Positions 1-64,000 of a stretch of DNA of 64,000 nt are shown here, piece after piece. Position 1 is the first letter of the stretch. Every line of letters starts with the position of its first letter. The position numbers and the translations under genes were made by a program. The notes beneath the pieces are model-generated. The model was not told the origin of the DNA. It did not search any database and saw nothing but the letters and a program-made list of their open reading frames with translations. Source of the DNA: Mycolicibacterium lutetiense (lineage in GTDB: Bacteria > Actinomycetota > Actinomycetes > Mycobacteriales > Mycobacteriaceae); contig NZ_JAGIOP010000002.1 of NCBI RefSeq assembly GCF_017876775.1, forward strand, positions 1,922,001 to 1,986,000, given 5' to 3'.

Positions 1-240
1 GCGGGCATCCCTTGCCGGGTCCGCGGTGACGACATGTAGTTGCGGACACCGGGCCTGCGCCTCACGCCGGCGCAGGCCCCGCCGAACCCCGGTCGCCCGA
101 GCCGACGCCGAGCAGGCGATCACCCGGTTGGCCAGGGTGACCGCGACCGGCACCGTCGAGGTCACACCTGCCGCCGTCGCTGCGGCCACTGCCGGCCAGT
201 CCATACACCAGAGGGCCAGCACCCTGGAATCCGCGGGCAC
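1..240 (-). CDS. imuB: ImuB, Y-family polymerase-like mutasome protein, N-terminal part
   Basis: The first 80 codons read off the left edge of the window. The N-terminus RVLALWCMDWPAVAAA followed by VTLANRVIACSASARATGVR and a RRG(L)RRREAQARCPQL stretch is typical of mycobacterial ImuB. This catalytically dead Y-family polymerase homologue links ImuA' and DnaE2 to the beta clamp during SOS mutagenesis. The start is GTG at 240, only 3 bases after the imuA' stop and in the same frame, so the two genes form an operon. The clamp-binding motif and C-terminus lie outside the window. Family assignment is by recognition of the N-terminus and by context. Confidence 0.85.
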   Translation of the reverse strand, partial: MPADSRVLALWCMDWPAVAAATAAGVTSTVPVAVTLANRVIACSASARATGVRRGLRRREAQARCPQLHVVTADPARDAR

Positions 241-243
241 GAG

Positions 244-951
244 CTATCCGCCTGCCGCACAAGCTGATCCGATGCCCCGTCCCCGGGCACGCATGACCAG
301 CCGGACCCGGCTGATCCGGCCGCGCCCGGGCGTCGGGATGTCCTGGCCGGCACCGGCCACCTCATAACCGCATACCCGGGCCTCCAGCCGAGCCGACGCT
401 CCCTGCCAGTCACCGTCGACGACCAGCAGGGTGCAGCCTTTCTGCCGGGCCCGCGCCACCATCACCCTGGCCCGACTCGGCGGCACCGAACGCCCACCCA
501 GCCCGAGCACCACCAGATCCATCCCGTCCATCAGCACCGCAGCCACCTCGACAGGATCGGCACCCGGATCGGGGATCACCGCGAGCCGACTCAGATCGGC
601 GCCCATTTCCACCGCGGCCAACAGGCCGACATCGGGTTGGCCGATGATCACCGCGTGCCCGCCCGCGGCCGTCACCGCCGCCACCATGCCCAGCGACAGC
701 GACCGGGCACCCGCTGCCACTGCCACAGACCCACGCGGCAGCGTCGTCGGCAGCCCCTCCGGCAACGCTTCAACCAGCGTTTCAGACGGTTCCAGCAAAG
801 ATTCCGGAGCCGATATCACGGTTTCGGACCGGGGCGCACCGCGATGCGCGAGACCCACCTTCCCTGACACCGAGGCAATCTTGCGACGGAGGTGTTCGAC
901 CTGTTCAGAACGGGTAAGTGAGGGAAAATCAAGCTCTGCCGCTACAGTCAC
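244..951 (-). CDS. imuA': ImuA', SOS mutasome accessory protein
   Basis: This is a 235-residue protein with a RecA-like fold lacking a clear Walker A motif. An N-terminal helix ([19 protein letters not shown]) leads to a core with [23 protein letters not shown] and [19 protein letters not shown]. In mycobacteria ImuA' works with ImuB and DnaE2 in damage-induced translesion synthesis. I chose GTG at 951 because GGGAGG stands 6 bases upstream. An ATG at 975 would only add MDGAGGVV. The gene directly precedes imuB and has a LexA box about 40 bases upstream, which fits SOS control of both. Confidence 0.85.
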
Positions 952-987
952 AACAACACCTCCCGCACCATCCACATCTCACTTTGT

Positions 988-1003
988 TCGAATATATGTT
1001 CGA
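988..1003. promoter_or_regulatory. LexA (SOS) box of imuA'-imuB
   Basis: TCGAATATATGTTCGA is a near-perfect palindrome matching the mycobacterial LexA consensus TCGAAC-N4-GTTCGA except for one base. Read on the minus strand, TATATT (996-991) inside the box is a good -10 element. This places transcription start about 30 bases before the imuA' GTG and lets LexA cover the promoter. Confidence 0.85.
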
Positions 1004-1243
1004 TCTCTTGAGTAAACACCCACCCCCCGACAGCGTCAAGCTGCGGGAAGCGGCCGCCACCCCGGGGGCGGGACCGGCCGAAATGGTTCTGCGGCCGTGC
1101 GAACCTTCAGTTAGAGTTCCCTCACCAGAACCCACTTCGGGATGGGACTGGCCACGACTTTGCGTTACAGGTAGTGGGAATCCACCGCGATTCGCCGAAG
1201 ACCAGAGTTCTGCGACAGCACCGGGGACAGTGAGGACAGCATC

Positions 1244-1528
1244 ATGAAGTCAGGACAGTTGACTCGTCGGCTCACCGTCATCGCGGGCGGCGCGGCAGTC
1301 ATCGGGATGATCTCGTTCACCGCGGCGTGCGGCACCGAGGAACAGAAGGGTCCCGAGACCACCACGCCGACCACGACGACGACTACGACCACCACCACGC
1401 CGGCCACCCCCGCCCCACCGCCGCCCGTCGCGCCGACCGAGAAGTCGATCAACCCCACCGGTGGCAACCTGTTCACGCCCGGCGTGAAGGCACCTCCGGC
1501 CCCGACCGCGATCCCCGGCGACAACTAG
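1244..1528 (+). CDS. small Thr/Pro-rich lipoprotein (copy 1)
   Basis: This is a 94-residue predicted lipoprotein. A basic N-terminus (MKSGQLTRRL) and hydrophobic segment end in a lipobox, FTAAC, with the lipidated Cys at about residue 29. The mature part is low complexity: PETTTPTTTTTTTTTT, then Ala/Pro-rich sequence and a C-terminal NLFTPGVKAPP. No catalytic domain is visible; it probably acts as a short spacer or anchor outside the membrane. A close relative lies at 5236-5523, and both have GGGGACAGTGAGGAC just before the ATG. It leads the cassette with the S53 protease and zinc-ribbon genes. Confidence 0.75.
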   Translation: MKSGQLTRRLTVIAGGAAVIGMISFTAACGTEEQKGPETTTPTTTTTTTTTTPATPAPPPPVAPTEKSINPTGGNLFTPGVKAPPAPTAIPGDN

Positions 1529-1558
1529 GCGCGGAGCGCAGAAAGTCGGTCGCTCGCC

Positions 1559-3181
1559 ATGGCCGGGATGAACATCGCCTCCGGGCGAGCGTTACTGGCA
1601 CTGATCCTGTTCAGCGCCCTGCTGGTGTCTGACCTGCGGACTGCGCCCACCCCGGACGGCCCGGCGTACGGATCCACTCACATCACGGGTCCGTACGCCC
1701 AACTACTTTCTGCCTCAGCGGATCTCGGACCAGCCGCGAACGGCTCGGCGCAGCTCACCGTCACGCTAAACAGCGCCGCCCGACCGGCTGAACTGTTCGG
1801 GTGGGCCGAGGAGCATTCACTGTCCATCCGGTGGCGGCCCGGCGATACCTGGGCAATCGCCGAAGGCCAATCCGCAGACCTGGCAACCGCTTTCGGAGTG
1901 GACATCCATGACTACCTGGGCCGGCGCGGTCAAGAGTTCTACGCTTCACCACAGCAGCCGTCGATACCCCAGCGGTTGTCCGGGGAGGTCACCGGAGTCG
2001 GCCGCATCCTGGGCTACACGCCGTACCGGATGTCGCTGCCGGATCTGCGCAACCTGCCGACCGATGTTCCGGACCAGGGGTTGACGCCGCAGGGGGTGCG
2101 CAACACCTACAACCTCGCCAACCTCGCGGAACAGGGGTTCACCGGCAAGGGCACCACCATCGTGTTCTTCGCGTTCGACGGCTTCGATCAGGCCGACCTG
2201 GACACCTTCGCCACCACCTTCGGGCTGCCGACGTTCACACCGATCGTGGTCGGTGGGCAACCGAGCGCCCCGCACGGCGAGACCACCATGGATCTGCAGA
2301 TCGCCCATGCCATCGCCCCGGACGCACAGAAGGTCGTGGTCAATGCCCGGCCGACAGTCCAGGGTGACGGCGCCTACGAGAAGATCGGGAAGATGCTCGA
2401 GTCTGCGGACCAGCAGTTTCCCGGTGCAGTGTGGAGCTTCTCGATCGGCTGGGGCTGCGACAAGCTGATCACCGCCGCCGATCTCGCCCCGGTCCGCTCA
2501 GCCCTGTCCACCGCACACACCCACGGCACCACCGCATTCGACGCCAGCGGCGACCTCGCGGGTCTGGAATGCAAAGGCGGACAAGACTGGTCGTCCGCAC
2601 CCGGCGAGGATGACATCGGCCTGGACTCGGTGGCCTCCCTTCCGGAGATGACCGGTGTCGGCGGCACGACGCTGTCCACCGACGCCCACGGCGGTTGGCT
2701 GGCCGAGCAGGCCTGGTTCGACGTCCCACTGTCGCAGGGCACCGGCGGTGGCGTCTCGGCGATCTTCGACCGCCCCGAGTGGCAGCGCGACGTGTCTGCA
2801 CCCGGCGATGCGAGTGCCGGGCGGCGGCTGACCCCGGATGTGGCCGCAGTGGCCGACCCCTTCACCGGCGTGAAAATCGTGCTGGACAACCAGGTTCTGG
2901 TGGGAGGCGGCACATCGCAGTCCGCACCGTTGTGGGCCGGGATGGCCGCGGTGATGAATCAGTACCTGATCGCCAACGGCGGCCGTGCGCTCGGCGACCT
3001 CAACCCGCTGTTGTACAAGATCGCCTCCGGCGCCCCGCTGCCGGCCTTCCGTGACGTCAGCCTCGGCGGCAACGCGGTGGCCACCGCTTCGCCCGGGTAT
3101 GACGTGGTGACCGGGCTGGGCACACCCGACGTGGAGAACCTGGCCAAGAACATTCTTGTTCTGCAGAAAGCACACCGATGA
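1559..3181 (+). CDS. secreted S53 (sedolisin/kumamolisin) peptidase
   Basis: This 540-residue serine-carboxyl peptidase is probably exported by its N-terminal hydrophobic segment (about residues 9-24). A prodomain (about 40-165) precedes the catalytic domain. The sedolisin residues are present: Glu241 and Asp245 in HGETTMDLQ, the oxyanion Asp332 in DASGDLAG, and nucleophile Ser453 in GGGTSQSAP. The C-terminal Ca2+ site is also there (FRDVSLGG and SPGYDVVTGLGTP). Such enzymes are zymogens that self-activate at acid pH. The stop overlaps the next start (ATGA at 3178), so it is translated with the zinc-ribbon membrane protein. The second cassette at 5236-7330 has no protease. Confidence 0.9.
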   Translation: MAGMNIASGRALLALILFSALLVSDLRTAPTPDGPAYGSTHITGPYAQLLSASADLGPAANGSAQLTVTLNSAARPAELFGWAEEHSLSIRWRPGDTWAIAEGQSADLATAFGVDIHDYLGRRGQEFYASPQQPSIPQRLSGEVTGVGRILGYTPYRMSLPDLRNLPTDVPDQGLTPQGVRNTYNLANLAEQGFTGKGTTIVFFAFDGFDQADLDTFATTFGLPTFTPIVVGGQPSAPHGETTMDLQIAHAIAPDAQKVVVNARPTVQGDGAYEKIGKMLESADQQFPGAVWSFSIGWGCDKLITAADLAPVRSALSTAHTHGTTAFDASGDLAGLECKGGQDWSSAPGEDDIGLDSVASLPEMTGVGGTTLSTDAHGGWLAEQAWFDVPLSQGTGGGVSAIFDRPEWQRDVSAPGDASAGRRLTPDVAAVADPFTGVKIVLDNQVLVGGGTSQSAPLWAGMAAVMNQYLIANGGRALGDLNPLLYKIASGAPLPAFRDVSLGGNAVATASPGYDVVTGLGTPDVENLAKNILVLQKAHR

Positions 3182-4377
3182 CCGACGTCCCCGACGTCCC
3201 CACCACCGAGTGCCGCGTCTGCAAGGTCGATGTGCCCGACGGGAAATACTGCGGGCTGTGCGGGGTGCCGGTCGACAAGGAGCGAGGCGACGGGCCGGAG
3301 TGGTTGCGCCTCAGTGCATCCTGCGTCGCCCCCGATGAGCACCTGCTGCGCCCGTCGATCGCCAGCTCACTGTTCCCCCATCTGTCGCACGAGTCCCGCA
3401 CCCCGTTCCGCATCGCGATGCTCGTCCTGTTGGCCGGGTTGGTGGTCTGCGCGCTGCTGAGGTTGCCCGCGGCCCTGATCGCGGTCGCTGCGCTCGGGCT
3501 CCCCTTGCTGTTCTTGATCTACCTCTACGAGTCGGATGCCTTCCGCGACCTGCCGCGCACCGACCTCGCGCTGACCATCGTGCTGGGAATTGCCCTCGGC
3601 GTGGGGTGGGTGCTTCTCACCGGCCACTTCATGGCCAAGTCCTACGGTGTACCACTCGGTGCCGGGGTGACCGGGTTCCGGATCATGCGCAACGGCTTGG
3701 GAATTCCACTGGGCGGTGCGGTTCTGATGCTCGTGCCTGCGGTCGCAGTCCGGCTGACCCGACCGACGAGCCGGGAATCGTTGGACGGCTTCATGATCGG
3801 CGCTCTCGGCGCGACGGCCTTCACCGCGGCAGCCACCCTGGCCCGGCTGGCACCACAGCTCACCGCCGGCATGGTGGCGCACAACCGCCCGATGTCCGGG
3901 CTGGTCGTCGAAGCCGGAATCCGCGGTGTCGCCGTACCTTTGACCGCGGCGGCCCTCGGCGGCCTGATCGGCGCGGCACTGTGGTTCACCCGCCCCGCCA
4001 CCAAGGTGGACAAACACGTCGGCTATGTCCGGCTGGTGATGTTCTCCTGCGCATTTTCGGTGCTGATCGTCTACTGCGGGCTGGGCCTGATCGATGTGGC
4101 GCGGGTTCCCCAATGGTTCCAGTTGGCGGTGCATCTCGCGGTTTCCGTGCTGGCGTTGTTCGCGCTGCGGGTCGGTCTACACCTGGCGCTGCTGCACGAA
4201 GCGCAGGACGAGATCGCCTCCGACCAACCGATCTTCTGCGCACGCTGCGGGCACGTCGTGCCCGACATGTCGTTCTGCCCCCACTGCGGTGCGGCCACTC
4301 ACGCATCGTCGCGCACTTCCCGTGAAGAACGCCGCGCGCACCGGCCGGTGCGCGACCCGGGATCCGATGCCGGATGA
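3178..4377 (+). CDS. polytopic membrane protein with two zinc ribbons (copy 1)
   Basis: This is a 399-residue protein of unknown function. An N-terminal zinc ribbon (CRVCKVDVPDGKYCGLCG, residues about 12-29) is followed by about eight hydrophobic segments between residues 78 and 340. A second ribbon (CARCGHVVPDMSFCPHCG) lies at about 352-369, before a basic tail. Paired ribbons flanking a membrane domain suggest a metal-dependent sensor or scaffold. The intramembrane-protease motifs of PrsW are not visible. It overlaps by 4 bases the protease upstream and the single-pass protein downstream. Residues 1-395 correspond to the first part of the fused protein at 5594-7330. Confidence 0.7.
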   Translation: MTDVPDVPTTECRVCKVDVPDGKYCGLCGVPVDKERGDGPEWLRLSASCVAPDEHLLRPSIASSLFPHLSHESRTPFRIAMLVLLAGLVVCALLRLPAALIAVAALGLPLLFLIYLYESDAFRDLPRTDLALTIVLGIALGVGWVLLTGHFMAKSYGVPLGAGVTGFRIMRNGLGIPLGGAVLMLVPAVAVRLTRPTSRESLDGFMIGALGATAFTAAATLARLAPQLTAGMVAHNRPMSGLVVEAGIRGVAVPLTAAALGGLIGAALWFTRPATKVDKHVGYVRLVMFSCAFSVLIVYCGLGLIDVARVPQWFQLAVHLAVSVLALFALRVGLHLALLHEAQDEIASDQPIFCARCGHVVPDMSFCPHCGAATHASSRTSREERRAHRPVRDPGSDAG

Positions 4378-5093
4378 GCACGTTCTTCCCCGGCTATGCG
4401 GTACCCATTTCCACCGGCAGAACCCGGGCCATCCGCGGGACCTCGGCCCTGAAAGTACTGGCGATCCTGGGCATCGGTATCGCCCTGGTTGCCGGCGTGC
4501 TGGTCTGGGTCTCGCATGCGACGAGCGAGCCCCCTGTCCGCTACATGTGCCCACCGGAGTGCGGGCTGCCCTCGACCGGGCAGGCGGTGGCGATCAATCC
4601 GGTATTCACCGCCCCCGACGGAAGCTTCTCGGTCTCCTACCCGGTGGCGTCCTCGGCGTACAAGGTCACCACCAACCCGACCGGTGTCACCGCGGAATTC
4701 CAGGCCGGCGACGGCGGGATGCTGCAATTGTTCAGCGAGCCGGCACGTGGACGCGGCGCCGAGGAGATCGCCAACTCTCTGGTCAGGAAGACATTTCCGG
4801 ATACCAAGACCGCCTACAACATCCCCAACGCGATGGTCGGCTACCACCCCGGTTTCGGTCTGGTCGCCGACTGCTGGCCGCAGGGCGCCGCGAGTAACTA
4901 CATGCGGATGCGGGTGTTGGTTTTGGTCGCGGTGAAGGACGACCTCGCACTCATCGCGTCCGGCGTCGGACCGTATCGGGAATTCGCCCCCGGCTCGGGG
5001 GCCAGTAAACCCTCGGGTGCCAACCTGCAACTGGCGCTGGACATGGGGAAATACGTCAACAGTTTCCGGTGGCGCGGAGATCCCGCCCGCTGA
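4374..5093 (+). CDS. single-pass membrane protein with conserved extracytoplasmic domain (copy 1)
   Basis: This is a 239-residue protein. A transmembrane helix at about residues 27-47 (VLAILGIGIALVAGVLVWV) precedes an outside domain of about 185 residues. That domain starts with RYMCPPECGLP, probably a disulfide pair, and ends in LALDMGKYVNSFRWRGD. The domain (FTAPDGSFSVSYPV, NAMVGYHPGFG) is repeated closely in the C-terminal half of the protein at 5594-7330. The start overlaps the upstream stop, ATGA. No enzyme motif was recognised. It may be the sensing or substrate arm of the zinc-ribbon membrane protein, since the paralogue carries both as one chain. Confidence 0.65.
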   Translation: MSTFFPGYAVPISTGRTRAIRGTSALKVLAILGIGIALVAGVLVWVSHATSEPPVRYMCPPECGLPSTGQAVAINPVFTAPDGSFSVSYPVASSAYKVTTNPTGVTAEFQAGDGGMLQLFSEPARGRGAEEIANSLVRKTFPDTKTAYNIPNAMVGYHPGFGLVADCWPQGAASNYMRMRVLVLVAVKDDLALIASGVGPYREFAPGSGASKPSGANLQLALDMGKYVNSFRWRGDPAR

Positions 5094-5235
5094 CCCGCCC
5101 CGGTGCGCGCGCCTGACGCATCCGACCGAAATACACAATTGACGCGCGTGCCGGAGCGCGCTGGGCTAGAGTTTGCTAGCAGACCCGTTTCAGGGCCTGC
5201 ATCTGTGTGTCCGCGGGGGACAGTGAGGACTAATC

Positions 5236-5523
5236 ATGAGGTCACGTCGATCAACTCGTCGCCTCGCAGTTGCCGCAGCCTCCGCCGCGATCGTCGGGAT
5301 GATCGGGCTCAGCGCTTGCGGTACCGGCGAGAAGGCACCGGAGACCACGACGCCGTCCACCACAACGACGACAACGACCACGACACCGTCGGCCCCACCG
5401 CCGGCCGAGCCCACCGAGAAGCAGGGCACCACCCGGAGCCCCAACAGCTTCACGCCCACCCACGTAGAACCGGCGGCGCCGCCCATCGGACGGCACGGGG
5501 TCGGCAGCCCTCATAGGCAATAG
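5236..5523 (+). CDS. small Thr/Pro-rich lipoprotein (copy 2)
   Basis: This is a 95-residue predicted lipoprotein and a paralogue of the one at 1244-1528. MRSRRSTRRL and a hydrophobic stretch end in the lipobox LSAC (Cys about residue 29), then a Thr-rich run and EPTEKQGTTRSPNSFTP. The 15 bases GGGGACAGTGAGGAC before the start are shared with copy 1, so the duplication took the translation signals too. It is followed after 70 bases by the fused membrane protein rather than by a protease. Confidence 0.7.
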   Translation: MRSRRSTRRLAVAAASAAIVGMIGLSACGTGEKAPETTTPSTTTTTTTTTPSAPPPAEPTEKQGTTRSPNSFTPTHVEPAAPPIGRHGVGSPHRQ

Positions 5524-5593
5524 CGCCGGAACCGGCTCTGACGGCCCTGCACTCACCATCGAATGCCGGGTATGCCGGGTATGCCGAATCGAC

Positions 5594-7330
5594 GTGCCGG
5601 CGGGCACATTCTGTGGAGTGTGTGGCGCTTACCTTGACCCGCAGCGCCACGGGGCCGGGTGGCTGAGGCCACGGGCGTACTGTGCCGGTCGCGAGCACCT
5701 GCTGTGGCCGTCGGTGGTCAGCTCACTGTTTCCGGTGCTACCGCACCGTTCGCGCACGCGGTATCGACTCGGGATTGCCGTGCTGGCGGTCGCGGTGCTC
5801 GCCTGCGCACTGCTGCGGGTACCCGCCGCGACGATCGCGCTGGCCGCGTTCGGTCTGCCGCTGCTGTTCGTCACATATCTCCGTGAATCCGCTGTCGTTC
5901 ACCGCCTTTCTGCTCGAACCCTGCTGCTGACCGGTGTTCTGGGCGCCGGACTGGGCGCCGCCTGGGCGCTGCTGACCGGAACCGCCGTGGCGCGCGAGTA
6001 CGACATGCCGATGGGTGTCGACGTACCGCCGTTGCGGGTGATGCGTGACGGTCTCGCCGTCCCACTCGGGGCCATGTTGTTGATGCTGACCCCGGTGGTG
6101 GTGATCCGCCTGTTCGGGCCGCGTACCCGAGAATCGTTGGACGGCTCAGTTATCGGCGCCCTCGGCGCACTTGCTTTCACCGCGGCGGCCACGCTCAGCC
6201 GGTTGGCTCCACAGCTCGACGACGGACTGGTGGACCATGACCGCCCGTTGAGCGGGCTGTTGGTCCAGGCCGGGATCCAGGGCGTGGCGGTGCCTTTGAC
6301 TGCTGCGGCCGCCGGGGCTCTCGTGGGGGTGGTCCTGTGGTTCACGCCGGGGGCGGACAACGCCTGGCAACCGAGACATGTACGTGCGGCCTTGGCACTG
6401 ACGGTCGCATCCGTGCCCGCCTCCTATGCGATCCTCGGCCTGATCGATGTCGCACCGGTACCTGAGATCTTGACGCTGGCGGTGCATTTGGCCGTGGCGA
6501 CATTGGCCTTGCCGGCGTTGCGAATCGGTCTGCAGCTCGCCTTGCTGTACGAAGCGCACGGCACCATCCACCCAGGCGAGTCGGTGCGGTGCCGGCAATG
6601 CGATCACTCGGTTGCCGATATGGCGTTCTGCCTGAACTGCGGCACGGCGATCCACGCATTGCAACGGACGACGCCCCGCCTCGGAGAACCATTTCTGAGG
6701 GCCTGGGGTACTGGCGTCGCGCTGCTGACGGCCGCCCTTGTCGTGGTGTCGGCCATGGTCAGCAGTCCACCCGCGCGCTATCGATGTCCACCGGATTGCG
6801 GCCGTCCGCCGACCAGCGATCCGGTGGCGACGAACCCCCGCTTCACCGCCCCGGACGGCGCATTCTCGGTGTCCTACCCGGTGTCCGGCGCGGCCTACCG
6901 GATCACCACCGCCGACGACGGGGTGACAGCGGATTTCCTGGCCGGCGACGGCGGCACCATGCAACTCATCGGAAAACCCGCGAATGGGCGGACACCGAAG
7001 GACATCGCGACGACCCTGGTGGCGGACACCTATCCCGATGCCGATCTGGACTACGAGATCCCGAATGCCATGGTCGGCTATCAACCCGGGTACGGGATGG
7101 TCCTCGACAGCTGGCCGCACAGCGCGACCGGCGATTACATGCGGATGCGGATGGTCATTCTGACTGCGGTGAAGAACGACCTGGCCCTGATCGCCGTGGC
7201 GACAGGCCCGTACCACGCATACGGCCCTGATTTCGGTCCAGGGATCCCATCCGGCGCCAACCTGGACCTGGCGTTGGATATGGGCAAGTACGTCAACAGT
7301 TTTCGTTGGCGCGGAGACCTACCGCGCTGA
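5594..7330 (+). CDS. fused zinc-ribbon membrane protein plus extracytoplasmic domain (copy 2)
   Basis: This is 578 residues as read from GTG 5594. Residues 1-about 365 match the polytopic zinc-ribbon protein at 3178-4377, including the second ribbon CRQCDHSVADMAFCLNCG. Residues about 370-578 match the single-pass protein at 4374-5093: a helix (GTGVALLTAALVVVSAMV), CPPDCG and a GKYVNSFRWRGD end. The two proteins of cassette 1 are thus one chain here. The start is problematic: homology runs back through CRVCRVCRI (5564-5590), but no ATG, GTG or TTG occurs in frame between the stop at 5465 and GTG 5594. That start removes the first CxxC of the N-terminal ribbon. A 9-base unit TGCCGGGTA is duplicated there. 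Confidence 0.75.
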   Translation: MPAGTFCGVCGAYLDPQRHGAGWLRPRAYCAGREHLLWPSVVSSLFPVLPHRSRTRYRLGIAVLAVAVLACALLRVPAATIALAAFGLPLLFVTYLRESAVVHRLSARTLLLTGVLGAGLGAAWALLTGTAVAREYDMPMGVDVPPLRVMRDGLAVPLGAMLLMLTPVVVIRLFGPRTRESLDGSVIGALGALAFTAAATLSRLAPQLDDGLVDHDRPLSGLLVQAGIQGVAVPLTAAAAGALVGVVLWFTPGADNAWQPRHVRAALALTVASVPASYAILGLIDVAPVPEILTLAVHLAVATLALPALRIGLQLALLYEAHGTIHPGESVRCRQCDHSVADMAFCLNCGTAIHALQRTTPRLGEPFLRAWGTGVALLTAALVVVSAMVSSPPARYRCPPDCGRPPTSDPVATNPRFTAPDGAFSVSYPVSGAAYRITTADDGVTADFLAGDGGTMQLIGKPANGRTPKDIATTLVADTYPDADLDYEIPNAMVGYQPGYGMVLDSWPHSATGDYMRMRMVILTAVKNDLALIAVATGPYHAYGPDFGPGIPSGANLDLALDMGKYVNSFRWRGDLPR

Positions 7331-8884
7331 TCACTCCCACTCGATGGTGCCCGGCGGCTTGCTGGTGACATCCAGCACGACCCGGTTGACCTCGGGCACC
7401 TCATTGGTGATCCGGGTCGAAATCCGTTCCAGCACTTCGTAGGGCACCCGCGTCCAGTCCGCGGTCATGGCGTCCTCACTCGACACGGGCCGCAGCACGA
7501 TCGGGTGCCCGTAAGTACGTCCGTCGCCTTGCACACCCACCGAACGCACGTCCGCCAGCAGCACCACCGGGCACTGCCAGATCTGTTGATCCAAACCGGC
7601 GGCGGTGAGTTCCTCACGGGCGATGGCATCGGCACGCCGCAGGGTGTCCAACCGATCGGCAGTCACCTCACCGACGATGCGGATACCCAGGCCCGGACCC
7701 GGGAAGGGTTGGCGGGCAACGATTTCCTCGGGCAGGCCGAGTTCACGACCCACCGCGCGCACCTCGTCCTTGAACAACAGGCGCAGCGGCTCGACGAGCT
7801 TGAACTTCAGATCTTCTGGCAGGCCGCCGACATTGTGGTGGCTCTTGATGTTGGCCGTGCCGGTGCCGCCACCGGATTCCACCACGTCGGGATACAGCGT
7901 GCCCTGCACCAGGAACTCGATGTCGGCCTCGCTGAGGGTGTCACGCACCGCCCCTTCGAAGGCCCGGATGAACTCGCGGCCGATGATCTTGCGCTTGCCC
8001 TCGGGGTTGGTCACCCCGGTCAACGCCTCGAGGAACCGGTCGGCGACATCGACGGTCACCAACTTGGCACCGGTCGCGGCGACGAAATCGCGCTGCACCT
8101 GGGCTCGCTCCCCCGCCCGCAGCAGGCCGTGGTCGACGAACACACACGTCAACCGGTCGCCGATGGCGCGCTGCACCAACGCGGCGGCCACCGCGGAGTC
8201 GACTCCGCCGGACAGACCACAGATGGCCTGGCCGTCACCGACCTGGGCGCGCACTGCCTCGATCAACTGCTCGGCGATGTTGGCGGCGGTCCACGTCGCC
8301 CCGATACCGGCGAAGTCGTGCAGGAACCGGCTCAGGATCTGCTGGCCGTGCGGAGAGTGCAGCACCTCGGGGTGGTACTGGACGCCGGCCAACCGTCGCG
8401 CCCGATTCTCGAACCCTGCGACCGGGGCGCCGGCGCTGGAGGCGACCACCTCGAAGCCCTCCGGCGCGGCCGTCACCGCGTCTCCGTGGCTCATCCACAC
8501 CGGCTGGGTATCGGGCAGATCGGCATGTAGATCGCCGCCGGCGACGTTCAGCTCGGTGCGCCCGTATTCGCTGGTCCCGGTGTGTTCGACGGTGCCGCCC
8601 AGCGCCTGCGCCATGGCCTGGAAGCCGTAGCAGATACCGAACACCGGGATGTCGAGATCGAACAACGCGGGGTCCAGCCGTGGGGCGCCTTCGGCGTACA
8701 CACTGGCCGGGCCACCGGACAGCACGATGGCCTGCGGATCCTTGGCCTTGATCTCCTCGACCGTGGTGGTATGCGGGATGACCTCGGAAAACACCCGCGC
8801 CTCACGGACCCGGCGAGCGATCAGCTGTGCGTACTGAGCGCCGAAGTCGACGACGAGGACAGGACGGGGCGATGCAGATGTCAC
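7331..8884 (-). CDS. guaA: GMP synthase (glutamine-hydrolysing)
   Basis: This 517-residue enzyme makes GMP from XMP, ATP and glutamine in the cytosol. The N-terminal class I glutaminase domain shows the nucleophile Cys in [10 protein letters not shown] and HxE in [10 protein letters not shown]. The ATP pyrophosphatase domain has the P-loop [15 protein letters not shown]. The C-terminal dimerisation domain ends [17 protein letters not shown], the usual terminus. Length is normal. It is transcribed towards the zinc-ribbon cassette (convergent, adjacent stops) and away from the HAD gene. Confidence 0.97.
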
Positions 8885-9024
8885 CGCAACAGTCTAGTGG
8901 GCTGGTCAGCGCGGGCCTGAACCGCTGCGTGGCGACGGGTATCGCAGCCGAAGGCGTGTTTGAACCCATCCCTCGCGCGGTCATTACGCATGATGGAGAA
9001 GACGTCGGCGAAAGCGAGGACGCT

Positions 9025-9732
9025 GTGCTGGGCCTGCCCGAGCAGATCACCGCCTGCCTGTTCGATCTCGATGGCGTGCTCACCGATACCGCCAGCGTGC
9101 ACAAGAAGGCCTGGAAGGCCATGTTCGACGACTATCTGCGCACGCGGGCCGAACGCACCGGGGACGAGTTTGTCGCCTTCGACATCGACGACGATTATCT
9201 GCGCTACGTCGACGGCAAGCGCCGCGAGGACGGTGTCCGCTCGTTCTTGGCCAGCCGCGGAATCGACCTGCCCGACGACACCATCGGGGATCTCGGCAAT
9301 CGCAAGAACGCCATGTTCCATCAGACCCTGAAGTCCGAAGGTGTCCACGTCTTCCCTGGATCCCGGCATTACCTGCAGGCCGTGACCGATGCGGGCCTGC
9401 GCCGGGCGGTGGTGTCGTCGAGCGCCAATACCGAGGAGGTTCTCAAGATCACCGGGTTGGACGCATTCATCGAGCAACGGGTGGACGGGGTGACGATGCG
9501 CGACGAAAACCTGCCGGGCAAACCGGCACCGGCCAGCTTCCTGCGCGCCGCCGAGCTACTCGGCGTCTCCCCCGCGCAGGCCGCGGTATTCGAAGACGCA
9601 CTGGCCGGGGTGGCAGCGGGCCGGGCGGGGAAGTTCGGATTCGTGGTGGGCGTGGACCGGGTGGGTCAGGCCGCCCAACTGCGTCACGATGGCGCCGACA
9701 TCGTCGTCACCGACCTGGCCGAGTTGAAGTAG
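9025..9732 (+). CDS. HAD-family beta-phosphoglucomutase-like hydrolase
   Basis: This is a 235-residue HAD phosphatase/phosphomutase. Motif I is [10 protein letters not shown] (Asp14 nucleophile, Asp16), motif II is VVSSSANT, and the motif III/IV region is [15 protein letters not shown] and [13 protein letters not shown]. Beta-phosphoglucomutases interconvert beta-glucose 1-phosphate and glucose 6-phosphate. The next gene is a GH65 phosphorylase that would release beta-glucose 1-phosphate, so the pair forms a disaccharide phosphorolysis route. GTG 9025 was chosen because GCGAGGA lies 4 bases upstream and the conserved sequence begins there. An upstream extension in frame is possible but would run into the guaA promoter. 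It is equivalent to M. tuberculosis Rv3400. Confidence 0.85.
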
Positions 9733-9737
9733 CGCCC

Positions 9738-12107
9738 ATGATGATCACCCACGACGCGTATCCGGTGGAACCGTGGCAGGTGCGTGAAACCCGGCTGGAA
9801 CTCAACCTGCTGGCACAGTCGGAATCGCTGTTCGCGCTGTCCAACGGACATATCGGCCTGCGCGGAAACCTCGACGAGGGCGAACCATATGGCCTACCCG
9901 GAACGTATCTGGCCGGGTTCTTCGAGGTCCGCCCACTGCCCTACGCCGAGGCCGGGTTCGGCTACCCCGAGGCCGGACAGACCGTCGTCGACGTCACCAA
10001 CGGCAAGCTGCTGCGCCTGCTGGTGGATGACGAGCCGTTTGACGTGCGCTACGGCGAATTGATCGATCACGAGCGCACCCTGGACCTGCGGGCCGGCACC
10101 CTGACCCGCCTCGCGCACTGGCGCTCCCCGGCCGGAAAACAGGTCCGCGTGGTCTCCACCCGCCTGGTGTCGTTCGCCCACCGCGGTGTCGCCGCCATCG
10201 AGTACATCGTCGAAGCGATCGACGAATTCACCCGGGTGACAGTGCAATCCGAGCTTGTCACCAACGAGGACCAACCAGAGACCTCCGACGATCCACGGGT
10301 CTCGGCGGTGCTCAGACACCCACTGCAGGCCGTACACCACGAAAACAACGACCACGGTGCGCTTCTGGTGCACCGGACCCGCGGCAGCGGACTGATGATG
10401 GCGGCCGCGATGGACCATGACGTCGAGGTGCCCGGGCGCGTCGAGGTCAGCACCGACTCCCGCGACGACCTGGCTCGGACCACCATCATCTGCGGGCTAC
10501 GGCCCGGCCAGAAGCTGCGCATCGTGAAATACCTCGCCTACGGATGGTCAAGCCTGCGTTCACGTCCGGCGCTGCGCGATCAAGCCGTCGGCGCCATCGC
10601 CGGAGCCCGCTACAGCGGCTGGCGCGGCCTGCTGGACTCCCAACGCGCCTACCTCGACGAGTTCTGGGAGTGCGCCGACGTCGAGGTCGAAGGAGATCCG
10701 GATTGCCAGCAGGCGGTGCGGTTCGGCTTGTTTCATGTGTTGCAGGCCAGTGCCCGCGCCGAACGGCGGGCCATCGCGGGCAAGGGACTGACCGGTCCGG
10801 GTTACGACGGCCATGCCTTTTGGGACACCGAAGGTTTCGTGCTGCCGGTGCTGACGTACACCAAACCCCAGGCCGCAGCCGACGCGCTGCGATGGCGGGC
10901 CTCCACGCTGGACCTGGCCCGCGAGCGCGCGTCGCTCCTCGATCTGAACGGCGCCAGTTTCCCGTGGCGCACCATCCGGGGCGAGGAATGCTCGGCCTAC
11001 TGGCCGGCGGGCACCGCCGCATGGCACATCAACGCCGATATCGCCGCCGCCTTCGAGCGCTACCGCGTTGTCACCGGCGATGATTCGTTGGAACAGGAAT
11101 GCGGCCTCGCGGTTCTGGTGAACACTGCCCGGCTGTGGATGTCATTGGGGCACCACGACCGCCACGGGATCTGGCATCTGGACGGCGTGACCGGACCGGA
11201 CGAATACACCGCGGTGGTGCGCGACAACGTCTTCACCAACCTGATGGCCGCCCACAACCTGCGGGTGGCCGCCGACGCCTGCATGCGCCATCCCGACGCA
11301 TCCGATTCGATGGGTGTGACCACCGAGGAGACCGCGGCCTGGCGCGACGCCGCCGACGCCGCCCACATCCCCTACGACGAGGAACTCGGTGTGCACCCGC
11401 AGTGCACGGGGTTCACCACTCTGGCCGAGTGGGACTTCTCGGCCAACACCGCCTACCCGCTGCTGCTGCACGAACCGTATGTGCGGTTGTACCCGGCCCA
11501 GGTGCTCAAGCAGGCCGATCTGGTGCTGGCGATGCAATGGCAGAGCCACGCCTTCACCCCGGACCAGAAGGCCCGCAATGTGGACTACTACGAGCGGCGC
11601 ACAACCCGGGACTCGTCACTGTCGGCATGTACCCAGGCGGTGATGTGCGCCGAGGTCGGCCACCTGGAGTTGGCCCACGACTACGCGTATGAGGCCGCGC
11701 TGATCGATCTGCGCGATCTGCACCACAACACCCGCGATGGCCTGCACATCGCCTCGCTCGCCGGCGCCTGGACCGCGTTGGTGTCGGGCTTCGGCGGCCT
11801 ACGCGACGACGAGGGCGTCCTGTCGCTCGACCCTCACCTACCCGACGGCATCTCGTGCCTGCGGTTCCGGCTGCGGTGGAAGGGATTCCGGGTGACCGTC
11901 GACGCGCACCACGACACCGTCACCTACACCTTGCGTGACGGCCCGGACGGTTCGCTGACCATCCGTCACGCCGGTGACGAGGTACAACTCAGCACCCGCG
12001 AGTCGACCACCCTCCAGGTGCGTCCCCGGCATCCGCTGTTACCGCCCCCGTCCCAGCCGCCCGGCCGCGAACCGGTACGTCGGCGAACCGGTCACACCAG
12101 CCAATAA
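9738..12107 (+). CDS. glycoside hydrolase family 65 (maltose/trehalose-type phosphorylase)
   Basis: This is a 789-residue cytosolic enzyme corresponding to Rv3401. The N-terminal beta-sandwich (VRETRLELNLLAQSESLFALSNGHIGLRG) is followed by the (alpha/alpha)6 barrel. The barrel has WPAGTAAWHINADIA and the general acid Glu at about residue 489 in GVTGPDEYTAVV. DYYERRTTRDSSLSACTQAV follows as in the family. It starts 5 bases after the HAD gene. GH65 phosphorylases cleave maltose, trehalose or kojibiose with phosphate; the exact sugar cannot be read from sequence. The last 30 residues (RPRHPLLPPPSQPPGREPVRRR) are a disordered tail. Confidence 0.9.
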   Translation: MMITHDAYPVEPWQVRETRLELNLLAQSESLFALSNGHIGLRGNLDEGEPYGLPGTYLAGFFEVRPLPYAEAGFGYPEAGQTVVDVTNGKLLRLLVDDEPFDVRYGELIDHERTLDLRAGTLTRLAHWRSPAGKQVRVVSTRLVSFAHRGVAAIEYIVEAIDEFTRVTVQSELVTNEDQPETSDDPRVSAVLRHPLQAVHHENNDHGALLVHRTRGSGLMMAAAMDHDVEVPGRVEVSTDSRDDLARTTIICGLRPGQKLRIVKYLAYGWSSLRSRPALRDQAVGAIAGARYSGWRGLLDSQRAYLDEFWECADVEVEGDPDCQQAVRFGLFHVLQASARAERRAIAGKGLTGPGYDGHAFWDTEGFVLPVLTYTKPQAAADALRWRASTLDLARERASLLDLNGASFPWRTIRGEECSAYWPAGTAAWHINADIAAAFERYRVVTGDDSLEQECGLAVLVNTARLWMSLGHHDRHGIWHLDGVTGPDEYTAVVRDNVFTNLMAAHNLRVAADACMRHPDASDSMGVTTEETAAWRDAADAAHIPYDEELGVHPQCTGFTTLAEWDFSANTAYPLLLHEPYVRLYPAQVLKQADLVLAMQWQSHAFTPDQKARNVDYYERRTTRDSSLSACTQAVMCAEVGHLELAHDYAYEAALIDLRDLHHNTRDGLHIASLAGAWTALVSGFGGLRDDEGVLSLDPHLPDGISCLRFRLRWKGFRVTVDAHHDTVTYTLRDGPDGSLTIRHAGDEVQLSTRESTTLQVRPRHPLLPPPSQPPGREPVRRRTGHTSQ

Positions 12108-12218
12108 GTATCGCCCGACAGGTTTGGAGTCAGAGCCTCCCGGGGTACTCGGCGGTGAAGTCAGCGGTCGCGTCGCCGTGCGCGGTGCTTTCCGCTGCAC
12201 AGCGAAAGGAGCGACGGA

Positions 12219-13673
12219 GTGACCGGTACCCAGCCCAAGCCGACAACCACCGATGCCGGAATTCCGGTGTACAGCGACGAACACTCGTTGACGATCGGTC
12301 CCGACGGGCCGGTCCTGCTGCAGGACCACTACCTGATCGAGCAGATGGCGATGTTCAACCGGGAGCGCATCCCCGAGCGTCAACCGCACGCCAAGGGCGG
12401 CGGCGCATTCGGTCACTTCGAGGTGACCCACGATGTCAGCGCCTACACCAAGGCCGCGGTGTTCCAGCCGGGCGTCAAAACCGAGACCCTGAACCGGTTT
12501 TCCACCGTGGCCGGTGAGCGCGGCAGCCCCGACACCTGGCGTGATCCCCGCGGCTTCGCCACGAAGTTCTACACGACCGACGGCAACTTCGACATGGTCG
12601 GCAACAACACCCCGGTGTTCTTCATGCGCGACCCGTTGAAGTTCCAGCACTTCATCCGGTCCCAGAAGCGACGCGCGGCCAACAACCTGCGCGACCACGA
12701 CATGCAGTGGGATTTCTGGACCCTGTCCCCCGAATCCGCGCATCAGGTGACGTGGCTGATGGGCGATCGCGGTATCCCCCGCGACTGGCGCCACATGAAC
12801 GGCTACTCCAGCCACACCTACAGCTGGATCAACGCCGCCGGGGAGATCTTCTGGGTGAAGTACCACTTCAAGACCGACCAGGGCGTCGAGTTCCTCACCC
12901 AGAAAGAGGGTGATGAGATGGCCGGCATCGACGGCGATGCCCACCAGCGCGATCTGTACGACGCGATCGAGCGCGGTGAGTTCCCGACGTGGTCGTTGAA
13001 GGTCCAGATCATGCCGTTCGAGGAGGCCAAGGACTATCGGTTCAACCCGTTCGACCTGACCAAGGTGTGGCCGCACAGCGACTATCCGCTGATCGATGTC
13101 GGCACCCTGCGCCTGGACCGCAACGTCGAGGACTATCACGCCGAAATCGAGCAGGCCGCGTTCGAACCGAACAACCGGGTGCCGGGCACCGGCCTGAGCC
13201 CGGACAAGATGCTGCTGGCCCGCGACTTCGCCTACGCCGACGCCCACCGCCACCGGTTGGGGAGCAACTACAAGCAGATCCCGGTCAACGCGCCGAAGGT
13301 GGAGGTGAACAGCTACTCGAAGGACGGCGCGATGCGGATGAAGAATGTGTCCGACCCGGTGTACGCCCCGAATTCGTACGGCGGCCCGAAGGCCGACCCG
13401 GCACGCACCGGTGAATCGCTATGGCACGCCGACGGCGACATGGTCCGCACCGCCTACACGCTGCACGCCGAGGACGACGACTGGGGCCAGGCCGGAACGA
13501 TGGTGCGTGACGTGCTCGACGACGCAGCGCGCGCCCGATTGGTCTCCAATATCGCCGGGCATTTGTCGAAGGGGGTCTCCGAACACGTGCTGGAGCGAGC
13601 CTTCGAATACTGGAAGAACGTCGACAAACAGCTCGGTGAGAAGGTTGAATCGTCAGTCCGGAATGGTGACTGA
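12219..13673 (+). CDS. small-subunit (clade 3) haem catalase
   Basis: This 484-residue enzyme disproportionates hydrogen peroxide. It has the distal His57 in [11 protein letters not shown], Asn130 in [10 protein letters not shown], and the proximal haem Tyr339 in [14 protein letters not shown] (Arg335 four residues before). The usual RLFAYADTQR is altered to [10 protein letters not shown]. The start is GTG 12219, preceded by AAAGGAG at 12205-12211. It is monocistronic, with its 3' end overlapping the convergent tetR gene by 21 bases. No peroxide-sensor operator was recognised upstream. Confidence 0.93.
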
Positions 13674-14255
13674 CTGATCCGCGGCGGCGCCGGGTTCGAG
13701 GATCCGTGCAATCTCGGCGCCGACCGCCGCGCGCACGTCGTCGTCGCCGATCTCGTCCAATCCGGTCGCCGATTTCAGGAACGGCTCGAACAGTCGCCAA
13801 CCCAGTTGCAGCGCAACGGCGTTGGCGACTGCCAGCCGTCCGCTCTGCTCGTTGTCGAAACGCGGTAGCACCTGTCCGAGCAGCCGCGTGACACCCGGAA
13901 ACCGGGTCTGCAGTTGGCCCACCGGGTAACCGTCGAGAAGTGCCCTGGCCATCAACCGCATGTGTTGGTCCATGGCCTCGTCGATCTCGACGGCGCAGTC
14001 GCCGTCGTCCAACAACGCGGTGAGCCTGCCGCCGAGGTGGTCGAGAACGGCTCCGACCAACTGCTCTTTGGTGCCGAAGTGCCGGTAGATCAGCCCGTGG
14101 TTGACCTTGGACCTGGTCGCGATGTCACGGATCGACGTGGCCGCCGGCCCCCGCTCGGCGAACAGTTCCGCCGCGGCTGTCAGTGCGGCCGCCACCACCT
14201 CATCCTTGCCCACCGGACCGGCCATGTCCTTTACCGGTGGCGTCGGTGTAGTCAT
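13653..14255 (-). CDS. TetR-family repressor of the divergent dioxygenase
   Basis: This is a 200-residue regulator. The N-terminal HTH ([47 protein letters not shown], about residues 18-64) is typical of TetR proteins, and the C-terminal helical half should bind an inducer. It is divergent from the TauD-type gene and resembles the Rv3405c-Rv3406 pair. Two copies of an 18-base palindrome lie between the genes, and one spans this gene's own start codon, so autoregulation is likely. Confidence 0.88.
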
Positions 14256-14264
14256 GTGGCTACA
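14247..14264. promoter_or_regulatory. TetR operator 1, over the tetR start codon
   Basis: TGTAGTCATGTGGCTACA is an imperfect 8-2-8 palindrome with one mismatch. It contains the tetR initiation codon (CAT 14253-14255), so bound repressor would block its own gene. It is the partner of the perfect copy 34 bases away. Confidence 0.75.
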
Positions 14265-14280
14265 CTAGCTCATGTACGGA

Positions 14281-14298
14281 TGTAGTCACTTGACTACA
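14281..14298. promoter_or_regulatory. TetR operator 2, upstream of the dioxygenase gene
   Basis: TGTAGTCACTTGACTACA is a perfect 8-2-8 palindrome ending 31 bases before the dioxygenase ATG. It has the same half-site as operator 1 and is the best candidate for repressor control of the dioxygenase. Confidence 0.8.
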
Positions 14299-14329
14299 GT
14301 CGCTTCGACCAGCACAAAGGACAAAGCCG

Positions 14330-15229
14330 ATGACCGCTTCCACCACCGCTCGCCTCACCGTCACCAAGCTGGGCAGCCGCATCGGCGCCCGTATCGAAGG
14401 GGTCCGGCTGGGCGGGGACCTCGATGAAGGCACGGTCGCCGACATCCGGAGCGCACTCCTGCAACACAAGGTGATCTTTTTCGGCGGTCAGCACGATCTC
14501 ACCGACGAACAGCAGCACGCCTTCGCGCGCCTTCTGGGTAAGCCAGTCGGTCACCACGCGCTCAAGCAGGATGACGCCCCACTCATCACGCCGCTCGATT
14601 CCGAGTACGCCAAGGCCACCCGCTGGCACACCGACGTCACGTTCGTGCCCGACTACCCGGCCATCTCGATTCTGCGGGCGGTGACGCTGCCCGAATACGG
14701 CGGATCCACCCTGTGGGCTTCCACCGCGGCGGCCTACGACCGGCTGCCGGCTCCGCTCAAGTCCCTCACCGAAAACCTCTGGGCCGTCCACAGCAACCGC
14801 TTCGACTACGCGGCGGCACCCGTCGCCGCGCTGAGCGAGGAACAGCAGCAGATGCGGGCCGCGTTCGAGAAGCCCGATTTCCGCACCGAACACCCGGTGG
14901 TGCGGGTACATCCGGAGACCGGCGAACGCACCCTGGTGGCCGGCGACTTCACCCGCGGCTTCCTCGGTCTGGACAGCCATGAATCCGCCACCCTGCTGGA
15001 GTTGCTACAGCGTCGGATCACCATGCCGGAGAACACTGTCCGCTGGAACTGGGTGCCCGGTGACGTCGCGATCTGGGACAACCGGGCCACCCAGCACCGC
15101 GCGGTCGACGACTACGACGACCAGCGCCGGGTGATGCACCGAGTGACGCTGGCCGGTGACGTGCCCGTCGACATCCACGGGCAGCCCAGCCGCCCGCTCG
15201 CGGATGCCGCTCTGCTCCAGGCGGTCTGA
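14330..15229 (+). CDS. TauD/TfdA-type Fe(II)/2-oxoglutarate dioxygenase (alkyl sulfatase type)
   Basis: This is a 299-residue non-haem iron oxygenase. The iron ligands are His100 and Asp102 in WHTDVTF and His256 in [12 protein letters not shown]. The 2-oxoglutarate Arg lies in [10 protein letters not shown]. It is closest in context to M. tuberculosis Rv3406, which oxidatively cleaves alkyl sulfates such as 2-ethylhexyl sulfate; taurine is the other family substrate. It probably serves sulfur acquisition. Expression should be controlled by the divergent TetR through the two palindromes upstream. Confidence 0.88.
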
Positions 15230-15230
15230 C

Positions 15231-17198
15231 TCACATCTTGATCGCGGGCATCAACCGGATGATGTTCCACATCCGGTTGCGCCTCGCCGACAGCGCCGAG
15301 ATGGTCAGGGCACCGGCCCAGATCACCAGCAGCGTGATGATCGCCTGCCAGAGCCGATGATCGATCCCGCCGAGGATGAGCTGACGTAATCCGTTGACGC
15401 CATACGTCATCGGGTCGTAGTTGTGGAACGCCTGGAACGGCCGTGACGTGGTTTCCACCGGGTACATCCCGCCGGCGCTGACCAACTGGAGCATGAGCAG
15501 GGCCATCAGCAGCACCCGACCCACCGCGGGCCCGACGAGGGCGGTGACCGCTTGGGTCGCGGCCACAAAGGCGCACGACACCAGGATCATGAAGCCCAGC
15601 ATCGCGACCGGATGCACCACGTGCATGCCGAGCGCGAACCTCACCACGCAGTACAGGATGATCGCCTGGAACACCCCGATAACTGCCGCGGGCAGGTAGC
15701 TGGCGAGCACCACCCGGATCGCCAGCACCTCCGCGGCAATCGGTCGGTTCTGCAACGGACGCAACACCATCCACAGCACCAGGGCACCGAAGAACAGCGC
15801 GAGCGTGATGAAGAACGGCGCCATCCCGGTGCCGAAGTTGAGTGCGGAGTTCTCGGCCGAGTTCTGCAGATGAACCGGGCCGCCGATGGTGTCGGCGATC
15901 GCCTCCTTCTGGGCGGGAGTCCAATCCGGCACCTGACCGGCGCCGTCGGCGAGCTTGGTGGCCAACTCGGCCGATCCGCTCCGCAACTGGGTGGTCCCGG
16001 ATTTCAGCTGCCCGGCACCCGTGTCGAGTTTGGCGATACCACTGGCCAATTCGGCATTACCCGAGGCGAGCTGCTGGGCTCCCCCGCGCAGCTGGTTCAG
16101 CTTGGCGTTGAGATCGGAGTTCTTGCTGCCCACCTGATCGAGTGCCGAGTTCAGCGGGCTGCCGGGGTTACGCAACGACGAGGTCATCGAGATCGCCGCG
16201 TTCTCGGCATCGGTGAGTTGTCGACGGATCTGTGGAGTGAACTGGTGGGCCCGAAGATCATCCGCCACCCCGCGCAGGGTCCCGGCGGCGTTGTTGGCGA
16301 TCGGATCGGGACTGGTCGACAGCTGGTCGATCACCGAGGTCAGCGCCGCCGCGGCAGAGTCCTGCGCCCCGGTGATGGCACCGATCTGGTCGTTGGCCTG
16401 CCGCAGTGCGGCGGTCCCGTCTTCGAGTTCCTGGGTGTCGCCACCGATCTTCGACAGCGCCGAGGTGACCGCGACCAGCGGATCGGTGGCCTTGTTGATC
16501 TCAGCGGAGAGCTGCTTGGCACCGGTGGCCAGCTGCGCCGAGCCGGACCGCGCAGTGTGCAGCCCGGCGGTCAGCTGACCGGCGCCGTCGTCGACTTTGA
16601 GTGCGCCGTCGGCGAGTTGGGCCGCGCCGTCGGCGGCCTGCTTGATCCCAGCACCGGAGCTGACCACCACGGAGAGCACCTGGTTGACCGCCTGGCCCGA
16701 GATCCGTGTCGAGACGGCGTTGAGCACCTGGTCGATCGCAGTGCGGCCGATGTTCGAGGAGATGTAGTTGTTGGCGTCGTTGTAGACCGCGTTCAGGTTG
16801 GCCTGCTTGGGGTTACCGGTCAGCGGTGAGGCGATCGCCTCACTGAAATCCGGCGGCAGGTCCAGCATGAAGTAGTACGTGCCGTGGTCGACGCCGTTGC
16901 GTGCCTCGTCCTCATCCACCACATGCCAGTTCAGGCTGGCGTCGTCGGTCAGGCTCTTGGCGATCTCGGCACCGACATTGACGTGCTGTCCCGCCACCAC
17001 CGCACCGCGGTCCGAATTGACCAGTGCCACCGGCATTTTGTCGACCTGACCGAAGGGGTCCCAGTACGCCCACAGATACAGCGCGCCGTATACCAGCGGG
17101 AGCAGCATCAGCACCACGATCGCGGCCCGGGTCATTCGGCTGCGGCCGAAGCGTTTGATTTCCGAGCCCGCAACCAGGTCGGTGAGTCCAGCGAACAT
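15231..17198 (-). CDS. YhgE/Pip-family membrane protein
   Basis: This is a 655-residue membrane protein. One helix near the N-terminus (about residues 26-45) is followed by a long extracytoplasmic region and five to six helices from about residue 450. The outside region has many near-heptad repeats (ASGNAELASGIAKLDTGAG, LKSGTTQLRSGSAELATKLA) as in Pip/YhgE proteins, the family that includes the phage-infection protein of lactococci and type VII-linked EsaA. The ABC-2-like C-terminal half suggests an exporter. It starts 1 base after the ATP-binding protein gene, making an exporter pair, and converges on the dioxygenase gene with adjacent stops. Confidence 0.8.
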   Translation of the reverse strand: MFAGLTDLVAGSEIKRFGRSRMTRAAIVVLMLLPLVYGALYLWAYWDPFGQVDKMPVALVNSDRGAVVAGQHVNVGAEIAKSLTDDASLNWHVVDEDEARNGVDHGTYYFMLDLPPDFSEAIASPLTGNPKQANLNAVYNDANNYISSNIGRTAIDQVLNAVSTRISGQAVNQVLSVVVSSGAGIKQAADGAAQLADGALKVDDGAGQLTAGLHTARSGSAQLATGAKQLSAEINKATDPLVAVTSALSKIGGDTQELEDGTAALRQANDQIGAITGAQDSAAAALTSVIDQLSTSPDPIANNAAGTLRGVADDLRAHQFTPQIRRQLTDAENAAISMTSSLRNPGSPLNSALDQVGSKNSDLNAKLNQLRGGAQQLASGNAELASGIAKLDTGAGQLKSGTTQLRSGSAELATKLADGAGQVPDWTPAQKEAIADTIGGPVHLQNSAENSALNFGTGMAPFFITLALFFGALVLWMVLRPLQNRPIAAEVLAIRVVLASYLPAAVIGVFQAIILYCVVRFALGMHVVHPVAMLGFMILVSCAFVAATQAVTALVGPAVGRVLLMALLMLQLVSAGGMYPVETTSRPFQAFHNYDPMTYGVNGLRQLILGGIDHRLWQAIITLLVIWAGALTISALSARRNRMWNIIRLMPAIKM

Positions 17199-17199
17199 C

Positions 17200-17886
17200 T
17201 CAGTTCTTTCCGGTCAGGATGCGGTGGTCGTGCAGACCGTGGTCGGGGGCTTCATGGCCGAGCGGATTGGTCACTCCGACAACGACACTGCGCTGTGTGG
17301 CGATGGCGCCGAGTCGCTCGACTGCGATCGCGCGCCGGCCGTGGTCCCGGACCTGTTCGAGATCACCGACCACGAGGATGGGGCGATTCGAGAACAGCGC
17401 CAGGGTGACCTTCAACAGGAACAGGTCGACGTCGGACAGTTCGCTGATGTAGGTCTGCGGTGCGGGCGGCGTCAGGTCGCCGAACACCTCGCGTAGTGCG
17501 GAGTCGCCGGATTCGGCCGGCACCCGTCGATACCACGGGGCCAGCCATCGACGTTGCTCGGCGAGCACGGTGCGCACGGTGACCGAGTCCTCCAATTCGT
17601 CGATGTCGGCGAAGGCCGCGATCGCGCAGTGCCGGCGGATGTCGCGGGGCCGGGACTCACCGCAGACGGTCACGGTGCCGTGGGTGGGCGCCAAGCGTCC
17701 GGCCAGAGTCAGCAGCAGTGCCGTCTGGCCCCATCCCCCGGGCATCTGGATGGCGTGAAAACCGGGTGTGAGCTCCAGATCGATGTCGCGGAACAGCGGA
17801 CCGTGCTCACCGTCGACGCCGAGTCCGGCGGCGGTGATCTGCGGCGCATCCTCGACGCCTGCCCCGGCGTCGTCCTTGTCTTCCAT
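17200..17886 (-). CDS. ABC-like ATP-binding protein with degenerate Walker A
   Basis: This is 228 residues from ATG 17886, preceded by a GGAG-type site; a longer reading would overlap the divergent tetR. The overall layout is ABC ATPase-like: beta-strands FRDIDLELTPGFHAI, a P-loop position reading MPGGWGQTALLLTLAGRLAP, a signature-like region YISELSDVDLFLLKVTLALF, and a Walker B-like RPILVVGDLEQV. The invariant P-loop Lys (GxGKT/S) is Gln, and the LSGGQ motif reads LSDVD. ATP hydrolysis is therefore doubtful. Its location directly before the YhgE/Pip gene suggests a partner subunit. Confidence 0.65.
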   Translation of the reverse strand: MEDKDDAGAGVEDAPQITAAGLGVDGEHGPLFRDIDLELTPGFHAIQMPGGWGQTALLLTLAGRLAPTHGTVTVCGESRPRDIRRHCAIAAFADIDELEDSVTVRTVLAEQRRWLAPWYRRVPAESGDSALREVFGDLTPPAPQTYISELSDVDLFLLKVTLALFSNRPILVVGDLEQVRDHGRRAIAVERLGAIATQRSVVVGVTNPLGHEAPDHGLHDHRILTGKN

Positions 17887-17899
17887 CTCCGACCTTTCG

Positions 17900-17934
17900 A
17901 TACTCGCTGGTATCCATTCGATACTAGCGAGTAT
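17900..17934. promoter_or_regulatory. paired TetR operators between tetR and the ABC/YhgE operon
   Basis: ATACTCGCTGGTAT (17900-17913) and ATACTAGCGAGTAT (17921-17934) are the same 14-base site in opposite orientation, each with ATACY...RGTAT arms. They fill the gap between the divergent starts at 17886 and 17945, so the TetR protein probably represses both its own gene and the exporter pair. Confidence 0.7.
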
Positions 17935-17944
17935 TGTGTTGGTC

Positions 17945-18556
17945 ATGACGGCTGTCAAACTGGCACGCACCCGACCCACGCGGGACGAGGTTCGCGACCG
18001 GATCCTGGATGCAGCGCTCACTGTTTTCGCGGCCGAGGGCTTCGCCGGCGCCACCATCGACGCCATCGGTCACGCGGCGGGATTCACCAAGGGTGCGGTG
18101 TATTCCAATTTCGAATCCAAGGACGAGTTGTTCCTGGCCCTGCTGGACCGGCAGTTCGAGAGCCGCGGCGCACTCATCGCCACCGCACTCGACGGCGGGC
18201 ACGGGGACACTGCTGCGATCGCCGCAGCGCTCAGCCGCGCAACGCTGGACTCAATCCACGATCAGCACGAGTACCAGATCGTGCTGATCGAGTACTGGCT
18301 GCGCGCGGTTCGCGATCCCCAGCTGCGCGAACGCCTCGTGGCTCGCCGTCGCGCGGCCGCCGATCAAGCCCTGCGCATCGTCGAACAGGCAGGCACGTCA
18401 CTGCCGGGGAAGCAGCTGTCGGCGCTTGCCCAGTTGGTCGTCACGATCAGCTCCGGTATCGCCACCGAGGAGGTGCTTCAACCGGGCGCGGTCGACATGG
18501 ACACGCTGACCCGGCTGTTCACCGCCCTGCTGGAATCGACCCCCGGCGGGCAGTGA
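17945..18556 (+). CDS. TetR-family regulator of the YhgE/Pip operon
   Basis: This is a 203-residue protein from ATG 17945. The HTH is DRILDAALTVFAAEGFAGATIDAIGHAAGFTKGAVYSNFESKDELFLALL (about residues 18-68). The C-terminal domain, with LLDRQFESRG and an HEYQIVLIEYWLRAVRDP helix, is of the AcrR type. It is divergent from the ABC/YhgE pair with two operator-like repeats in the gap. The stop lies 4 bases before the convergent phoU stop. Confidence 0.85.
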   Translation: MTAVKLARTRPTRDEVRDRILDAALTVFAAEGFAGATIDAIGHAAGFTKGAVYSNFESKDELFLALLDRQFESRGALIATALDGGHGDTAAIAAALSRATLDSIHDQHEYQIVLIEYWLRAVRDPQLRERLVARRRAAADQALRIVEQAGTSLPGKQLSALAQLVVTISSGIATEEVLQPGAVDMDTLTRLFTALLESTPGGQ

Positions 18557-18560
18557 CCGC

Positions 18561-19226
18561 TCAGGCCAGCTTCTTGTGTTGGGGCCGGCCGCCCGTCGCC
18601 TCGAAGATCACCCGATTGCCGATCTCGACCGCGTGATCGGCGAACCGCTCGTAGTAGCGGCCCAATAGTGCGACGTCGACCGCCGAGCACACCCCGTCAT
18701 CCCATCGACGGTCCAACAGCAGGGTGAACAAATGGCGGTGCTCGGCGTCGACGGCGTCGTCCTCATCACGCAGGCGCGCGGCGACATCGGGGTCCCGCGA
18801 CACCAATACCTCCTGCGCGGTCCGCGCCAACCTCACCGCCTGCGCACCCATCTCGGAGAAGCTCGCGCGCACCTCGTCCGGCAGCGCGCAATCGGGATGA
18901 CGCAGGCGGGAGATGTCGGCGACGTGGACCGCGAGCGCACCCATCCGATCGAGATCGGCCGCGATGTGCATCGAACCGACCACGGTGCGCAGCTCACTGG
19001 CCACCGGCTGCTGCAACACCAGTAGTCGAAAAGCCGACTCCTCGATACGTCGGCCGTACACAGCGATGTGTTCCTGGTCGGCGATGACCTGCTCAGCCAA
19101 CGGCAGATCCGAGTCCAGCAGCGCCTGGTTGGCCCGCTGCATCGCGCTGACCACCAGCCCGCACATCTCGGCGAGCTGGTTGCTCAGTGCCGCCAACTCG
19201 TCGTGGAACGCCTCGCGCATCGTCAT
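18561..19226 (-). CDS. phoU: PhoU-type phosphate signalling regulator
   Basis: This is a 221-residue protein of two related three-helix bundles. The first is [38 protein letters not shown] with [20 protein letters not shown]; the second ends in [22 protein letters not shown]. The metal-binding E/DxxxD motifs of PhoU are seen ([27 protein letters not shown]). PhoU proteins link the Pst transporter to the phosphate two-component sensor. No pst or pho genes adjoin it here, and mycobacteria usually keep phoU paralogues unlinked. Confidence 0.88.
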
Positions 19227-19286
19227 CCCCTCCGGGCCGGGCGCCCGCCGCCCGGCGAGAATTGGGTACCCGGAATCGGGCGGGTG

Positions 19287-21023
19287 CTAACCGCCCGAGT
19301 TGATCGGCTCGATGGGCAGCCGTCGCAGTCCGGCGGGCGCTTCGGCCGGCACCACTGCATGCGCGGGCGCGATGGGCGCCAGCTTCCGGTACGGCTCACT
19401 CTGCGCCGGACGCTCGTCGTTCTGCCCGTTGTTCGGCCAGAGCGACGCCGCGCGTTCGGCCTGCGCAGTGATCGATAGCGACGGGTTCACCCCGAGGTTC
19501 GCCGAGATCGCCGCGCCGTCCATGACATGGAGCGTCGGGTAGTTGTACACGCGCTGATACGGGTCGATGACGCCGTGCTCGGCACTGTCACCGATGGCCG
19601 CCCCGCCGAGGAAGTGCGCGGTCAGCGGGATGTTGAACAACTCGCCCCAGGTGCCGCCGGCCACGCCGTCGATCTTGGCGGCCATCCGGCGGGTCACCTC
19701 GTTGCCGACCGGAATCCACGTCGGGTTCGGCTCGCCGTGCCCCTGCTTGGACGACATCACCCGCTTACCGCCGGGCCCGCGCTTGGTGAAGGTGGTGATC
19801 GAGTTGTCCAGGTGCTGCATGACCAGAGCGATCACCGTGCGCTCGCTCCACCGCTGGGGGTTGAGGAGGCGGATCAGCTTGCCCGGCTCCTGGCGGCCCT
19901 GATCGAGGAACTGCCGCCAGCGGGGAACGTCGGTGCCCTGCGGCCCGGTGCCGTCGGTCATCAGCGTCTGCAACAGACCCATCGCGTTGGAACCCTTGCC
20001 GTACCGCACCGGTTCGACGTGGGTGTCGGGGGTGGGGTGGATCGACGAGGTGATCGCGACGCCGTGGGTCAGGTCCATGTCGGGCGACACCGTGAGGGTC
20101 TGCGCGCCCACGATGGACTCGGAGTTGGTGCGGGTCAGCACGCCGAGTTTGGCCGACAGCCGGTTGAGCTTTCCGGTGTCGCGCATCTTGAACAGCAACT
20201 TCTGGGTGTTGTAGGTGCCCGCCGCCAGGATCAGATGCTTGGCGGTGAACGTCTTGCGCCTACGACGCAGCTTGCTGCCGGTGCGCACGGTCGTGACCTC
20301 CCACAGCCCGTCGGCGCGCTGCTCGAAACTGGTCACGGTGGTCATCGGATGTACTTGTGCCCCAGCTGACTCTGCGAGGCCGAGGTAATTCTTGACGAGC
20401 GTGTTCTTGGCCCCGTGCCGGCAGCCGGTCATGCATTCCCCACACTCGATACACCCGGTGCGGGCCGGGCCGACTCCACCGAAGTAGGGATCCGGCACGG
20501 TCTTGCCTGGAGTCATCTCACCGTCGAGTCCGAAGAACACCCCGACCGGTGTGGCGACGAACGTGTCCCCGCAACCCATGTCGTCGGCAACCTCTTTGAC
20601 GATGCGGTCCGCGTCGGTGAAGGTCGGGTTCTTCACCACGCCCAGCATGCGCTGCGCCTGGTCGTAATGCGGCATCAACTCGGCCCGCCAGTCGGTGATG
20701 TCCTTCCACTGCGGGTCGTTGAAGAACGGGTCCGGCGGCACGTACAGGGTGTTGGCGTAGTTCAGCGATCCGCCGCCGACACCGGCGCCGGCCAGGATCA
20801 TCACATTGCGCAGCAAATGGATGCGCTGGATGCCGTACATGCCCAACTGCGGTGCCCAGAGGAACTTGCGCAGATCCCACGAGGTCTTGGCGAAATCCGC
20901 ATCGGTGAAGCGCTGGCCGGCTTCGAGTACACCGACTCGATAGCCCTTCTCGGTGAGCCGCAGCGCACTGACGCTGCCGCCGAATCCCGAACCGATCACC
21001 AGGACGTCATAGTCAGGCTGCAT
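19287..21023 (-). CDS. choD: GMC-type FAD oxidoreductase, cholesterol oxidase-like ChoD
   Basis: This is 578 residues, the same length as M. tuberculosis ChoD (Rv3409c). The N-terminal dinucleotide fold is VLVIGSGFGGSVSALRLTEKGYRVGVLEAGQRF. GMC elements include GAGVGGGSLNYANTLYVPP, a four-Cys patch GCIECGECMTGCRHGAKNT (ferredoxin-like), and a C-terminal HVMDGAAISANLGVNPSLSITAQAERAASLW with the active-site region. Despite its name, the physiological sterol activity of mycobacterial ChoD is disputed. It precedes guaB3-guaB2 on the same strand, as in M. tuberculosis. Confidence 0.9.
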   Translation of the reverse strand: MQPDYDVLVIGSGFGGSVSALRLTEKGYRVGVLEAGQRFTDADFAKTSWDLRKFLWAPQLGMYGIQRIHLLRNVMILAGAGVGGGSLNYANTLYVPPDPFFNDPQWKDITDWRAELMPHYDQAQRMLGVVKNPTFTDADRIVKEVADDMGCGDTFVATPVGVFFGLDGEMTPGKTVPDPYFGGVGPARTGCIECGECMTGCRHGAKNTLVKNYLGLAESAGAQVHPMTTVTSFEQRADGLWEVTTVRTGSKLRRRRKTFTAKHLILAAGTYNTQKLLFKMRDTGKLNRLSAKLGVLTRTNSESIVGAQTLTVSPDMDLTHGVAITSSIHPTPDTHVEPVRYGKGSNAMGLLQTLMTDGTGPQGTDVPRWRQFLDQGRQEPGKLIRLLNPQRWSERTVIALVMQHLDNSITTFTKRGPGGKRVMSSKQGHGEPNPTWIPVGNEVTRRMAAKIDGVAGGTWGELFNIPLTAHFLGGAAIGDSAEHGVIDPYQRVYNYPTLHVMDGAAISANLGVNPSLSITAQAERAASLWPNNGQNDERPAQSEPYRKLAPIAPAHAVVPAEAPAGLRRLPIEPINSGG

Positions 21024-21090
21024 GTGACCAGTATGACGCTACCGAGGGGTAACTTTCTAGACAGGAAGCCCTAACTTGTAAAGACGAGCG

Positions 21091-22227
21091 TCACCGCCCG
21101 ACCGTGAGCCCGACCTTCTGGAACTCCTTGAGATCGCAGTACCCGGCCTTGGCCATCGACCGGCGCAGACCGCCGACCAGGTTCAACGAACCGAACGGGT
21201 CATCGGACGGCCCGGTCAGCACCTGCTCCAGGCCCGGCCGCTCTGCGTCCGCCACCTGTAGCAGGGCGCCGCGCGGCAATGACGGATGCGCGGCCGCAGT
21301 CGGCCAGAACCAGCCACCGCCCTGCGCCTCGGCAGCCACCGCCAGCGGCGTGCCCAGCACGACGGCGTCGGCGCCGCAGGCGATCGCCTTGGCCAGGTCG
21401 CCCGAAGTGTGGATGTCGCCGTCGGCCAGCACGTGCACGTACCGGCCGCCGGTCTCGTCGAGATACTCGCGACGCGCGGCCGCCGCGTCGGCGATCGCGG
21501 TGGCCATCGGCACGCTGATGCCGAGCACCTCGTCGCTGGTGGTGACCCCGGCGGTGGAGCCGTAGCCGACGATCACGCCGGCCGCGCCGGTGCGCATCAG
21601 GTGCAGTGCGGTGCGATGGTCGAGCACGCCTCCGGCCACGACCGGGACGTCGAGCTCGGAGATGAACGTCTTCAGGTTCAAGGGCTCACCATCGGACGCG
21701 ACGCGCTCGGCGGAGATGATGGTGCCCTGGATGACCAGCAGGTCGATCCCGGCAGCCACCAGCGTCGGGGTCAGCGCCTGGGCGTTCTGCGGGCTGACAC
21801 GTACCGCTGTGGTCACCCCGGCCTCACGGATACGGGCCACCGCGGCGCCGAGCAGCTCGCGGTCCAGTGGCGCGGCATGCAACTGCTGCAGCATCCGGAT
21901 CGCCGCCGAATCGTCAGGGGCCGACGCAGCGACATCCAACACCTGGGCGATCTTCTCCCCGACATCGGCATGCCGGCCGATCAGCCCCTCGCCGTTGAGC
22001 ACGCCGAGCCCGCCGAGCCGACCCATCTCGATAGCGAACTCCACCGACACCAGGGAGTCGGTCGGGTGTGCGATGACCGGGACCTCGAAGCGGTAGGCAT
22101 CGAGCTGCCAGGCCGTCGAGACGTCCTGCGACGACCGGGTGCGCCGCGAGGGCACGATCGTGACGTCGTCGAGCTCATAAGTGCGGCGGGCGGTCCTGCC
22201 CATGCCGATTTCAACCATGTCGCGCAT
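21091..22227 (-). CDS. guaB3: GuaB3, IMP dehydrogenase-related protein
   Basis: This is a 378-residue (beta/alpha)8 protein lacking the CBS pair found in true IMP dehydrogenase. It has the family starts YELDDVTIVPSRRT and VPVIAHPTDSLVSVEFAIEMGR and the C-terminal RRSMAKAGYCDLKEFQKVGLTVG. The loop that carries the catalytic Cys in IMPDH (GxGSxCTTR) reads GYGSTAGVTTSDEV here, without a Cys. The catalytic role therefore differs or is lost. The position after guaB2 on the same strand is conserved in mycobacteria. Confidence 0.92.
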   Translation of the reverse strand: MRDMVEIGMGRTARRTYELDDVTIVPSRRTRSSQDVSTAWQLDAYRFEVPVIAHPTDSLVSVEFAIEMGRLGGLGVLNGEGLIGRHADVGEKIAQVLDVAASAPDDSAAIRMLQQLHAAPLDRELLGAAVARIREAGVTTAVRVSPQNAQALTPTLVAAGIDLLVIQGTIISAERVASDGEPLNLKTFISELDVPVVAGGVLDHRTALHLMRTGAAGVIVGYGSTAGVTTSDEVLGISVPMATAIADAAAARREYLDETGGRYVHVLADGDIHTSGDLAKAIACGADAVVLGTPLAVAAEAQGGGWFWPTAAAHPSLPRGALLQVADAERPGLEQVLTGPSDDPFGSLNLVGGLRRSMAKAGYCDLKEFQKVGLTVGR

Positions 22228-22256
22228 GACTGTTCTTAGTCTCCTGCCCCACCGGT

Positions 22257-23885
<1,629 letters not shown>

Positions 23886-23956
23886 TCACGCCGCAGATCA
23901 CGGCGCGCATCAGGACAGCTGGCGCTATACCTGCACGGCTGCGTAGTGTGGGACTC

Positions 23957-24361
23957 GTGCGTGACCACCTCCCCCCTGGTTTGCCGCCCGATCCGTTTGC
24001 CGACGATCCTTGCGATCCTTCTGCTGCGCTGGACGCGATCGAGCCGGGCCAGCCTCTGGACCCCCAGGAACGGACGGCTGTCGAGGCTGATCTAGCCGAT
24101 CTCGCGGTGTACGAGGCGTTGTTGGCGCACAAGGGAATTCGTGGTCTCGTCGTGTGCTGCGACGAATGCCAGCAGGATCACTACCACGACTGGGACATGC
24201 TGCGGGCCAACCTGCTGCAGCTGCTTGTCGACGGCACGGTGCGCCCGCACGAGCCGGCCTACGACCCCGAACCCGATGCCTACGTGACATGGGACTACTG
24301 CCGCGGCTACGCCGACGCGTCCCTCAACGAGGCCACCTCGGAAACCGACGGCTACCGCTGA
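23957..24361 (+). CDS. DUF5319 family protein
   Basis: This is a 134-residue acidic protein of unknown function, equivalent to Rv3412. It is read from GTG 23957, where conserved sequence VRDHLPPGLPPDPFADDP begins. CCDECQQDHYHDWDMLRANLLQLLVDGTVRPHEPAYDPEPDAYVTWDYCRGYAD is the conserved core and holds four Cys/His that could bind metal (CCDECxxDHYH). It is divergent from guaB2, and its stop overlaps the rsdA stop by 10 bases. Confidence 0.85.
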   Translation: MRDHLPPGLPPDPFADDPCDPSAALDAIEPGQPLDPQERTAVEADLADLAVYEALLAHKGIRGLVVCCDECQQDHYHDWDMLRANLLQLLVDGTVRPHEPAYDPEPDAYVTWDYCRGYADASLNEATSETDGYR

Positions 24362-25524
24362 CTGCCGCCCAGCCCCGGTAACAGGGGCAGTTCGATTCCC
24401 GGCAACGCCGGACCCTCCCCGCTGTTCCCGCCCGACGGGCTTTCGTGACCTCCGCCACTGCCGTTTTCTGCAGGGGCGGACGGCGTCGTGCGCACCGGCG
24501 GTGCTGACGGCACCGATGTCGGCTCCGCCGACGGCGCGACGGTCGTGGTGGCCGCCGGAGGCGCTTCGGCCACCGGAGCAGCCGAGGTGGTCGGAGCCGA
24601 CGTGGTGTGTGTCGTCGACGGCTGCGAGGCGGGTGCGCTCGTAGTCGGCTCGGCGCTGCTCGACGGCGTGGGCGACGATGACGGCGTCGACGGCTGGCTG
24701 GTCGTCGGTTGCGACGTCGAGGCCGCCGACGGCGTGGACGTCGCAGACGGTGTCGATGTCGGGGACGGCGTGGAAGTCTCCGAGCCGGGGGTGGTCTCTG
24801 TCGGCGAGGTCGAAGGCCCAGTCGTCGGTGTGGACGTTGGGGTCTCCCCCGGCGTGCTCTCGGACGGGGTCGGCGTCGTCGTGATCGTCACCTCGGGCAA
24901 CACCACCGGCGGCGCGTCGGCCGGCACCGTCGCGTTCGGGTCGCGGGTCTCCACCTTGACCGACAGCTGCTGCCACTGGTCGACGAGTTCCTGCTTGCGC
25001 TGTTCGTCGCCGACGGTGGCCACGGTGGTAGTGATGGTCTGCAGTTTCTGCTGAGCCTCTTCCCACTGCCCGTCGTCGATCAGCTGTTGCACCTGCTTCA
25101 GTTCACTCGACGCCAGTTCGACGCCCACGTCGCGCGTCACCGGCGCCGACCCGAAGACCAGTCCGCGCACGCCGTACAGGGCATCGCCCGGGCCGGAGCC
25201 GTACACGGCCGCGCCGAACCCGCCGAGGCACAGCAGCGCGGCGGCCATCGACCCCACCAGAGCCATCGGGAACCGCACCCGCCCCTGCCCGGTCGCCTTG
25301 TCGAGGGCCTTGACGGCCTCCCGCGGCGGCGCGATACCCGACATCGGGGTGCGGCGGGCGTCGTCGCGCCACCCGGCCAGCAGGACGGCCAGTTCGGCCT
25401 CCTCCCGGTCGGTCGCGTAGACCTGATGCTCGAGGGACAGCGCCTCGATGAACTTCTCGGACCGGTTGATCTCGTTGAGGGACGGATCACCACCGTTTGA
25501 GGTCCAGCGGCCGAATTCAGGCAT
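24352..25524 (-). CDS. rsdA: RsdA, anti-sigma-D factor
   Basis: This is a 390-residue single-pass membrane anti-sigma factor, read from ATG 25524 (conserved MPEFGRWTSNGGDPSLNEINRSEKF). The cytoplasmic N-terminal anti-sigma domain (about 1-95) precedes a transmembrane helix at about 97-118 (PMALVGSMAAALLCLGGFGAAVYG). The last 200 residues are a low-complexity Ser/Thr/Pro tail (SPTSTPSATSTPSAAST), presumably outside. Release of SigD involves proteolysis of RsdA in M. tuberculosis. It overlaps the end of sigD by 8 bases, so the two are coupled. Confidence 0.92.
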   Translation of the reverse strand: MPEFGRWTSNGGDPSLNEINRSEKFIEALSLEHQVYATDREEAELAVLLAGWRDDARRTPMSGIAPPREAVKALDKATGQGRVRFPMALVGSMAAALLCLGGFGAAVYGSGPGDALYGVRGLVFGSAPVTRDVGVELASSELKQVQQLIDDGQWEEAQQKLQTITTTVATVGDEQRKQELVDQWQQLSVKVETRDPNATVPADAPPVVLPEVTITTTPTPSESTPGETPTSTPTTGPSTSPTETTPGSETSTPSPTSTPSATSTPSAASTSQPTTSQPSTPSSSPTPSSSAEPTTSAPASQPSTTHTTSAPTTSAAPVAEAPPAATTTVAPSAEPTSVPSAPPVRTTPSAPAENGSGGGHESPSGGNSGEGPALPGIELPLLPGLGGSQR

Positions 25525-26095
25525 GATCCCGCCCCGTCGCCATGATCTCGTTCTTGAGTCGGGCCAGTGCACGGTGCTGTGCGACACGGACGGCGCCTGC
25601 GGTGCTCCCGACGGCCTCGGCGGTCTCCTCGGCACTCATCCCGACCACGACACGCAGGATCAGGATCTCGCGCTGCTTCTCGGGTAGTACGGACAACAAC
25701 CGGGCCATCCGTTCAGACGATTCGGTGTCGAGAGCGGTCTGCTCGGGGCCGGTGTCGAGAGAGAATCGCTCGGGCACTGAATCGGTGGGCTCGGCACGGT
25801 TCCTGGCCGCCGCGCGATGCGCGTCAGCAACCTTGTGCGCAGCGATGCCATAGACAAAGGCCAGGAACGGGCGTCCCTGATCTTTGTAGCGCGGCAGCGC
25901 CGTAATGGCGGCCAAGCACACCTCCTGCGCAACGTCATCAGCTGACAGACCACTGCGCTCGGTCGCCCCCACCCTCGCCCGGACATACCGCACGACGATC
26001 GGCCGAATGATCTCCAGCACTTCCGAGAGCGCGTTCCGATCACCTGCCACTGCGTCAGCAACGACAATGTCGAGACGGTCTCCCGAACTTGTCAT
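25517..26095 (-). CDS. sigD: ECF sigma factor SigD
   Basis: This is a 192-residue sigma factor. Region 2 is about residues 25-95 (LSADDVAQEVCLAAITALPRY, FLAFVYGIAAHKVADAHRAAARN). Region 4 is about 130-185 (LLSVLPEKQREILILRVVVGMSAEETAEAVGSTAGAVRVAQHRALARLKNEI). It matches M. tuberculosis SigD, which is linked to nutrient limitation and late growth. The downstream overlapping gene is its anti-sigma factor RsdA. A 90-base gap separates it from the upstream gene at 26186. Confidence 0.94.
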   Translation of the reverse strand: MTSSGDRLDIVVADAVAGDRNALSEVLEIIRPIVVRYVRARVGATERSGLSADDVAQEVCLAAITALPRYKDQGRPFLAFVYGIAAHKVADAHRAAARNRAEPTDSVPERFSLDTGPEQTALDTESSERMARLLSVLPEKQREILILRVVVGMSAEETAEAVGSTAGAVRVAQHRALARLKNEIMATGRDHA

Positions 26096-26185
26096 CGTGG
26101 GCGATCTCTCCAGCGTTACGTTGCACCGACACTCGCGGCGGATTGGCTCAGCTAAACAATAACGATCGGGGTGCAGTGGCCGGAT

Positions 26186-26983
26186 TTAGGCGCCGGCCCA
26201 CACCCCACCTCTGCGACGCACTGTATCGGCGCCGAGGTCCCGGATCCGGCGGATTTGGGCAGCGTCGTGTGTGGTGCTGCCAATGTCGGCGAGCACGCAC
26301 GCCAACGCCCAACGCAGCGGGATCAACCCGGATTTCTCGGTGGCCAGCAGTGCCGCGTCGGCGACTTCTCTGGCGGCGTCGAGCTCGCCGGCGCTGCACA
26401 GCGCCGCGGCCAGCACCACCTCAGATTTGACGGCGTGCCGCGTCGAGCGGTGACCGGCTGCCGCCGCCACGCCGCGGCGGGCATGCTGAACCGCCGCGGA
26501 GCCATCGCCCTGAACCATCGCCAGTTCGGCGCTCACCCATGACAGCCGGACCCGCTGTCGTGACTCGTCGGGAGTGTTGATGTCACGCGCCCGGTCCAGC
26601 AGTCGGGTCGACACCGCGAACCGACCGACCCCGAGGGCGTCCGCGGCGAGCCCGACGAGTGCATCGGCGGCGGCCTCGTCGTCGTCACCGCGGTGCGCCC
26701 ACGCCTGACCGTCGGCGCCTCGGGCGCGTGGGTGCCCGCCCAGCTGGCGGAGGAACGATGCGCGCGTGCTGTACGCCAGCGACACCAACGGACCGGAGTC
26801 CCGGGACCGCAGGATCTCGGCAAGCTCGGTGAGCGCACAGCCGTAGCGCCCCTGCCCGCCGGCGGCCACGGCCCGCAGCCACCGCTCGTGCGGGGTTGTC
26901 GCGCTCGGCAGCGGCCAGCGACCGGGGTCGGCCCCGAAAGCCGCGTCAGCCAGCGTCGTGGCAGCAGGTGCGGATGTGGTCAT
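26186..26983 (-). CDS. conserved mycobacterial protein of TPR-like helical repeats (Rv3415c type)
   Basis: This is a 265-residue Ala-rich helical protein. Repeating helix pairs (RWLRAVAAGGQGRYGCALTELAEILRS; RRGVAAAAGHRSTRHAVKSEVVLAAALCSAGELDAAREVADAALLATEKSGLIPLRWALACVLADIG) look like TPR or solenoid repeats. It occupies the same place beside sigD as Rv3415c in M. tuberculosis. The function is unknown; a role with SigD is suggested only by position. It diverges from whiB3. Confidence 0.7.
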   Translation of the reverse strand: MTTSAPAATTLADAAFGADPGRWPLPSATTPHERWLRAVAAGGQGRYGCALTELAEILRSRDSGPLVSLAYSTRASFLRQLGGHPRARGADGQAWAHRGDDDEAAADALVGLAADALGVGRFAVSTRLLDRARDINTPDESRQRVRLSWVSAELAMVQGDGSAAVQHARRGVAAAAGHRSTRHAVKSEVVLAAALCSAGELDAAREVADAALLATEKSGLIPLRWALACVLADIGSTTHDAAQIRRIRDLGADTVRRRGGVWAGA

Positions 26984-27420
26984 CGGTAGGCGACGCTATC
27001 AATACGGCCCGCTTGGAGGGTCCGCGGGAACCGGATACCGGCGGAACCGGACATTAAGATCTTGCGCGATAAACATTCGTTAACAATTGATGACTTGAAT
27101 GTTAATGGCACGTCAACTAAGTGTCGGATGTCCGGAATTGCATAGGTTCCTGCGAACCGGCCCAACAGGGAAAACCCCAAGACCTCTAGCAGATCCGTAA
27201 CAGCGATGCCTCAGTCACCGCGTCGCAATGATGAACGTGATGTAAATTCTGTACCTGCGGTTATGCCCTTTGACACACCTGCAAGGTATTGACTCGCTTT
27301 ATCGGACGCACCTAGTTTATGTGCACGAGCGGTCATCGGCGACACGAGCTCAGTTCGGTTCCACCGACTCAAACCCGCCCACTTTCTGGCGAAATGGGCG
27401 AGCAGAGAGGGGTTTTCCAC
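26984..27420. other. long intergenic region upstream of whiB3
   Basis: These 437 bases lie between divergent genes and have no supportable gene. The segment 27045-27125 is AT-rich for this genome (TTAAGATCTTG, TAACAATTGATGACTTG) and probably holds promoter or regulator sites. TTGACA at 27270-27275 is a possible -35 but lacks a well-spaced -10. whiB3 is known to have complex upstream regulation in M. tuberculosis. GAGAGGGG just before 27421 is the ribosome binding site. Confidence 0.5.
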
Positions 27421-27714
27421 ATGCCGCAGCCGCAGCAACTTCCCGGACCCAATGCGGATATCTGGGATTGGCAAATGCACGGACTTTGCCGTGGAGTCGA
27501 TTCGTCAGTGTTCTTCCATCCCGACGGCGAACGCGGCCGGGCCCGGGCGCAGCGTGAGGTGCGCGCCAAGGAGATGTGCCGCAGTTGCCCGGTGATCACC
27601 CAGTGCCGTTCCCACGCGCTGGCCGTCGGCGAGCCGTATGGCATCTGGGGCGGGTTGAGCGAGGCCGAGCGCGAACTTCTGCTCAAGCGGGGCATCCGAC
27701 GCCGGAGCGCCTGA
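27421..27714 (+). CDS. whiB3: WhiB3, iron-sulfur redox regulator
   Basis: This is a 97-residue WhiB-family protein from ATG 27421; the conserved MPQPQQLPGPNADIWDWQ start supports this codon. The four cluster-binding cysteines are Cys23 (GLCRG), Cys53, Cys56 and Cys62 (EMCRSCPVITQC). The EPYGIWGGLS turn and basic C-terminal KRGIRRRS for DNA binding follow. WhiB3 senses oxygen and NO through its 4Fe-4S cluster and controls lipid and redox metabolism. In M. tuberculosis groEL1 lies next; here 16 kb of other genes intervene. Confidence 0.95.
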   Translation: MPQPQQLPGPNADIWDWQMHGLCRGVDSSVFFHPDGERGRARAQREVRAKEMCRSCPVITQCRSHALAVGEPYGIWGGLSEAERELLLKRGIRRRSA

Positions 27715-27729
27715 CGCCCACAGCAAACG

Positions 27730-28095
27730 TCACACGCCCGCCGTGAAGGCTCCCAGCGCCAGCACCGCGAGCGCGAGGAACGCGGCGGGAAAGGCCATGT
27801 TGTAGAACACCCGCGCGCGGATGTGGGTGATGACGGCGCCGACGAAGTACGCGATCAGCCCGATCGCGGCGGCGACGCCGAGCGGCGGCAAAGCCAACAG
27901 GCCCACGAGCAGTCCGACGGCGCCCGCACCCTTGAGCAGCCCGAGCGTCGGTAACCACGTCCGCGGGACGCCGACTTCTGCAGAGTTGGCCAGCACGAAA
28001 CGGGCTCCGGCCAGGTCCGTGATCGCCATCGCCCCATTGGCCGCGATGGCGATCACGACGATCACGGCTGCGATCGTGCCGAGTTGTAGGGTCAT
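27730..28095 (-). CDS. DoxX-like membrane protein
   Basis: This is a 121-residue protein with four transmembrane helices (IAAVIVVIAIAANGAM; LPTLGLLKGAGAVGLLVGLLAL; LGVAAAIGLIAYFVGAVITHI; FPAAFLALAVLALGAF). The second carries the DoxX-type GLLKGAGAVGLLVGL. The family is involved in redox and thiol stress in mycobacteria, though individual functions are poorly known. It is divergent from an ECF41 sigma gene 78 bases away; ECF41 factors commonly control adjacent DoxX-like genes. Confidence 0.82.
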   Translation of the reverse strand: MTLQLGTIAAVIVVIAIAANGAMAITDLAGARFVLANSAEVGVPRTWLPTLGLLKGAGAVGLLVGLLALPPLGVAAAIGLIAYFVGAVITHIRARVFYNMAFPAAFLALAVLALGAFTAGV

Positions 28096-28173
28096 GTTGG
28101 TCGTCTCCCATGTCCGGTTGCTGCGCTTGGTGGTTCACCTTGATGACGTTTCCGACGCCCGAAAGGTGACGCT

Positions 28174-29040
28174 GTGAACGACTTGGAGACCCTGGCCGCC
28201 CGATTCGAGGAGGATCGGCAGCACCTGCGCGGGGTCGCCCATCGGCTACTCGGTTCGGTGCATGACGCCGACGACGCAGTCCAATCCGCGTGGTTGAAGG
28301 TCAGCAAGCGCGGTATCGCCGACGTGGCCAATCCGACCGGCTGGTTCACCACGGTGACTGCGCACGAATGCCTCGACCGACTGCGGGAGCGGAAGCGGCG
28401 TGCCGAAATCCTCGGCGCCGACGAGCACGTTCCCGCCGACGTGGCCCCCGCCGCCGACGAAGAGGTGGTCGGGGCCGAGTCGGTGGGCCGCGCTCTGCTC
28501 GTGGTGCTCGACCGGCTCTCCCCTGCCCAGCGGGTGGCGTTCGTTCTGCACGACGCCTTCGCCGTGCCCTTCGACGACATCGCCGCGCTGCTCGACCGCA
28601 CGCCGGCGGCCACCAAGAAACTGGCCAGCCGGGCGCGGGAGCGGGTGCACGGCGCTACCGTCGCGGCTCGACCGACCGCCGATCACCTCGAAATCGCGCG
28701 GACCTTCCTGGCCGCCTCACAACAGGGCAATCTCGATGCGCTGCTGGAAATTCTCGACCCCGATGTGGTGCGCCGTGTCGACCGCGTGCTGGTCGGCGGG
28801 CACATCCCCCTCGAGCTGCGCGGCGCGCGGGAATTTGTCGAGGAGTCCAAGCTGTTCGCCGCGACAGCGCGTGGCGGCGAGGTCGCGGTGCTCGACGGCG
28901 CGGCGGGCATCGTCATCGCACCCGCCGGTCAGCTGAAGTCCCTACTGCGCCTTGACATTCGCGATGGGAGGATTCACGTCATCGACATCATCGGCGAACC
29001 GGACCGGTTGGCGTCGGTCGACGTGACGGTGGCGGACTGA
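28174..29040 (+). CDS. ECF41-type sigma factor with C-terminal SnoaL-like domain
   Basis: This is 288 residues from GTG 28174. Sigma region 2 is about 8-75 (RGVAHRLLGSVHDADDAVQSAWLKVSK, NPTGWFTTVTAHECLDRLRERKRR). Region 4 is about 105-155 (RLSPAQRVAFVLHDAFAVPFDDIAALLDRTPAATKKLASRARERV). The rest (about 165-288) is a SnoaL/NTF2-like domain, which in this group modulates activity in place of an anti-sigma factor. It is similar to SigJ-type factors. The divergent DoxX gene is a likely target. Confidence 0.88.
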   Translation: MNDLETLAARFEEDRQHLRGVAHRLLGSVHDADDAVQSAWLKVSKRGIADVANPTGWFTTVTAHECLDRLRERKRRAEILGADEHVPADVAPAADEEVVGAESVGRALLVVLDRLSPAQRVAFVLHDAFAVPFDDIAALLDRTPAATKKLASRARERVHGATVAARPTADHLEIARTFLAASQQGNLDALLEILDPDVVRRVDRVLVGGHIPLELRGAREFVEESKLFAATARGGEVAVLDGAAGIVIAPAGQLKSLLRLDIRDGRIHVIDIIGEPDRLASVDVTVAD

Positions 29041-29047
29041 GCGCCTC

Positions 29048-30499
29048 CTATTCGGGTGCTCGGAAGCCGCCGATCTGCCGTTCGAGCAGTTCGGCCAGCC
29101 GGAGCGGGGTGCGGTCCTCGAACATCGGACCGATGAGCTGCACTCCCACCGGCAGACCCTCGGCGGACTGCCCCGCCGGTATGGCGGTCGCGGGCAGGCC
29201 GGGCATGGTGGCCAGACCGGCCCAGACGAGCTGATCGAAGTAGGCGTATTCGACGCCGTCGATATCGATCCGACGTTCCAACAGATCCGGGTTGTGGTCA
29301 TGCGGGAACGCCGGGGTCGGCGTGATGGGACACACCACGGCATCGAATTCGCCGAACAACTGTCGCCAGCCGTGACGGTGGAGCTCGCGACGGTTGTTCA
29401 CCTCGATCCAATCGCGGTGGCTCAACACCATCCCGCGCAGCCGCGCGGCATCGAGACTCCGGTCGTCTGCCCTCAGGCCGGCAGCACGGATCCGCAACTG
29501 TTCGTAGGCGTCGACGGGGAATCGCGCCGCGGAGCCCGAGAACAGCAACTGCGTGTACAGCACCGCGGCGTCGGCCAGATCGGGCAGCAGAGGACTGTGT
29601 CGTTCGACGTGGGCGCCACCGGCATGCAGAGCGTCGGCCACTCGGTTGATGCCGGCGCACACCGCGGCCCCGGTGGCGAGGAACGGGTGTTCGTCGAGGA
29701 CCAGGACCCGGAAGTCGCAAAGGCCGTCGTGGCGAGGGGGCGGCAGCGCTACCCGGTGTGCCACACCGAGAGTCAGCGGGTCCGGTCCGGCCATCACGTC
29801 GAGCAGGAGTGCGAGGTCGCGGGCAGTGCGCGCCATTGGACCGACGACGGCGAGGTCGGCCTCGATCGGCAAGGCCGGTGCCGGCGGCGGGGTCATACCG
29901 CGCATCGCGGCCAGTCCGAGGGTCGGCTTGTGCGCGTAGATGCCACAGAAATGTGCGGGGGTCCGCAGCGACCCGGCGAGGTCGGAGCCGATGGACAATG
30001 CGCCGAACCCAGAGGCCAGGGCGGCCGCCGAACCACCGGAAGATCCGCCCGATGTACGAGCCCGATCCCACGGATTGTTGGTGGTGCCGTAGATCTCGTT
30101 GAAGCTCTGGATGTCCTGCAACCCCAATGGGACGTTGGTCTTACCGAGCACCACCGCTCCGGCGGCCTTGAGCCGCGACACCTGAACTGCATCCTCGGCC
30201 GGCCGGAAGTCCCGGTACTGCGGCATGCCCCAGGTCGTGGGCACACCGGCCATGTTGTAGGACTCCTTGACCGTCACCGGAATACCCAGCAGCGGCCGAT
30301 CTTCGCCCCGGGCACGTGCCTGGTCGGCGTCCCGCGCAGCCTCCCGCGCACGGTCGAAGTCCGGCACGCAGATCGCGTTGATCACCGGGTCGTCCCGCTC
30401 GATCCCGGCGATCGCCGCCTCGGTCAGTTCCACCGAGGACACTTCACCGGCGCGCAACGCGACCGCCAACTCACCGGCCGACTGAAAATTCCGCTCCAT
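29048..30499 (-). CDS. amidase (amidase-signature family)
   Basis: This is a 483-residue hydrolase read from ATG 30499 (MERNFQSAGELAVALRAGEVSSVELTEAAIAGIERDDP). A longer reading frame to 30883 would cross the divergent OsmC gene. The amidase-signature triad is present: Lys in VTVKESYNMAGVP, then SGGSSGGSAAALASG with the cis-Ser and, further on, the nucleophile Ser in IGSDLAGSLRTPAHFCG. The substrate is unknown; relatives hydrolyse aliphatic, aryl or peptide amides. It is convergent with the ECF41 gene. Confidence 0.9.
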   Translation of the reverse strand: MERNFQSAGELAVALRAGEVSSVELTEAAIAGIERDDPVINAICVPDFDRAREAARDADQARARGEDRPLLGIPVTVKESYNMAGVPTTWGMPQYRDFRPAEDAVQVSRLKAAGAVVLGKTNVPLGLQDIQSFNEIYGTTNNPWDRARTSGGSSGGSAAALASGFGALSIGSDLAGSLRTPAHFCGIYAHKPTLGLAAMRGMTPPPAPALPIEADLAVVGPMARTARDLALLLDVMAGPDPLTLGVAHRVALPPPRHDGLCDFRVLVLDEHPFLATGAAVCAGINRVADALHAGGAHVERHSPLLPDLADAAVLYTQLLFSGSAARFPVDAYEQLRIRAAGLRADDRSLDAARLRGMVLSHRDWIEVNNRRELHRHGWRQLFGEFDAVVCPITPTPAFPHDHNPDLLERRIDIDGVEYAYFDQLVWAGLATMPGLPATAIPAGQSAEGLPVGVQLIGPMFEDRTPLRLAELLERQIGGFRAPE

Positions 30500-30613
30500 C
30501 GATCCGACGCTAAACGCGCGCCGCGGGAGCCATAAAATCCCGCTTCCCGCAACAGGCAACTCATGCGACGATCCGATCTGGAAAGCCATCGATCGACTTG
30601 TCGGGAGGGTGCC

Positions 30614-31078
30614 ATGACATCTGAGGAATCCGGCCGCGACACCGCACCGCCGGTCGGTGTAGTGACGGTGGCCGAGACCGGCGCGGGTACCTATACCCAG
30701 CAGATCACCGCCGGGCGTCACCAACTCATCGCTGACGAGCCCCTCCCAGTGGGCGGCGACGCCGGCCCGAATCCCTATGACCTGGTACTGGCCGGCCTGG
30801 GTGCGTGTACGTCCATGACGGTGCGGATGTACGCCAACCACAAAGGCTGGCCGCTTCAGCAGGTACGAGTAGCGTTGCGGCACTCACGTATTCATGCCAA
30901 AGACTGTACCGACTGCGAGACCACCAAGGGCATGATCGACCACATCGATCGCGAGATCGAGTTGATCGGCGACCTCGACGACACCCAACGGGATCGGCTG
31001 ATGGGCATCGCCGAACGCTGCCCGGTACATCAGACCCTCACCTCATCGGTCCACATCACCACGACCGCGATTTCGTGA
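30614..31078 (+). CDS. OsmC/Ohr-family peroxiredoxin-like protein
   Basis: This is 154 residues from ATG 30614 with GGGAGG 8 bases upstream. The OsmC fold shows [31 protein letters not shown] with the first redox Cys, and [18 protein letters not shown] with the second. Two extra cysteines ([11 protein letters not shown], about residues 102-105) form a CxxC insert. It probably reduces organic hydroperoxides in the cytosol. It is divergent from the amidase gene. Confidence 0.88.
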
Positions 31079-31133
31079 TCCAAGACCGACCGGGTCATCC
31101 CGGTATTCGAGCTGCAACGGCGGTAGCCGTCGA

Positions 31134-31679
31134 TCAACCGCACCGCACGATGGGCCAGAAGAGCTGGAACAACCGCTCGTCCCAGCCGTCCTTGACGCCG
31201 CCGGTCCGGGCGTTTTCGGCAATGTAGGCACCGACCACGGCATCGATCAGCGTCACGGTGTCGACGTCCGCGCGCATCGAACCATCGGCTTTGGCGGCGT
31301 CGACCACAGCCGCCAGCGCCGCCCTTTGGTCGACGAGAATCCGCCGGAACACCGTGGTGAACTCGGGGTCGTCTTCGGTAAGCAGGGCCGCCAGGCCACC
31401 GAGGCCGATACCGTCCTCGATCGTTCCGATGGCCTGGGCGATGAGCCACCGTAGCCGGTCCGGTGCTGCCGCCTCAGGATCCAAGGGGTCCGGGGAGGCG
31501 AGGCCGGCCAGTGCGCTGGCCAGCATGTCCCGTCGATTGGGATGGCGTCGGTAGATCGTCGTTTTGGCGATTCCCGAATGCGCGGCCACCGCCTCGACCG
31601 TGACCGCCCGCGGCCCGCCGCTTCGCAGCAGGTGCAGTGTCGATTCGGCAATGCCGTCCTCGACGCGTCGCTGTGCCAT
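31134..31679 (-). CDS. TetR-family regulator
   Basis: This is a 181-residue protein. The HTH is VEDGIAESTLHLLRSGGPRAVTVEAVAAHSGIAKTTIYRRHPNRRDMLASAL, and the C-terminal ligand domain contains DRLRWLIAQAIGTIEDGIGLGGLAALLTEDD. It is divergent from the small membrane protein at 31813; the gap contains nested palindromes that should be its operators. The target is probably itself and the membrane protein gene. Confidence 0.82.
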   Translation of the reverse strand: MAQRRVEDGIAESTLHLLRSGGPRAVTVEAVAAHSGIAKTTIYRRHPNRRDMLASALAGLASPDPLDPEAAAPDRLRWLIAQAIGTIEDGIGLGGLAALLTEDDPEFTTVFRRILVDQRAALAAVVDAAKADGSMRADVDTVTLIDAVVGAYIAENARTGGVKDGWDERLFQLFWPIVRCG

Positions 31680-31744
31680 CGGTCTCCATCTCGCCCGTCG
31701 TTTCGTGCCGGGAATATCTCAGCCCCGCTATGCGCTACGCTATA

Positions 31745-31772
31745 CGTATCGACCGATACGCTACGCGTAGCG
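31745..31772. promoter_or_regulatory. nested palindromic operators of the TetR/membrane protein pair
   Basis: CGTATCGACCGATACG (31745-31760) is a perfect 7-2-7 inverted repeat and overlaps CGCTACGCGTAGCG (31759-31772), a perfect 14-base palindrome. Further CGCTACG half-sites lie at 31733. The array sits between the divergent starts at 31679 and 31813, as expected for a TetR operator with more than one site. Confidence 0.65.
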
Positions 31773-31812
31773 TTTCGTTCGCTGGAACACTCGACTCCAT
31801 TGAGGTGACCCC

Positions 31813-32214
31813 ATGTTCAAGACCTTCCGCCGTATTCCGATTTCCACCGTCGCGTACGTCCTCCTGCTCATCTCGTTCGTCTCGCTCGGCCTGTTCGTCG
31901 CGGCCATGGCGCTGGGCAGCGGCCTGGCGTTCGTCGCCGGCGGCGCACTGATCGTGTCCTTCGGCGGTGCCGTGGCCGGTTTCCGGGCCGGCGGCCGCAA
32001 GCTGAACGCGACCCGCCTACCCGGCGCTCCGGCTCACAATGTGAGCATGTTCTCCACCCTCATCGACCAGGGTCAGGTGGATCGCTACCGCGAGATGTAC
32101 CGCGCCGCAGACCAAGACCGCACCTCGGGCCGCGCCATGGCGGTTTTGCCCGGCGGTGAATCGAAGGGCCTGGTAACGGACTCGGCAGGCGCCCACCGTC
32201 GCCACGCCGCCTGA
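31813..32214 (+). CDS. small two-helix membrane protein
   Basis: This is a 133-residue protein with helices at about 12-32 (VAYVLLLISFVSLGLFVAAMAL) and 36-56 (LAFVAGGALIVSFGGAVAG), then a polar cytoplasmic tail of about 75 residues ending in GAHRRHAA. No domain was recognised. It is likely controlled by the divergent TetR gene through the palindromes upstream. It converges on the broken enoyl-CoA hydratase gene. Confidence 0.6.
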   Translation: MFKTFRRIPISTVAYVLLLISFVSLGLFVAAMALGSGLAFVAGGALIVSFGGAVAGFRAGGRKLNATRLPGAPAHNVSMFSTLIDQGQVDRYREMYRAADQDRTSGRAMAVLPGGESKGLVTDSAGAHRRHAA

Positions 32215-32224
32215 CGGTCACCAA

Positions 32225-32515
32225 CTACGTCGGTGCCACCGACCAAGTGGGAGGGCGCTTTTCGATGAACGCCTGCACCCCCTCGAGGGCGCTCGGATCC
32301 ATCATGTTGCAGGCCATCGTCGCCCCCGCGTCGGCGTAGGCGGATTCGATGTCGACGTCAATCTACCGGTAGAACAAGGCTTTTCCCATTGCGATGGCGA
32401 CGCGGGGCTTCGCGACGATGCTCGCGACCATCGCCTCGATCTCGTCATCCAGAGCGTCGGCCGGCGCCACCCGGTTGACCAGCCCCCGCGCGTCGTCCGT
32501 CGCCACCGCCAGGTG
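32225..32515 (-). pseudogene. enoyl-CoA hydratase, 3' remnant with internal stop
   Basis: In one minus-strand frame the sequence reads GLVNRVAPADALDDEIEAMV, then KPRVAIAMGKALFYR, a TAG stop at about 32363, and continues IDVDIESAYADAGATM and EGVQAFIEKRPPTWS before the natural stop at 32227-32225. This is the C-terminal third of a crotonase-family hydratase; the stop replaces the usual CAG of an FYRQ motif. The 5' two thirds are missing, with homology ending near 32515, about 110 bases from the IS element. Confidence 0.8.
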
Positions 32516-32635
32516 AGACCCAATATTTCGAGGCTAGGCCGATGTCCGTTGTCGCGCGGAGTGATCACCCACAACCATGAATGCCCAGCCGCTCCAGAAC
32601 CACAGGAAACGAAAACACCCCCGGCCCTGTCAGCG

Positions 32636-32708
32636 GTCACGTAATTCCCCCAGCTTGAGGGTCGTCCGTCACGGAATTCCCCCACCCCGTCTGTCACGTA
32701 ATTCCGCC
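32636..32708. repeat. left-end subterminal repeats of the IS21 element
   Basis: There are three direct copies of a 16-base unit: GTCACGTAATTCCCCC (32636-32651), GTCACGGAATTCCCCC (32668-32683) and GTCACGTAATTCCGCC (32693-32708). Such repeats are transposase binding sites in IS21 elements. They recur inverted at the right end. Confidence 0.88.
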
Positions 32709-32790
32709 ACCCGGGCGGTGTGGCAGCCGCTCGTGGGCCTCGTAGGCAGGTTCGCTCGACTCACGGTTCGACTCGTGAGGAAGGGCGCCG

Positions 32791-34353
32791 ATGGCGAGGA
32801 GAAGTTTCGACGTGTTCGACCTGATCGAGTTGTTGACCCATTGGCATGCGGGTCGGTCCCAGCGCCAGCTCGCGGAGAGTTTGGGCATCGACCGCAAGAC
32901 CATCGCAAAGTATCTGGCGCCGGCGATCGCGGAGTCACTGACCCCCGGCGGAGTGCCGATCACCGAGACGGCGTGGGCGGCCCATGTCGGCCGGTGGTTC
33001 CCCGAGATCGCCGACCCCGGCCTGCGGGCCACGACCTGGCCCGGGATCGAGGTGCACCGCGACCGGATCCGTGACTGGCTCAAAGCCGAGGTCAGTGCGG
33101 CGACGGTGGCGCAGCGGCTGCGCGACGAGCATGGCGTTGCCGCCTCGGAATCCTCAGTGCGCAGGTGGATCTCGGGGAACCTTTCCGAGGAGGCGGCCCG
33201 CAACAAGGTGACCGTGCCGCGCGGGCCGGTGCCGGCGGGCAGCGAAGCCCAGATCGACTACGGCAAGCTCGGGATGTGGTTCGACCCGGTCAGCGGTCGA
33301 CGCGTCACGGTGTGGGCGTTCGTGATGGTGCTGGCTCACTCACGGCACCTGTTCGTCCAACCGGTCCTGAAGATGCATCAATCCTCCTGGTGCGCTTCGC
33401 ATGTGGCGGCGTTCGAGTTCTTCGGGGGTGTCCCGGCCCGGCTGGTCCCGGACAACCTGAAGACCGGTGTCACTCGACCGGATCTCTATGACCCGAAGAT
33501 CAACAAGGCCTACGCCGAGCTGGGTGCGCACTACGGCTGCCTGGTCGATCCGGCGCGGGCGAACAAGCCGAAGGACAAACCACGCGTCGAGCGGCCGATG
33601 CAATACGTTCGGGACTCGTTCTGGCGGGGTCGGGAGTTCACCTCGCTGGAGCAGATGCAGGCCGCCGCGGTGGCGTGGTGCCGTGAGGTCGCCGGGGTGC
33701 GACAGTCGCGGGCGCTGGACGGTGAGCAACCCGGGTTCGTCTTCGCCACCGTCGAACGACGTGCATTATTACCGTTGCCTCAGAACGCATTTCAGCTCGC
33801 GGTGTGGTCGACGGGCAAGGTCGCCACCGACTGCCACGTCAAGGTCGGCAAGGCGCTGTACTCGGTTCCGTGGCGGCTGATGGGCCAGCAGGTCCATGCT
33901 CGCACCTGCGGTGACATCGTGCAGATCGTGCACGGCGGTGACGTGGTGGCCACCCACGTCACCCATCACCGCGGGCGGGCCACCGACTTTGAGCACTACC
34001 CGCCGGAGAAGATCGCCTTCACGATGCGCAACCCGACCTGGTGCCGCCGGGTGGCCGCCGAGGTCGGACCGGCCTGCACCCAGGTCATCGCCGAGTTCAT
34101 GGAAGTCAACGCCATCCACCGGTTGCGCAGCGCCCAAGGCGTCCTCGCACTGCGCAAGACCGTCGGCGACGTCCGCCTGGAGGCCGCCTGCGCCCGTTCG
34201 ATAGCTGTGGGCGATCCGAGCTACCGCACCGTCAAGGGGATCCTGGTCGCCGGCACCGAACTCGACGGCATTCCCGAATCCGCCGCCCCGCAGGCCGCGG
34301 CCCATCTGCGCGGACCGCAAGCATTCGACACCACCACCGGCGAGACCGCGTAA
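32791..34353 (+). CDS. istA: IS21-family transposase IstA
   Basis: This is a 520-residue DDE transposase. An N-terminal HTH (LLTHWHAGRSQRQLAESLGIDRKTIAKYL) is followed by the RNase H-like core. The first Asp is in GSEAQIDYGKLGMWFDP, the second in FFGGVPARLVPDNLKTGV, and the Glu in DKPRVERPMQYVRD. A beta-barrel C-terminal region includes DCHVKVGKALYSVPWRLMG. Length is normal. It is followed 61 bases later by istB. Confidence 0.93.
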   Translation: MARRSFDVFDLIELLTHWHAGRSQRQLAESLGIDRKTIAKYLAPAIAESLTPGGVPITETAWAAHVGRWFPEIADPGLRATTWPGIEVHRDRIRDWLKAEVSAATVAQRLRDEHGVAASESSVRRWISGNLSEEAARNKVTVPRGPVPAGSEAQIDYGKLGMWFDPVSGRRVTVWAFVMVLAHSRHLFVQPVLKMHQSSWCASHVAAFEFFGGVPARLVPDNLKTGVTRPDLYDPKINKAYAELGAHYGCLVDPARANKPKDKPRVERPMQYVRDSFWRGREFTSLEQMQAAAVAWCREVAGVRQSRALDGEQPGFVFATVERRALLPLPQNAFQLAVWSTGKVATDCHVKVGKALYSVPWRLMGQQVHARTCGDIVQIVHGGDVVATHVTHHRGRATDFEHYPPEKIAFTMRNPTWCRRVAAEVGPACTQVIAEFMEVNAIHRLRSAQGVLALRKTVGDVRLEAACARSIAVGDPSYRTVKGILVAGTELDGIPESAAPQAAAHLRGPQAFDTTTGETA

Positions 34354-34414
34354 CCACCGCATCGTATCTGACTGTCAATCAACATCATTCGATCAGAACC
34401 AAGGACATCAACCT

Positions 34415-35197
34415 ATGAGCAGCATTCTCGACCCCGCCCTGCGCAATGCGCTACGCACCCTCAAACTCACCGGCATGCTCGACACCCTCGACACCCGGCT
34501 GGCCCAAACCCGCGACGGCACCCTCGGACACCTCGACTTCCTCCAAGTTCTCTGCGAAGACGAGATCGCCCGCCGCGAATCCGCCGCCCTCACCCGGCGC
34601 ATCCGCCGAGCCCGCTTCGAGGAACAATCGACCTTCGAATCCTTCGACTTCACCGCCAACACCAAACTGCCCGCCGCGATGCTGCGAGACCTGGCCGCAC
34701 TGCGGTGGCTCGACGCCGCCGAATCAGTCATCCTCTACGGACCCGTCGGCGTCGGGAAAACCCATATGGCACAAGCACTTGGCCACGCCGTAGCCCGCCG
34801 CGGCGGCGACGTCCGCTTCGCCAAGACCTCCCGGGTGCTCTCCGACCTCGCCGGCGGTCACGCCGATCGCACCTGGGGTCAACGCATCCGCGAATACACC
34901 AAACCGCTCGTGCTCATCCTCGACGACTTCGCCATGCGCGAGCACACCGCGATGCACGCCGACGACCTCTACGAGTTGATCTCCGACCGCGCCGTCAACG
35001 GCAAACCGCTCATCCTGACCTCCAACCGATCACCAAAGGACTGGTACAACCTGTTCCCCAACCCCGTCGTCGCCGAGTCACTGCTCGACCGGTTGATCAA
35101 TACCAGCCACCAAATCCTGATGGACGGCCCTAGCTACAGACCCCGAAAAAGACCCGGCGCTAGCGCGCCGGTAGACAACACCAAGCCATCCCGGTAG
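34415..35197 (+). CDS. istB: IS21-family transposition helper ATPase IstB
   Basis: This is a 260-residue AAA+ ATPase of the DnaC/IstB type. Walker A is YGPVGVGKTHMAQALGHAV and Walker B is LVLILDDFAMREHT, with sensor region LILTSNRSPKDWYNLFPNP. It assembles on DNA to choose the target site and activate IstA. Its C-terminal tail (SYRPRKRPGASAPVDNTKPSR) is short and basic. It is intact and in tandem with istA. Confidence 0.94.
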   Translation: MSSILDPALRNALRTLKLTGMLDTLDTRLAQTRDGTLGHLDFLQVLCEDEIARRESAALTRRIRRARFEEQSTFESFDFTANTKLPAAMLRDLAALRWLDAAESVILYGPVGVGKTHMAQALGHAVARRGGDVRFAKTSRVLSDLAGGHADRTWGQRIREYTKPLVLILDDFAMREHTAMHADDLYELISDRAVNGKPLILTSNRSPKDWYNLFPNPVVAESLLDRLINTSHQILMDGPSYRPRKRPGASAPVDNTKPSR

Positions 35198-35219
35198 ACC
35201 TACACCGAGGCCCACCGGT

Positions 35220-35260
35220 GGCGGAATTACGTGACGGACACCCCGGGGGAATTACGCGAC
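35220..35260. repeat. right-end subterminal repeats of the IS21 element
   Basis: There are two copies inverted relative to the left end: GGCGGAATTACGTGAC (35220-35235, the exact complement of the third left copy) and GGGGGAATTACGCGAC (35245-35260). Confidence 0.88.
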
Positions 35261-35337
35261 GGTCGACACCGGCCCAATCGGACCGGGGGGAGCTTCGTGC
35301 GGGTACACCTGGTACCGCGGAACTCGATCGGACGTTG

Positions 35338-35613
35338 TCAGCAGTGCTCGTCGATAACCTGACTGAGGCTTGAGATCTGCAGCGTCAACCCATCGATCTC
35401 GACATAGTTGCTCGCGATCTCAGCTTCCAACTGATCGATCCGGCCCTGGTCCGGATCTGGCTGCAACTTGAGTTCTTCGACCTCGGCTTCCTTCGCACAG
35501 GTCAGCCCCTCCAGCTCGGCGAGCTGCGCCGTCAAACGTGCCAGAGACTGCCGCATCTGGGCACATCCGGTCGTACCAGGGGCCGCCGCCGCTGGGTCTG
35601 TCACTTCAGTCAT
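35338..35613 (-). CDS. short coiled-coil protein
   Basis: This is a 91-residue protein from ATG 35613. After a disordered TEVTDPAAAAPGTTG start, it is one amphipathic coiled coil: MRQSLARLTAQLAELEGL, then AEVEELKLQPDPDQGRIDQLEAEIASNYVEIDGLTLQISSL. It ends in Cys and has three Cys in all. No family was recognised, and no signal peptide or membrane segment is seen. It is monocistronic, beside the IS element. Confidence 0.5.
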   Translation of the reverse strand: MTEVTDPAAAAPGTTGCAQMRQSLARLTAQLAELEGLTCAKEAEVEELKLQPDPDQGRIDQLEAEIASNYVEIDGLTLQISSLSQVIDEHC

Positions 35614-35818
35614 TTCGTTACCCCCAACTTGATCTCTTTGACACTTTTCGTGCGGGCTGAACGACCCGCCCAGCACGAAAGTATCCAGGCGGCAGCCACG
35701 GGAAACGCGTAGCTCACTACTCCAGTTCCATTGCTCGACACCGCAGAGGTTGCCGAACGAGAGGCCTTTGACGCGGAACGAAACTCAAGCTGCGCGCCGG
35801 GACCCTGCTATTCCGCGA

Positions 35819-37258
35819 TCAGAAATTCAAGCCCGAGAACATGATCCGGCCTGGGTCATACTTCTGCCGGGTGGCGGACAGCCGGGACAGGTTGGCCCCG
35901 AAATACCGCGACGCCGGTTGGTTCGCTTCGAGGTAGTTGACGTAGCCGCCGGCCGAGTACGGTGCCACCGCCTGATGGGCGGTGGCCAACCAGTTGGCTG
36001 CTGCCGCAGGCGAACCGGAGGTTTCCACATACCACTGCACCAATGAGGACTGCCGCCGCCACGGAAAGGCCGTGTCACCCGGGCCGACGGTGGCCAGCGC
36101 ACCGTCGAGCGCATGCATGATCACGATCGGGCGACCGGCGCCACCGGGAAAGGCGTTGAACGCCGCAGCGATCGCCTGGGCGGCGGCCGGAGTGATCGTC
36201 GGGAAGACGTCGGATCCGCCGACATAACCGAGCGGCGACGGGTTGAGATTGTCGGCGGCCAGAAACTTCACCAGATCCAGGTAGTTGAACGTGCGGTTCT
36301 CGATGCCGGCGGGCTGCAGCCCTACTGCTTTGATCACGGCAGCTCCCACGCTGTTGCCTGACCCGGCCGGGCAGGTCGCCAGGATGCGACAGTGCGCGCC
36401 CTGCGGATCGGTGATGGTGTCGGCCAGTGCCCAACTGCTGCGGTCGGCGGTACGCAGCCAGGCCTGCCACCCGAGGAGGACCTGCGGGAAGGACTCCAGC
36501 GGGAAGTGCAGGCCGACGACATCGACGTCGCTGATCGGGAAGGTGGCGAAGGTCAGCGCGGTCGTCACCCCGAAATTGCCGCCGCCCCCACCGCGCAAAG
36601 CCCAGTACAGGTCCGGGTGCTCGTTGGCCGACGCCGTGACCCCGGCACCACCGGGCAGTACCACCGTCGCCGACACCAGCTGATCGGACATCAGACCCGC
36701 ATGCCGTGATTGCGCGCCCAGCCCACCGCCCAGGGCATGACCGGCCGCGCCGACCGTCGGGCACGTGCCCGTCGGGATCCCCCGGCCGGCTCCGGCCAGC
36801 GCCTGATGGATCGCGTACAGACTGGTCGCGGGTGTCACCGTGACATGCCCGGTCGCCGCGTTGTAGTTGATGTCGCCGGGCAGCTGGCGCAGGTCCAGGA
36901 CCATGGTGCCGTTCGCTGTTGATGCGCCCACATAGGAGTGCCCGCCGCCACGTGGGGCGACCTTGAGGTTATGGGCCGCAGCGAATTCCAGCGCCTTCTG
37001 GACATCCACCGCCGACGACGGCGTGACCACCGCCGCGGGCGTCAGGCCGTTGAAATTGGTGTTGAAAACGCTTTTGGCCGAGGAGAATTGCCCGCCGTTG
37101 TCCGGCAGGATCACCTGGCCGCGGATTGCAGCCGCGAGGTCGCCCCAACCGGCCGGAGCGGCACTGGCCCGGCTCGACCCGAACACCGCGCCGGCGGCCA
37201 ACGCCCCGACGGCACCGCGCAGGAACGTCTGACGCGAGACCCCGCGCGGTTCCGTCAT
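35819..37258 (-). CDS. exported BBE-type FAD oxidoreductase with two covalent-flavin residues
   Basis: This is a 479-residue member of the berberine-bridge enzyme-like family. The N-terminal segment SRQTFLRGAVGALAAGAVFGSSRASA resembles a Tat signal but has Gln for the second Arg. The FAD-binding half has His107 in PRGGGHSYVGAS and Cys166 in GTCPTVGAAGHALGGGLG. Both residues attach flavin in bicovalent enzymes, which oxidise sugars, alcohols or alkaloids. The BBE C-terminal motif is NYLEANQPASRYFGANLSRL. The substrate is unknown. It is divergent from nothing obvious; an adenylate cyclase gene lies upstream on the same strand, 78 bases away. Confidence 0.85.
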   Translation of the reverse strand: MTEPRGVSRQTFLRGAVGALAAGAVFGSSRASAAPAGWGDLAAAIRGQVILPDNGGQFSSAKSVFNTNFNGLTPAAVVTPSSAVDVQKALEFAAAHNLKVAPRGGGHSYVGASTANGTMVLDLRQLPGDINYNAATGHVTVTPATSLYAIHQALAGAGRGIPTGTCPTVGAAGHALGGGLGAQSRHAGLMSDQLVSATVVLPGGAGVTASANEHPDLYWALRGGGGGNFGVTTALTFATFPISDVDVVGLHFPLESFPQVLLGWQAWLRTADRSSWALADTITDPQGAHCRILATCPAGSGNSVGAAVIKAVGLQPAGIENRTFNYLDLVKFLAADNLNPSPLGYVGGSDVFPTITPAAAQAIAAAFNAFPGGAGRPIVIMHALDGALATVGPGDTAFPWRRQSSLVQWYVETSGSPAAAANWLATAHQAVAPYSAGGYVNYLEANQPASRYFGANLSRLSATRQKYDPGRIMFSGLNF

Positions 37259-37336
37259 GTCCGCATTGTGGGCTGCCTGTGGCGCAGAGACGCACCACCG
37301 AAAGATGTGTCGTGGTCTCGGTCCGGTACCGATTCG

Positions 37337-38938
37337 TCACCCGGGCGCCTTCTTGCTTGCGGGATCAAGCCCGAAAACCTTCACCTCGGCTGCCTTGCCT
37401 TTCACGGCATGTCTTCCCCGGTCGGCCAGTCCGGTCGGACGAGACACCAAGGCGTCCAACGTCTGCTGGGTGAGCAAGATCGCGTCGCCTGTGGTCTTGG
37501 TGAGCTGTTCGACACGGGCGGCCACATTGACGGTGTCACCGATCAGCGTGAATTCAAGCTTGCCTCCGCCGCCGATGGTGCCCGCGATCACCACACCGGT
37601 ATTGATGCCGATCCCGATCCGAAGGCCACCGTCGAATCGTTCGCCGACGATCCGCTGAATCGTCACGGCGGCGCTCACCGCCGCATCGGCATGGTGCGCA
37701 AGGTCATTCGGGGCACCAAAGACCGCCAATGCACCGTCGCCGAGGAACTTGTTCACGTGCCCGCCGGCATCGACGACCGCAGGCACCACGATCTCGAACA
37801 GCGCATTGAGCTGGGCAACGGTGTCCTCGGCACTGTTGGCCTCGGCGAACGGTGTGAAATCGCGGACGTCGACGAACGCGACCGTCACCTCACGACGCTC
37901 ACCGGCGAACACATCGTCACCCTGCTCAAGCAGCCGTGCCGCCAAAGCCGGGTCGACATACGTCCCGAATGCCGCTTGGAGGCGTTGCCGCTCGGCCAGT
38001 CCCGCCTGCATTCGGTTGAACGAAGCCGACAGGGCTCCCAGATCGTCGTCCTGAACCACCGGCAGACGTTGGCTGTAGTCACCGACGGCAACCCGATCGG
38101 TCCCCTCGGCGAGATCGCGGATCGGTCGCAAGAAGGGCGAGATCGTCATGACCGCGACCGGCCCGGCAATCAGCATCAATGCGCACCCGATGACCACGGA
38201 CACGACGGGATCCTCGCGGGCGCGATCGATCACGGACGCTGTGAGCGCGGCCCCGGTGGCGAATGCCAACGCCATCGCGAGCATGGTGATGTTGGACCAC
38301 GTGGCAAAAGTCGGGTGCGAGCGCGGTAGCGCGTCGCCGATTCCCGTGTCACCGGCGATGGCGGTCCGCACCGGCCGCAGCGATCCCTCACTGAAGCTGT
38401 GCACACCGAACACCCCGACGGCCACTCCGTACACGGCACCGACAACCCCGTACTGGACCAGCCTCCCCCCGGTCGCCCCGACCATCGCGGCGACAACGAC
38501 GCCCAGGCACGGGGCCCACACCACATCGGTCGCCAGCACTCGGGCCGTCGTCCTCCGCCCGTAGCTGAAGGTGGCGCGGAGCACCTCCATCGGATCGACC
38601 TCGTGCCCTGCTGCCCACTTTTCAATCAGGCGCAACGGCTTCGAGCCGGGCAGAACCAATAGGTAAACGCGCACCAGCATGGCGACACAGCCGATGACGG
38701 CCGCCTCGACGTAGCGGTCGGACCCCTCGAAGGCGACGATGAGCAACGGGTAGGCGAGGTATACCGACAGCCCCGCGGCGTATACCAGCGCGCAGACCGC
38801 CCACGAATACACCGGTCCGTACCGATCCCACACCCATTGAAAGATCCGGTCCATGTCGAAACAAAACACCCGCGGGCTGGTGCCCGGCGGTGTTTTCCGC
38901 TCCACAGCCTGTAACTCGCTCGGCGGGCGGGACGACAT
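37337..38938 (-). CDS. membrane-bound class III adenylate/guanylate cyclase with HAMP domain
   Basis: This is a 533-residue protein with six transmembrane helices between about residues 42 and 268. A HAMP linker (PFLRPIRDLAEGTDRVAVGDYSQRLPVVQDDDLGALSASFNRM, about 269-310) precedes the catalytic domain at about 350-520. Metal Asp357 (VAFVDVRDF) and Asp401 (NKFLGDGALAVFG) are present, with Lys397 for purine recognition, and IGDTVNVAARVEQ carries the transition-state Asn and Arg. It is of the same architecture as the M. tuberculosis Rv1318c-Rv1320c group. It should make cAMP from ATP; the input signal is unknown. Confidence 0.9.
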   Translation of the reverse strand: MSSRPPSELQAVERKTPPGTSPRVFCFDMDRIFQWVWDRYGPVYSWAVCALVYAAGLSVYLAYPLLIVAFEGSDRYVEAAVIGCVAMLVRVYLLVLPGSKPLRLIEKWAAGHEVDPMEVLRATFSYGRRTTARVLATDVVWAPCLGVVVAAMVGATGGRLVQYGVVGAVYGVAVGVFGVHSFSEGSLRPVRTAIAGDTGIGDALPRSHPTFATWSNITMLAMALAFATGAALTASVIDRAREDPVVSVVIGCALMLIAGPVAVMTISPFLRPIRDLAEGTDRVAVGDYSQRLPVVQDDDLGALSASFNRMQAGLAERQRLQAAFGTYVDPALAARLLEQGDDVFAGERREVTVAFVDVRDFTPFAEANSAEDTVAQLNALFEIVVPAVVDAGGHVNKFLGDGALAVFGAPNDLAHHADAAVSAAVTIQRIVGERFDGGLRIGIGINTGVVIAGTIGGGGKLEFTLIGDTVNVAARVEQLTKTTGDAILLTQQTLDALVSRPTGLADRGRHAVKGKAAEVKVFGLDPASKKAPG

Positions 38939-38981
38939 ACAGGTCAGCGCGGTCCCGACGTCTCACCGCGCCTGAAAGGAG

Positions 38982-39524
38982 ATGCCGATGCCGAAACATT
39001 GGCCTCGTGCAGTGGCCGCGGCCGGTGCAGCCACGGCAGCACTGGCCGTCCTGACTGCCGCCCCGGCTCACGCCGGGCCGCTGCCCAGTTTCTGTGTGCC
39101 GTCCAACCCCGTCGACAACGTCTGCACAACACGGCTGACATCCGTGACGGCCGACGTGATCGACGGCACGATCACCGGGACGCCGGTCGGCGGCGGGTCA
39201 GCAATCACCCTTGCGGGACAAGCGGATGCGTACCTGAAATCGGCCGGATTCGGTGACACACCGCCGGATCCGGTTCAAGAATGGGACGCCTCGATCGACA
39301 GGGTCGGTGACCTCGACACCTCCCCCTCCGACCCCAATTGGTACGGCAACGCCAAGGCCCGGGTGTTCCTGCCCAGGACCCTCAATGAGCTGGCCACCAA
39401 GTTTCCGCCGGACAGCATTGTGGTCCAGTTCGTAGCCGACGACACCCGGCCGGACGCACTCCGGTTGGTGTCCATTCAGCCGACCGCTACGCCCGATCCT
39501 GCGCCAGCCCGGACAGGTGCTTGA
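38982..39524 (+). CDS. secreted protein of unknown function
   Basis: This is a 180-residue protein with a clear signal peptide (WPRAVAAAGAATAALAVLTAAPAHA, cleavage after about residue 31). The mature part of about 150 residues has two Cys near its N-terminus (FCVPSNPVDNVCTT) likely forming a disulfide, and ends in a disordered Pro/Ala-rich tail. GAAAGGAG lies just upstream. It is divergent from the cyclase gene, and its stop overlaps the convergent SRPBCC gene by 38 bases. No family was recognised. Confidence 0.6.
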   Translation: MPMPKHWPRAVAAAGAATAALAVLTAAPAHAGPLPSFCVPSNPVDNVCTTRLTSVTADVIDGTITGTPVGGGSAITLAGQADAYLKSAGFGDTPPDPVQEWDASIDRVGDLDTSPSDPNWYGNAKARVFLPRTLNELATKFPPDSIVVQFVADDTRPDALRLVSIQPTATPDPAPARTGA

Positions 39525-39966
39525 GCGAGTTGTCCAGGTGTTGCCGGTCGAACGGCGGGAACTCGATCTCTTCGCGAAGCGCGGGCGGCACCGCCGACCA
39601 GTCGTACGTCAGGGTGACGTTCGTCCGGTCGTCGCCGCGCGGCTCAAGGTCATAGCGCCAGACCCAGCCGCCGAACTCGATGTTGGCATCGTCAGCGCCC
39701 TGGCCCGGCAGCCACGCAATCGCCCGCGGCGGCTCGAAAACCTCGACCCGGTTGGCCATCTCGTAGTGCATGCCGCCGTAGTTGTCGTGGTACATCGCCA
39801 TCCGGAAGATCTGGCCGACCTCGGTCAGCGGCTTGCCGTCGAGCGACTCCCGAACCCAGCCGGTGCCGTCGATCGCCTGATGGGTGGTCGGGTCGGCGAG
39901 TACCGCGAACACGGTGTCGGCCGGCGCGTTGATGGTGCATGCGGCGGTCATGGTTTCGTCAGACAT
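39487..39966 (-). CDS. SRPBCC (START-like) lipid-binding fold protein
   Basis: This is a 159-residue protein of the polyketide-cyclase/SRPBCC superfamily. The N-terminus MTAACTINAPADTVFAVLADPTTHQAIDGTGW and later FEPPRAIAWLPGQG and GWVWRYDLEPRGDDRTNVTLTYDW follow the helix-grip pattern, which encloses a hydrophobic ligand. Many mycobacterial paralogues exist with unknown ligands. It is monocistronic, convergent with the secreted protein gene. Confidence 0.8.
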   Translation of the reverse strand: MSDETMTAACTINAPADTVFAVLADPTTHQAIDGTGWVRESLDGKPLTEVGQIFRMAMYHDNYGGMHYEMANRVEVFEPPRAIAWLPGQGADDANIEFGGWVWRYDLEPRGDDRTNVTLTYDWSAVPPALREEIEFPPFDRQHLDNSLKHLSGLAQDRA

Positions 39967-40021
39967 ACCCGTACCGACCGCCGGCGGCTCAGAAACTCAT
40001 CGAGCCTGCAACCCGCGTGAA

Positions 40022-40408
40022 CTAGGGCAGCTGACCCGCCAACTCGCGCGCATAGTCAACTTCATCGCTGACATCTAGAACTGTGTCAGCGTGCGTCGCC
40101 GGAATCATCGTCGAGTGACAGAAACCGTCGCCCTGGACCGTGACCTGAATAAACCCAACCTGCCGCACGTCCTTCGCCAGCAGGAGAAGGAGCCCCAGCA
40201 GGCAGAACAAGGAACCCACGATCGCAAGAATGACCCTACTGGTCGAGAGGTGCTCTTCGGAGGTGGACAGGTCCGTGACCGACCACTCGGTTCCACGGAT
40301 CGGAAATTGGCCGATCGGCGTCGATATCCAGTACTGCGAAACAGCAATATCACCGATCGTCGTCAACCACTCGTCAGAACTATCGGCGTCGACCAAGGGC
40401 TCCCCCAT
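40022..40408 (-). CDS. single-pass membrane protein of unknown function
   Basis: This is a 128-residue protein. An N-terminal polar stretch of about 58 residues precedes one helix at about 60-80 (VILAIVGSLFCLLGLLLLLA). A C-terminal domain of about 45 residues (GFIQVTVQGDGFCHSTMIPA) ends DEVDYARELAGQLP. It looks like a short-form membrane protein in which both ends could contact partners. No family was recognised. It is divergent from the HabA-like gene at 40501. Confidence 0.55.
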   Translation of the reverse strand: MGEPLVDADSSDEWLTTIGDIAVSQYWISTPIGQFPIRGTEWSVTDLSTSEEHLSTSRVILAIVGSLFCLLGLLLLLAKDVRQVGFIQVTVQGDGFCHSTMIPATHADTVLDVSDEVDYARELAGQLP

Positions 40409-40500
40409 AACGGGCGATTAAAGCACGTGGACGCGCACTGCAGCCGCAGGTTGACGATCAATCCGAGGCGCACGCGGTCACCCGTCCCTACAGTTCTGAC

Positions 40501-40902
40501 ATGCAGACACTGCTGTTCACCCTTGGCCTGGTCCTGTTTCTGATCGGCCTGCTCACCGGGTTCGCGGTGCCGACGCTGAAAAACCCGCGAATGGCGCTGT
40601 CGAGCCACCTCGAAGCGATTCTCAACGGCATGTTCCTCGTACTACTCGGGCTGCTCTGGCCATACATCCACTTGCCACACGCTTGGGCAGTTGTGGCAGT
40701 CGTACTCATCGTGTACTCCGCCTACGCGAACTGGCTGGCGACGCTGCTCGCCGCGGCATGGGGTGCCGGCCGCAAACTCGCGCCGATCGCAGCGGCCGAC
40801 CACCAGGCCTCCACGACAAAGGAACAGATCGTCAGCTTTCTGTTGGTATCCCTCTCGGTGTCGATCGTCGTGGGCGTCGGCATCGTCATCTTCGGGCTCT
40901 GA
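40501..40902 (+). CDS. hydroxylaminobenzene mutase-like membrane protein
   Basis: This is a 133-residue protein with four transmembrane helices. The first two carry LLTGFAVPTLKNPRMALSSHLEAILNGMFLVLLGLLWPYI, the characteristic sequence of the HabA/HabB hydroxylaminobenzene mutase family. That family rearranges hydroxylaminobenzene to aminophenol in pseudomonads, but mycobacterial members have no tested role. It ends 39 bases before the terminator at 40942. Before the island arrived it was probably the convergent neighbour of groEL1. Confidence 0.7.
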   Translation: MQTLLFTLGLVLFLIGLLTGFAVPTLKNPRMALSSHLEAILNGMFLVLLGLLWPYIHLPHAWAVVAVVLIVYSAYANWLATLLAAAWGAGRKLAPIAAADHQASTTKEQIVSFLLVSLSVSIVVGVGIVIFGL

Positions 40903-40941
40903 CGACGCTCCGTCGACACAGTGACGCGTAAAAGACGAAAA

Positions 40942-40969
40942 CACCCCCGGCCCAACCGGACCGGGGGTG
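40942..40969. terminator. bidirectional terminator, probably the original groEL1 terminator
   Basis: CACCCCCGG (40942-40950) pairs with CCGGGGGTG (40961-40969). On the minus strand a T-rich run (TTTTCGTCTTTT) follows. The loop and the second arm belong to the left copy of the 78-base direct repeat. It differs in the loop from the hairpin at 44027-44052. Confidence 0.75.
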
Positions 40970-41036
40970 TTTCGCGAAACGAACTCAGTGAGCGTGGCCG
41001 TGATGGCCGTGCCCGTGATCTTCTTCCTCGGCCGGC
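40959..41036. repeat. left copy of the 78-base direct repeat (displaced groEL1 3' end)
   Basis: It is identical base for base to 44042-44119. It contains half the terminator, the palindrome GTTTCGCGAAAC (40969-40980), the groEL1 stop and the last 51 or so coding bases ([14 protein letters not shown]). It is not attached to a groEL gene here; beyond 41036 the sequence is unrelated. This is the picture left by an element that integrates in the 3' end of a gene and restores it. Confidence 0.9.
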
Positions 41037-41239
41037 CTCATGCGGCGCCAGTCGCCCGCCCCGCCTCGTGGTCGCAGTGCCTCGTGGTCAACGCGCGGCC
41101 GCTGGTCGCGGGCCCTGGTACCCCAGGGGGTATCCACCTACCCGCACTCCCCGACCGGTCGGTAATGCGGCCGCCCTATCGTGTACGGGTTTCCAAGTCT
41201 TCAGCCGTATCGAGGCAGGAGACTCCCGGGAGAGCTTGG
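41037..41239. other. left edge of the groEL1 island, no gene seen
   Basis: These 203 bases lie between the left repeat and the uL23-like gene. They contain a repeated CCTCGTGGTC (41065 and 41081 region) and the perfect palindrome TACCCCAGGGGGTA (41119-41132). No ORF with coding character was found. The region may hold half of an attachment site or the terminator of the uL23 operon. Confidence 0.45.
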
Positions 41240-41713
41240 CTAATGGCCGGCTCCGAAAATGTCGATCGCCTTCTGCCCGGGGGCTAGTGTCACGATCGCT
41301 CGCTTAGTGCTCTTGCGCTGGCCATAGCCGGTACGGGTGCGCTTGCGTTTGCCACTGCGGTTAAGTGTGTTCACCGAAGCGACCTTGACACTGAAGATCT
41401 TCTCGACCGCAATCTTGATCTGCGTTTTGTTCGACTTCGGGTGCACGACGAACGTGTACACGTTGTCCTCAATCAGCGAGTACGACTTCTCTGAAACCAC
41501 TGGAGCCAAAATGATGTCGCGGGGGTCGGGTGCTATTGCTATGCCGGTTGGCCCCTCTATGCCTGGGCCTGGGCCTGGCGGGGTGCCCCATGGCGGTTTC
41601 TTCCCAGGATTCGGCCCTGGCGGCGGAGTCGTGGGCGGCGGCGTAGGCGACCTAGGCGGCAACCTCTTACCTCTCACCGTTCCCCCGCTGATTGTTTTGT
41701 CAGATTCAGACAT
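41240..41713 (-). CDS. ribosomal protein uL23 paralogue with proline-rich N-terminal extension
   Basis: This is 157 residues from ATG 41713. Residues about 63-157 are a complete uL23: [40 protein letters not shown], and the rRNA-binding loop [20 protein letters not shown], ending in a C-terminal [14 protein letters not shown]. Glu75 in VSEKS matches the uL23 glutamate that docks trigger factor and SRP at the exit tunnel. Residues 1-60 are not ribosomal; they are Pro/Gly-rich ([20 protein letters not shown]). Neither rplD nor rplB adjoins it, so it is not the S10-operon copy. It overlaps the upstream membrane-protein gene as TAATG. The frame is intact and conserved, so it is probably functional. 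Confidence 0.88.
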
Positions 41714-42381
41714 TATTGAGTCGGGTTCACCTGTGTCCAAACAAGGGCAATCCAGATACCCAGCTGGAGTGCGCCAGTCCCGATCGCCGAAAAATAAATC
41801 CAACGAGCTTCGTTGAGGATCTTAATGTTCTTTTCGATATACCCGCCGTAGTACCAAGCTAAGTCATAGTACAGATGAGCCTCGGTATCGGTCGGGGACA
41901 CGTCGCGCAGTATGCCGTCCAGAATGTCTCGCGAACGCGAGACCACCGTGAGCTTAGTCTTGTTGGGAAACAACAGAATTAGTGTCAGTACCAACGTCAA
42001 ACCCAGTGTTATGGTGCCCGCGCCACACAGGATGTAGAAATCGAGCCCCCTATTGACCGCTGCCACCCCCTCCGAAGGACGCAAGGCGGTACCGACCAGG
42101 AATGCGGTAGCAGTTCCTGCGAAAGCTAAGAACTGCACAAGGCGCTGCCGAATCGCCGACAGTTCTTCGCTCTGTTGCTTCAGAGTGCGGACGGCTTCGT
42201 CGAACGCGATCTTGTAGAGCTTTGCCGATTCGTCCGTCTCTTTTTGGGCGGCCCTGCTCTGTTGGGCAAGCATTGCCGCCTGCGCGTTATCTGCCCCTGA
42301 AGGAGGTTGGCGTAGGCCAAGAATTCGACCGATGGAACGTCTCTGCTTTGGGTTTGGGCGGGGACCTATCTGGTGCGTCAT
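41713..42381 (-). CDS. three-helix membrane protein coupled to the uL23 paralogue
   Basis: This is a 222-residue protein. A basic, disordered start ([20 protein letters not shown]) and coiled coil (about 35-80) lead to helices at about 81-100, 114-138 and 194-215. Between helices 2 and 3 is a cytoplasmic segment (about 140-190) with [18 protein letters not shown] and [15 protein letters not shown]. The paired helices recall SLATT-type effector proteins, but I could not confirm a family. Its TAA overlaps the ATG of the uL23 paralogue, so they are translated together. A ribosome site AGAGG precedes the start. Confidence 0.65.
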
Positions 42382-42791
42382 CTGCGACCCTCTTCTAGGG
42401 GGACGTACACCCTAAATTGTAGATTCGCAACTTGAACGAGAACTGAAAACCTGGCTTGATCATGCATTATGCCGCTCCCAAGCTCAAGAAAACATCTCCC
42501 AACCACCGTTGGTTGCCCGGTTGACAGTGACAGTAACCAAAATGTGACCGTACCGCTGGATACACGCTGGTCCAGACCCATTCTTTCTTCAACTAGTTCC
42601 GGTGCACGGCACTCGGATTCCGAGTCCGCCCCAAGCGCCGCGAGTTCAGTCGCGCGGACAGCTCGACATCTGGCGAGCAAGCAGTCCAGACAGGCGGCGA
42701 CGCAGACGCTGCTGATGCAGCCCGTGGGCTGCATTGGACGAAGTGTTTCCTAGCGCACGAGTTGGGCCGACTCTCGACGCTGGCAGACGTG
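42382..42791. other. promoter region of the membrane/uL23 operon; no gene seen
   Basis: On the minus strand, TACAAT (42421-42416) is a plausible -10 about 35 bases before the 42381 start. The rest (42430-42790) is unusually AT-rich for this genome and shows only short reading frames without coding character. It also serves as the 3' flank of the DUF2510 gene. Confidence 0.45.
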
Positions 42792-43199
42792 CTACTGGTC
42801 AAACATGCGCGAGATCTCGTTTCGCTTGTCCGACATCTCATTCTCGATGTAGATGGCGTTCACCAGAGCGAGCGCCAGCAGCACAGCCGCGACGATGCGT
42901 ACCCACCTCGCAGCACCCAGGAAGAAGGCGACAGCCGTACCGGCAGCCACGACGGCGACCCCGGTCCACACCGGACCCGATCCCGTCAGGAGGCTCACCG
43001 ATTGCATCGACATCACAAGCCCGATAACGACGAGCACGCAGACGCCGGCGGCAACAGCGGCTCGCTTGCCTTTGTTGGCGTTTTCCGTCGCGGTGGGTGT
43101 CGACGCTGGCCCAATCCACGCAGAGCCGTTCCAGTAGATCCGATTTCCGGCGTCAGACGGATCGGGATACCAACCCGGCGCGGGTTGCGGAGCGTTCAT
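42792..43199 (-). CDS. DUF2510 membrane protein
   Basis: This is a 135-residue protein. The DUF2510 motif is at the N-terminus (PAPGWYPDPSDAGNRIYWNGSAWIG, about residues 7-31). A linker and three helices follow at about 47-66, 78-97 and 100-118, then a charged tail (NEMSDKRNEISRMFDQ). DUF2510 is a small Trp-rich domain found in many actinobacterial membrane proteins, of unknown role. It lies inside the groEL1 island on the same strand as the uL23 pair. Confidence 0.75.
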   Translation of the reverse strand: MNAPQPAPGWYPDPSDAGNRIYWNGSAWIGPASTPTATENANKGKRAAVAAGVCVLVVIGLVMSMQSVSLLTGSGPVWTGVAVVAAGTAVAFFLGAARWVRIVAAVLLALALVNAIYIENEMSDKRNEISRMFDQ

Positions 43200-43681
43200 C
43201 GTGGGACCCCTTCTCTCAGACTGACGAGAGCGTAGACCCGCAGGGCGACAAGCTCAGGCCGATTATCTGGAATCGTCATGTTGAAAGGAGGCAAAGGCCG
43301 CCAAGCCCCGCTACCAGAGAACTCCGACATCGCTCGTGCCGATTTGCGGCGTGTCGTGCATGAATGTGTTTACATGTGGCGCATGATGAATGGCTTAGCT
43401 AATGATTCTCTGAGAATTCCATCGATGGGATTCCTACCCCTGGGTGTTGTCGTGACGCCGGGGTAAACTCGGCTAACGCAGCAAGCCCCAGGTCCGAATC
43501 CTGGGGAGGTTCCGGGCTCTGAGGCTTGTGCTTTTCTACGTGGTGGTAGGTAGCCAAACTATCAGGATTACGTGCGTTCCGTGTAATTACGCGGGTACGC
43601 CGTGACCGAAACTTAACCTTGCCCGCGTTACCGAGTCGCGTCACAATGGCGCGATTCTTTAACACAGGAAGAGGTACCACG
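43200..43681. other. gene-free part of the island with a tRNA T-arm-like hairpin
   Basis: No convincing gene was found in these 482 bases; a 62-codon frame at 43278 has no ribosome site or family. At 43486-43506 CCCCAGG-TCCGAAT-CCTGGGG is a perfect 7-bp stem with a loop that matches a tRNA T-loop except for one base (GTCCGAATC for GTTCGAATC). Upstream sequence does not fold into a tRNA, so it is a remnant or an unrelated hairpin. Confidence 0.4.
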
Positions 43682-43999
43682 GTGTACTTCGTCGTTGGAA
43701 ACGATACTGCCGGCAAGCCCACATGGTGGCTGTACAGCGGGAACCACAAGATGGTGGCGTGGGCCGGCGAGACGTTCTCGTCAACCGCAGCGGCAAAGAC
43801 TGCCGCCATCTCGTTCAGGGTGGGCGCTCGGACTGCTCGCTACGACGTCTACCAGGACTTCGGTAGCAACTGGCGCTGGCGCGCTTGGCGGTCGAGCGAC
43901 AAGGTGGCAGCGTCGGGCGAGTCGTTCTACAGCCAGTTCGAAGCTCAGCGGGCAGCTGACAACGTCCGCGACAACGCGGGCGGCGCGACCGGCCCGTAA
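43682..43999 (+). CDS. double DUF1508 (YegP-like) protein
   Basis: This is 105 residues from GTG 43682, with GGAAGAGG 6 bases upstream; ATG 43646 in frame would add 12 residues. Two tandem DUF1508 repeats are seen: VYFVVGNDTAGKPTWWLYSGNHKMVAWAGETFSSTAAAKTAAISF, and YDVYQDFGSNWRWRAWRSSDKVAASGESFYSQFEAQRAADNVR. The fold is a small alpha/beta unit like E. coli YegP, of unknown function. It is the only rightward gene of the island and ends just before the groEL1 terminator. Confidence 0.75.
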   Translation: MYFVVGNDTAGKPTWWLYSGNHKMVAWAGETFSSTAAAKTAAISFRVGARTARYDVYQDFGSNWRWRAWRSSDKVAASGESFYSQFEAQRAADNVRDNAGGATGP

Positions 44000-44026
44000 C
44001 GGCACAGCTGTCCAGATCAACGAAAG

Positions 44027-44041
44027 CACCCCCGGCCAAAT

Positions 44042-44052
<11 letters not shown>
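44027..44052. terminator. bidirectional terminator between DUF1508 gene and groEL1
   Basis: CACCCCCGG (44027-44035) pairs with CCGGGGGTG (44044-44052), with an 8-base loop CCAAATGA. T-rich sequence follows in both directions (TTTCG rightward, CTTTCG leftward). Its second arm belongs to the right copy of the 78-base repeat. Confidence 0.75.
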
Positions 44053-45759
<1,707 letters not shown>

Positions 45760-45771
45760 TTACACGAGTGA

Positions 45772-46071
45772 TTACTTGTTGACGACAGCCAGCACGTCAC
45801 GCGCGGAGAGGATCAGGTACTCCTCGCCGTTGTACTTGATCTCGGTGCCGCCGTACTTGCTGTAGATCACGGTGTCGCCCTCGGCAACGTCCAGGGGGAT
45901 CCGCTTCTCGCCATCCTCATCCCAGCGGCCGGGGCCAACTGCGACGACGGTGCCTTCCTGCGGCTTTTCCTTGGCGGTGTCCGGGATGACCAGACCGGAA
46001 GCGGTCGTGGTCTCGGCCGCGTTGGCCTGAACGAGGATCTTGTCCTCGAGTGGCTTGATGTTGACTGCCAC
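45772..46071 (-). CDS. groES: co-chaperonin GroES
   Basis: This is 99 residues from GTG 46071 ([15 protein letters not shown]); the upstream in-frame extension lacks family similarity. It caps the GroEL chamber. The mobile loop ([22 protein letters not shown]) and roof loop ([18 protein letters not shown]) are present. It is the first gene of the groES-groEL1 operon, with a CIRCE operator about 130 bases upstream. Confidence 0.97.
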
Positions 46072-46203
46072 GATGGAAGCCCTCCACTTGTCGGGGTGTG
46101 GATCCGGGGGGATCCCCAGATGCCGGTTACCAGGTGTTCGGCAAGCGCCCGTGCCCTCGCTCCGTCGTCGCGGGTGCCGGCGCTGGGGCTGGCCGCATGC
46201 CAC

Positions 46204-46230
46204 CTAGCACTCTATACATGCGAGTGCTAG
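46204..46230. promoter_or_regulatory. CIRCE operator (HrcA) of groES-groEL1
   Basis: CTAGCACTC - 9 bases - GAGTGCTAG is the standard CIRCE inverted repeat. An extra half-site TAGCACTC follows at 46228-46235. HrcA binding here represses groES-groEL1 at normal temperature. Confidence 0.92.
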
Positions 46231-46318
46231 CACTCAAGGGTGGGCCTGTGCGGGCCACGCGAACTCGCTCAGGGCTGAATGACCCGTCGTCCGCCACCGT
46301 CGGCGAGATCGTGTATAT

Positions 46319-46334
46319 TCGAACATATGTTCGG
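46319..46334. promoter_or_regulatory. LexA (SOS) box overlapping the start of the DUF222/HNH gene
   Basis: TCGAACATATGTTCGG matches the mycobacterial LexA consensus except for the last base. The ATG of the gene (46327) lies inside the box. TATATT (46314-46319) is a good -10 placed so that transcription starts at or next to the ATG, suggesting a leaderless message that LexA shuts off. Confidence 0.85.
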
Positions 46335-47619
46335 TCAGTGTTTCACAATTGACCCCGACGCCACGGAAGCCGCGTTGGCCGATCAGCTTGCCGCGATGGC
46401 CCGTGCCACCGCCAGCATCGCGGCGGGGCAAGTACGCGTGACGGCGATGCTGGAAGCCAAACGTCACGAGCGCACGGCCACCCGGGGCGTGCCTGCCGCC
46501 AAGCGCGGGAAAGGCCTGGCTTCCGAGGTCGGGCTGGCCCGCAAGGCTTCCCCTTGGCACGGGGCCAAGTATCTGAAGATGTCCCGGATCCTGGTCGACG
46601 ACATGCCCTGCACGCTGGCAGCGCTGCAGTCCGGAGCGCTCACCGAAGACCGGGCGATGATCATCGCGGACCAAGCCACCTGCCTGTCACCAGCAGATCG
46701 ACACGCGATGGACGCCGAACTGTGCGCCGATCCTGACGTGTTGGACGGACTCGGGGACAGGAAGGTTGAGGCCGAGGCCGGGCGGGTGGCGATTCGGCTC
46801 GACCACGACGCCGTGATGGAGCGCATCAGCCGCCATCAGTGCGATCGCACTGTCACGCTGCGTCCCGCTCCGCACGGCATGGCGTACGTGACGGCGCTGC
46901 TGGCCGCGGCAGAAGGTGTCACGGCCTATCAGGCGTTGCAGGCGGAAGCTGCTGCGGCCGCGGCGGCCTCGATCGCCGCCGGAGGTGGATGCGAGGGGCG
47001 GGGCCCGTTGATGGCCGATGCCTTCTATCGACGGGTCACCGGGCGTGAGGTCGGAGCCGCGGTCCCCGTCGCGCTCAATCTGGTGGTCTCCGACGAGAGC
47101 TTGTTGGCGCACGGTCCCGATCCGGCGGTGCTGCAGGGATACGGCCCCATTCCGGCGCCGGTGGCCCGGCAGATGGCCTTGGCGGCGCTGCTGGACCCCC
47201 AGGTCGAGGCCGCGGTGCGCAAGCTCTACGCCGATCCGGACACCGGCAACCTGGTCGCCCTGGAGTCCACCGCCCGGGCGTTCCCCAAGGGGCTGCGCTG
47301 GCTGATCGCCTTGCGTGACCAGCGCTGCCGCACCCCTTACTGCGACGCACCGGTTCGCCACGTCGATCACATCACCCGCCACGCCGACGGCGGTCCGACC
47401 AGCGCCGGCAACGGCCAAGGGCTTTGCGAACGCTGCAATTACACAAAGGAAAGCCCAGGGTGGCTGACCGCGACCACCTACGACCGGTATGGCCGCCACA
47501 CCACAGAGCTCACGACACCGACCGGGCGCACCTATCGAAGTACCGCACCGCCGCTACCCCTCGGCGCGCGAGTATTCACCAGCGACATCCATGTCGTGAA
47601 CATCCACGCGGCCGCGTAA
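46327..47619 (+). CDS. DUF222 / HNH endonuclease protein of the 13E12 repeat family
   Basis: This is 430 residues from ATG 46327 (MFGQCFTIDPDATEAALADQ). The DUF222 region (about 1-300) has LAAMARATASIAAGQVRVTAMLEA and LTEDRAMIIADQATCL. The C-terminal HNH nuclease (about 335-385) has CRTPYCDAPVRHVDHITRHADGGPTSAGNGQGLCERCNY, with paired zinc cysteines and HVDH. In M. tuberculosis several 13E12 genes are SOS-induced from a box at the gene start, as here. These repeated genes are thought to be mobile. It sits between groES and the tsaD operon, where M. tuberculosis has none. Confidence 0.88.
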   Translation: MFGQCFTIDPDATEAALADQLAAMARATASIAAGQVRVTAMLEAKRHERTATRGVPAAKRGKGLASEVGLARKASPWHGAKYLKMSRILVDDMPCTLAALQSGALTEDRAMIIADQATCLSPADRHAMDAELCADPDVLDGLGDRKVEAEAGRVAIRLDHDAVMERISRHQCDRTVTLRPAPHGMAYVTALLAAAEGVTAYQALQAEAAAAAAASIAAGGGCEGRGPLMADAFYRRVTGREVGAAVPVALNLVVSDESLLAHGPDPAVLQGYGPIPAPVARQMALAALLDPQVEAAVRKLYADPDTGNLVALESTARAFPKGLRWLIALRDQRCRTPYCDAPVRHVDHITRHADGGPTSAGNGQGLCERCNYTKESPGWLTATTYDRYGRHTTELTTPTGRTYRSTAPPLPLGARVFTSDIHVVNIHAAA

Positions 47620-47643
47620 CCCGGTCGAGCCGACGCGCCTGCC

Positions 47644-48084
47644 CTAAATCGCGATGTTCAGATGCTCGGACACGTCGCCGACCATTTCCACATCGACTCG
47701 GCGCTCGGTGAAGAACCAGCCGTGCTCGTCACGGGCAAATACGTCGGCGTAGCGCCCGACCACGATGGGCTGCAGCGCCACGGTGTCGGTCTTCTGCACC
47801 ACACAGAACGTCGAGCGGGCGGTTGCCCGCTCACCATCGACGTCGACGATCGCGTTGAGCACCAGATGCCGGGTCCGCGGGGTATTGCCGTGCTCGGGGA
47901 ACCGACGCGTCGTCGACGCGAACAACTGGGCGATGGCCGGCGCACCCGCCACACCCATGAACGAGCCGCGACCGAGCAGCTCCCCGACCCCGTCGAAGTC
48001 ACCGGCGTCGATCAGCTCGGCATACCGATACAGCAGCTCGGTGACTGCCAGCTTGTCGGCCAGCTTGTCGGGAGAAGCGCTCAT
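47644..48084 (-). CDS. SnoaL/NTF2-like protein
   Basis: This is 146 residues from ATG 48084, overlapping the tsaD stop as ATGA. It is an NTF2-like fold: [27 protein letters not shown], then [28 protein letters not shown] and [31 protein letters not shown]. Relatives include ring-hydroxylating dioxygenase beta subunits and steroid isomerases, but the ligand is unknown. It is the last gene of the alr-tsaD operon. Confidence 0.8.
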
Positions 48085-49103
48085 GCCACCTGCCCCTGAA
48101 CCACCGGCAGCCCCGGATCGCTGGCCGCGTCCAGCGGCGACGGCGCCGCGCCGGCGGCGATCAGGTGTGCGGCGAACGAGGCGATCATCGCGCCGTTGTC
48201 GGTACACAACCGCGGCCGCGGCACCCGCAGCGTCAGGCCCGCCGCCGCGCAGCGTTCCTCGGCAAGTTCACGAAGGCGTGAGTTGGCCGCCACCCCGCCG
48301 GCAATCAGCAACGTGGACACCCCGAGATCGGTGGCCGCGCGGACAGCCTTGGCGGTCAGCACATCGGCGACGGCCTCCTGGAAACCGGCCGCCACATCCG
48401 CCTGCGAAGCCTCCGGGTGGCCTTCCACATACCGGGCCACCGCGGTCTTGAGCCCCGAGAAGCTGAACACATACGGATCGTCACGCGGCCCGGTCATGCC
48501 CCGCGGAAAAACGATGGCGTCGCGGTCACCGGTGCGGGCCAGCTCGTCGAGCACCCGTCCGCCCGGATAACCCAGCCCGAGCAGGCGGGCCACCTTGTCG
48601 TAGGCCTCCCCGGCCGCGTCGTCGACGGTGCTGCCCAACTCGACCATCGGCTCCCCCAACGACCGCACATGCAGCAGGTGGGTGTGCCCACCCGAGACGA
48701 GCAGGCCGACGCTCTCGGGCAGCGGTCCGTGGTCGTAGACGTCGGCGGCCAGGTGCCCGCCCAGATGGTTGACGCCGTAGAAGGGGACGTTCCAGCCGGC
48801 CGCGTACGCCTTGGCGGCGGCCACCCCGACCAACAGCGCCCCGGCCAGTCCGGGTCCGATGGTCGCCGCGACGACGTCGGGCCGGTCGATGCCGGCGGCA
48901 TCCAGGGCGCGACGCATCGTCGGGCCCAGGGCCTCAAGGTGGGCACGCGAGGCGATCTCGGGTACGACACCGCCGTAGCGGGCGTGCTCGTCGACGCTGG
49001 AGGCGACTTCGTCGGCGAGAAGCTTGACGGTTCCATCTTCGCCGAGCTCGGCGATGCCGACTCCCGTTTCGTCACACGAGCTTTCGATGGCCAAAATGAT
49101 CAC
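48081..49103 (-). CDS. tsaD: TsaD, tRNA N6-threonylcarbamoyl transferase
   Basis: This is a 340-residue ASKHA-fold enzyme that, with TsaB and TsaE, moves threonylcarbamoyl to A37 of ANN-reading tRNAs. The start [17 protein letters not shown] and metal motif HLGGH in [13 protein letters not shown] are conserved, as is [11 protein letters not shown]. The C-terminal [17 protein letters not shown] is also present. It overlaps rimI by 4 bases (ATGA). TsaC is not in the window. Confidence 0.96.
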
Positions 49104-49561
49104 GTCGGGCCCCCTTGGGGAAGGCGTTGCATGGTGTAGGCGTCGGCACCGCTGGCGCGGTAGTACCGCTTACGCAGGCCGATGTTGACGAATCCGACGC
49201 TCTCGTACAGCCCGATGGCCGGTTCGTTGTCGGTGCGGACTTCCAGGAAAACCGTTCCACCCGAAGCGAAGTCGAGCAGGTCGTCGAGCAGCCGGCGCCC
49301 GATCCCCTGCCCCTGGAAGTCGGGGTCGACACCGATGGTGTGGATCTCGTACTCATACGGACGCATTCGGCCCAGCCGGGAGATACCGGCGTACCCGACC
49401 AGTTCCCCGTCGCTGCGGGCCGCGATGTAGCGATTGTGTTTGGCGTCGAGTTCGGCCAGGAATGCCGTGGCCGGCCAGGGATCGTCACCGACGAACAGCT
49501 TGGCCTCCAGCTCGGCGCACCGCGTGACATCAGCACGGCCAAGTGCGTCGAACACGGTCAT
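49100..49561 (-). CDS. rimI: RimI, ribosomal/protein N-alpha-acetyltransferase
   Basis: This is a 153-residue GNAT acetyltransferase. The acetyl-CoA loop is [22 protein letters not shown], and the substrate-side motif is [30 protein letters not shown]. RimI acetylates the N-terminus of S18 and other proteins. It is coupled by ATGA to both tsaB and tsaD. The order tsaE-tsaB-rimI-tsaD is widely conserved. Confidence 0.94.
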
Positions 49562-50196
49562 TTCCGCACCGCCACAGAAGGTTTGGCGTCGGGCCGGCGC
49601 AGATACAGCGGCACCAGCGGCTTCGGATCAGCCCAATCGGTCACGGCGCGGACCAGGCCCGCGGGCGTCGGGTACACGACGTCGAGACGGGGCAGCGCGA
49701 ACAACGCGGCGTGCTCGGGTGAACCGGCGACCGCGGCGACCGAGCTCGCCAATACCGCCGCCACATCGGCCGGTGCGTTGACCGACGGGCCGTCGACCCG
49801 GACTCCGTCGCGGTAGTGCGCCCAGTACACCTCGCGCCGCCGCGCATCGGTGACCACCAATACATCACCGTCGGTGTGGATTCCGATGCCGTCCAGGCTG
49901 CACACCCCGTGCACCGGAACGCCCAACGCATGGCCGAACGCCGCGGCACTGGCCATCCCCACCCGCAGCCCGGTGAACGGGCCGGGCCCGCACCCGATGA
50001 CGACCGCGTCGAGATCGGCGACGGTGAGTCCGGCATCGGCCACGGCACCGAGCACGTTAGGCGTGAGCTGTTCGGCGTGGGCGCGGGCGTCGACGGTCAC
50101 CCGTTCGGCGAGGGTCTGCACCGTCCCGTCCTCGGCGCGACGGACCACGCCGGCACTGACCGCCGGGGTCGCGGTGTCGATGGTCAAGATGTTCAT
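49558..50196 (-). CDS. tsaB: TsaB, scaffold of the t6A complex
   Basis: This is 212 residues from ATG 50196 (MNILTIDTATPAVSAGVVRR), which overlaps the tsaE stop as ATGA; another ATG at 50208 would add four residues. It is an ASKHA-fold TsaD paralogue without activity of its own. GCGPGPFTGLRVGMASAAAFGHAL is the conserved core. It dimerises with TsaD in threonylcarbamoyl transfer. Confidence 0.94.
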   Translation of the reverse strand: MNILTIDTATPAVSAGVVRRAEDGTVQTLAERVTVDARAHAEQLTPNVLGAVADAGLTVADLDAVVIGCGPGPFTGLRVGMASAAAFGHALGVPVHGVCSLDGIGIHTDGDVLVVTDARRREVYWAHYRDGVRVDGPSVNAPADVAAVLASSVAAVAGSPEHAALFALPRLDVVYPTPAGLVRAVTDWADPKPLVPLYLRRPDAKPSVAVRK

Positions 50197-50660
50197 GGGG
50201 CGCTCCACTGCCAGATCACCGTGCGCGTCTCGGTGTCGGTGTCCCGCTCGATACGGATGTCCAGGTGATGATCGGAGAGCCGTTCGGCCAGGCCCTCACC
50301 CCACTCGACCACCACGACGGCGTCGTCGAGATCGGTGTCGAGGTCGAGCGCATCGAGTTCTCCCAGCAGGTCGACGCCGGGATGATCGAGCAGCCGGTAC
50401 ATATCCACGTGCACCATCGCCGGCCGGCCGGCCTGCCGGGCGCGATGCACCCGGGCCAGCACGTACGTCGGTGAGACCACCGGCCCGTCCACATCCATGG
50501 CCGCCGCGATCCCCTTGGCCATCACCGTCTTGCCGGCCCCCAGCGGACCCGACAACACCACCACGTCACCGGCTTTCAGCCCGGCACCCAGCGTCGCGCC
50601 CAGGGCGAGGGTGTCCTCGGTGGTGGCGAGCTCGGCCGTACCGGCACTGCGCTCAGCCAC
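50193..50660 (-). CDS. tsaE: TsaE, ATPase of the t6A complex
   Basis: This is a 155-residue P-loop protein. Walker A is LSGPLGAGKTVMAKGIA, then VSPTYVLARVH, MVHVDMYRLLD and VVVEWGEGLAERL as in TsaE. ATP hydrolysis resets the TsaBD complex. It overlaps the upstream hydrolase gene by 8 bases. Confidence 0.94.
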   Translation of the reverse strand: MAERSAGTAELATTEDTLALGATLGAGLKAGDVVVLSGPLGAGKTVMAKGIAAAMDVDGPVVSPTYVLARVHRARQAGRPAMVHVDMYRLLDHPGVDLLGELDALDLDTDLDDAVVVVEWGEGLAERLSDHHLDIRIERDTDTETRTVIWQWSAP

Positions 50661-51741
50661 GGAACCGGACCCGATCGCGGACCCGGCGGGACAGCGTCAC
50701 CAGTTTGGAGGGCGTGGCCCGCTCCACCAGACGGACCAGTGCGTCGTCGATCACCACGGGCTCCTCAAGCTGGACCAGATGACCGGCTCCCCCGACGATC
50801 ACCAGTTCGGAGCGGGGTAGCTGTGCGGCCATGGCCTTTGAGTATTCCATTGGGGTGAGCAGGTCCCGATCACCGCAGGCGATCAGCGTCGGCACCTTGG
50901 CCAGCACCCGCAGGGCGCCGGCCTCGTCGTGGACCTCGAGGGCGTGCAGGAATTCGACCAGGGTGGTGATCGACGTGCCGTGCATCATCCGTTGGGAGAA
51001 CTCGACCACGCTGGGGCTGACCGACTCGTCGCCGTAGGACGCCGCGCGCAGGATCGGCCCGATCACCGACTTGGCCGCGCCGCGGCCGCGGTGCACCGTG
51101 CCGGGCGCATAGCGGGCCAGAAACCGCACCGCCTCCAGCGCCGGGTTGCGCAGAATCTCCCCCAGCGGTGAGCGCGCCACGCCTTCGACCGCAGAGGAGA
51201 TGACCGCGGCACCGACGATCTGTTTCGGGTAGCGATGCGGGAACTGCCGGGCGTGAGACAGGACGGTCATGCCGCCCATCGAATGGCCGACCAGCACCGC
51301 GGGTCCGCGTGGAACTGTCACGGCCAGAACCGCTTCCAGATCACGACCGAGTTGTTCGACGGTGTAGGTGTCCGGCGATGCAGTTCCCGACTGGCCGTGG
51401 CCGCGCTGGTCGTAGAACACCATGCGCACCTGCGGGCCCCACTGTTCGGCCAGCCGGATGCGCTGGAAGTGGAAGGCGCCCATACGCAAACAGAATCCGT
51501 GGGCGAAAACCACGGTCAGCGGTGCGTCGTTGGGGCCGACTTCACGTACCGCCAGCGGTACCCCGTCGTCGGTTGTCACCACCGAACTACGGTCGGCGTC
51601 CAGGCGTTCGAAATCCTCACCCAAGTAAGGATCCTCACCGGTGCTGCGTCGGGTCAGCGACCGCGCCACCGACCTGCCCGCCACCGAACTCACGGCGGTG
51701 AGCCCGGCGGCACCGGCCAGCCACTGAGCATTGCGACTCAA
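50653..51741 (-). CDS. alpha/beta hydrolase inside the alr-tsa operon
   Basis: This is 362 residues from TTG 51741, which overlaps the alr stop (TTGA). The first 30 residues are hydrophobic ([19 protein letters not shown]) and may anchor it. The hydrolase fold has the oxyanion [14 protein letters not shown], nucleophile elbow [13 protein letters not shown], Asp in [11 protein letters not shown] and His in [13 protein letters not shown]. The substrate is unknown; an esterase or lipase is likely. Confidence 0.85.
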
Positions 51742-52907
51742 CGCTCGTGACCTGCCTGCAGGTAGGTGCGGGTGATCCGGCCGCGTGGGCTGGTGACCAC
51801 CTCGTAGTTGATGGTGCCGAGCAGTTCGGCCCAATCCTGGGCGGTCTGTTCACCCTGGGTGCCGGGGCCGAACAGGATCGCGTCGTCACCTTCGACGACA
51901 TCGGTGGCGTCCGGGCCGAGGTCGACGACGAACTGGTCCATGCAGATCCGCCCGACGGCCGGGCAGCGCCTGCCGTTGATCAGCACCTCGATCTTCCCGC
52001 TCAATGAGCGGAAGATGCCGTCGGCGTAGCCCACCGGCAGCAGCGCCAGCCTGGTGTCCCGGTCGGCGATCCACCGGTGACCGTAGGACACTCCGTCGCC
52101 TGCGCGCACCGAACGGACTAGCGCAACAGGGCATTTCAATGTCATTGCAGGGCGCAGACCCATGTCGCCGCGCTCCGGGATGGGACTCAGCCCGTAGACC
52201 GCGATCCCGGGTCGCACCATGTCGAACGCCAGATCCGGCCGGGTCATCGCCGCCGGCGAGTTCGCGATGTGGGCCACCTCGAACACCACGCCCTGCTCGG
52301 CGGCCTGCTCACGCATCGCGGTCAGGCGCTTGCCCTGCAGTTCGTTGAACGGATTGTCGGGGTCGTCGCCGTGCACCAGGTGACTCATGATGCCGCGCAC
52401 CCGGATCGCACCATCGGCCTGGGCCCGGCCCAGCGCGGCGACCATCGCGGGGAAATCTGCCGGGCTGACGCCGTTGCGGCTCAGGCCGGTGTCCACCTTC
52501 ACCGTGACCGTCGCGGCGTGCCCGGTCTGGCGTACCGCCGTCAGCACATTGTCGAGTTGACGTACCGAGGACACCGCGATCTGCACATCGTTTTCCAGCG
52601 CCGGCGTGAAGTCGGTGCCCGGCGGGTGCAGCCAGCACAGCACGGGAGCGGTGATCCCGCCGGCCCGCAGCGCGACTGCCTCGGCGATCGTCACCACCCC
52701 GAGCTCGGCCGCTCCGGCGGCCAACGCGGCCCGGCCCACCTCGACCGCACCGTGCCCGTACCCGTCGGCCTTGACCACCGCCATCACCTGGGCGTGGCCG
52801 GCATGTTCACGGAGCAGGCGGATGTTGTGGTCGATCGCGCCGAGGTCCACCATCGCCCGCGGCGATGTGTGTGGGGTCAGCGATGTTGCGCGTTCGGTCG
52901 TCTGCAT
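51738..52907 (-). CDS. alr: alanine racemase
   Basis: This is a 389-residue PLP enzyme making D-alanine for peptidoglycan. PLP Lys lies in [22 protein letters not shown]. The C-terminal domain Tyr is in [13 protein letters not shown], with [14 protein letters not shown]. It is the first gene of a chain of seven overlapping genes down to the SnoaL-like gene. Confidence 0.96.
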
Positions 52908-52978
52908 GTCATGTCACCGCCGACCATTGTCCCAGAAGCAGGTATCGGGGCAGATCAGCGGACCTACTGCGGGCCCAT

Positions 52979-54361
52979 CTAATGCGCAAACGGCTGCAGG
53001 TCGTCGAACGCTCCGCGTGGCTTGAGCTTGTCGAGCCGCTGGAGCACCGTGATCGTGTCTTCCTTGAGTGCCCGGGCCAAATCGGCCGAGAACCCCTCAC
53101 GCACCACGACTCGCAGCACTACGACGTCGGTGGCGTCGTCGGGCATCGTGTAGGCCGGCACCTGCCAACCAAAGGAGCGCAACCCCTCGGACACGTCGAA
53201 TTCGGTGTACCCCGGATTGCCCTTGAGCCGGAAGCTGACCACGGGGATCGCCGACCCGTCGGTGATCAGCTCGAAGTGCTCGCTGTCGCGCAGCTCGTCA
53301 CCCAACCAGCGCGCCGTCTGCGACAGGCACTGCATCACCTGGGTGTATCCGGCCCGGCCCAGCCGGAGGAAGTTGTAGTACTGGCCGACCACCTGGTTGC
53401 CGGGCCGCGAGAAGTTCAGGGTGAAGGTCGGCATGTCGCCGCCCAGGTAGTTGACCCGGAACACCAGGTCCTCGGGCAGGTACTCCTTGTTGCGCCACAC
53501 CACGAAGCCGATGCCCGGGTAGGTCAGGCCGTACTTGTGGCCGCTGACGTTGATCGACACCACGCGCGGCAACCGGAAGTCCCACTCCAGGTCGGGGTGC
53601 AGGAACGGGACGACGAATCCGCCGCTGGCGGCGTCGACGTGCACGGGAATGTCCAGGCCCTTGTCTTGCGCGAGCTGATCCAGCGCCGCGCAGATCTCCG
53701 CGATCGGCTCCAGCTCCCCGGTGTAGGTGGTGCCCAGGATCCCGACGACGCCGATGGTGTCCTCGTCGACCGCGCCGAGCACCTGCTCGGGGGTGATCAC
53801 GTAGCGGCCCTTCTCCATCGGGAGGTACCGCGGCTCGACGTCGAAATATCGGCAGAACTTCTCCCACACCACCTGGACGTTGGAGCCCATCACCAGGTTG
53901 GGGGTCCGCCCCTTCCAGTCTTTACCGACCTTCTCGCGCCACCGCCATTTCATGGCCAGACCGCCCAGCATGACGGCCTCACTCGAGCCGATCGTGGACA
54001 CTCCGCATGCGGCCGACGAATCCTCGTCGCTCAGGTCTTCGGCGTGGAACAGGTCCGCGACCATGCTCACGCAGCGCGCTTCGATCGCGGCGGTGGCCGG
54101 GTACTCGTCCTTGTCGATCATGTTCTTGTCGAATGTCTCGGCCATCAGCTTCTCGGCCTCGGGGTCCATCCAGGTGGTGACGAACGTCGCCAGGTTCAGC
54201 CGGGAGCTGCCGTCGAGCATCAGCTCGTCGTGGATGAAGCGGTACGCCGCACCGGGTTCCATCGCGTCATCGGGCAGGCGCAGCGACGGAACCGGGGCCA
54301 TCGCCAACCTGCCGGTGTAGGCCGGCGAGATATGCGGGGTGCGGGGGTGCTTGTGCGGCAT
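52979..54361 (-). CDS. gadB: glutamate decarboxylase
   Basis: This is a 460-residue group II PLP decarboxylase turning glutamate into GABA with uptake of a proton. PLP Lys276 is in SINVSGHKYGLTYPGIG. Other family blocks are GGLAMKWRWREKVGKDW, VHVDAASGGFVVPFLHPDLEWDFRLP and the C-terminal VLQRLDKLKPRG. It supports acid tolerance. It is separated from alr by 71 bases and from nnr by 15, as in M. tuberculosis. Confidence 0.95.
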   Translation of the reverse strand: MPHKHPRTPHISPAYTGRLAMAPVPSLRLPDDAMEPGAAYRFIHDELMLDGSSRLNLATFVTTWMDPEAEKLMAETFDKNMIDKDEYPATAAIEARCVSMVADLFHAEDLSDEDSSAACGVSTIGSSEAVMLGGLAMKWRWREKVGKDWKGRTPNLVMGSNVQVVWEKFCRYFDVEPRYLPMEKGRYVITPEQVLGAVDEDTIGVVGILGTTYTGELEPIAEICAALDQLAQDKGLDIPVHVDAASGGFVVPFLHPDLEWDFRLPRVVSINVSGHKYGLTYPGIGFVVWRNKEYLPEDLVFRVNYLGGDMPTFTLNFSRPGNQVVGQYYNFLRLGRAGYTQVMQCLSQTARWLGDELRDSEHFELITDGSAIPVVSFRLKGNPGYTEFDVSEGLRSFGWQVPAYTMPDDATDVVVLRVVVREGFSADLARALKEDTITVLQRLDKLKPRGAFDDLQPFAH

Positions 54362-54376
54362 GGAGATCCTTTTCTT

Positions 54377-55789
54377 CTACAGCGCGGCGATCGCAGCACG
54401 GACATGGGCGAGGATGCGCGACGCCGAGGTCGGCGCCGGATTGGGACCGGGATCGGCCGCCGACAGATTGGCGGCGCGGGCATGGACGAACGCTGCCGCG
54501 GCGGCGGCTTCGCCGGCGGGCAGGCCGGCGGCCAGCAGGGCGCCGATGATGCCGGACAGCACGTCGCCGGAACCGGCGGTGGCAGCCCAGGACTGCCCGG
54601 CCGGGTTGAGGTACGTGGTTTCACCAGGTGACGCGATGATGGTGACGTTGCCCTTGAGCAGCACTGTGACGCCGAGTCGTTCGGCCAGGCCGCGGGCTGC
54701 GGCCACCCGGTCGGGGCCTGGTGGATCTCCCGCCAGCCGTTCGTACTCCCCGGCATGCGGGGTCAGCACGGTCGGAGCGCTGCGCCCGCTGAGCGGGCCC
54801 GGATCGGCGGCCAGCAGCGTCAGAGCGTCGGCGTCGACGATCACCGGCAGCTCGGATTCGAGCGCGAACCGCAATGCGGCCTTCGCGGTGTCGTCGGTAC
54901 CCAGTCCGGGCCCGACCACCCAGGCCTGCACCCGGCCCGCCTCCTGCGGAGTGGGTGCGGCGATCACCTCGGGCCAGCTCGAAAGCACTTGCGGTCCAGC
55001 GCTTCCCGCATAGCGGACCATGCCGGAGGTGGCGGCCACCGCGGCCCCGGTGCTCAGCACCGCCGCGCCGGGATAGGTGGCCGAACCCGACAGCACGCCG
55101 GTCACCCCTTGGGTGTATTTGTCGTCGTGCGGACCGGGGACGGGCCAGCATGCGCGGACGTCGGCCGCCTCGAGGCCGGCCAGGCCGGTGGGCGCCAGGT
55201 CCAGCCCGATGTCGACGAGTTCGGCGCGACCGCATTCGCCCAGTGCATGCACCGGTTTGAGCCCGCCGAACGTGACGGTCAGCGCAGCGCGAACGTGCGG
55301 GCCGTCGGTCGCGCCGGTCTGTACATCGATCCCGCTGGGAATGTCGACAGCGACTACCGGCGCCGCGTTGGCCGCGAATACGGCCGCGGCGTCGGGACGC
55401 AACGGACCGTGTCCGGAGATCCCGACGACGCCATCGATCACCAGATCGGTTCCCGCGGCGATGGCGGACACCACGCGACCACCGGCCCGCCGGAACGCGG
55501 CCAGGCCCTTGGCGTGTGTTTTCTCCGGGTTGAGCAGTACGGCGTCAGCGGCAGCCCCGCGACGACGCAGGAAGGTGGCCGCCCATAACGCGTCGCCGCC
55601 GTTGTCGCCGGAACCCACCACCGCGCAGACCCGCCGGCCCGCGATGCCGCCGGTCCGCAGCTTCAGCTCAGCTCCGATTGCCGTCGCCAGTCCGTATGCG
55701 GCTCGGCCCATCAGCACACCGTCGGGCAGCGATGCCAGCAGCGGCGCCTCCGCTTCACGGATCGCATCGGCAGAGTAGTAGTACTGCAT
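54377..55789 (-). CDS. nnr: bifunctional NAD(P)H-hydrate epimerase/dehydratase
   Basis: This is a 470-residue repair enzyme. The N-terminal YjeF epimerase domain (about 1-205) has VVGSGDNGGDALWAATFLRRRG and VDIPSGIDVQTG. The C-terminal ADP/ATP-dependent dehydratase domain (about 225-470) has LTPHAGEYERL and AATAGSGDVLSGIIGALLAAGL. It converts damaged NADHX and NADPHX back to NAD(P)H. It adjoins gadB. Confidence 0.95.
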   Translation of the reverse strand: MQYYYSADAIREAEAPLLASLPDGVLMGRAAYGLATAIGAELKLRTGGIAGRRVCAVVGSGDNGGDALWAATFLRRRGAAADAVLLNPEKTHAKGLAAFRRAGGRVVSAIAAGTDLVIDGVVGISGHGPLRPDAAAVFAANAAPVVAVDIPSGIDVQTGATDGPHVRAALTVTFGGLKPVHALGECGRAELVDIGLDLAPTGLAGLEAADVRACWPVPGPHDDKYTQGVTGVLSGSATYPGAAVLSTGAAVAATSGMVRYAGSAGPQVLSSWPEVIAAPTPQEAGRVQAWVVGPGLGTDDTAKAALRFALESELPVIVDADALTLLAADPGPLSGRSAPTVLTPHAGEYERLAGDPPGPDRVAAARGLAERLGVTVLLKGNVTIIASPGETTYLNPAGQSWAATAGSGDVLSGIIGALLAAGLPAGEAAAAAAFVHARAANLSAADPGPNPAPTSASRILAHVRAAIAAL

Positions 55790-55907
55790 CAGCCTCCCGC
55801 CCCGCTCGATGTGTGTTCGACTTTGCCGCGCGCCAACAGGTTACGTGTGTTTGCTGGAAACAGTCACCGATTCGCGCCGACGAGGCCGCGCGATCAAGTG
55901 CCCGACA

Positions 55908-56834
55908 TCAGGAGTCCACTCCATCCCAGAGCTGACCGGCCCGTAGTGCGATCTCGTCCGGGTATTCGCCGTTGATGGCATGGGAGGCGTCCGGCCACAG
56001 TTCGACCTGCCCGCGCGGCAACAACGTGCGGGCCCGGGCCTCGGCGCGTACCGGGTCGAGCATGACGCTACGCCCGGCGATCAACGCCAGCACCGGCACA
56101 TCGAGCCCACCCAACTGCGCATCGCTCAACAGCTTCGGCACCGGTGTGCGCAGCGTGAAATCCTTTGACCCGGCATCGATCAGCGCAGCCTCGATCGCGG
56201 CGGCCTCCATATTGGCGCCGCCGGATATCCAGCTCAGCACCCGGCGCCGCCAGGCCTCCGGCGCTCCCGGCGCAATCATCGCTGCCGAGGCCAGTATCGC
56301 CTTGGCCGGGACACCGGTGAAGGTGAACACCGGATCGAGCAGGGTCAGCGACGCGATCCGCCCGGGCCGGTGCACCGCACAGTTCGCGGCCGTCCAGCCG
56401 CCCATCGATACCCCGAGCAGGTGCGCTTGTTTCAGACCGAGGCCGGCCAGAGCCTCGTCAAGCCACTGGGCCTGATCCGGTGCACCACGAATCACGTTGC
56501 GCTGCACCGACAGACCTGCCTCGCCGAGCAGGTCGATGCCGTACACGGTGCGGCGCTCCAGCAGCGGGCCGAGGTTGGTTCGGTACATCGGCGTCGACGC
56601 ATTGCGCCCGGGCAGCAGAACCGCCGGGGCACCGTTGCCCGGGCCGGGGAAGCGGTAGGCCCGCACGATACCGAATGAGGTTGGCACGTCGAACAGTTCG
56701 AAGGTCGGCAGGGCCGCCATACCGTCTCGGTAGGTGGTCAGGAAATGCTCGAACGCGGCGTCGGAGACGTACGCCCCAAGCCGGCCGCGCGCCCACCGCC
56801 GGGCGATGTTGACCGTGGGAACACGCAGATCCAT
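55908..56834 (-). CDS. alpha/beta hydrolase
   Basis: This is a 308-residue cytosolic protein. The nucleophile elbow is LLGVSMGGWTAANCA. Asp lies in VLALIAGRSVMLDPVRAEA and His in LWPDASHAINGEYPDE. It is similar to carboxylesterases related to BioH and YbfF. Monocistronic between nnr and glmS. The substrate is not predictable. Confidence 0.85.
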   Translation of the reverse strand: MDLRVPTVNIARRWARGRLGAYVSDAAFEHFLTTYRDGMAALPTFELFDVPTSFGIVRAYRFPGPGNGAPAVLLPGRNASTPMYRTNLGPLLERRTVYGIDLLGEAGLSVQRNVIRGAPDQAQWLDEALAGLGLKQAHLLGVSMGGWTAANCAVHRPGRIASLTLLDPVFTFTGVPAKAILASAAMIAPGAPEAWRRRVLSWISGGANMEAAAIEAALIDAGSKDFTLRTPVPKLLSDAQLGGLDVPVLALIAGRSVMLDPVRAEARARTLLPRGQVELWPDASHAINGEYPDEIALRAGQLWDGVDS

Positions 56835-56858
56835 AGACCTCGATACCGAGCTTCGGCC

Positions 56859-58736
56859 CTATTCGACGGTGACGGACTTGGCCAGATTGCGCGGCTTGTC
56901 CACGTCGTACCCGCGGGCCCGGGCCACCCCGGCCGCGAACACCTGCAGCGGGATGGTCGAGAGCAACGGCTGGAAAAGCGTTGACACCGCCGGAATCTCG
57001 ATCAGGTGATCGGCGTACGGCCGCACCGTGTCGTCGCCTTCTTCGGCGATGACGATGGTGACCGCACCGCGAGCCTGGATCTCCCGGATGTTCGAGAGCA
57101 GCTTGGCGTGCAGCATCTGCGCGTTCTTGGGTGACGGCATCACCACGATCACCGGAAGGTCGTCGTCGATCAGCGCGATCGGGCCGTGCTTGAGCTCACC
57201 GGCGGCGAAGCCCTCGGCGTGCATGTAGGCCAGCTCCTTGAGCTTGAGCGCACCCTCCAGGGCCACCGGGTAGCCGACGTGCCGGCCCAGGAACAGCACC
57301 GTGGGCGACTTCGCGAACCGTTGCGCCAACTGTCCGACCGGCTCGATGCCGGCCAGCACGCGACTGATCATGTCCGGCATGGCCTCGAGATCGTTGTACT
57401 CGCGCTCCACCTCGTCGGGGTACTTGGTCCCGCGGGCCTGCGCCAGGGCCAGCCCCACCAGGTAGTTCGCGGCGATCTGGGCCAGGAACGTCTTGGTGGC
57501 GGCCACACCGATCTCCGGCCCGGCCCGGGTGTAGAGCACCGCGTCGGCCTCGCGCGGGATCTGGCTGCCGTTGGTGTTGCAGATCGCCAGCACCTTGGCC
57601 TTCTGCGTCTTGGCGTGCCGCACCGCTTCCAGCGTGTCGGCGGTCTCGCCGGACTGCGAGATGGCGATCACCAGGGTGCTGCGGTCCAGCACGGGGTCGC
57701 GGTACCGGAACTCGCTGGCGAGCTCGACCTCGACGGGCAGCCGGGTCCAGTGCTCGATGGCGTACTTGGCCAGCAGACCCGAGTGGTAGGCGGTGCCGCA
57801 CGCGACGATGAAGACCTTGTCGATCTCGCGCAGTTCCTGATCGCTCAGGCGCTGCTCGTCGAGCACGATGCGGCCGTCGACGAAATGCCCCAGCAGGGTG
57901 TCGGCGACCGCGGCGGGCTGCTCGGCGATCTCCTTGAGCATAAAGTAGTCGTAACCACCCTTTTCGGCGGCGTCGAGGTCCCAGTCGATGTGGAACTCCC
58001 GGTAGTCCTGGCCGGCCTGCAGATCGTCCCGGCCGAAGAAGTCGGTGATCCGGTAGCCATCGGCGGTCAGCACCACCGCCTGGTCCTGCCCCAGCTCGAC
58101 GGCGTTGCGGGTGTGCTCGATGAATGCCGCCACATCGGAGCCGAGGAACATCTCGCCCTCGCCGATACCGACCACCAGCGGGGTGGACCGGCGCGCGGCG
58201 ACGATCGTGCCCGGCTCGTCGGCATTGGCGAACACCAGCGTGAAGTGGCCTTCCAGGCGCTGCAGCACGGCGAGCACCGAGCCCACGAAGTCTCCGGCAG
58301 TGTCGCCCTTGGCGTACTCCCGCGCCACCAGGTGCACGGCGACCTCGGAGTCGGTGTCGCTGGCGAACTCCACACCGTCGGCTTCCAGCTCGGCGCGCAG
58401 GACGGCGAAGTTCTCGATGATGCCGTTGTGGACGACGGCGATCTTGCCTGCCGCATCGCGGTGCGGGTGGGCGTTGCGGTCGGTGGGGCGGCCGTGGGTG
58501 GCCCAGCGGGTGTGGCCGAGCCCGGTATTACCGGTCAGGACGCCCTCGTCGGTCTCGGCGAGGGCGGTTTCCAGGTTGGCCAGCCGCCCGGCCCGGCGCC
58601 GCATCGTCAACCCGCCGTTGCCGTCGATCAACGCGATTCCTGCGGAGTCGTAGCCCCGGTATTCCATCCGGCGCAGCGCGTCGACCACGATGCCCAGGGC
58701 CGGGCGAGCCCCGACGTAGCCGACGATTCCACACAT
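56859..58736 (-). CDS. glmS: glutamine-fructose-6-phosphate aminotransferase
   Basis: This is a 625-residue enzyme that makes glucosamine 6-phosphate for peptidoglycan and other amino sugars. The N-terminal Cys glutaminase start is MCGIVGYVGARPALGIVVDALRRMEYRGYDSAGIAL. Two SIS isomerase domains (VACGTAYHSGLLAKYAIEH; FLGRHVGYPVALEGALKLKELAYM) and the C-terminal DKPRNLAKSVTVE follow. No GlmS ribozyme is apparent upstream. Length is typical. Confidence 0.97.
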   Translation of the reverse strand: MCGIVGYVGARPALGIVVDALRRMEYRGYDSAGIALIDGNGGLTMRRRAGRLANLETALAETDEGVLTGNTGLGHTRWATHGRPTDRNAHPHRDAAGKIAVVHNGIIENFAVLRAELEADGVEFASDTDSEVAVHLVAREYAKGDTAGDFVGSVLAVLQRLEGHFTLVFANADEPGTIVAARRSTPLVVGIGEGEMFLGSDVAAFIEHTRNAVELGQDQAVVLTADGYRITDFFGRDDLQAGQDYREFHIDWDLDAAEKGGYDYFMLKEIAEQPAAVADTLLGHFVDGRIVLDEQRLSDQELREIDKVFIVACGTAYHSGLLAKYAIEHWTRLPVEVELASEFRYRDPVLDRSTLVIAISQSGETADTLEAVRHAKTQKAKVLAICNTNGSQIPREADAVLYTRAGPEIGVAATKTFLAQIAANYLVGLALAQARGTKYPDEVEREYNDLEAMPDMISRVLAGIEPVGQLAQRFAKSPTVLFLGRHVGYPVALEGALKLKELAYMHAEGFAAGELKHGPIALIDDDLPVIVVMPSPKNAQMLHAKLLSNIREIQARGAVTIVIAEEGDDTVRPYADHLIEIPAVSTLFQPLLSTIPLQVFAAGVARARGYDVDKPRNLAKSVTVE

Positions 58737-58852
58737 AGGATCCCAGGGTAGTGCAGCCGGAGCGCTGGTCCGATTCTGCGCGACGGCTTTTGACGCAGAT
58801 CACCGTGTTCGCACCCGGGCGCCGCTCAGGCTCCCTGCGCTACGGTCAACGC

Positions 58853-59704
58853 GTGGCCAGCACAAAGAAGCTCTTCGCAGGGTTGACCCGCCGCGGACCG
58901 CATCGAGTCCTGCGGGGCGACCTGGCGTTCGCCGGTATGCCGGGCGTGGTGTACACGCCCGAGTCCGGCCTGAACCTGCCCGGTGTGGTCTTAGGCCATG
59001 AGTGGATGACACGGTCGGACAACTACACGGGCACGCTCGAGCACCTGGCGTCCTGGGGCATCGTGGCGGCGGCACCCGATACCGAGACCAGCGTCGCTCC
59101 GTCGGTGCTCAATTTCGCCTTCGACCTGGGCGCAGCCCTCGAAATCATCACCGGGGTGCGGCTGGGTACGGGCAAGATCAGCGTGCACCCGGGCAAGCGC
59201 GGCGTGGTGGGGCACGGCTTCGGCGGGTCCGCGGCGGTATTCGCCGCCGCCGGAATGGGCGGTTCCACCCAGCGTCCCAAAGCGGTGGTGTCAATGTTTC
59301 CGACGGTGACCAAGCCGCCGGCCGAACAACCCGCGTCGACGTTGCGGGTACCCGGCCTGGTGCTCACCGCTCCCGGCGACCCGATGACACTGCGTTCGAA
59401 CGCCGTGGAGTTGGCCCGGGCGTGGGACGGCGCGACGCTGCGGACGGTCAGCAAGGCACAGGCCGGCGGCCTGGTCGAGGGGCGCCGGTTGGCCCGGTTC
59501 ATCGGGTTGCCCGGCGCCGACAAGGACACCCAGAAGATCGTGCGCGCCCTGCTCACCGGCTATCTGCTGGCGACGCTGACCGGCGATAAGACCTACCGCG
59601 ATTTCGCCGATCCCGACGCCACGCTGCCCCACACCGAAACGGCCGACCCGAACGCCGATCCGGTGGCACTGGAGGACAAGGTCGTCGCGCTGCTCAAGCC
59701 GTGA
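58853..59704 (+). CDS. alpha/beta-hydrolase-like protein (Rv3438 type)
   Basis: This is 283 residues from GTG 58853. The dienelactone hydrolase/PETase-like core is PGVVLGHEWMTRSDNYTGTLEHLASWGIVAAAPDTE. The elbow reads VVGHGFGGSAAVFAAAGMGG, so the nucleophile Ser is replaced by Phe-Gly (GHGFGG) and hydrolysis is doubtful. It corresponds to Rv3438 by position after glmS. The C-terminal 60 residues are helical. Role unknown. Confidence 0.8.
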   Translation: MASTKKLFAGLTRRGPHRVLRGDLAFAGMPGVVYTPESGLNLPGVVLGHEWMTRSDNYTGTLEHLASWGIVAAAPDTETSVAPSVLNFAFDLGAALEIITGVRLGTGKISVHPGKRGVVGHGFGGSAAVFAAAGMGGSTQRPKAVVSMFPTVTKPPAEQPASTLRVPGLVLTAPGDPMTLRSNAVELARAWDGATLRTVSKAQAGGLVEGRRLARFIGLPGADKDTQKIVRALLTGYLLATLTGDKTYRDFADPDATLPHTETADPNADPVALEDKVVALLKP

Positions 59705-59711
59705 CGGGGCG

Positions 59712-59858
59712 TCAGCCCGCCTCTTTTGCCGACTTCCGCTCGGAGAGCTTGTACTTCACCAGCGCGACCAACGCCTTGGGATTACGGGCGAACGCGCCCG
59801 CGGCCTGCGCATAGAGTTTGGCCTTCTGCCCGGCTGTCAATTGGTGCTCTGGTTCCAT
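59712..59858 (-). CDS. short basic helical protein
   Basis: This is 48 residues from ATG 59858, with GGGGAGAG just upstream. It is one helix-rich basic segment (LTAGQKAKLYAQAAGAFARNPKALVALVKYKLSERKSAKEAG). No family was recognised; similar short proteins are common in mycobacteria. It is convergent with the Rv3438-like gene. Confidence 0.55.
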   Translation of the reverse strand: MEPEHQLTAGQKAKLYAQAAGAFARNPKALVALVKYKLSERKSAKEAG

Positions 59859-59936
59859 TTTCGACTCTCCCCTGTCTGTTGATCGGCCTCGAACAGTAGC
59901 CTGCGCCTTCAGGCCGGCGACTCCTCCATACTCAAC

Positions 59937-59959
59937 CAACCGGTTGATGGTGATATAAC
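59937..59959 (+). promoter_or_regulatory. palindrome and -10 element of the LLM oxidoreductase gene
   Basis: CAACCGGTTG (59937-59946) is a perfect palindrome flanked by further matching bases, a probable repressor site for the TetR at 60996. TATAAC (59954-59959) is a likely -10 ending 6 bases before the ATG. No ribosome site lies between, so the message is probably leaderless. Confidence 0.55.
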
Positions 59960-59965
59960 TCCTTC

Positions 59966-61006
59966 ATGCGGACAGGCATCTTCCTCAGTTATTCGGGCGG
60001 CTTCAAAGAGGCAGCCGACCAAATCGTCGACCTGGAGAAGGTGGGCATCGACATCGCCCTGGTCCCCGAGGCCTACTCCTATGACGCGATCAGCCAGCTC
60101 GGCTACCTGGCCGCCAAGACTTCCACCATGGAACTCGGCACCGGGGTGGTCCCGATCTACACCCGCACGCCGGCGCTGATGGCGATGACCGCGGCCGGCG
60201 TGGACTACGTGTCCGACGGCCGGTTCCGCCTCGGCATCGGCACGTCGGGCCCGCAGGTGATGGAGGGCTTCCACGGCGTACCGTTCGACGCCCCGCTGGG
60301 CCGCACCCGCGAAGTGGTCGAGATCTGCCGGAAGGTGTGGCGCCGCGAGAACCTCGACTACGACGGCAAGTACTACCAGCTGCCGCTGCCCGCCGACCGC
60401 GGCACCGGACTGGGAAAGTCCCTGCACCTGATCAATCACCCGGTGCGTGAACGCATTCCGATCACCATCGCGGCACTGGGGCCGAAGAACGTCGAGCTGA
60501 CCGCCGAGATCGCCGAAGGCTGGCAACCGGTGTTCTACCTCCCCGAGAAGGCCGACGACGTGTGGGGCGACGCCCTGCGCGCCGGCGCCGCCAAGCGCGA
60601 CCCGGAACTGGGCCCGCTCGATGTCATGGTCAGCGCCAGCCTGGCCATCGGCGACGATGTCGACGATCGACTGGCCTGGGCGAAACCCCAACTGGCGCTG
60701 TACATCGGCGGGATGGGCGCCCGCGGGCAGAATTTCTACCACAAGCTGGCCACCCGGTACGGCTACGGCGAGGTCGCCGACCACATCCAGGACCTCTTCC
60801 TGGCCGGCAAGAAGGCCGAGGCCATCGCGGCGGTGCCCGACGATCTGGTGCGCAACGTGTCGCTCGTGGGACCGAAGGGCTTCGTCAAGGAACGCCTCGC
60901 CGCCTACGCCGAGGCCGGGGTCACCACAATGCTGGTGCACCCGATGGCCACTGATGCCGCCGAGACCATGAAGTTCTGCGAGGAACTGGTGGAGCTCACC
61001 CGATAG
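59966..61006 (+). CDS. F420-dependent LLM-class oxidoreductase
   Basis: This is a 346-residue luciferase-like monooxygenase fold enzyme. MRTGIFLSYSGGFKEAADQIVDLEKVGIDIALVPEAYSYDAIS and RFRLGIGTSGPQVMEGFHGVPFDAPLGRTREVVEICRKVW are typical of the mycobacterial F420-type group. ITIAALGPKNVELTAEIAEGWQPVFY is also conserved. The exact substrate is unknown. Its stop overlaps the convergent TetR gene by 11 bases. Confidence 0.88.
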   Translation: MRTGIFLSYSGGFKEAADQIVDLEKVGIDIALVPEAYSYDAISQLGYLAAKTSTMELGTGVVPIYTRTPALMAMTAAGVDYVSDGRFRLGIGTSGPQVMEGFHGVPFDAPLGRTREVVEICRKVWRRENLDYDGKYYQLPLPADRGTGLGKSLHLINHPVRERIPITIAALGPKNVELTAEIAEGWQPVFYLPEKADDVWGDALRAGAAKRDPELGPLDVMVSASLAIGDDVDDRLAWAKPQLALYIGGMGARGQNFYHKLATRYGYGEVADHIQDLFLAGKKAEAIAAVPDDLVRNVSLVGPKGFVKERLAAYAEAGVTTMLVHPMATDAAETMKFCEELVELTR

Positions 61007-61670
61007 GGTCGCGGTGGTCAGCGGATTTGTGGGCCGAGCGGCTGCCGGTTGCCGCGTCCAGGAGCAGCGTTTCGAATAACCGGTTGACGCCATACATTTC
61101 ACTTGGTTCGGTCACAGCTGCCGCGTGCGCGAATCCGTCGACGATCGCACCGATCACCCGCGCCACCTGAACCGGATCGAGATCGGCCGAGATCAACCCA
61201 CCCCTCTGCCCCTCGATCACCGAGCGTGCCAGCGCGTCCGTGATCCGCGCCCCCTGCCGCGCGTAGGCTTCGGCCAACTCGTGGTGTCGACGCGCATCGA
61301 TCGGCGCGGTCGCGACGAAACCGGCCAGGTCGGGAAACTCGCGGTTGATCCGTATCGATTCGGCCAGCGCGGTACTCAGCAGTTCGTGCATCGAATGCGG
61401 CCCAGAGATTGCCGGTGCGGCACTGGCCAGAATCTTGCCGTACACGTCATCGCATACTGCCGCGAACAAGTTGTTCTTCGTCCGGAAGTGGTAGTAGACC
61501 GAACCCGCTGTCACACCGGCCATCTCGGCGATCTGATTGTTGGTCGCGGCTCCGTAGCCGAGCTGGGCAAAGCACAGGCAGGCAGCTTCGATCACCCGTT
61601 GGCGGGTGTCGCCGCTATCGATGCCCGCGGGCCGCCCGGGTCCGGCCTTGGTGGTCATGGCCGAGCTCAT
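60996..61670 (-). CDS. TetR-family regulator
   Basis: This is 224 residues from ATG 61670 (ATG 61658 is an alternative). The HTH is RQRVIEAACLCFAQLGYGAATNNQIAEMAGVTAGSVYYHFRTKNNLFAAV (about 24-73). The ligand domain has ELLSTALAESIRINREFPDLAGFVATAPIDARRHHELAEAY. It is convergent with the LLM oxidoreductase gene, whose promoter palindrome is a candidate target. Upstream (61671-61713) is a 43-base gap. Confidence 0.85.
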   Translation of the reverse strand: MSSAMTTKAGPGRPAGIDSGDTRQRVIEAACLCFAQLGYGAATNNQIAEMAGVTAGSVYYHFRTKNNLFAAVCDDVYGKILASAAPAISGPHSMHELLSTALAESIRINREFPDLAGFVATAPIDARRHHELAEAYARQGARITDALARSVIEGQRGGLISADLDPVQVARVIGAIVDGFAHAAAVTEPSEMYGVNRLFETLLLDAATGSRSAHKSADHRDPIG

Positions 61671-61713
61671 CCGACCATCTTGACCCAGATACCCGATTGC
61701 CGGGGCGACTACG

Positions 61714-62157
61714 TCAGTTGTCAATGCCGACGTTCTGACGCTGCATGATCCACTCGCGCGCCCGCACCACGGTCGCCGCGGGGTCGAATGGCGCGGCGTC
61801 CCACGTGGTGGACCGCACCTCGCCACGGTCCCCATACCGCCGCATGATGTCGACGTGGTGCGGCAGCCCGATAAACCGCTGCAGCGCTTCAGTATCCGTC
61901 CACACCGAGATCGAGCCTCCCCGACCACCGACGGGCAGGCTCCACAACCACAGCCCGACGGCGCCCGGCATGGCGTACCACCCTTCCCTCATGCGCATTC
62001 CGTTGTAGGCAACACCGGGGAGGTGACGCAGCGAATGCGCGGCGTATTCGGTGACACTGACGACGACCGGGCCGTCGCCGGCGGGGGCCGGCCCAGGCAT
62101 CCAGGACGTGACCAGCGGTCGGACGGCAGGTGAGGAGAAGTTGTTGATCGAAGTCAT
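61714..62157 (-). CDS. conserved protein of unknown function (possible dimeric alpha/beta-barrel type)
   Basis: This is a 147-residue protein. VVVSVTEYAAHSLRHLPGVAYNGMRMREGWYAMPGAVGLWLWSLP and GGSISVWTDTEALQRFIGLPHHVDIMRRYGDRGEVRSTTW resemble ABM-like or spheroidene-monooxygenase-like domains, but this is only a fold-level guess. It is divergent from the MocR gene with a 29-base gap, so the MocR protein may regulate it. Confidence 0.6.
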   Translation of the reverse strand: MTSINNFSSPAVRPLVTSWMPGPAPAGDGPVVVSVTEYAAHSLRHLPGVAYNGMRMREGWYAMPGAVGLWLWSLPVGGRGGSISVWTDTEALQRFIGLPHHVDIMRRYGDRGEVRSTTWDAAPFDPAATVVRAREWIMQRQNVGIDN

Positions 62158-62186
62158 GTCATGACGATCGCTCCTAGTATTGGTAT

Positions 62187-63632
62187 ATGTCAGGATCCAA
62201 TTCTGATCTAGATGAGCAGACCAATTCTGCTGACACCGGCTTTCCCCCGGACCTTCTACTCGCCCTGGACCGGACGTCCCGCGACGGACTGGCTGTCCAG
62301 CTGCAACACCAGCTGCGGTCGGGGATCCAACAGGGTCGGCTCATGGCGGGCTCGCTGCTGCCGCCGTCGCGCGTGTTGGCCGCACAGCTCGGGGTGGCGC
62401 GCAGCGTCGTCGTCGCCGCCTATGAACACCTGGTGGCCGACGGGTACCTGACCGGACACCAAGGGTCCGGAACCCGGGTGAGAACCGTTGCCCCACAACC
62501 ACCTCCGCGCACACACCACGTCCGCAACCCCGCAGTCCCCTTGGGCGGCGGACTTCCCGACCCCGCGCTGTTCCCCCGTACCGAGTGGCTGCGGCACTAT
62601 CGCAATGCCCTCACTGCAGCACCCAACTCCCAGTTGGGTTACCCCGGGCCGCTCGGTACCCGTCCGCTACGCGAAGCCCTCACCGAATATCTGGCCCGGA
62701 TTCGCGGCGTCGTGGCCACGCCCGACCACACGATCGTCACGTCAGGTCTCACGCAAGGGATTACGCTGCTGGCCCGCGCGTTACGGGCCCGAGGATGCAA
62801 CGCCATCGCCGTCGAGGACCCCTGTTTCGGATTTCACCGCGATGCCATCGCCCGCACCGGACTTCGCGTGACACAGGTACCGGTCGACGAGAACGGCCTC
62901 GATGTCGCCAGACTCGCCGAACTCGATGTCGGCGCAGTCCTGGTGGCACCGGCCCATTCCTATCCGACCGGTGTCGTTCTCGACACGGACCGCAGGGCGG
63001 CGTTGATCTCCTGGGCACGCCACCGCGACGCACTGATCATCGAAGATGACTACGACGCCGAATTCCGCTACGACAGAAGCCCGATCGGCGCCCTTCAAGG
63101 GCTCGCGCCGGAACACGTGGCGTATGCCGGCTGCGTGAGCAAGACGCTGTCCCCCGCCCTGCGAATCGGATGGATTGTGCTGCCGCCCTGGCTCGTCGAG
63201 CCGGTAGCAGCCGAGAAACTCTACGACGACATGGGCAACTCCGTGTTCGAGCAACTCGCCCTGTCCCGGTTCATCGGCACGGGCGGCCTGACCCGCCACC
63301 TGCGACGGGTGCGTTCGGTGTACCGCCGACGACGCGACGTCATGCTCGGGGCGATCAGCGCGTCGATGCCTCAGACGCAGCCCACCGGCATCGACGCGGG
63401 TCTGCACGTCTACCTTCGCTTGCCAACCGGGTCAGATGAGGATGCGATCGTCGCCGCCGCACGCGAACAGGGCCTGCGCCTGGACGGTGCCCGGTGGAAC
63501 TGGGCCGACCCGGATTCCGCACCACCTGCCCTGGTGATCGGATACGGCGCACTCAGCGAGACAGCGATCCGCGACAGCGTCAGCCGGCTCGCGCCGATCC
63601 TGGCCCGGTTGGGGGGCCGTCAGACCCGTTAG
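62187..63632 (+). CDS. MocR/PdxR-type regulator (GntR HTH plus aminotransferase domain)
   Basis: This is a 481-residue protein. The winged-helix part (about 35-100) has GLAVQLQHQLRSGIQQGRLMAGSLLPPSRVLAAQLGVARSVVVAAYEHL. The fold-type I aminotransferase part (about 120-478) has IIEDDYDAEFRYDR and PLP Lys319 in YAGCVSKTLSPALRIGW. Family members sense PLP or an amino compound. TAGTAT (62175-62180) ends 6 bases before the ATG with no ribosome site, so a leaderless start is likely. It is divergent from 61714 and convergent with the next gene. Confidence 0.92.
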   Translation: MSGSNSDLDEQTNSADTGFPPDLLLALDRTSRDGLAVQLQHQLRSGIQQGRLMAGSLLPPSRVLAAQLGVARSVVVAAYEHLVADGYLTGHQGSGTRVRTVAPQPPPRTHHVRNPAVPLGGGLPDPALFPRTEWLRHYRNALTAAPNSQLGYPGPLGTRPLREALTEYLARIRGVVATPDHTIVTSGLTQGITLLARALRARGCNAIAVEDPCFGFHRDAIARTGLRVTQVPVDENGLDVARLAELDVGAVLVAPAHSYPTGVVLDTDRRAALISWARHRDALIIEDDYDAEFRYDRSPIGALQGLAPEHVAYAGCVSKTLSPALRIGWIVLPPWLVEPVAAEKLYDDMGNSVFEQLALSRFIGTGGLTRHLRRVRSVYRRRRDVMLGAISASMPQTQPTGIDAGLHVYLRLPTGSDEDAIVAAAREQGLRLDGARWNWADPDSAPPALVIGYGALSETAIRDSVSRLAPILARLGGRQTR

Positions 63633-63903
63633 CCGCGTCCGCCAACGGCAATACCCCGTCGACGGCGGCTGCCACGACCGAATCCCGCAGCGAGGTACAG
63701 CCGAGAAACACTCCACGACCGCCGTGGCCGGCCAGCGCCTCAGCGTCGCGGCGCTGCGGGCATTGCCCGGCCGCTGTGGCGTTCCACTGCACGCAGGTCT
63801 GCTGCCAACTGCTCTTGCGCGCCAGTACGACTGCGCCGCAGCGTCGGCAGGACACCGGCATCATCGGCAACTCTTCGAGCCGAGGATCGAGACGGACGGT
63901 CAC
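63580..63903 (-). CDS. zinc-finger-like protein of the Rieske oxygenase operon (Rv3527 type)
   Basis: This is 107 residues from GTG 63903, which overlaps the upstream stop (GTGA). The conserved part is DPRLEELPMMPVSCRRCGAVVLARKSSWQQTCVQWNATAAGQCPQRRDAE, with CxxC and a later Cys that may bind zinc. The C-terminal half is Ala/Gly-rich. It overlaps the convergent MocR gene by 53 bases. The role is unknown; I compare it with Rv3527, beside kshA in M. tuberculosis, from memory. Confidence 0.6.
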   Translation of the reverse strand: MTVRLDPRLEELPMMPVSCRRCGAVVLARKSSWQQTCVQWNATAAGQCPQRRDAEALAGHGGRGVFLGCTSLRDSVVAAAVDGVLPLADAANGSDGPPTGPGSARAG

Positions 63904-64000
63904 GGCGCTGACCGGACGGTGGCGCGGGCAGCGAGGTTGTCTTCGATCTCCTGCGCCCACGCATGCCGAGCGCTCGTCGTGTCGATCTCGTATTCGAACC
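63900..64000 (-). CDS. C-terminal end of a probable Rieske oxygenase (KshA-like)
   Basis: This is the last 33 codons of a gene entering from the right edge. They read FEYEIDTTSARHAWAQEIED, then NLAARATVRSAP and stop. The pattern fits the C-terminus of 3-ketosteroid 9-alpha-hydroxylase oxygenase subunits, and the next gene is the type found beside kshA. The main domains are outside the window, so the name is tentative. Confidence 0.45.
   Translation of the reverse strand, partial: FEYEIDTTSARHAWAQEIEDNLAARATVRSAP

Follow-up and report, generated by a model that had tools for sequence, protein, structure and literature searches.

Why would a small mobile island in a mycobacterial chromosome carry a second gene for the ribosomal protein uL23, extended at its N terminus by a proline-rich arm? 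The preliminary description of this locus, which lies in a window of 64,000 nucleotides (the whole stretch of DNA analysed here), had proposed that such a protein could replace the housekeeping copy in some ribosomes, tether ribosomes or act as a decoy. We identified a coupled membrane-protein gene, absent from that description, whose homologues elsewhere are accompanied by similarly armed copies of other housekeeping proteins. With confidence and doubt evenly balanced, we propose a two-gene integrated-decoy system with a membrane effector, in which the armed uL23 acts as the exchangeable sensor component. The fuller version of this proposal, to which we give somewhat less than even credence, is a bacterial integrated-decoy immunity, in which a membrane killer is combined with a proline-rich adaptor that carries swapped, phage-targeted host proteins, here on a 3-kb cos-bearing satellite in groEL1. 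The features of the locus are collected in Table 1.

Table 1. Features of the armed uL23 locus, in window coordinates
Feature	Position	Strand	Description and basis
Direct repeat, left copy	40959..41036		Displaced groEL1 3' end
Sequence like the joined genome ends (cos) of cluster-A-type mycobacteriophages	41117..41199	+	Noncoding; resemblance only
Armed uL23 gene	41240..41713	-	157 aa; ORF, Pfam, NCBIfam, solved-structure alignment
uL23 domain, fusion residues 61-157	41243..41533	-	Pfam, solved uL23 chains, alignment
Pro/Gly-rich arm, fusion residues 1-60	41534..41713	-	Composition, low pLDDT, arm ending common to P0010
Membrane protein gene	41713..42381	-	222 aa; TM-like segments 81-99, 117-135 and 197-215; constant partner of armed proteins
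ORF that may not be a gene	42378..42734	-	118 aa; ORF list only
DUF2510 small protein, island cargo	42792..43199	-	Pfam
DUF1508 (YegP-like) small protein, island cargo	43619..43999	+	Pfam
Direct repeat, right copy	44042..44119		groEL1 3' end and sequence past its stop; empty site in G020
groEL1 (chaperonin)	44068..45687	-	Integration at its 3' end; open frame unbroken

The preliminary description had read this gene as a second uL23 with a complete C-terminal ribosomal part behind a proline-rich extension, and each of our comparisons agrees with it. Pfam Ribosomal_L23 covers residues 66-149 (E 1e-31; 109.6 bits, cutoff 30.8), the NCBIfam model L23 NF004364 is passed with 170.6 bits (cutoff 117), and the uL23 chains of solved mycobacterial ribosomes align to residues 60-155 (best E 1.2e-47); with a complete Ribosomal_L23 domain above the cutoff, the island copy belongs to the uL23 family. 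Glu75, which we take to be the residue on which trigger factor and SRP dock (Glu18 in E. coli), is invariant in all six rows of the alignment (A9). The first 60 residues, the arm, consist of 30% proline and 18% glycine, and in an AlphaFold2 model built from six sequences only (mean pLDDT 68) they form coil (pLDDT 42-60 per block), with the uL23 blocks at 69-89 and the last block at 55. A longer, TTG-started frame from position 41803 is also open for this ORF. The protein entry P0009, from the same contig, takes a codon inside the gene, ATA in the window, as the start of the island uL23 and gives a 100-residue L23, and the arm is therefore missed by that annotation.

The genome of the window (6.35 Mb, three contigs) also contains the normal rplW, located in the S10 operon (G000:C2:2082685-2082978) between the reading frames of rplB and rplD (gene names by eye), about 119 kb from the armed gene, so the caveat of the preliminary description, that the island gene might be the only copy, does not apply. 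The island copy, which lies outside the S10 operon and has a 60-residue arm, is not the housekeeping rplW. A further armed uL23 was found in the entry P0010; its arm and that of the window copy have the same ending, PPGxGPGIxGPT, and both proteins share residues that are absent from the native proteins compared. Because of this common ending and these residue changes, the two armed uL23 proteins probably descend from one armed ancestor. P0010 probably forms one more pair with the membrane-protein homologue P0003, since both entries report the same contig size, 5,817.

The gene had further been placed on a mobile island, and its boundaries can be given precisely: a perfect 78-bp direct repeat marks an insertion of 3,083 bp at the groEL1 3' end, and the relative G020 has the corresponding empty site, in which window positions 39460-41036 and 44020-45617 align, at 93%, to overlapping parts of one continuous stretch. 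An att-like repeat combined with absence from a relative is a property expected of a satellite. The GC content is 59.3% in 41037-44041 vs 66.7% for the window. When 100 relatives were searched for the repeat, 29 matched, with two near-perfect copies in the window's genome only and two short partial matches in G024. A long repeat that restores a gene end is the trace expected of a tyrosine integrase. Of the six island ORFs, two are doubtful and the others encode the armed uL23, the membrane protein and the DUF2510 and DUF1508 proteins; Pfam and PHROGs revealed no integrase or replication gene among the six, and the 118-aa ORF has no Pfam, PADLOC or PHROG match. Bxb1 enters groEL1 by means of a serine integrase (PMC2884959). 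The DUF2510 gene is about 72% identical at the DNA level to DUF2510 genes on five mycobacterial plasmid records, which include records of M. ulcerans and M. pseudoshottsii.

In the sequence TAATG, the start codon of the armed uL23 gene overlaps the stop codon of the membrane gene. In the structure model of the membrane protein (mean pLDDT 84, pTM 0.72), long helices span residues 32-99, 113-137 and 167-218, and from the distribution of charge, the N terminus and the region 140-195 would be cytoplasmic. A first search returned eight homologous entries, including the protein itself, and a profile search 120; in the resulting alignment of 104 rows (A5), 24 columns are invariant (3) or nearly invariant (21). 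The protein stays below the thresholds of Pfam, PADLOC and NCBIfam. PADLOC Mem_02, a TM protein with a further domain, resembles the family, matching 9 of 15 of its members weakly, with a best E of only 0.0015. Two homologues, P0081 and P0083, carry a precomputed PF18967 (PycTM) annotation; upon rescanning, P0081 reached 15.2 bits against a cutoff of 27.2 and P0083 gave no match, and PycTM had no match at E up to 1 in the 15 members of alignment A4, so that the family stays below the curated PF18967 cutoff. PycTM is likewise a small membrane protein, which is described as disrupting the membrane in abortive infection (PMC11224242). The Pycsar system to which it belongs uses a cyclase, whereas Pfam detects none among the island proteins, and the partner of the membrane protein here is an armed housekeeping protein. 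A HAMP-Guanylate_cyc gene (37337-38938; Pfam E 2.8e-21) does occur in the window but stands outside the insertion, about 2 kb beyond the left repeat; since a similar stretch (65%) adjoins groEL1 in the relative G021, this gene is probably part of the old chromosome.

The membrane protein family is rare, which limits the sample available for comparison. Close matches were found in 2 of 297 genomes of the genus (3 when all matches at E up to 0.001 are counted), and in six further samples, which overlap, the close matches (the figure in brackets counts every match at E up to 0.001) numbered 3 (8) of 397, 2 (5) of 394, 3 (7) of 396, 1 (1) of 59, 1 (1) of 37 and 1 (3) of 112 genomes, with the window's own genome included in the samples of 297, 397, 394 and 396. 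Searches by tblastn with three family members gave no match for the membrane gene in 72,556 plasmid and 50,697 phage records, and scans of viral contigs gave a single locus (L020). A scan of the genome contigs with the single protein returned nothing, and a scan with the alignment yielded the loci L003-L007 from 59 pattern matches; one of these, L007, is a partial match without a visible armed partner and was set aside, as were L010 and L017, which look unrelated by eye.

We compared nine loci with a close membrane homologue (the window, L003, L004, L005, L006, L012/L021, L013/L022, L031 and L020), where close means a tblastn E of 1e-18 or better or a profile E of 1e-40 or better, a cut that falls in a gap of the scores (160.9 to 89.9 bits in one sample) and was set after the partners were known. 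At all nine, the membrane gene is accompanied on the same strand by a protein with a proline-containing arm, either overlapping it or within about 90 bp downstream, and at eight the arm comes with a housekeeping protein that can be recognised. These proteins come from seven families: uL23, uL10, bL12 (twice), uS2, Hsp20, bS6 and, by eye, an HBHA-like protein. Mycobacterium sp. 1245805.9 (L004) encodes an armed Hsp20 (E 2.6e-15); Williamsia sp. 1138 (L005), an armed uL10 followed by bL12; Nocardioides nematodiphilus (L006) and a genome of the same family (L012/L021), an armed bL12 each; a genome of the phylum (L031), an armed uS2 (E 4.4e-95); and Mycobacterium sp. AZCC_0083 (L003), an armed protein that we call HBHA-like by eye, without family-model support (L009, identical to L003 in its ORFs, was not counted separately). 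The eighth, from a genome of the order (L013/L022), combines an arm ORF with bS6, mutually out of frame. At the ninth locus, on the viral contig, the partner is a proline-rich protein with a TM-like stretch and without a recognised domain. The next two relatives (E 5.6e-25 and 9.8e-22) are L032, without a visible partner, and L033, with a short proline-rich partner without a housekeeping domain; with both included, a proline-rich partner is present at 10 of 11 loci and a housekeeping protein at 8 of 11.

The arms themselves are unusual in composition, with eight of the nine reaching 25% proline over 40 consecutive residues within the first 120 (17.5% in the arm of L005), a level attained by 8 of 131 gene-like ORFs from seven stretches, a control set that may include some of the armed partners. 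In the aligned pairs, the junction with the arm falls on or close to the native start codon, and arm and housekeeping domain lie in one open frame at seven of the eight loci, the exception being the bS6 locus. There, the arm ORF and the bS6 ORF overlap in different frames (L013, 845-1422, minus strand), a broken or split bait. The arrangement is modular, consisting of a constant membrane gene, an arm and an exchanged housekeeping domain. Because the same membrane gene takes uL10, bL12, uS2, bS6, Hsp20 and HBHA-like proteins too, its general function cannot be anything specific to uL23 or the peptide exit. More distant relatives have short proline-rich partners (L019, like L033) or, by hydropathy, proline-rich partners with a TM-like stretch (L014, L015 and L016), which suggests that the proline-rich part is the ancestral interface and the remainder a variable sensor; at L018, L032 and L034, no partner is visible.

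Native copies were found in every genome searched for them: native uS2 adjoins EF-Ts, native bS6 lies near SSB and bL9, and native bL12 of Nocardioides adjoins uL10. Armed and native proteins share 76.5% amino acid identity for uL23 (over 98 codons; dN/dS 0.28), 97.6% for bL12 of genome G373 (dN/dS 0.05), 92.8% for uS2 (dN/dS 0.12), 92.1% for bS6 (dN/dS 0.07) and 78.1% for bL12 of Nocardioides, where dS is saturated, so that pairwise dN/dS could be computed in four of the five pairs. Since a copy evolving freely would pull the dN/dS of its pair towards 0.5, the armed copies look constrained, with recent gene conversion as an alternative cause of the low values. Together with the frames kept open at seven of eight loci, these values disfavour a passive duplicate, the outcome that the preliminary description had set against its own proposals. 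The armed uL10 of Williamsia is identical to the native protein over the shared part. In this genome, identical 1,048-bp rplJ-rplL copies flank the cassette (L005, 1-3135), and in L021 (7079-8922) the membrane gene stands between the native and the armed rplL in a tandem arrangement, with 93.75% DNA identity between the rplL copies; the native gene directly upstream of the cassette at both loci hints at the manner in which baits are captured. The Williamsia genome contains four exact rplL copies on three contigs.

Ten chosen neighbouring proteins from four loci (L003, L004, L006 and L031) were scanned for defence functions. Around the armed bL12 of Nocardioides, the neighbours comprise SoFic, a PDC-S28 helicase, PDC-S31 (DUF2971), RelA/SpoT (PDC-S33) and NERD genes, and a type I methyltransferase lies about 2 kb upstream of the armed uS2 pair; these are two clear defence neighbourhoods. 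A WD40-AAA protein at L003 has a weak PADLOC match only (E 0.0049), and the one neighbour scanned at L004 has no match. The stretch 1544-11384 of L006, around the armed bL12 pair, is a dense defence island.

The anti-phage function that we propose is inferred from the mobility of the unit, these two neighbourhoods and the weak PycTM-like resemblance of the membrane protein. The arm would dock on the membrane protein, and the housekeeping domain would serve as bait, attracting a phage (or toxin) factor that acts on the native protein by binding, modification or cleavage. Once the bait is struck, the membrane protein would be released or rearranged, and the freed protein could depolarise the membrane, a PycTM-like execution step by which the infected cell would be halted. 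In the window, the unit would ride on a very small satellite or prophage remnant that bears a cos-like sequence. A host-copy bait that varies beside a constant partner is the mark of an integrated decoy, and this pattern is seen at eight loci with seven families (HBHA-like by eye). Attack of phages on ribosomal proteins is known, for example by enzymes of T4 and T7; we know of no phage factor that hits the baits found here.

Several other functions would account for part of these observations. The arm and membrane protein might, in certain conditions, hold ribosomes or proteins associated with them at the membrane, as in the tether suggested earlier. Such an anchor predicts that most partners are ribosomal, as five of the seven families are, and a coiled arm on a membrane-bound partner, together with the ribosomal sequence retained in the armed uL23, would suit it; yet neither Hsp20 nor the protein called HBHA-like by eye is ribosomal, the sites occupied by the ribosomal partners are unrelated, as judged from knowledge of the ribosome structure, and the distribution is patchy and mobile. 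We regard the anchor as unlikely. Of the three roles first proposed for the armed uL23, replacement has fared worst. An armed copy that enters ribosomes and confers resistance to phage or toxin factors would be consistent with the complete uL23 and its docking Glu, and phage-encoded bS21 and bL12 have been reported to enter ribosomes (PMC6375957), but it would leave the membrane partner without a role, the non-ribosomal partners, Hsp20 and HBHA-like, unexplained, and the presence of an arm on each partner unaccounted for, which makes it very improbable. The decoy, the third of these roles, offers the best fit once the relatives are compared.

There are two further explanations. A cassette of membrane gene and arm could repeatedly land beside highly expressed genes and duplicate them, the armed copy being a by-product that serves expression or homologous integration. 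The flanking rplJ-rplL copies of L005 and the native rplL just upstream in L021 are what such landings would leave, whereas no second copy is present within the fetched stretch at L003, L004, L006, L022 and L031, and the native rplW of the window is far away. Moreover, the armed copies have diverged and nevertheless remain in frame at nearly all loci and look constrained in the four measurable pairs, and the two armed uL23 genes probably share an armed ancestor, all of which renders capture as a mere by-product slightly more doubtful than the anchor. Alternatively, the membrane protein could be a toxin and the armed protein its neutraliser, with the housekeeping domain only stabilising or dosing the antitoxin. 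Overlapping or closely spaced genes, a small membrane protein and, in the window, location on an island are in line with a toxin-antitoxin pair, which offers no reason for a host-protein domain that changes between loci; we rate it a little more doubtful still.

The integrated-decoy reading has its closest parallel in plants, where NLR receptors with integrated decoys (NLR-ID) carry a spare host target domain, fused to the receptor as bait, that varies between loci. The logic of the bait would be the same in the two-gene unit, which differs in being bacterial, in lacking an NLR or STAND protein, and in presenting a whole housekeeping protein on a proline-rich arm beside a separate membrane protein. 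In bacteria, a decoy role has been proposed for inactive enzyme domains and a pore-forming effector role for 2TM SLATT proteins, and some vWA proteins of bacteroidetes contain L12/ClpS-domain insertions (Kaur et al. 2020, PMC7159879). Those systems are vWA-MoxR, GTPase and similar NTP-dependent ones, and the accessible part of that paper does not describe a constant membrane gene whose partners are entire, exchangeable housekeeping proteins borne on a proline-rich arm. Ribosomal proteins encoded by phages, bL12 and bS6 among them, are mobile spares as well (PMC6375957); the terms uL23 and uS2 are absent from that source, and neither arm nor membrane partner appears in the available portion. 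No description of a membrane protein paired with an armed housekeeping protein was found among the titles and abstract openings listed from the literature searched, a scope outside which most subscription papers and preprints fall. If the integrated-decoy reading is correct, bacteria use the trick of plant immune receptors, taking entire housekeeping proteins as bait that can be exchanged, and every bait found in nature would point to a host protein attacked by phages, such targets being mostly unknown for actinobacterial phages. Even with another function, a constant membrane protein joined by seven kinds of armed housekeeping protein would be a strange gene capture, and we found none like it in the literature searched.

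The vehicle of the unit in the window can be traced further through its phage-end sequence. When the whole island was compared with phage records, three matched at E up to 1e-5, the best being MS619 (83% over 83 columns, E 4e-11), and the match of MS619, miche and MP1 spans the junction of the joined ends. We take the matching phages to be of cluster-A type, with cohesive genome ends. When the 209-bp stretch was used alone, partial matches at E up to 1, a good many of them weak, came from 595 of 50,697 phage records; of the 40 matches listed, 31 end at the last base of the record. Aligned apart, the right end of Obama12 scores 58, and the best of 500 plain shuffles reaches 26; the left end, with 26 vs 25, is unconvincing by itself. 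The pattern CCGGTCGGTWATGCGGCC, which was picked after the phage match was known, occurs once in the window, against an expectation of 0.01 with up to two mismatches. A related phage-end pattern was found at none of the other armed loci, the seven matches among 86 loci being five from the window's own genome and two phages.

With the likeness to the cos of a helper phage being one of sequence resemblance only, the island is a putative cos-bearing satellite or prophage remnant, between which we make no choice. PICMI satellites, which are minimalist and protect their hosts, bring three core proteins of their own for excision and replication (PMC10803314). PICMI and other phage satellites resemble the present element as small islands beside a gene, with phage-end sequence and possibly defensive cargo, and differ from it in that no integrase or replication gene was found on the 3.08-kb island. 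A related terminal sequence is borne by Mycolicibacterium phage Suzzy (L084; OR387120.1, 1-10875), which at only 10.9 kb has an annotated terminase, capsid, tape measure and serine integrase and looks like a satellite.
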